DNA from: Bacteroidales bacterium
Lineage (GTDB): Bacteria > Bacteroidota > Bacteroidia > Bacteroidales > UBA932
Assembly: GCA_017483985.1 (NCBI GenBank)
Contig: JAFUUB010000029.1
Span: 1-19,927 of the forward strand
DNA length: 19,927 nt
Direction: 5' to 3'
Shown: piece by piece, positions 1 through 19,927 of the stretch
Layout: every line of letters starts with the position of its first letter
How positions within the stretch are numbered: the first letter of the stretch is position 1
Translations under genes and position numbers: made by a program
Notes under the pieces: generated by a model
Database searches by the model: none
The model's input: only the letters and a program-made list of their open reading frames with translations
What the model was told of the DNA's origin: nothing

Positions 1-95
1 ATACCAAAACGGGAAGAGATGTGTTTGACGGAATGGCCCGCCTCAAGCAACCCCATATACTTAAGGCGATCTTCAAAAGTGTGCTTTTTGCGCAT
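1..95 (-). CDS. IS3-family transposase OrfA, N-terminal fragment (cut by window edge)
   Basis: Reading leftward from an ATG at 95, an open frame of 31 codons runs off the window edge without a stop. It begins MRKKHTFEDRLKYMGLLEAG and continues into a segment ending SVKHISSRFG. This is the look of the helix-turn-helix start of an IS3/IS150-type OrfA, which binds the element's ends. The flanking DNA supports this: the ATG lies 5 bases inside a 13-bp palindrome that begins with TGAACCCC, like the termini of this IS group. The rest of OrfA and the OrfB integrase would lie outside the window, so I cannot say whether the element is intact. Confidence 0.7.
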   Translation of the reverse strand, partial: MRKKHTFEDRLKYMGLLEAGHSVKHISSRFG

Positions 96-100
96 AACAA

Positions 101-136
101 AACCCCGAAAGTTTTTTGTCTAACTTTCGGGGTTCA
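101..136 (-). repeat. IS terminus with perfect hairpin; probable terminator for the lipoprotein operon
   Basis: AACCCCGAAAGTT (101-113) and AACTTTCGGGGTT (122-134) form a perfect 13-bp stem around an 8-base loop. Read on the minus strand, the unit starts with TG at 136 and ends TTTTGTT, so it can be the left end of the IS and a rho-independent terminator at once. It lies 24 bases past the stop of the leftward lipoprotein gene. It would stop read-through from that operon into the transposase. The second IS end and any target duplication are outside the window. Confidence 0.65.
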
Positions 137-159
137 TGTCAGAGCGGGTCTTTTCAATT

Positions 160-759
160 TTATTTCAGTGCAACGGCCGGCCAGCCGTAATCCTGGTAAA
201 AATGGACAGGCAGGTTTTTCCGCTTCACATAGGCAGAGATGACCTCTCCGCGGATCTGTTCGCGCTTCTTGTCGTCCGCCTGGGCTTTCGCGAAATCCTC
301 GTATTTTTCGCCGAAGATGCGCCGGGCGCTCGGCAGGAACTCCGACCCGTCCAGGACCGGGTCGAACGCCGTCACTTCGAAGTGCTCTCCGGTCTGCCGG
401 ACATGCATCAGGCCGGGATGGTTGCCGCCGGAAACGGTCTTGAGGGTATCGCCGGCCTGCACGTAATTGTCAACCCAGAAATCGCCCCAGACCTTGATAT
501 CGTCCGGATTGCTTTCATCGACGGCAATGTAGTTGTGGAAGGGGATGCTGAGTTCACTCGGACTGTAGTTGGCGGCGATGCTGTCGGTCAGGTACTTGTC
601 GATGGCGGTGAAACAGGTCTCGACTTCCTGGGCGGTTTCCGTCACGGATTGTGCTTCGGGTTCGGTCGCCGCCTGTCTGGCGGCTTTCCGGTTGCCGCAG
701 CCGGTGGCTGCCGCTGCGATAAGCAGGACGGCCGCCAGTTCATAAAGGATTGTTTTCAT
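160..759 (-). CDS. Small lipoprotein of unknown function
   Basis: A 199-residue protein with a type II signal peptide: a charged start (MKTI), a hydrophobic core to about residue 19 and a cysteine at 21 in a TGC context, so it should be lipidated and face the periplasm. The mature part is soluble. It looks like one globular domain rich in aromatic and acidic residues, with stretches DDIKVWGDFWVDNY and AFDPVLDGSEF, and ends VHFYQDYGWPAVALK. I recognise no catalytic motif. I prefer the ATG at 759 over one 18 bases upstream because it puts the signal peptide at the N-terminus. It starts 14 bases after the carbonic anhydrase stop, so it is probably the last gene of that operon. No function is assigned. 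Confidence 0.8.
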   Translation of the reverse strand: MKTILYELAAVLLIAAAATGCGNRKAARQAATEPEAQSVTETAQEVETCFTAIDKYLTDSIAANYSPSELSIPFHNYIAVDESNPDDIKVWGDFWVDNYVQAGDTLKTVSGGNHPGLMHVRQTGEHFEVTAFDPVLDGSEFLPSARRIFGEKYEDFAKAQADDKKREQIRGEVISAYVKRKNLPVHFYQDYGWPAVALK

Positions 760-773
760 GGTATCAGGTCGAT

Positions 774-1313
774 TCATTCCACTTCAGTTAGTTCGCCGGT
801 GGCGGAGTCGATGATGAATCCGCGTACCGACACGTCGGAGGGTATGAGCGGATGCTCCTTGACGGCAGCGACCGTCCTGCGGACAGACGCTTCCGTATCA
901 TGGAACCCTTCCAGCCAGGCTTCCAGGTCGACGTCCTTGCGCTCGAGTGTGGACTCCGGGATGCCCCGTCGCAGCATTTCTTCCCGGAAATGGGAGAAGT
1001 GCATGTGGCAGGCTCCGCAGGAGGTATGGGCCACGATCATGATCTCCTGCACGCCCAGTTCATAGACGGCGACGATGAGGCTGCGCATGGCTGAGTCCCA
1101 GGGAGAGGGGATGACGGCGCCGGCGTTCTTGATGATCTTGGCGTCGCCGTTCTTCAGGCCGAGGGCGTCCTGGAGCAGGACGGACAGGCGGGTGTCCATG
1201 CAACTGACGACGGCCAGTTTCTTGTCGGGGAACTTGTCGGTCAGGTGGGGTTCATATCCCTTGGCGTTTACGTAAGTTCGGTTGAACGCAAGTACTTGAT
1301 CGATCTGGCTCAT
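774..1313 (-). CDS. Beta-class carbonic anhydrase
   Basis: This protein of 179 residues interconverts CO2 and bicarbonate in the cytoplasm. The beta-class zinc site is visible: SCMDTR (Cys38, with the Asp40-Arg42 dyad) and HTSCGAC (His96, Cys99). The length fits the short beta-CA clade that lacks long N-terminal extensions. The ATG at 1313 is chosen because the product then starts MSQIDQVLAFN just ahead of the family domain and lies 4 bases after the peroxiredoxin stop. Translation with the peroxiredoxin is therefore probably coupled. An upstream in-frame ATG at 1577 would lie inside the peroxiredoxin gene and is not needed. The family is secure; catalytic activity is inferred from the intact zinc ligands. 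Confidence 0.93.
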   Translation of the reverse strand: MSQIDQVLAFNRTYVNAKGYEPHLTDKFPDKKLAVVSCMDTRLSVLLQDALGLKNGDAKIIKNAGAVIPSPWDSAMRSLIVAVYELGVQEIMIVAHTSCGACHMHFSHFREEMLRRGIPESTLERKDVDLEAWLEGFHDTEASVRRTVAAVKEHPLIPSDVSVRGFIIDSATGELTEVE

Positions 1314-1317
1314 GGTG

Positions 1318-1773
1318 CTATGCGTCAAGGATCTGCCGGGCGGCGTTTTTGGTATCGACCTTTTCGATGATCCGCTCAAGGGTGCCGTTCTCATCAAAGA
1401 TGAACGTACGGCGGAGCACCCCCTGGACCGTCTTGCCATACATCTTCTTTTCGCCCCAGGCGCCGAATTCCCGGTGCATCTGCGCTCCGGTATCCGCCAG
1501 CAGGCGGAAAGGAAGCTCGAACTTGGCCCGGAAGCCGGTATGGGTCGTGGAACTGTCCCTGCTGACGCCGATGACATTGTACCCGGCGGCCGTCAGCTCC
1601 GCATAATTGTCCCGGAAGGAACAGGCCTCCGAAGTGCAGCCGGACGTGTTGTCCTTCGGGTAGAAATAAATGATGGTTTTCTTTCCTCTCCCGATCAGGT
1701 CTTCAGACCTTACGGTTTTGCCATCCTGGTCCATCACCTCGAAAGATGGCATCTTGTCTCCGATTTTCAACAT
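1318..1773 (-). CDS. bcp: Thiol peroxidase of the Bcp/PrxQ family
   Basis: A 151-residue thioredoxin-fold peroxidase that reduces hydrogen peroxide and organic peroxides with electrons from thioredoxin. The signature is YFYPKDNTSGCTSEAC: peroxidatic Cys46 followed four residues on by Cys51, the usual resolving cysteine in PrxQ. Arg121, in the stretch VLRRTFIFD, is a candidate for the conserved active-site arginine. Length matches the family. It is the first gene of a leftward operon with a beta-carbonic anhydrase and a lipoprotein. A promoter-like TATCTTTG lies about 75 bases upstream of the ATG. An oxidative-stress role is known for the family. Its coupling to carbonic anhydrase is only seen as gene order. 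Confidence 0.95.
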   Translation of the reverse strand: MLKIGDKMPSFEVMDQDGKTVRSEDLIGRGKKTIIYFYPKDNTSGCTSEACSFRDNYAELTAAGYNVIGVSRDSSTTHTGFRAKFELPFRLLADTGAQMHREFGAWGEKKMYGKTVQGVLRRTFIFDENGTLERIIEKVDTKNAARQILDA

Positions 1774-1848
1774 AATGAATCTGCAAATGGTCTGGGATGC
1801 CGGTGCCGCGGGCCGTTCAGATCCGGAGCCGCGGACGAATCCAAGGAC

Positions 1849-1878
1849 CAAAGATACGAATTCCCTCCGAATTGGCAA
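1849..1878 (-). promoter_or_regulatory. Promoter of the bcp-carbonic anhydrase-lipoprotein operon
   Basis: On the minus strand TTGC (1878-1875) is followed after 18 bases by TATCTTTG (1856-1849), the Bacteroidota sigma-ABfr form. The predicted start lies near 1845, giving a leader of about 70 bases. Confidence 0.65.
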
Positions 1879-1895
1879 TCGCCCTCCGGGCAGGC

Positions 1896-1926
1896 TTGCT
1901 GAAACGGCGGGAATTCCGTATATTTG
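1896..1926 (+). promoter_or_regulatory. Promoter of the six-helix membrane protein gene
   Basis: TTGC (1896-1899), a 19-base spacer and TATATTTG (1919-1926) match the Bacteroidota promoter form. The ATG of the gene follows 25 bases after the box. It is back-to-back with the leftward promoter at 1849-1878. Confidence 0.65.
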
Positions 1927-1951
1927 GTCGGAACTTGATTTGTTTTGAGAA

Positions 1952-2638
1952 ATGACGGCTAAATCTACGACCAAGGAAGTCCGGATGTATCTCCGGATCC
2001 GCAATCTGTGCGGCCTGCTGGGCATCATCCTGCCCTGGCTGGCGCTTTTTTCCGCGGGTATCGCGGAGCATCCCAGCAGCGAATGGTGGTGGAGCATCTC
2101 GGCGACCTATTACCAGACACCGGCGCTGGTCGGCGTGCTGGTGCCGGCCTGCATCGTGCTGATGTCCTATATCGGGTACGACCGGACGGACAACCTCATT
2201 ACTTCACTGTCCGGGCTTTTCGGGTTGGGCATCGTCTTGTTCCCTTGCCGGGTGAGCTGGATCCCGGACGGTACGCCGGTCGGATTCTTCCAGTTGCCGA
2301 TCGAGTTGTCGAACACCATCCACACCGTCTGCGCCGCCCTGTTCTTCCTGGCGATCGCCATCAACAGCATCTGCCAGTTCACCAAGTCCGGTCCGGTCAT
2401 GACGGACCGCAAGAAGATCCGCAACCGGATCTACCGGATCTGCGGATACGGGATGCTGGTCATGGAGGTGATGTTCGTCGTCGCCCGCTTGCTGGGCGCT
2501 CCGGGATATATGGTCATGATCATCGAAATCATCCTGCTGCACCTCTTCGGCTTCGCTTGGCTGGTCAAGGGCGAGGCTTTTCCGTTCCTGAATGACCGGG
2601 AAGAGGACGTTGAGGACGTCCGTCTGGAAGTGAGATGA
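1952..2638 (+). CDS. Unrecognised six-helix integral membrane protein
   Basis: A 228-residue protein with six likely membrane helices, at roughly residues 17-36, 56-74, 82-98, 120-140, 162-180 and 184-205. A basic cytoplasmic-looking loop (TDRKKIRNRIYR, about 151-162) joins helices 4 and 5, and the tail is acidic (NDREEDVEDV). The segment before helix 2, WWWSISATYYQT, is distinctive and may be useful for searching. The architecture is loosely like DUF998-type six-helix proteins, but I cannot confirm that. It has its own promoter and stands alone between a divergent operon and a phosphate transporter. No signal peptide, cofactor or catalytic motif is visible, so no function is given. Confidence 0.8.
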   Translation: MTAKSTTKEVRMYLRIRNLCGLLGIILPWLALFSAGIAEHPSSEWWWSISATYYQTPALVGVLVPACIVLMSYIGYDRTDNLITSLSGLFGLGIVLFPCRVSWIPDGTPVGFFQLPIELSNTIHTVCAALFFLAIAINSICQFTKSGPVMTDRKKIRNRIYRICGYGMLVMEVMFVVARLLGAPGYMVMIIEIILLHLFGFAWLVKGEAFPFLNDREEDVEDVRLEVR

Positions 2639-2691
2639 TCGATTTTTCCTGATTTTTGACTTTCTGACCGTATTTGATATCCGGTAGGGCC

Positions 2692-2722
2692 TTGCGGTTT
2701 TTGCGCTTTCGTCGTATCTTTG
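2692..2722 (+). promoter_or_regulatory. Promoter of the Na/Pi cotransporter gene
   Basis: TTGC (2692-2695), exactly 19 bases, then TATCTTTG (2715-2722). The ATG at 2742 is only 19 bases beyond the box, so the leader is about 15 bases with no Shine-Dalgarno sequence. Confidence 0.75.
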
Positions 2723-2741
2723 TACCGCTAAAATCTTTCAT

Positions 2742-4430
2742 ATGCTGATTGCACTGAAACTGTTGGGCTCGATCGCCCTTCTGATTTACGGTATGAAGGT
2801 GATGAGCGAGGCCCTGCAGAAAATGGCGGGTCCGCAGTTGCGCCACCTGCTCGGGGCCATGACGACGAACCGTTTCTCGGGCGTGGCGACCGGTGCGCTG
2901 GTTACGGTGGCGGTCCAGTCATCGGCGGCGACGACCGTCATGACGGTATCCTTCGTCAACGCCGCCCTCCTGACGCTGGCACAGGCGATTTCCATCATCA
3001 TGGGTGCCAACATCGGTACGACCATGAGCGCCTGGATCATGTCGGCGGGCTTTTCTTTCAATGTCACCAATGTGGTCTGGCCGGCTTTCCTGATCGGCAT
3101 CGTCCTGATCCAGCTGGGCAAGCACCGGTATATCGGCGATTTCCTGTTCGGCCTTTCCTTCCTCCTGTTCGCCCTGGGCATGCTCAAGCAGACCGGCACG
3201 GAGATGGACCTGGCCAGCAACCAGGCCGTGGTGGACTTCTTCGCCAGTTTCAAGACCAACTATGGCACCATCCTGCTGTTCCTGCTGATCGGCACCATCC
3301 TGACCGCCATCGTCCAGAGTTCCGCAGCCCTGATGGCCATTACCATGGTGCTGTGCTCCACCGGGGCGATCACCATCTTCCAAGGTATCGCACTGGTAAT
3401 GGGTGAAAATATCGGTACCACCGTTACGGCCAACCTGGCCGCCCTCAGCGCCAATACCCAGGCCCGGCGGACGGCCATGGCGCACTTGCTGTTCAATGTG
3501 TTCGGCGTCATCTGGGTGCTCATCCTCTTCTTCCCCTTTGTCAAGATGGTGTGCGGCGTGGTCGGTCTGGATCCTTATGCCGATTCCCAGTCGCCCACCC
3601 AGCTTTCCTTTGCACTGGCTACCTTCCATACTTTCTTCAACGTGATCAATACGGCCATCCTCATCTGGTTCATTCCGCAGATTGAGAAGATCGTGTGCAT
3701 GATCATCAAGCCGAAGAAGGCCGAGGACGAGGATGAGTTCCGCCTGACCTACATCCAGAGCGGTATCATGAAGACCCCGGAAATCTCCGTACTGCAGGCC
3801 CAGAAAGAAATCTCCGTGTTCGGCGAGCGCATGCAGCGGATGTTCGGCATGGTGCGCGAAATGGTCGGTGCGGAATTGGAAGACGCCGCTTTCCAGAAAA
3901 TGTTCGAGCGGGTCGAGAAGTACGAGAATATCAGCGACAACATGGAGAACGAGATCGGCCGTTACCTGGGTCTGGTAGGCGAAGCGCATCTGTCGGACGA
4001 TACCAAGGAGAAGATCCGCAGGATGCTCCGTCAGATCGGCGAGCTGGAAAGCATCGGCGACAGTTGCTACAACCTGGCCCGGATCATCCGCCGTGCACGG
4101 GAAAACAAGCCCGAGTTTACCGAGGCCCAGACGGAAGGGGTCAACCGGATGATGGACCTGGTCGACAAGGCCATGACGCAGATGAACAGCCTGCTTTCCG
4201 GCAGGAAGGACGACGGGACCATCGCCCCGTCCGAGGAACTGGAGCTGGAAATCAATGCGTTGCGGAATTCACTCAAGGACAAGAACGCACAGGACATGGA
4301 CAACCATGTCTACAGTTACAGCAGCGGCTCGGTCTATATGGACTTCATCGGCGAGTGCGAGAAGAACGGCGACTACATCATCAATGTCGTAGAGGCCCGG
4401 CTCGGCACGCCCCGCGAAGCCATTGCCTAG
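2742..4430 (+). CDS. Na/Pi-cotransporter II-type transporter fused to a PhoU-like domain
   Basis: A 562-residue protein. The N-terminal half (about 1-320) carries the inverted duplication of the Na/Pi-cotransporter family: QSSAATTVM (59-67) with GANIGTT (88-94), repeated as QSSAALMAI (192-200) with GENIGTT (221-227). These lie among eight or more hydrophobic segments. The C-terminal 200 residues (about 350-555) are charged and helical and resemble PhoU, with EKYENISDNMENEIG and a second RQIGELESIGDSCYNLAR repeat. The family takes up phosphate with sodium in the inner membrane, and the PhoU part probably senses or gates. The size is usual for the bacterial NptA/YjbB-like group. It has its own strong promoter and ends 8 bases from the convergent methionine sulfoxide reductase gene. 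Confidence 0.92.
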   Translation: MLIALKLLGSIALLIYGMKVMSEALQKMAGPQLRHLLGAMTTNRFSGVATGALVTVAVQSSAATTVMTVSFVNAALLTLAQAISIIMGANIGTTMSAWIMSAGFSFNVTNVVWPAFLIGIVLIQLGKHRYIGDFLFGLSFLLFALGMLKQTGTEMDLASNQAVVDFFASFKTNYGTILLFLLIGTILTAIVQSSAALMAITMVLCSTGAITIFQGIALVMGENIGTTVTANLAALSANTQARRTAMAHLLFNVFGVIWVLILFFPFVKMVCGVVGLDPYADSQSPTQLSFALATFHTFFNVINTAILIWFIPQIEKIVCMIIKPKKAEDEDEFRLTYIQSGIMKTPEISVLQAQKEISVFGERMQRMFGMVREMVGAELEDAAFQKMFERVEKYENISDNMENEIGRYLGLVGEAHLSDDTKEKIRRMLRQIGELESIGDSCYNLARIIRRARENKPEFTEAQTEGVNRMMDLVDKAMTQMNSLLSGRKDDGTIAPSEELELEINALRNSLKDKNAQDMDNHVYSYSSGSVYMDFIGECEKNGDYIINVVEARLGTPREAIA

Positions 4431-4438
4431 CCGGTCAC

Positions 4439-4891
4439 CTACAGGAGAGAGACCATCTTTTCAAGTCCGGGAACGTCGTCGTCTGAAAAAGCCGCGAGTT
4501 CCCGGCTGTCTATATCCAGGACCGCCTTGACTTTCCCCGTTCCGTCAAAGACGGGGACGACGATCTCGCTGCGGGATTCGCTGCTGCAGGCGATGTGCCC
4601 CGGGAACTGTTCCACATCCGGGACCACGACGGTCGCCATGCGGGCCCAGGCGGTGCCGCAGACCCCCTTCCCATAGGGGATATGGATGCAGGCCACCGGC
4701 CCCTGGAACGGACCGAGCAGCAGTTCGCTGCGGCCGTCCGGGAGCGGGGTGACGCGGTAAAAACCGGTCCACCAGAAACCGAATCTCTCGTGAAGGACCG
4801 CTGCCATCTCGGCCATCCGGACGACCGGGTCGTTTTCGCCCTCAAGCAAGGCGGCAAGTTGTTGGTATACGGAGTCGTAGTCTCGTTTCAT
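4439..4891 (-). CDS. msrC: Free methionine-(R)-sulfoxide reductase, GAF type
   Basis: This 150-residue cytoplasmic protein is a single GAF domain that reduces free methionine-R-sulfoxide using thioredoxin. All three family cysteines are present: Cys68 in ACIHIPYG, Cys78 in GKGVCGTAW and Cys102 in HIACSSESRSEI. Their spacing (10 then 24 residues) equals that of the E. coli enzyme as I know it. The substrate-pocket run DVEQFPGHIAC and the end VLDIDSRELAAF are also family features. The ATG at 4891 is chosen because it gives the usual family N-terminus; a longer frame starting at 5008 would cross the divergent promoter. The gene is convergent with the phosphate transporter (8-base gap) and divergent from the phosphoribosyltransferase. 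Confidence 0.93.
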   Translation of the reverse strand: MKRDYDSVYQQLAALLEGENDPVVRMAEMAAVLHERFGFWWTGFYRVTPLPDGRSELLLGPFQGPVACIHIPYGKGVCGTAWARMATVVVPDVEQFPGHIACSSESRSEIVVPVFDGTGKVKAVLDIDSRELAAFSDDDVPGLEKMVSLL

Positions 4892-4911
4892 AGCGGGTGG
4901 ATTGTTGAAAG

Positions 4912-4919
4912 CAAAGTTA
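4912..4919 (-). promoter_or_regulatory. Possible -7 box for the methionine sulfoxide reductase gene
   Basis: TAACTTTG on the minus strand, 20 bases before the ATG at 4891. The upstream -33 element is weak: a TGC about 23 bases away. It lies back-to-back with the rightward promoter at 4941-4971. Confidence 0.45.
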
Positions 4920-4940
4920 ATAAAATCTGCGGATTCCGTC

Positions 4941-4971
4941 TTGCAGGCGCGGCATTTTCTCTGTAAATTTG
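4941..4971 (+). promoter_or_regulatory. Promoter of the phosphoribosyltransferase-codB operon
   Basis: TTGC (4941-4944), a 19-base spacer and TAAATTTG (4964-4971). The predicted start, around 4975-4978, falls at the foot of the hairpin at 4976-4993. Confidence 0.7.
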
Positions 4972-4975
4972 TTTC

Positions 4976-5000
4976 CCGATTAGTCCTAATCGGTTTTTTT
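4976..5000 (+). terminator. Terminator-like leader hairpin directly before the start codon (candidate attenuator)
   Basis: CCGATTAG (4976-4983) and CTAATCGG (4986-4993) are perfect inverted copies. In RNA this gives a 7-bp stem with loop GTCC, followed at once by seven T (4994-5000) and then ATG at 5001. The layout is that of an intrinsic terminator on the plus strand, placed between promoter and gene. It could attenuate the operon, protect the mRNA 5' end or stop upstream read-through; the sequence alone does not decide. Confidence 0.7.
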
Positions 5001-6083
5001 ATGTCCAATAGTCTGCAAGATGCAAGCCTGTATCGGGTCGGCCTGCAGGGTGACGTACGCCTTTATGAACTGAAGGCCAATCGGTTCCGCAACCGTTATT
5101 TCGTTCTGAATTCTCCGGATTCCACGCATTTGCTGGCCAGTCCCGAAGTCGTCGGCTATGCTTCTTACCTGGCCCTTCTGCCGGCCACGTCCGCGGCGCT
5201 GCGCTTCCTGCTGTCCGAGGGCCTGGAGGCGGACGTGGATATCCTGACCATCCTGCGGGGCGGGCTGAACTATCCGGTCGAGGAAGCCTGCTATGAATCC
5301 GGTATCCGCGTACGGGACATGCATTTCGTCTCCTGCGAACGGATCATCCGGGACCATGTCATCACCGGACTGGAAATCAAATACGAGAAACTGACCCTGA
5401 CCCGGGGACGCACCCTGGTCATCGGGGATATCCTGGCGACCGGCGATACCTTCCGGATGTGCTTCGATCATATCGTCGAACGCTTCCGGCAAGGCGGCGG
5501 CAGCATCCGGAGGATCCTCTTCTTTACCGTGGGCGGTACGCGGGCCATCGACCTGATGGAGGAGGCCGCCCCGCGCATCAAGCGGATCTTCCCCGGATTC
5601 GAAGGCTTTACCTGCTTCTTTTATGAAGGCGTGTTCTCGGTGTATGAGGATACCGGAGAGACCGGGATCAATGTCCCGGACATCGATTTCGGCTGGAAAG
5701 ACGGGGCCGTTTCTCCGGATTTCCGCCAGGCTGTCATGGACCGGCCGGAGGCCCTGCTGGAAAAGTGCATCATCTATGACGGAGGGGCCCGCCGTTATGA
5801 AATTCCCCTGCACTTCTCCGAGGTCATGGAGTATTGGGAAGGGATCCGGGAGCGGGCCGAACGGATCGACCTGAAGGCCCTGCTGGAGGAGAAGCTGGGG
5901 TATTCCGCCCCGATCGGTTATGAAGGATGGCTGGCGGCCACCCATCTGGATCCTTCCCGGGATTACCGGGATCTGTGGAAGGCGGAACAGGACCTGGTCC
6001 GGAAGTCGGAGGTGATGGACCTTCGGGACATCGCCACGCGGCGGATCGGTGCGATACAAACCATTCAAAAGCAATATGAGTAA
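5001..6083 (+). CDS. Phosphoribosyltransferase-domain protein with long C-terminal extension
   Basis: A 360-residue cytoplasmic protein. Residues about 75-215 look like a type I phosphoribosyltransferase: the PRPP-binding run LVIGDILATGDTF (139-151) after hydrophobic residues, and an earlier ILRGGLNYP (84-92) that fits the pyrophosphate loop. The last 145 residues, including YDGGARRYEIPL (259-270), are outside the usual 180-220-residue enzymes and I do not recognise them. Family members transfer a base onto PRPP. The overlap with a cytosine permease suggests pyrimidine salvage, but the base is not deducible. The ATG at 5001 is the only start codon near the domain and directly follows the T-run of the leader hairpin. 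The stop overlaps the start of codB by 8 bases, so translation is probably coupled. Confidence 0.8.
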   Translation: MSNSLQDASLYRVGLQGDVRLYELKANRFRNRYFVLNSPDSTHLLASPEVVGYASYLALLPATSAALRFLLSEGLEADVDILTILRGGLNYPVEEACYESGIRVRDMHFVSCERIIRDHVITGLEIKYEKLTLTRGRTLVIGDILATGDTFRMCFDHIVERFRQGGGSIRRILFFTVGGTRAIDLMEEAAPRIKRIFPGFEGFTCFFYEGVFSVYEDTGETGINVPDIDFGWKDGAVSPDFRQAVMDRPEALLEKCIIYDGGARRYEIPLHFSEVMEYWEGIRERAERIDLKALLEEKLGYSAPIGYEGWLAATHLDPSRDYRDLWKAEQDLVRKSEVMDLRDIATRRIGAIQTIQKQYE

Positions 6084-7329
6084 CAAACGGACTGACGCAG
6101 ATTACACGACTTCCGCGGTCGACAGGGCCGGCCGGAAGAGCAACTTGAGCATGTTCATGGTCATGCTCGGTTTCACCTTCTTCTCCGCGAGCATGTGGGT
6201 CGGACAGCAGCTTGCCGACGGCCTCGATTTCGCAGGTTTCCTGTGGGCCCTCCTCCTGGGCGGCCTGATCCTGGCGGCATATACCGGATCGCTGGGCTAT
6301 ATCGGTGCGGAAAGCGGTCTTTCCCTGGATATGCTGGCGCGCCGGAGTTTCGGCGAAAAGGGGAGCTGGCTTCCCAGCGCAATGATCAGTTTCACCCAGA
6401 TCGGCTGGTTCGGGGTCGGCCTGGCGATGTTCGCCATTCCGGTCGCCAAGGAGTTCCTCCACCTTGAGGTGACGCCGGAGGCCATGCCGTGGCAGGGATA
6501 CCTGCTGGTCGCCATCGCGGGCGTGCTGATGACGGCGAGCGCCTATTTCGGTATCAAGAGCCTGACCATCATCAGTTACATCGCCGTTCCGGCCGTCGCA
6601 ATCCTGGGCACGGTGGCGATGGTCATGGCCGTCAGGCAAGGGGATGCGGGCCTGGTGGAACAGTTCTCGAAAGGGACGAAGGGCCTGGGCGTCATCGCCG
6701 GAGCGGGCCTGGTCGTGGGCAGCTTCGTGTCGGGCGGTACCGCGACGCCGAACTTTACGCGGTTCGCCAAAAACGCCAAGGTAGGCCTTTGGACGACCGT
6801 GGTCGCGTTCTTCATCGGCAATAGCCTGATGTTCCTCTTCGGAGCGGTCTCCAGTATCTATGCGGGCGGCAATGACATTTTCGAGGTGATGCTCAACCTC
6901 AACCTTTTCTACCTGGCCGTTTTCGTCCTGGGCCTGAACATCTGGACCACCAATGACAACGCCTTGTATTCCGCCGGTCTCGGCCTGTCGAACATCTTCG
7001 GTTTGAGCAAGAAGGCCATGGTGCTGATCGCCGGCGTGATCGGTACGGTCGCCGCCGTCTGGCTGTACTGGAATTTCGTGGGCTGGCTGAATGTGCTGAA
7101 CTGCACCCTGCCGCCGGTGGGCATCATCCTGATCCTTTCCTATTTCCTGAACCGGAAGGCTTATCTGGAGGACACGGTCGTCATCCGGAAAGTGAACTGG
7201 TTTGCCGTTGCCGGCGTGGTCCTGGGCGCCGTGGTCGCCAACCTCGTCCACTGGGGTTTCGCCTCCATCAACGGCATGGTCGTGGCCGCGATTTGCTACC
7301 TGGCGGGACATTATCTTTGCAAAAAGTAA
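6076..7329 (+). CDS. codB: Cytosine permease, NCS1 family (CodB-like)
   Basis: A 417-residue, probably 12-helix inner-membrane transporter that imports cytosine by proton or sodium symport. It closely follows E. coli CodB along its length: MLGFTFFSASMWVGQQL near the start, GSWLPS and FTQIGWFGVGLAMFAIPV in the first third, VVGSFVSGGTATPNF and FFIGNSLMFLFGA mid-protein, and LGLNIWTTNDNALYSAGLG then NFVGWL later. The length is as expected. The ATG at 6076 overlaps the preceding stop by 8 bases. No cytosine deaminase (codA) lies in this operon, so the deaminating step, if used, must be encoded elsewhere. The promoter of the next operon begins inside the last codons of this gene. Confidence 0.95.
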   Translation: MSNKRTDADYTTSAVDRAGRKSNLSMFMVMLGFTFFSASMWVGQQLADGLDFAGFLWALLLGGLILAAYTGSLGYIGAESGLSLDMLARRSFGEKGSWLPSAMISFTQIGWFGVGLAMFAIPVAKEFLHLEVTPEAMPWQGYLLVAIAGVLMTASAYFGIKSLTIISYIAVPAVAILGTVAMVMAVRQGDAGLVEQFSKGTKGLGVIAGAGLVVGSFVSGGTATPNFTRFAKNAKVGLWTTVVAFFIGNSLMFLFGAVSSIYAGGNDIFEVMLNLNLFYLAVFVLGLNIWTTNDNALYSAGLGLSNIFGLSKKAMVLIAGVIGTVAAVWLYWNFVGWLNVLNCTLPPVGIILILSYFLNRKAYLEDTVVIRKVNWFAVAGVVLGAVVANLVHWGFASINGMVVAAICYLAGHYLCKK

Positions 7330-7347
7330 GGAAAGTATTTATCTTTG
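7317..7347 (+). promoter_or_regulatory. Promoter of the hdr-like operon
   Basis: TTGC (7317-7320, in the last codons of codB), a 19-base spacer and TATCTTTG (7340-7347). The ATG at 7366 follows 18 bases after the box, giving a near-leaderless mRNA. This is the only clear promoter seen for the eight genes that follow. Confidence 0.75.
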
Positions 7348-7363
7348 TACGTTTACGTACAAA
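7344..7363 (+). promoter_or_regulatory. Perfect palindrome over the hdr promoter start site, candidate operator
   Basis: TTTGTACGT (7344-7352) and ACGTACAAA (7355-7363) are exact inverted copies separated by TT. The palindrome runs from inside the -7 box across the predicted start site to 2 bases before the ATG. A dimeric repressor bound here would block transcription. No regulator gene is adjacent, and the left arm partly reflects the common box extension TTTGTAC. Confidence 0.4.
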
Positions 7364-7365
7364 AA

Positions 7366-8067
7366 ATGGGAAAATTATTCGACGAGCTGAGCAAGGATCC
7401 CCGTCTGAAAGAGGGGTTGAAGACCTGTATCAATTGCGGGACTTGCACGGCCATCTGCCCGGCGGCCGAATTTTACCGCTATGACCCGCGCAAGATCGTG
7501 GATACCGTCCAGCGCAAGGACGATGCGGAGATTGAAGCATTGCTGCGCAGTGAGACCATCTGGTATTGCGGGGAATGCATGTCCTGCTTGACCCGCTGCC
7601 CCCGCAAGAACGGGGCGGGACTGGTCATCATGGCCCTGCGCCACCTTTCCATCCGTCTGGGCTACTTCACGGAATCAGAGAAGGGACGGCAGATCTGGCC
7701 GTTGACCAAGGCCCTGAATACGAACGTCCTGCAATATGGCTATTGTGTCCATCCCGCGACATTCGCTTTCGAGGACCATCCGGAATCCGGCCCTGTTTTC
7801 CAATGGGCGTTGGCGCACAAGGAGGATGTCTATGCCCGCCTCGGTGCCAACTACCAGGGCAAGGGCCCCGGTGTCCTGCGCCGGATCCCGCAGGCGGACC
7901 TGGATGAACTGAAGGCCATCTATGACGAGACCGGCGGGACGCAGCGGATCGAACTGGTGGAACGGTATTCCCGGGCCAAGGCCGCGGAGATGGGAATGAC
8001 CCTCGATGAATACACGGCCTATACGTTTAACCATTGCTCTCCGGGCCATTTCAACAACGGATTATGA
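7366..8067 (+). CDS. hdrC: HdrC-like iron-sulfur subunit (2 x [4Fe-4S])
   Basis: A 233-residue cytoplasmic protein related to heterodisulfide reductase subunit C, which passes electrons between HdrA and HdrB through two cubane clusters. Both cluster motifs are complete: Cys21, 24, 27, 31 (TCINCGTCTAICP) and Cys68, 71, 74, 78 (CGECMSCLTRCPR). The remaining 150 residues are more variable, with a helical tail containing SRAKAAEMGMTLDEY. It is longer than archaeal HdrC (about 190). I chose the ATG at 7366; an in-frame TTG at 7345 lies in the promoter box. The stop overlaps the hdrB start (ATGA). It is the first gene of the operon. The family is clear; the electron partner is inferred. Confidence 0.88.
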   Translation: MGKLFDELSKDPRLKEGLKTCINCGTCTAICPAAEFYRYDPRKIVDTVQRKDDAEIEALLRSETIWYCGECMSCLTRCPRKNGAGLVIMALRHLSIRLGYFTESEKGRQIWPLTKALNTNVLQYGYCVHPATFAFEDHPESGPVFQWALAHKEDVYARLGANYQGKGPGVLRRIPQADLDELKAIYDETGGTQRIELVERYSRAKAAEMGMTLDEYTAYTFNHCSPGHFNNGL

Positions 8068-9134
8068 TCTATCAGGGAAAACAGAAAATATGGTCGGACT
8101 ATCAGAAGGAAATCCCCTCCGACCATTGGTTCTATGTCCGGAGCTGTATCCGCCAGAGTTTTTTCCCGGGTTCTGAGAAATGGTTCCTGGGCATCTGTCG
8201 GGACATGCTGGGCAAGGATATCCATGAAACCGAGCACCATACGACCTGCGGCGGCATCGCTTACCACTGCGATGTGATCCCGCAGCTGACGGCCATGACC
8301 ATCGTGGCCCGGCAGTTCGCGCTGATGACCGAAGCCGGTTACAAGAACCTGGTAGCCTCGTGCATCACTTCTTTCGGCAATTATACCGAGACACTGGAGA
8401 CCTGGCGCGAGTTCCCGGAACTGGAGGCCCGTGTCCGGGAAGCCCTCTGGAAGTCTTGCCGGCGGGAGTTCGAGAAGCCGGAATACGTGGCCCATGCCAG
8501 CGACCTGATCTATAAGTTCCGGGGCGAAATTGCTGAAAAAGCGAAGTTCCGCCTGGTGGACCATCGGACGGGGGAGCCGCTCCGCGTCGTGGAGCATATC
8601 GGCTGCCACTATTCGAAGATGTTCCCGCACAAGGGCGTCGGCGGCGCGGAGTATCCCTGTGTCCTGAGCGGCATGGCCGAAGCTTGGGGCGGCCGGATCA
8701 TCGATTATCCGGAGCGCCGGCACTGCTGCGGCTTCGGCTTCCGCCAGTACCTGGTCAAGGCCAACCGGGGTTATTCGATGAGCAATACCCACAAGAAATT
8801 CGAGTCCATGGAACCCTACCATCCGGATATGATCATTACCAATTGTCCGGGATGTCCGTATTTCCTGGACCGCTGGCAGTATGTCATTTCCGAGCAGACG
8901 GGAAAGACCTATGGCCAGAACGGATATGGGATTCCGGTCCTGACGTATGAAGAATTGGCCGGACTGGTCCTGGGCATCGATCCCTGGGACCTGGGCCTGC
9001 AGATCCACCAGGTGACGGTCGAGCCTTTGCTGGACAAACTGGGCATTGCGTATGATCCTGCCAAGAAATACCTGGGCCTCAACGAGAAAGATATCATGAA
9101 ACCGGACCTCCCCACGGTCCTCAGATGTTGCTAG
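8064..9134 (+). CDS. hdrB: HdrB-like CCG-domain protein with a reduced N-terminal cluster site
   Basis: A 356-residue cytoplasmic protein resembling heterodisulfide reductase subunit B, the catalytic disulfide-reducing subunit. The C-terminal CCG motif is complete: Cys181, then Cys221-Cys222 (HCCGFGF) and Cys261-x2-Cys264 (NCPGCPYF), enough for a noncubane [4Fe-4S] site. The N-terminal motif is incomplete: Cys28, Thr61-Cys62 (TTCGG) and Cys100 with Ser103 (SCITS), so two of five cysteines are replaced. HdrB of methanogens carries two such sites. The protein is also longer than archaeal HdrB (about 290). The ATG at 8064 shares four bases with the hdrC stop. It may act on a disulfide other than CoM-S-S-CoB, or serve as an electron-transfer subunit. 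Confidence 0.85.
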   Translation: MIYQGKQKIWSDYQKEIPSDHWFYVRSCIRQSFFPGSEKWFLGICRDMLGKDIHETEHHTTCGGIAYHCDVIPQLTAMTIVARQFALMTEAGYKNLVASCITSFGNYTETLETWREFPELEARVREALWKSCRREFEKPEYVAHASDLIYKFRGEIAEKAKFRLVDHRTGEPLRVVEHIGCHYSKMFPHKGVGGAEYPCVLSGMAEAWGGRIIDYPERRHCCGFGFRQYLVKANRGYSMSNTHKKFESMEPYHPDMIITNCPGCPYFLDRWQYVISEQTGKTYGQNGYGIPVLTYEELAGLVLGIDPWDLGLQIHQVTVEPLLDKLGIAYDPAKKYLGLNEKDIMKPDLPTVLRCC

Positions 9135-9136
9135 CT

Positions 9137-10165
9137 ATGGAAGGTAAACCCAATAAAGAGCAAGTAGCCATCATCGGGGCCGGTATCGCCGGCCTGGAAG
9201 CGGCGCGTCAGTTGCTCCGTCTCGGCTATGCGCCGGTCCTGATTGAACAGGCGGACCATGCCGGCGGCCATGTCGCCGAATGGAACCGTTTGTTCCCGGA
9301 CAAGGTACCGGCGGCTCCGCTGGTGGAGGAGTTGTTGGAACAGACCCGTGAAGCGACCCTGATCCTTCGGGCGAAGATCCTCTCCGCCGGGCGGTTGGGC
9401 GATGGCTTCAATATCCGGCTTTCTGACGGGACGTCCCTGCATATCCGGGCCATCCTGATGGCCACGGGCTTCAGCCTGTTTGAGGCATGGAAAAAGGAAG
9501 AGTATGGCTACGGTGTCTATGACTGTGTACTTACAAACGCTGATCTTGAGCATTGGTTCAACACGGGCAACGATCCCCGGATCAAGGGCGACCTGCAGCG
9601 GATTGGTTTCGTACACTGCGTGGGGTCCCGTGACGTAAAGGCCGGGAACACCCAGTGCTCGAAAGTATGCTGTATCACGGCCATCAAGCAGGCCATCGAG
9701 ATGAAGGAACGCTTCCCGGAGGCGGAGATCTGGTGTTTTTACATGGACCTGCGCCTGTTCGGAAAGAAATATGAAGATTTCTATATCGGCGCCCAGCGGG
9801 ATTATGGCATCCACTTCATCCGGGGACGCGTGTCGGAAGTATCCGAGAACATTGACGGAAAGGTGATTGTCAAGGCGGAGGACACGCTGAACGGGAAACC
9901 CGTGAAGGTGACCTTGGATGCGTTGGTGCTGATGGCGGGGATGGTCTGCAATCGCGACATCCAGCCTTTGGCAAAGGAACTCTCCCTGTCCATCGACGAT
10001 GACGGCTATCTCAAAAGCCGCGACAACATCGGCTCGGTTACGCGTTCCGACCGGAAAGGAATCTTCCTGGCCGGTGCCGCGACGGGTCCCAAGACGATTC
10101 CGGAGACCCTTGCGGAAGCGCGCAGCGCCGCCCTGGATATCCATAACTTCTTAAGCGGCAGGTAA
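9137..10165 (+). CDS. hdrA: Short HdrA-like flavoprotein without ferredoxin domains
   Basis: A 342-residue FAD protein matching the thioredoxin-reductase-like core of HdrA. Dinucleotide binding is shown by IIGAGIAGLEAA (Gly14, 16, 19) and a second FAD region near GIFLAGAATGPKTIPE (308-323). The HdrA cysteine signature is present: HCVGSRD with Cys161, then Cys174, Cys178 and Cys179 (QCSKVCC). In archaeal HdrA, cysteines in this arrangement hold an iron-sulfur cluster. The family's ferredoxin modules are absent; full HdrA is about 650 residues. QmoA is similarly short. ATG 9137 is 2 bases past the hdrB stop; an in-frame ATG at 9125, overlapping hdrB, is possible. It probably moves electrons between flavin and the neighbouring iron-sulfur subunits. 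Confidence 0.85.
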   Translation: MEGKPNKEQVAIIGAGIAGLEAARQLLRLGYAPVLIEQADHAGGHVAEWNRLFPDKVPAAPLVEELLEQTREATLILRAKILSAGRLGDGFNIRLSDGTSLHIRAILMATGFSLFEAWKKEEYGYGVYDCVLTNADLEHWFNTGNDPRIKGDLQRIGFVHCVGSRDVKAGNTQCSKVCCITAIKQAIEMKERFPEAEIWCFYMDLRLFGKKYEDFYIGAQRDYGIHFIRGRVSEVSENIDGKVIVKAEDTLNGKPVKVTLDALVLMAGMVCNRDIQPLAKELSLSIDDDGYLKSRDNIGSVTRSDRKGIFLAGAATGPKTIPETLAEARSAALDIHNFLSGR

Positions 10166-10518
10166 TGGATTTTGGTTTTTCACTCGCGCCCAGTTCCGCC
10201 GTCAACCTGGATACGGTTGACCTGTCCCGCTATGACCGTCTGGTCCGATTGGAACCGGATGCCCGCATCTGCATGGCATGCGGGAGTTGCAGCGCGACCT
10301 GTACGGCCGGTCCCTTTTCCGGGATGAGCGTGCGCAAGGTCCTGCTCGGTCTGCAGCGGGGACAGGATGCGCAGGTCAACCGGATGCTGTCGGCCTGCAT
10401 GCTGTGCGGGAAATGCACGATGGTCTGTCCGCGCGGTATCAATACGAGGAATCTGATCCTGAATCTTTGCCGGATTGCGGCGGATGGTTCCGTTTCGAAA
10501 GGGGAGGGCCGTCTATGA
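10165..10518 (+). CDS. Small dicluster ferredoxin, second HdrC-like protein
   Basis: A 117-residue soluble protein with two [4Fe-4S] motifs: Cys36, 39, 42, 46 (CMACGSCSATCT) and Cys78, 81, 84, 88 (CMLCGKCTMVCPR). In the first, the usual proline after the fourth cysteine is threonine. The 31-residue gap between motifs and the RKVLLGLQRGQD helix between them are HdrC-like. Its start shares one base with the hdrA stop (TAATG) and its stop overlaps the next start (ATGA). Its position suggests it supplies the ferredoxin clusters that the short HdrA lacks and links it to the membrane protein downstream. That role is inferred. Confidence 0.85.
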   Translation: MDFGFSLAPSSAVNLDTVDLSRYDRLVRLEPDARICMACGSCSATCTAGPFSGMSVRKVLLGLQRGQDAQVNRMLSACMLCGKCTMVCPRGINTRNLILNLCRIAADGSVSKGEGRL

Positions 10519-12332
10519 TCGAACGGATCCCCGGCGCTTTCCATCCCTTCGTGCTGCCTTTTGTGTTCGGCATGCTGTTCGTCCTGACCTATTGTCTGGT
10601 CGGGATGATACGGGTATTCTTCGAGTTGCCGCGGGAGGACCGGAAACGTTTCCTGCTCAGCCTGGTCAACCCGAAAATCCTTTGGAAGGATATCAAGGAC
10701 ATTTTCCTGAACTGCCTGATCCATGTGAAGTTGTGGCAGCGGAACAAGGTGCTGGGCTATATGCATTCCAGCATTGCTTTCGGCTGGTTCATGCTGATCG
10801 TCCTCGGACACATCGAGGTGTTCCTGTTCCTGCCGCACCGGGTCCGCTTCTTCTATTATCCGATTTTCTTCAATTTCTTCGTAGCCGAGGCCGATGCGAC
10901 CATCCAGGGGAAAGTCCTTATGTTCCTGATGGACTTTTTCCTGTTGTTAATCCTGAGCGGTATCCTGCTGGCGGTCTATAAACGCTTCCGTTCCCGGATC
11001 TTCGGGATGCGGCGGACCACGCGGCCGTCTTTCCTGGACCGGGTTGCCATGTACGCGCTCTGGGCGATTTTCCCGCTCCGGCTGCTGGCGGAGACCTTTA
11101 CGGCCCATATCAGCGGCGGCAGTTTCCTGACCGAGCCGGCCGGACTCCTTTTCCACCGGTTTATCTCGAACGATATCCATGTCCTGCCGACCTGGTGGGC
11201 CTACTCGATTGCCTTGGGCATCTTCATGGTCCTGCTGCCGTTTACGCGGTACATGCATATCCCTGCCGAGATGCTGCTGATCCCGATGCGGAACGCCGGC
11301 ATCAGGATCCGTCATCCGCGCAAGGGTTTCGCCAAGCTGGAGTACTATACCTGCCCGAACTGCGGGGTCTGCATCGATGCCTGCCCGATGAGCGTGCGCA
11401 AGGAGAACCTGAAGGATTGCACCGTCTACCTGAACCGGCAGCTCCGCCGGGGCAATGAGCGCCGGATCGAACAGATCAGTGACAAATGCCTCCTGTGCGG
11501 AAAATGCTCGGCGGTGTGCCAGGTGGGGGTCCAGGGTCCCGAACTGCGGATGGCTCAGCGGGAACTCCGCACTTTTGTCCAGACACCGGATTATTCGGCC
11601 ATCGACACGGCTCCCATGCAGGCCGTCGTCAGCGCGAAGCCGGCCAAGGTCCTGTATTTCGCCGGTTGCATGACGTCCCTGACCCCGGGCATCCGCCGGG
11701 CGACGGAGACCCTGCTGAAAGCCGCCGGCGTCGATTACCAGCTGATGGATCCGGACGGAGGCCTGTGCTGCGGACGTCCGCTGATGATGGCCGGCCGGAA
11801 GGAGGCTGCGCAGGAGCTGATCCGCAAGAATGTGGAAATCATCCGTGCCAGCGGCTGCGACACCTTGCTGCTGACCTGTCCGATCTGCTACCGGGTCTTC
11901 ACGGAGTCCTATCCCTTGGAAGGGATCCGTGTCGTGCATCACAGCGTCTTCCTGGAAGAACTGATACGGGAGGACCGCCTTCCGGTGGAATATACTTCCG
12001 GCAGTTATGTCTACCACGATCCGTGCGAGCTGGGCCGGGGCTGCGGCATCTATGAGGAGCCGCGTGCTGCCCTCCGGCGGATCGGCTATCTGCATGAGGC
12101 AGGGAAACATCATGCCGAGAGCATTTGCTGCGGAGGCAGCCTGGGCAGCCTGTCGCTGGGTTTTGAAAAACGGAAAGACATTACGCTGAATGCGTTGCAT
12201 AATTTGACGGCCCATCAGCCGGAGACCATCGTGACGGCCTGCCCGTTGTGTAAGAGCACGTTCGCCCGCTATGCGGACCGTCCGGTCGAAGACCTGGCCG
12301 AAGTATTGGTTGAACATTTAAAAGCAGACTGA
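10515..12332 (+). CDS. Membrane HdrE-HdrD-like fusion: cytochrome b, 2 x [4Fe-4S], two CCG domains
   Basis: A 605-residue fusion. Residues 1-260 hold about five membrane helices (near 12-35, 83-105, 133-155, 177-196 and 224-243) with histidines 84, 99, 214 and 248 as candidate heme b ligands, as in HdrE/NarI/DsrM. Then follow two ferredoxin motifs (Cys280, 283, 286, 290 and Cys325, 328, 331, 335). Next come two complete CCG motifs (Cys385, 418-419, 455, 458; and Cys504, 538-539, 576, 579), as in HdrD, DsrK or GlpC. In methanogens and sulfate reducers the b subunit and the CCG subunit are often separate proteins. It should exchange electrons with menaquinone and reduce or oxidise a thiol substrate on the cytoplasmic side. 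ATG 10515 overlaps the previous stop. A GlpC/GlcF-type dehydrogenase subunit is the alternative. Confidence 0.85.
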   Translation: MIERIPGAFHPFVLPFVFGMLFVLTYCLVGMIRVFFELPREDRKRFLLSLVNPKILWKDIKDIFLNCLIHVKLWQRNKVLGYMHSSIAFGWFMLIVLGHIEVFLFLPHRVRFFYYPIFFNFFVAEADATIQGKVLMFLMDFFLLLILSGILLAVYKRFRSRIFGMRRTTRPSFLDRVAMYALWAIFPLRLLAETFTAHISGGSFLTEPAGLLFHRFISNDIHVLPTWWAYSIALGIFMVLLPFTRYMHIPAEMLLIPMRNAGIRIRHPRKGFAKLEYYTCPNCGVCIDACPMSVRKENLKDCTVYLNRQLRRGNERRIEQISDKCLLCGKCSAVCQVGVQGPELRMAQRELRTFVQTPDYSAIDTAPMQAVVSAKPAKVLYFAGCMTSLTPGIRRATETLLKAAGVDYQLMDPDGGLCCGRPLMMAGRKEAAQELIRKNVEIIRASGCDTLLLTCPICYRVFTESYPLEGIRVVHHSVFLEELIREDRLPVEYTSGSYVYHDPCELGRGCGIYEEPRAALRRIGYLHEAGKHHAESICCGGSLGSLSLGFEKRKDITLNALHNLTAHQPETIVTACPLCKSTFARYADRPVEDLAEVLVEHLKAD

Positions 12333-12334
12333 CC

Positions 12335-13096
12335 ATGAGCAAGATTGTCCTGATTACCGGCGCTACCAGTGGCATCGGAGCCGCCTGCGCCCTGCGTTTC
12401 GCCAAAACCGGCGGATATGACCTGATCCTGACGGGCCGCAATGCCCGCAAACTGGAAGATGTCTCCGGCCAGGTCCGGGAATGCGGTTGCCGGGTCCTGC
12501 CCCTGCTCTTCGATGTGCGTGTCCGGGAATCCTGCATCCGGGCCATCGAACAACTGCCTGCCGAGTGGCGGGAGATTGATATCCTGGTCAACAACGCCGG
12601 TCTTGCCCTGGGCCTGGAACCGGAGTTCGAGGGTCGTTTCGAGGACTGGGACACCATGATTGATACCAATATCAAGGGATTGCTGAACATGACGCGCCTG
12701 GTCGTTCCCGGAATGGTGGAGCGGGGCAGGGGACACGTGATCAACATCGGTTCCGTTGCCGGGGATGCGGCGTATGCAAACGGTGGGGTCTATTGCGCCA
12801 CCAAGGCTGCCGTGAAAACCCTGACGGACGGGCTCCGGATCGACCTGGCCGCTACGCCGGTGCGGGTGACCAATGTCAAACCGGGACTGGTGGAGACCAA
12901 TTTCAGCAATGTCCGTTTCCATGGTGACGCCGAAAGGGCTTCCCATGTGTATGAGGGCATCGAGCCACTGACCGGCGACGATATCGCCGATGTCGTCCTG
13001 TTTGCGGCACAGGCACCTGCACATGTGCAGATCGCCGAGGTCCTGGTCCTGGCCACTCACCAGGCCAGCGGCAGTGTCATCCATCGCGAATCATGA
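12335..13096 (+). CDS. ydfG: NADP-dependent 3-hydroxy acid dehydrogenase, YdfG-type SDR
   Basis: A 253-residue short-chain dehydrogenase. It shows the cofactor loop TGATSGIG (8-15) with Arg36 favouring NADP, NNAG (86-89), Asn112, Ser140, and the catalytic pair Tyr153-Lys157 (YCATK). It follows E. coli YdfG closely: LPAEWREIDILVNNAG, MIDTNIKGLLNMTR, PGMVERGRGHVINIGS and FSNVRFHGD. YdfG oxidises serine, allo-threonine and other 3-hydroxy acids in the cytoplasm. It begins 2 bases after the membrane fusion stop and its own stop overlaps the cardiolipin synthase start. The link to the Hdr complex may be an NADPH supply or may be incidental co-transcription. Confidence 0.93.
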   Translation: MSKIVLITGATSGIGAACALRFAKTGGYDLILTGRNARKLEDVSGQVRECGCRVLPLLFDVRVRESCIRAIEQLPAEWREIDILVNNAGLALGLEPEFEGRFEDWDTMIDTNIKGLLNMTRLVVPGMVERGRGHVINIGSVAGDAAYANGGVYCATKAAVKTLTDGLRIDLAATPVRVTNVKPGLVETNFSNVRFHGDAERASHVYEGIEPLTGDDIADVVLFAAQAPAHVQIAEVLVLATHQASGSVIHRES

Positions 13097-14523
13097 TCCT
13101 CAAGGCTTTCATAACCATCCTGCTGATCCTGCTGATTGCCGGGACCGCCTTCGTCATCATCTATGACAACGGGGACTCCGGAAAGAAGCTGGCGTGGCTG
13201 CTGATCATTGCACTGCTTCCGATCGTCGGTCTGGTGCTGTATTTCTGCATCGGAATCAACCTGCGGCACCATTATTTCTTCAAGCGTCGCCATGAACGGT
13301 ATGAGAAAACTTTCCAGGCCGGAACGGACGAACGGGTGAACCGTCTGCTGTTCGACCCCGCCCGTACGGACCTGCTTCCCGAAGAGTATCGTCCCTTGGC
13401 CAGGCTGCTGGCCAGCCAGTCGAATCTGACGGTGTCGGAGGGCAATGATTTCGAGATCATCACGACGGGAAGGCGGAAATATGAACTGCTGATGGAGGAT
13501 CTGCGGAATGCCAAAGAATCCATCCATATGGAGTATTTCCATTTCGGAAACGACGCAGGAAGCCGCGAAATCAAGCACCTGTTGATGGAGAATGCGAAGG
13601 AGGGGATAGAGGTCCGTTTCATCAATGAAAATATCGCGAATTTCCCGATTTCGTCCCTGTATTACGATGACATGAAGAAAGCCGGGGTACAGGTGGAGAA
13701 GTTCATCAATCCGCGCTACCACCTGGTGAACCTGGTGACCCTGCTCAATTACCGGGATCATCGCAAGATTGTCGTTATCGATGGGAAGATCGGGTACACG
13801 GGGGGCATGAATATCAATGACAAGTATTTCCTCCGTTGGCGGGACACGCATCTCCGGCTGACCGGCGGGGCTGTCGCAGGACTGCAGTACCTGTTCCTGG
13901 ACTCCTGGCTGATGGCGGGCGGCTCGCTGGACCGCCCTGTCCGTGATTATTTCCCGCAACCGGAAGCGGAGCCCGGCAAACTGGTCCAGATCGTGCCGGA
14001 CGACCCGCAGGCGGAATTGCCGATCCTTCAGATGAGCCATGAATGGGCCATCCAGCGCGCCCGTCGGTATATTTGGCTCCAGACCCCTTATTTCGTTCCG
14101 CCCGAGCCCGTGCTCAATGCTTTGCTCTGCGCTGCCGCCAGCGGGGTGGACGTTCGGATCATGCTTCCGGCCCGGGCCGACAACTTCTTCATGCGGCCGG
14201 CAAACCGTCTGCATTTCCGGGAACTGGTGGCCGCCGGGGTGAAAATCTATCTGCGCGGCGGCGAGTTCATCCACAGCAAGACCTTCGTTTCGGACGACTA
14301 CCTGTCCTGCGTCGGAACGGCCAACCTGGATTTCCGGAGTTTTACCACGAATTACGAAGTCAATACCTATATCTACGATAAAGAAACCGCCCTTGAGTGC
14401 CGGTCCATTTTCGAGAAAGACATGCAGATCAGTTCGCAGGTCGACGAGCAGTGGCTGTCCCGCCTGAAATGGTACCATCGTTTCGCGGAGGGTCTCATCG
14501 GTTTGTTCGCCCCGTTGTTATAG
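13093..14523 (+). CDS. cls: Cardiolipin synthase, phospholipase D family
   Basis: A 476-residue inner-membrane enzyme that joins two phosphatidylglycerols into cardiolipin. Two N-terminal membrane helices (about 4-24 and 33-55) are followed by two phospholipase D domains. The catalytic HKD motifs are intact: His223-Lys225-Asp230 (HRKIVVIDGKIGYTGG) and His394-Lys396-Asp401 (HSKTFVSDDYL, then VGTANLDFRSF). The length matches bacterial Cls (about 480). The ATG overlaps the SDR stop (ATGA), so this lipid gene is bound into the hdr-like transcript. Cardiolipin often supports membrane respiratory complexes; whether that explains the arrangement is speculation. Confidence 0.95.
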   Translation: MILKAFITILLILLIAGTAFVIIYDNGDSGKKLAWLLIIALLPIVGLVLYFCIGINLRHHYFFKRRHERYEKTFQAGTDERVNRLLFDPARTDLLPEEYRPLARLLASQSNLTVSEGNDFEIITTGRRKYELLMEDLRNAKESIHMEYFHFGNDAGSREIKHLLMENAKEGIEVRFINENIANFPISSLYYDDMKKAGVQVEKFINPRYHLVNLVTLLNYRDHRKIVVIDGKIGYTGGMNINDKYFLRWRDTHLRLTGGAVAGLQYLFLDSWLMAGGSLDRPVRDYFPQPEAEPGKLVQIVPDDPQAELPILQMSHEWAIQRARRYIWLQTPYFVPPEPVLNALLCAAASGVDVRIMLPARADNFFMRPANRLHFRELVAAGVKIYLRGGEFIHSKTFVSDDYLSCVGTANLDFRSFTTNYEVNTYIYDKETALECRSIFEKDMQISSQVDEQWLSRLKWYHRFAEGLIGLFAPLL

Positions 14524-14525
14524 CC

Positions 14526-15065
14526 ATGATCCATACCAGTCCCATTCTGACAGAAGCCCCGGCGGTCTTCAAGACCGACCTGGAGAAAGACATTTACCGG
14601 ACCCTTTCCGACCTGGACATCCCTTTTATCCGGACCGAGTGCGATCCCTGCCTGACGATGGAGGACTGCGCGGCCATCGATGCGCGTCTGGATGCACATA
14701 CGATCAAGACCCTGCTGCTGACCAACCGCCAGCAGACCCAGTATTACCTGTTTGTCATGCAGGGTGACAAGCCTTTTGTTACCAAGGATTTCGGCCGGGC
14801 CCTGGGGGTTGCACGCGTCTCTTTCGCCCCTGCGGAAAAACTCCTGGAGATGCTGGGAACGGTTGTCGGGGCGACGACCATCCTGAGCCTGATCCGGGAT
14901 CCGGAGCACCGGATCCGCCTCGTCATCGAGGAAGCGGTCCTGCAGGATCCGTGGTTCTGCGGAACGGACGGAACCACCACCTGCTACATGCGTTTCGCGA
15001 CCCGTGACCTGCTGGAGAAATTCATTCCCCACATCGGTCACCAGCCTTCTTTCATCACGGTGTGA
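14526..15065 (+). CDS. YbaK/PrdX-type aminoacyl-tRNA editing protein
   Basis: A 179-residue single-domain protein of the YbaK/prolyl-tRNA synthetase-associated family, which hydrolyses mischarged tRNA(Pro) (Ala or Cys) in trans. Matching regions are the substrate loop CDPCLTMEDCAAID, KTLLLTNRQQTQYYLFVM with DKPFVTKDFGRALGVARVSFA (two blocks), EKLLEMLGTVVGATT, and the end DLLEKFIPHIGHQPSFI. The His-Pro...Asn signature expected near residues 145-151 is replaced by CGTDGTTT, so activity may be altered or lost. It is the last gene of the eight-gene operon, 2 bases after cls. I chose ATG 14526 over a longer frame from 14397, which would lie inside cls. Confidence 0.85.
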   Translation: MIHTSPILTEAPAVFKTDLEKDIYRTLSDLDIPFIRTECDPCLTMEDCAAIDARLDAHTIKTLLLTNRQQTQYYLFVMQGDKPFVTKDFGRALGVARVSFAPAEKLLEMLGTVVGATTILSLIRDPEHRIRLVIEEAVLQDPWFCGTDGTTTCYMRFATRDLLEKFIPHIGHQPSFITV

Positions 15066-15074
15066 TTATCAATT

Positions 15075-15247
15075 ATTCAGAACCCCCTTTGGTTTAAGGC
15101 GACATTGGCTCCCGAACCGACGAAAAGTCGAGTGAAAAAAGAAATCTTTCTTTTTTCGAGACCAGAGGAGGAAAAGACCTTTGGTCTTAAAAGGGAGGGG
15201 ACCCACTTCGTGGGGAGGATCGACTTAAAACAAAGGGGGTTCTGAAT
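15075..15247. repeat. Structured non-coding element with 28-bp terminal inverted repeats
   Basis: Left arm 15075-15102 (ATTCAGAACCCCCTTTGG, then TTTAAGGCGA) and right arm 15220-15247 are inverted copies matching at 26 of 28 positions. Inside lie three smaller perfect hairpins. These are GAAAAAAGAAA/TTTCTTTTTTC (134-144 and 147-157 past 15000), AAGACC-TTT-GGTCTT (15174-15188) and CCCAC-TTC-GTGGG (15202-15214). It fills most of the 197 bases between two convergent genes. It could be a MITE, a REP-like repeat, a structured RNA or an elaborate two-way terminator. No target duplication is obvious and no reading frame is evident. Confidence 0.6.
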
Positions 15248-15262
15248 CAAAAGTGACGGCCA

Positions 15263-16849
15263 CTATTTGAAGCGGATGTCTACCGGAAGTTCTTCCAGGT
15301 GCATCTTGCGGACGTCTGCCTTGAGGGCGGTCGTCATCTTGCCATAATCGGCGGCGAACTGGCGGGCGGCATCGGCATCGCCGGTCGCCTGGGTCTTCAG
15401 GATGAAGCCGGCCAGGTCGGTAACGGCCTGGAAGGTCTGGTCGAAATGGATGCTGTAGACGCTGGTCTCATTGTTGCGGAATACGGCGCCCTGCTCGACG
15501 AGCCAGTTCCAGATGGCGACATTGGCCAGGCCGGTCGGATCCTCGGCGCCGAAGCGGACGGAGCGGAGGGTGCTGGCTACGAAGGTGGCCAGGAAGTCAT
15601 TCCGCTGCAGGACCGTGGAGAAATTGTGCTTGGCATTGAGCTCGCAGGCCAGCCAGACACCCAGGACGTCGCCCTTCATCTTCTCGAAGAAATCCGACTC
15701 GTTCCCCAGGGCATCCGCCACGGATCCCTTGCCGTTCACCGTTTCCTTGACACCCAGTCCATGGGCGACCTCGCGGAAGGCGATGTTCCACCAGAAAGCT
15801 TCCGCATCCAGGTTCTCCTTCTCGACCAGCATCAGGTTGCCGACCGGGAAGACGGTACGGTTGAATTTCTCGGTCAGGACGTTGCGGAACAGGATGGTAC
15901 GCGTGCCCTTCTCTTCCTGGACCTTCTCATCGGTCGGCAGGTTGATGGCGATGACCTTGAAACCGGCATTGTAATTACCGGCATACGCGATGGCGTCGCA
16001 GGCGAAGATATTGGATGCCTCACCGGGTACGAAGGTCTTGTATTCGTCCGCGCAGGGGAGGGACTGCTGCAGCTCGGGCAGCATGGTGGTGAAACGGCGG
16101 AGGGCTTCGGTGCGCTCCAGGTCCTTGAGCATGACGAAGGCACCGTAGGAAGCCTTGTTGGCGTACAGGTTGTCGTCGGTCGTGACGTTCGGGCCGATTA
16201 CGAGGTCCATCTTGCTGTCATCCATGTCCAGCCAAGCCAGGGAACTCTCATAGTAGTTGTCTGTCTTCAGGCCTTCGATCTTCTTCAGGAGATAGGTCCG
16301 GACGCTCGGAACGATGGTCGCATCGGCCGCAGCCTGCAGGTAGTTGCACATGCGCTCGATGTTGTCCTTGAAGGCTTCGTGGTACCAGACGGTCTTGAGG
16401 CTGCCGTCTTCGGCGCGGCGGATGAGGGTGTAGTGGCTGTCCTTGTCCGGGTCGTCAAATGCGGCAAACTCCTCGGCGGTCATGTCGGCCGGATAGAAGT
16501 TCGCACCGGCGGGACGGACACCGTATCCTTCCACGAAAGGCTGGTTGTCGATCCGGTCCCAGGGACCGTAGTTGATCATGGAATACGCCTTCTGGCCGGG
16601 ATCGGTCAGGTTCTCCATCAGGGCCTTGTCCCCGAAATTCTGCTGCCAGTAAATATTGTCGGCTTCTTCTGCGGCCAGTTTGTACAGTTCCAGGACCTTC
16701 TTTCCGTGATCGGAGATCCCTTCGGTGAAATGGGTTTCCAGGTTGACCAGGGCGTAACTGTCCGCCTTCTTCTGGGTCAGCGAAGTATGCTGCTGGTTGC
16801 ATCCCGCCAGGATGGCGAGGCAGGCCAGGGTCATGCACGTTTTCTTCAT
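15263..16849 (-). CDS. Lipoprotein resembling peptidase family M49, with altered zinc motif
   Basis: A 528-residue lipoprotein: signal MKKTCMTLACLAILAGC with lipidated Cys17, so it is anchored in an envelope membrane. The body is globular and acidic-aromatic, and the C-terminal half resembles dipeptidyl-peptidase III (M49)-like proteins. After FWWN comes REVAHGLGVK (Arg359-Glu360-x2-His363), then GKGSVADALG and EKMKGDVLGVW (Glu389, Asp393), as in the second M49 motif. The first histidine of HExxH is arginine here (CGC), which would weaken zinc binding. It may be a pseudo-enzyme, or this may be the norm for its subgroup. ATG 16849 is preferred to 16864 because it starts the signal peptide. It is convergent with the hdr-like operon. 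Confidence 0.7.
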   Translation of the reverse strand: MKKTCMTLACLAILAGCNQQHTSLTQKKADSYALVNLETHFTEGISDHGKKVLELYKLAAEEADNIYWQQNFGDKALMENLTDPGQKAYSMINYGPWDRIDNQPFVEGYGVRPAGANFYPADMTAEEFAAFDDPDKDSHYTLIRRAEDGSLKTVWYHEAFKDNIERMCNYLQAAADATIVPSVRTYLLKKIEGLKTDNYYESSLAWLDMDDSKMDLVIGPNVTTDDNLYANKASYGAFVMLKDLERTEALRRFTTMLPELQQSLPCADEYKTFVPGEASNIFACDAIAYAGNYNAGFKVIAINLPTDEKVQEEKGTRTILFRNVLTEKFNRTVFPVGNLMLVEKENLDAEAFWWNIAFREVAHGLGVKETVNGKGSVADALGNESDFFEKMKGDVLGVWLACELNAKHNFSTVLQRNDFLATFVASTLRSVRFGAEDPTGLANVAIWNWLVEQGAVFRNNETSVYSIHFDQTFQAVTDLAGFILKTQATGDADAARQFAADYGKMTTALKADVRKMHLEELPVDIRFK

Positions 16850-16911
16850 GGTATCTTGCTTCATTTAGGTTCAAAAAAACACGGACTTTCCTTGCACTTT
16901 GAAAAGCGGCG

Positions 16912-16942
16912 CAAATTTAGCGTTTTCTTTAGAAAAGACCAA
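16912..16942 (-). promoter_or_regulatory. Promoter of the M49-like lipoprotein gene
   Basis: On the minus strand TTGG (16942-16939), a 19-base spacer, then TAAATTTG (16919-16912). The leader to the ATG at 16849 would be about 58 bases. The -33 element has one mismatch to TTGC. Confidence 0.5.
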
Positions 16943-17015
16943 TAAAAAGCCGCTTCGGATTACGGATTTCCTCCCGATTCCCGTTCGGCGTTAGGATATA
17001 TTCTGGCTTTTTCCG

Positions 17016-17023
17016 TATCTTTG
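17016..17023 (+). promoter_or_regulatory. -7 box of the NAD synthetase promoter
   Basis: TATCTTTG lies 34 bases before the ATG at 17058. A weak -33 candidate, TTAG, is at 16991-16994 with a 21-base spacer. The gap from 16850 to 17057 otherwise holds only the divergent leftward promoter. Confidence 0.55.
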
Positions 17024-17057
17024 TCTATTGCAGGAACCAGAATCCCTGCCGATCGAT

Positions 17058-19091
17058 ATGGAAAACTACGGATTTTTTCGGGTAGCGGCGGCGACGCCGA
17101 AGGTCAAAGTGGCCGATGTTCAATACAATCTGGCGGAGATCCATGCCCTGGTCCACCGGGCGGAAGCCGACGGGGTGAGCCTGCTGGTATTCCCGGAGCT
17201 GGCCGTTACCGGTTACACCTGCGCCGACCTGTTCGGCCAGGACCTGCTCATCCGCGCTGCGGAGAACGCTCTCTCCGACCTTGCCGAGTCCCTGTATGGA
17301 AAGGCGGTGACGGTCGTCGTCGGCGCTCCGGTCCGCTATGCGGGCCGGTTGTACAACTGTGCCGTCGTCCTTCACGACGGGCGGATTGCCGGCATCGTCC
17401 CGAAAGTCTTCCTCCCGACGTACAACGAATTCTATGAATCGCGCTGGTTCGCCAGCGGTACGGATTTCCTGGGCGGGAACGCCGTCCGGATCCCGTATGC
17501 CGGCCAGGAGGCCCCGATGGGGCCGGACCAGCTGTTCACCATCGGCGAGACCTCCTTCGCCGTCGAGATCTGTGAGGACCTGTGGACGCCGGTCCCGCCG
17601 TCTTCCTGGCATGCCGTTGCCGGTGCGCAGGTCATCGTGAACCTGTCGGCCAGCAACGAGGTCATCATGAAGCACCTGTACCGGAAAGACCTGGTCGGCA
17701 ACCAGAGCGCGCGCACCCTTTCGGGGTATGTCTATTGTTCCTGCGGATATGGGGAGTCGACCCAGGACCTGGTCTTCGCCGGCTCTTCCATGATCTACGA
17801 AAACGGGGCCCTGATGGCTGAGAATGAACGGTTTACATTGGATGAAGGCCTCATCGAGGCCGACTTGGATATCCAGAAACTGACGATTCTCCGGCAGAAG
17901 GAGAGCACCTTCCGCGCCTATGCCCCGGACGGGACCTCCTCCGCGGATTATGCCCGGCACTATATCCGGACCGCGGTCGGAGCGGCGGCTGGGACCGATT
18001 TCGATACCCGTCTGCTCCGCCATGTCGAACCGCATCCTTTCGTCCCGGGTGGCAATCCGGCTGAAATCGACCGGCGTGCCCGGGAGATCACTTCCATGCA
18101 GGTGCTGGGTCTGGCGACCCGCCTGGCCCATGTCCGCTGCAAGACGGCGGTGATCGGCATTTCCGGTGGCCTGGACAGTACGCTGGCCCTTCTGATCACC
18201 TGCCTGGCCTTCGACAAGCTGGGCTGGTCCCGGAAGGGGATCATCGGCATTACGATGCCGGGCTTCGGTACGACGGGCCGGACCTACAACAACGCCGTCG
18301 ACCTGATGCGTTCCCTGGGGATCACCTTGCGGGAAATCTCCATCGTCCCTTCCGTCAATCAGCATTTCGCGGATATCGGGCAGGATCCTTCCGTCCACGA
18401 TGTGACCTATGAGAACTGCCAGGCCCGTGAGCGGACCCAGATCCTGATGGATGTGGCCAACAAGGAAGATGGCCTCGTGATCGGCACCGGCGACCTGTCC
18501 GAACTGGCCCTGGGCTGGTGCACCTACACCGGCGACCACATGAGCATGTACGGCGTCAATGCCAGCATCCCGAAGACGCTGGTGAAATACCTGGTCAGAT
18601 GGGCGGCGGAGAACCGCTTCGATGTCACCGGAGAAAGCGGCCGCAGTGCCAAGGATATCCTGCTGGATGTCGTCGACACCCCGATCAGTCCTGAACTGAC
18701 GCCCGCCGATGAAAACGGACAGATCCAGCAGAAGACGGAAGACCTCGTCGGTCCGTACGAGCTGCACGACTTCTTCCTGTACAACTGCTTCCGCCTCGGC
18801 TATGAGCCTTCCAAGATTTATTTCCTGGCCTGCAAGGCCTTCCTGGGCCGTCAGGCCGATGCCAGCGTCTTCGTCGGTCCCGAAGGGAAGGCGAATGTCT
18901 ATACGGCGGAGATCATCCTGAAGTGGCTGCGGAAATTCTACTGGCGGTTCTTCAGCCAGCAGTTCAAGCGTTCCTGTATCCCGGATGGACCGAAAGTGGG
19001 ATCCGTCACCCTCAGCCCGCGGGGTGACTGGCGCATGCCATCGGATGCCCAGGTCGCCCTCTGGATCGCCGACCTGGAAAAACTCGGATAA
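17058..19091 (+). CDS. nadE: Glutamine-dependent NAD+ synthetase, two-domain
   Basis: A 677-residue cytoplasmic enzyme making NAD+ from deamido-NAD+, ATP and glutamine, the last step of NAD synthesis. The N-terminal glutaminase is a nitrilase-type domain with the triad Glu47 (FPELAVTGYTC), Lys116 (VPKVFLPTYNEFYE) and Cys172 (VEICEDLWTP), so ammonia is made in place and tunnelled. The synthetase domain has the ATP-pyrophosphatase P-loop ISGGLDST (368-375), then FGTTGRTYNNA and GTGDLSELALGWCTY. Length fits the long NadE form. ATG 17058 is chosen; an in-frame TTG at 17028 lies next to the promoter box. It has its own promoter and a strong terminator, so it is monocistronic. Confidence 0.96.
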   Translation: MENYGFFRVAAATPKVKVADVQYNLAEIHALVHRAEADGVSLLVFPELAVTGYTCADLFGQDLLIRAAENALSDLAESLYGKAVTVVVGAPVRYAGRLYNCAVVLHDGRIAGIVPKVFLPTYNEFYESRWFASGTDFLGGNAVRIPYAGQEAPMGPDQLFTIGETSFAVEICEDLWTPVPPSSWHAVAGAQVIVNLSASNEVIMKHLYRKDLVGNQSARTLSGYVYCSCGYGESTQDLVFAGSSMIYENGALMAENERFTLDEGLIEADLDIQKLTILRQKESTFRAYAPDGTSSADYARHYIRTAVGAAAGTDFDTRLLRHVEPHPFVPGGNPAEIDRRAREITSMQVLGLATRLAHVRCKTAVIGISGGLDSTLALLITCLAFDKLGWSRKGIIGITMPGFGTTGRTYNNAVDLMRSLGITLREISIVPSVNQHFADIGQDPSVHDVTYENCQARERTQILMDVANKEDGLVIGTGDLSELALGWCTYTGDHMSMYGVNASIPKTLVKYLVRWAAENRFDVTGESGRSAKDILLDVVDTPISPELTPADENGQIQQKTEDLVGPYELHDFFLYNCFRLGYEPSKIYFLACKAFLGRQADASVFVGPEGKANVYTAEIILKWLRKFYWRFFSQQFKRSCIPDGPKVGSVTLSPRGDWRMPSDAQVALWIADLEKLG

Positions 19092-19111
19092 TCGATTTGT
19101 TTAAGGAATAG

Positions 19112-19149
19112 CTGATTGCCAGTCTGTTACAGGCTGGCAATCAGTTTTT
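19112..19149 (+). terminator. Rho-independent terminator of nadE, inside the end of the convergent gene
   Basis: CTGATTGCCAG (19112-19122) and CTGGCAATCAG (19134-19144) form a perfect 11-bp stem, followed by TTTTTC. It lies 20 bases past the nadE stop. The right arm is also the last codons of the leftward purine nucleoside phosphorylase gene, whose stop codon (19127-19129) is in the loop. There is no T-run on the minus side, so it should act mainly rightward. Confidence 0.8.
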
Positions 19150-19927
19150 CAAAGATGCTGCTCATCTTGTCGGCGGCCGCATTGGCTGCAACGACGACAT
19201 CATGCCCGTCATTCATGTAATCCGGCGCATAGTCGTCATGGGCCTCATTCGTGATGACCGACATGCCGAAGACGCGGATGCCGCTGTGGCGGGCGACGAT
19301 GACTTCCGGAACGGTGCTCATGCCGGTCACGTCGCCGCCGATGATGCGGATGTACTTGTATTCGGACGGGGTCTCGTACGTCGGACCCGTGCCGCCGAAG
19401 TAGACCCCTTCATGGACGGGGATGTCCAGGTCCGCTGCGATATCCTTGGCCTTGGCGATCAGCTCCAGGTCATAGGGACGGGTCATGTCGGGGAAACGGG
19501 GGCCGAAGTCGTCGAGGTTCGGCCCGATGAGCGGGTTCGGGAGCTGGTTGATGTGGTCCCGGATGATCATCAGGTCACCGACATGGTAGTTGAAATTGAC
19601 ACCGCCTGCCGCATTGGATACGAACAGGTACTGGATGCCGATGACTTTCATGACGCGGATCGGCAGGGTGACGAGTTCCATGCCGTACCCTTCGTAGTAG
19701 TGGATGCGTCCCTGCATGGCGATGACGGTCTTGCCGCCGACCTCGCAGACGATGAAATTCCCCTTGTGGCCGATGGCGGTGGAAACGGGGAAACCGGGGA
19801 TGTCACTGTAGGGGATGGTGACCGGGTTGGCGATATTGTCGGCCAGCCGGCCCAGGCCGCTGCCCAGGACGATGCCGATGGTCGGATGCAGGTCAAACCC
19901 GGACAGGATGCCGTTGATATACTCAGC
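19127..19927 (-). CDS. punA: Purine nucleoside phosphorylase, trimeric type (start beyond window edge)
   Basis: This open frame of 266 residues runs leftward from the window edge to the stop at 19127. It cleaves inosine, guanosine and related nucleosides with phosphate in purine salvage. The PNP-I family run is complete after the missing first residues: GIVLGSGLG and GHKGN (phosphate site), [36 protein letters not shown] (as two blocks), [22 protein letters not shown] and [12 protein letters not shown], with the Glu and Asn that hold the purine base. The usual length is about 270, so probably only a few N-terminal residues are outside. An internal Met at the codon 19715-19717 is not the true start, because GSGLG lies upstream. 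Confidence 0.95.

Follow-up and report, generated by a model that had tools for sequence, protein, structure and literature searches.

Genomic company of a five-gene Hdr-like cluster suggests sulfite supply for sulfonolipids in uncultured gut Bacteroidales

In the stretch of DNA analysed here (19,927 nucleotides, called the window), positions 7366-12332 encode an HdrC, an HdrB, a short HdrA, a dicluster ferredoxin and a membrane HdrE-HdrD-like fusion, arranged back to back; all features given below lie on the plus strand. The HdrC-like dicluster subunit (sHdrC1-like; 7366..8067, 233 aa, two CxxCxxCxxxC motifs) is followed by an HdrB-like subunit with one CCG domain (8064..9134, 356 aa), an HdrA-like FAD subunit with the sHdrA architecture (9137..10165, 342 aa), the dicluster ferredoxin in the HdrC2 position (10165..10518, 117 aa) and the fusion, which combines NarI/HdrE-like helices with a dicluster segment and two CCG domains (10515..12332, 605 aa). 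HdrC and HdrB overlap by four bases, HdrA and the ferredoxin by one, and the ferredoxin and the fusion by four. The gap between HdrB and HdrA is two bases if HdrA starts at the ATG at 9137, a further ATG being present upstream at 9125. The initial annotation had described five genes with overlaps of 1-4 bases or a 2-base gap, and these positions are confirmed, as are, in the translations, the six cubane cluster motifs it had counted. Gene by gene, Pfam recognizes a 4Fe-4S dicluster, a CCG domain, an FAD/pyridine-nucleotide oxidoreductase, a 4Fe-4S dicluster, and two CCG domains plus 4Fe-4S.

HdrC matches the HdrC model NF041779 with 76.7 bits, below the equivalog cut-off, and the QmoC model with 41 bits versus a cut-off of 300. 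Its eight cluster cysteines are kept in 99-100% of 72 relatives, and it is 43% identical to a cyanobacterial C1 protein. The eight cysteines of the ferredoxin, which matches the HdrC model TIGR03290 with 39.8 bits, are likewise kept in 99-100% of 76 relatives. HdrB, which is better conserved than the other subunits at most tabulated loci, reaches 139.9 bits with the HdrB model NF041780 and matches HdrB chains of the PDB down to 1.4e-32. Its C-terminal half holds a complete CCG motif (C181, C221, C222, C261 and C264; 8604..8855), found by motif search, Pfam and alignment. The N-terminal half holds a site of three cysteines (C28, C62 and C100; 8145..8363), strictly conserved in all 80 aligned relatives and also present in the cyanobacterial homologue. 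Positions 61 (Thr or Ser) and 103 (Ser or Thr), which are T61 and S103 in the window, align with cysteines of the solved methanogen HdrB chain 5odc_B. We propose that this subunit carries the sHdrB1-like, sulfite-forming site. The initial annotation had counted two complete CCG centres and a partial one in HdrB and the fusion; the complete motifs are in fact three, two in the fusion and one in the C-terminal half of HdrB, and the "partial" site is the conserved three-cysteine site.

The short HdrA aligns over its full length, residues 10-334 on residues 4-335, with PDB 6tjr (1e-56), which we take to be sHdrA, and HdrA models score far below cut-off on its 342 residues. A C-x12-C-x3-CC motif (C161, C174, C178 and C179; 9617..9673), missed in the initial annotation, is common to HdrA and the aligned solved HdrA-type chains and is cysteine in 84 of 84 aligned relatives; it is probably a [4Fe-4S] site beside the FAD. 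A plasmid search for HdrA relatives gave two records, one cyanobacterial and one from Ilyobacter; in the Ilyobacter record the annotation gives a long HdrA accompanied by a hydrogenase iron-sulfur subunit.

The N-terminal membrane domain of the fusion (10515..11294) contains three histidines, H70, H84 and H248, that are invariant in 96 of 96 relatives and possibly ligate b-heme; H99 is kept in 79%. Two 4Fe-4S motifs (11352..11519) follow, found by motif search and in the alignment of relatives, and then two CCG motifs supported by motif search, Pfam and alignment (C385, C418, C419, C455 and C458, 11667..11888; C504, C538, C539, C576 and C579, 12024..12251). The best solved fold match is EtfD of Mycobacterium smegmatis (9ojn), with 17% identity in the fold alignment. 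With a mean pLDDT of 74, a pTM of 0.52 and low values in the 4Fe-4S segment, the AlphaFold model is moderately good, and we rely on no more than its overall resemblance to EtfD. The best-scoring family model is TfrB, with 100.5 bits versus a cut-off of 385. Placement in a lactate, glycerol-3-phosphate or glycolate oxidation family, which the initial annotation had named as a result that would speak against it, was also considered; LdhH, GlpC and GlcF were rejected, scoring far below their cut-offs with only the CCG/4Fe-4S stretches matching.

Of 152 loci, 34 of them shorter than 4.5 kb, 102 have all five genes as a single block with this arrangement; most of the remaining loci are cut at contig or retrieved-sequence ends. 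This recurrence goes far beyond chance, and the neighbourhood search that had been proposed for the arrangement finds it again in Bacteroidales. The earlier remark that no hydrogenase, MvhD or Flox gene is near also holds: Pfam finds none of these, nor an ETF domain, in the main ORFs that the window holds besides the five genes, 4 of 12 such ORFs having no match. The window itself contains no cysteate synthase, cysteate acyltransferase, c48, CysH or glyoxalase-family relative.

Cysteate synthase uses sulfite, which it combines with phosphoserine to give cysteate. One gene that neighbours the cluster in related genomes, c6, is assigned as cysteate synthase by the match of the tested member (L066) to TIGR03844 (453.7 bits, cut-off 324.9) and to PDB 9k3c (557.8 bits), the other members being 61-100% identical to it. 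Another, c12, is assigned as cysteate acyltransferase (SulA/CFAT) by the match of its tested member (L127) to PDB 28eh (555.9 bits) and by the diagnostic SulA lysine, found in 9 of 10 c12 neighbours; SulA/CFAT is marked by Lys281 where serine palmitoyltransferase has Ala (PMC9304779). The c12 gene of one locus (L072), a 30% relative lacking this lysine, was dropped. The c48 family would also be a cysteate synthase.

TIGR03844 is above cut-off in 80 of 295 genomes and in 46 of the 99 genomes sampled from the family of the nearest relative genome. In this family sample HdrB is found in 41 genomes, cysteate synthase in 46 and both in 35 (p=3.5e-11), and in 29 of these 35 the two genes are at most 6 kb apart. 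Of 37 kin genomes of the window, 33 have cysteate synthase, 32 of them with a score above cut-off; an acyltransferase with the lysine is present in 12 of 14, a count that includes the source genome of the query and one split match; the nearest genome (G001) has no recognized acyltransferase. In another HdrB clade the cluster adjoins the cysteate acyltransferase. At the level of the order, 45 of 92 HdrB genomes have neither TIGR03844 nor c48; the association of HdrB with either is not significant (p=0.26), and with TIGR03844 alone it is weak (p=0.035). Of the well-flanked loci, 52 of 81 (L072 dropped) have no linked lipid gene, and their neighbours are varied. Because the linkage lies mainly within two HdrB clades, the loci are not independent, and the co-occurrence counts ignore phylogeny. 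The root of the HdrB tree with its cyanobacterial outgroup was not used, as the outgroup branch is very long.

CysH, the PAPS/APS reductase, is a sulfite-making enzyme, and its distribution complements that of HdrB. Among 135 genomes with TIGR03844 or c48, that is, with a known or putative cysteate synthase, those with HdrB divide into 22 with and 25 without CysH, versus 79 and 9 for those lacking HdrB (p=1.2e-7), a pattern that genome size does not explain. With TIGR03844 alone the corresponding numbers are 17 and 16 versus 42 and 6 (p=0.0007). Seen from the other side, CysH-less genomes carry HdrB in 25 of 34 cases when a cysteate synthase is present, versus 7 of 78 when it is not (p=1.4e-11). 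CysH is found in 60 of the 92 HdrB genomes of the order sample and in 38 of the 45 that lack a recognized cysteate synthase. At other loci CysH occurs together with c48 and the acyltransferase; the adjacency counts are lower bounds, those for the acyltransferase coming from 20 chosen places.

Linked as it is to cysteate synthase and acyltransferase, and complementary to CysH in its distribution, the cluster would seem to form sulfite for sulfonolipids, which narrows the initial statement that donor and acceptor are unknown. We propose, with a probability of roughly 0.55, that the five genes encode a menaquinone-coupled sHdr-like complex that works without a lipoate-binding protein and oxidizes sulfane sulfur to sulfite for cysteate. 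For the activity, direction, sulfur donor and electron acceptor we infer the following course. In the membrane-anchored complex HdrB, together with HdrC, would oxidize a persulfide bound to a protein or thiol, giving sulfite in a four-electron reaction. The electrons would pass through the flavin and [4Fe-4S] cluster of HdrA, then through the dicluster ferredoxin, and reach menaquinone by way of the EtfD/HdrED-like membrane subunit. The sulfite would be taken up with phosphoserine by cysteate synthase, and the cysteate would be passed to the cysteate fatty acyltransferase and give capnine-type sulfonolipids. The complex would thereby fill, in these anaerobes, the role that CysH has in other Bacteroidales. 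The menaquinone coupling had already been suggested in the initial annotation and is supported by EtfD being the best solved fold match of the fusion.

We have also considered that the complex is a menaquinone-linked thiol/disulfide redox complex of general function, acting on another substrate, its linkage to sulfonolipid genes being incidental or regulatory. The 45 HdrB genomes of the order sample without recognized cysteate synthase, the 52 well-flanked loci with varied neighbours and no lipid gene, and the lack of a lipoate-binding protein near the cluster would all fit, and the reading keeps some plausibility. However, the linkage arises in two separate HdrB clades with different pathway genes, and the negative tie to CysH is seen only where cysteate synthase is present, so that we regard it as rather doubtful. 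A complex working in the reverse direction, with menaquinol driving the reduction of a disulfide or of sulfite, perhaps to remove a surplus of the latter, appears unlikely. The methanogen homologues are heterodisulfide reductases, the sequence does not tell the direction, and CysH accompanies HdrB in the 60 genomes mentioned above, but a sulfite consumer is not expected to be enriched in genomes that lack CysH and have an enzyme using sulfite (the 25 of 34 versus 7 of 78 genomes).

Slightly less likely still is the detoxification of sulfide or sulfane sulfur, with the sulfite for the lipid as a by-product. The portion consulted of PMC11129491 suggests such a role for the Hdr genes that isolates from the Black Sea carry, and rhodanese, YeeE-type sulfur transport or disulfide-reductase genes lie near a separate C-B pair at single loci (L115, L120). 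That context, however, belongs to the second C-B pair rather than to the full cluster, and detoxification accounts neither for the association with cysteate synthase nor for the complementary distribution of CysH. Flavin-based electron bifurcation, offered as an option in the initial annotation, finds no support and is rejected as very improbable: HdrA does carry FAD, but it is short and lacks the additional domains of bifurcating HdrA, and MvhD, along with Flox and hydrogenase domains, is absent from the window. Work on sHdrA reportedly found a stable semiquinone, unlike bifurcating flavins, which also counts against bifurcation.

Among the molecules of gut Bacteroidota studied for their action on the host are sulfonolipids, and making them through cysteate synthase takes sulfite. 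In the main text of the sulfonolipid papers examined the word "sulfite" did not turn up, and among the openly licensed papers searched no link between sulfonolipids and heterodisulfide reductase was found. If our proposal is correct, it names a missing source of sulfite for the gut lineages without CysH, it adds a quinone-linked sHdr variant that does without a lipoate-binding protein, and it implies that an Hdr-type enzyme of sulfur oxidation can serve biosynthesis under strict anoxia.

Among the openly licensed papers searched no description of this five-gene set in Bacteroidota was found, and the cluster can best be placed by comparison with known systems. With methanogen HdrABC(-MvhD) it shares homologues of HdrA, HdrB and HdrC, but its HdrA has about half the length, MvhD is missing from the window, the N-terminal HdrB site is altered to three cysteines instead of a complete CCG motif, and a ferredoxin and a membrane subunit are added. 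The fusion alone resembles EtfD in joining NarI-like membrane helices, two 4Fe-4S and two CCG domains in one chain; it sits, however, in an Hdr cluster, and the main ORFs of the window hold no ETF domain. The Qmo and Dsr membrane complexes also use quinone-linked Hdr-type subunits. Qmo has two HdrA-like subunits and an HdrC fused to HdrE, whereas here a single short HdrA is present, HdrD is fused to HdrE, and the models for QmoC and DsrK stay well short of their cut-offs. A plasmid cluster of Picosynechococcus sp. PCC 7003 (L161) has the order C-B-A-C2-B2, with C, B and A 42-45% identical and the identical three-cysteine HdrB site; its B2, however, is a separate protein of 290 aa, which can be aligned with the fusion in the CCG part alone and is followed by an FAD-dependent oxidoreductase.

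The view that the set is unlike Hdr, Qmo and Dsr complexes is therefore correct, but it overlooked sHdr, which comes closer in its gene order and in having a short HdrA. The excerpts consulted of PMC12345210 and PMC6067878 give the sHdr order as hdrC1B1A-hyp-hdrC2B2, and those of PMC11582611 and PMC12345210 have B2 or B3 as the last gene; the Bacteroidales cluster keeps C1-B1-A-C2-B2, with the hyp gene missing and B2 inside the fusion. Its HdrA is as short as that of sHdr and has the FAD and [4Fe-4S] motif, and its HdrB and HdrC are B1-like and C1-like. Within the same excerpts, sHdrB1 is the proposed catalytic subunit (PMC11582611) and persulfide oxidation to sulfite the reaction proposed for the Hdr-like complex (PMC6067878), and the sulfite-using neighbours in the relatives suggest a common product. 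In contrast to sHdr of types I and II, B2 lies here within a membrane-anchored EtfD-like fusion, C2 is of ferredoxin size, and the cluster is linked to biosynthesis rather than lithotrophy in anaerobic Bacteroidales. Moreover, sHdr clusters are reported to always carry a gene for a lipoate-binding protein. None lies near the cluster here: a GcvH-like gene occurs in 1 of the 152 loci (L021, about 6 kb away; 34 loci being shorter than 4.5 kb) and none in the window, and among 21 strong GcvH matches in 25 kin genomes, the 18 examined include none with the two-cysteine pattern of sHdr-type LbpA and four with a single C-terminal cysteine. We give about even odds to the view that the cluster is a biosynthetic counterpart of sHdr in anaerobic Bacteroidales, membrane-bound and free of LbpA, which would draw the sulfite for cysteate and sulfonolipids from sulfane sulfur, in place of sulfate assimilation, and deliver its electrons to menaquinone (and on to fumarate).

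The five genes reported in the initial annotation, encoding HdrC (7366-8067), HdrB (8064-9134), HdrA (9137-10165), a ferredoxin (10165-10518), and a membrane HdrE-HdrD-like fusion (10515-12332), are real, intact, and arranged as claimed. Pfam and NCBIfam identify all five proteins as relatives of heterodisulfide reductase (Hdr), without any Hdr equivalog cut-off being reached, and for HdrB, HdrC, and the short HdrA there are matches to Hdr models or to Hdr chains of solved structure. The fusion combines membrane helices with a pair of 4Fe-4S motifs and two CCG motifs, both complete. All 96 relatives share three histidines of its membrane part, and 79% share a fourth; its best solved fold is that of M. 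smegmatis EtfD (9ojn, E 1.3e-18). The earlier inventory of sites, which counted two complete and one partial CCG center in the fusion and HdrB, requires correction: HdrB carries one complete CCG motif and a three-Cys site in its N-terminal half (C28, C62, and C100, with T/S at 61 and S/T at 103), strictly conserved in all 80 aligned relatives and also in a cyanobacterial homologue. To this is added the HdrA motif C-x12-C-x3-CC, found in 84 of 84 aligned relatives and also in solved HdrA-type chains.

Elsewhere in the window, the main ORFs that have a Pfam match are unrelated to Hdr (carbonic anhydrase, AhpC/TSA, Na/Pi cotransporter, GAF, cytosine permease, SDR, PLD-family, tRNA-editing domain, NAD synthase, and nucleoside phosphorylase). 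Among the main ORFs, four of which have no match, Pfam reveals no hydrogenase, MvhD, or ETF domain, and the window has no relative of the lipid genes described further on. The SDR gene (12335-13096) begins 2 bases past the fusion and is retained in the related loci L001 and L002. Its product is YdfG-like (265 bits against a cut-off of 411) and distant from the SDR proteins of other Hdr-block loci (26-33% identity where matched); it is possibly a 3-ketocapnine reductase.

The nearest locus, L001, comes from a rumen Bacteroidales (genome G001), with HdrB 99% and the fusion 93% identical to the window. A genome scan with the fusion as the query retained 80 loci of 273 confirmed relatives, which among the matches listed belong to Bacteroidales, Bacteroidia, and Candidatus Cryptobacteroides, many being rumen or gut metagenome assemblies. 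The order C-B-A-F-ED (F, ferredoxin; ED, fusion) is whole in 102 of 152 loci, and contig or fetch ends truncate most of the remaining ones; L127 and L130 have the variant order C-F-ED-B-A, while the full-length loci L131, L139, and L152 show only B-A. At E<=1e-20, HdrB is present in 41 of 99 genomes sampled from the family of G001, in 92 of the 295 taken from its order, and in 3 of 247 from the phylum, namely G001 and two distant matches (31-32% identity). Five loci (L136, L137, L138, L144, and L148) have sensor-kinase and LuxR-type response-regulator genes directly upstream of the Hdr block, as assigned from one kinase and one regulator of those clusters tested by Pfam.

Nine of the 152 loci contain the C-B pair alone, a second HdrC-HdrB pair lacking the other three genes (L113, L114, L115, L117, L118, L120, L121, L123, and L129). 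In several of these the pair stands beside DUF134, NifX-type, NUBPL/Mrp, CGGC, and CobO-type genes, and single loci add nearby genes for rhodanese and YeeE-type sulfur transport (L115), a disulfide-reductase (L120), and thioredoxin (L129); these assignments come from one tested example per gene type. A second HdrB copy is found in eight of the nine genomes, G339 (L129) having one only. Such a pair may constitute a separate sulfur-trafficking system.

In related loci, the neighbors of the Hdr block point to sulfonolipid synthesis. A cysteate synthase gene comes next after or near the fusion in 29 of the 80 scan loci; the member from L066 reaches 453.7 bits with TIGR03844 (cut-off 324.9) and matches PDB 9k3c, the remaining members being 61-100% identical to it. 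In nine loci of several arrangements (L024, L026, L041, L053, L127, L130, L132, L134, and L143), the Hdr block has a cysteate acyltransferase gene nearby; the member tested (L127) matches PDB 28eh with 555.9 bits. All nine have the Lys that marks SulA versus serine palmitoyltransferase (PMC9304779); a tenth candidate, L072, was dropped for missing it. These nine loci also hold an SDR gene (seven), a glyoxalase-family gene (five), and a threonine-synthase-like gene, c48 (four). The glyoxalase-superfamily protein (PF00903; L026:3689-4774 and homologues) recurs in sulfonolipid gene clusters and is perhaps a step of the lipid pathway. With L072 excluded, cysteate synthase, c48, or acyltransferase is linked in 29 of 81 well-flanked loci, and on the HdrB tree the linked state requires 7 changes and falls mostly in two separate clades. 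The window belongs to a family clade many of whose other members read rumA-C-B-A-F-ED-cysteate synthase. At L153, in the genome of L001, the synthase follows a rumA end, separated from it by another gene, and Hdr is missing; in the window's lineage the Hdr block thus appears to have relocated.

This association extends to whole genomes, in counts that ignore phylogeny and take HdrB as a proxy for the whole cluster. In the family sample, HdrB occurs in 41 genomes, cysteate synthase in 46, and both in 35 (Fisher p=3.5e-11). The two genes are within 6 kb in 29 of the 35 and within 10 kb in one more, and on different contigs in the other five. In the order sample, cysteate synthase is found in 81 genomes (80 above cut-off), 33 of them with HdrB (p=0.035). 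An acyltransferase-like gene (E<=1e-110) is present in 207 of the 295, that is, in 84 of 92 HdrB genomes versus 123 of 203 others (p=2e-8). Among the window's kin, 33 of 37 genomes have cysteate synthase, which exceeds the cut-off in 32, and 12 of 14 have the Lys-bearing acyltransferase, counting the query's own genome and one split match; one remaining genome has an edge fragment, and in G001 none was found.

If sulfite for cysteate comes from the Hdr block, Hdr should be present in genomes that have cysteate synthase and lack CysH, the PAPS/APS reductase that is the usual sulfite maker. CysH (TIGR00434) is present in 183 of the 295 genomes at E<=1e-20 (169 above cut-off). A total of 135 genomes have TIGR03844 or c48. 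Again ignoring phylogeny, those with HdrB divide into 22 with and 25 without CysH, and those without HdrB into 79 and 9 (p=1.2e-7). The same holds for TIGR03844 alone (17/16 versus 42/6, p=0.0007) and for c48 alone (5/9 versus 37/3, p=6e-5). Across the full set of 295 genomes, HdrB shows no relation to CysH (p=0.52). Genome size was rejected as the cause of the tie among synthase genomes: in a logistic model the CysH term has p=6.6e-7 and the size term p=0.90. Among CysH-less genomes, HdrB is found in 25 of 34 with a cysteate synthase versus 7 of 78 without (p=1.4e-11), and HdrB or CysH is present in 126 of 135 synthase genomes versus 89 of 160 others.

The c48 gene lies within 10 kb of CysH in at least nine of the 54 genomes (of 295) that have it, eight of these nine being without HdrB. 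In six such loci (L223-L228) acyltransferase, CysH, and c48 occur together in all six; the row in L228 is acyltransferase, glyoxalase-family gene, CysH, CysD, CysN, transporter-like gene, CysQ, and c48, and its genome, G415, has HdrB too on a different contig. These CysH surroundings are the same sort of neighborhood as that of the Hdr block in L127 and L130. Moreover, c48 occurs with TIGR03844 in none of the 295 genomes (p=4.5e-9), an exclusion to be expected of two enzymes with the same task, although kinship could produce it too. Because of its acyltransferase and CysH linkage, and because it is never found with TIGR03844, we consider c48 (Zn-ribbon; L130:1977-3197, L223-L228) a candidate for an unannotated second cysteate synthase in Bacteroidales.

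Against sulfite supply as the general role stand 45 of the 92 HdrB genomes of the order sample, which have neither TIGR03844 nor c48; 41 of them have an acyltransferase-like gene and 38 have CysH. In these genomes either a third cysteate synthase operates (the review PMC10191378 assigns a different enzyme, CapA, to Capnocytophaga) or the complex serves some other purpose.

Returning to sulfite formation for cysteate, we infer the direction and activity of the Hdr-like complex as follows. HdrB would convert the persulfide sulfur on a carrier to sulfite, and the electrons would pass through HdrC, HdrA, and the ferredoxin to the EtfD-like fusion and on to menaquinone. The potentials of menaquinone and fumarate would make the overall reaction feasible. 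The HdrB step is modeled on the reaction proposed for the sulfur-oxidizing Hdr-like complex (sHdr), R-S-S- + 3 H2O -> R-S- + HSO3- + 5 H+ (PMC6067878). Cysteate synthase would next add the sulfite to a phosphoserine-derived intermediate, as described for the archaeal enzyme (PMC12713407). Black Sea isolates of several phyla, including the Bacteroidota Ancylomarina and Labilibaculum, are reported to have 'a complete set' of Hdr-type sulfur oxidation genes (PMC11129491); that paper also cites capnine lipids in both genera, and its passages on these topics draw no link between the Hdr genes and the lipids. A search of one library of openly licensed papers found none treating sulfonolipid together with heterodisulfide reductase.

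Type I sHdr clusters have the order hdrC1B1A-hyp-hdrC2B2, type II clusters have a fused B3 with etfAB, and sHdrB1 is the proposed catalytic subunit (PMC12345210, PMC6067878, PMC11582611). The order in the window is C-B-A-ferredoxin-[membrane domain + B2-like CCG pair]. Its HdrA aligns from end to end with 6tjr, the 349-residue sHdrA of Hyphomicrobium denitrificans. Unlike in sHdr, the lipoate-binding protein LbpA is absent from the surroundings of the Hdr block: just one of 152 loci has a GcvH-like gene, ~6 kb from the cluster, and none of the 18 GcvH proteins read, of 21 from kin genomes, shows the two-Cys pattern described for LbpA, with one Cys near each terminus. The five genes are therefore not counted as a member of that group, although the complex may well work like sHdr. 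The GcvH of four kin genomes (L163, L164, L165, and L167) ends in a single Cys at residue 124. A cyanobacterial sHdr-like system lies on a Picosynechococcus plasmid (L161:7068-12808), where the order C-B-A-C2-B2 is unfused, C, B, and A have 42-45% identity to those of the window, and a gene for an FAD-dependent oxidoreductase comes next.
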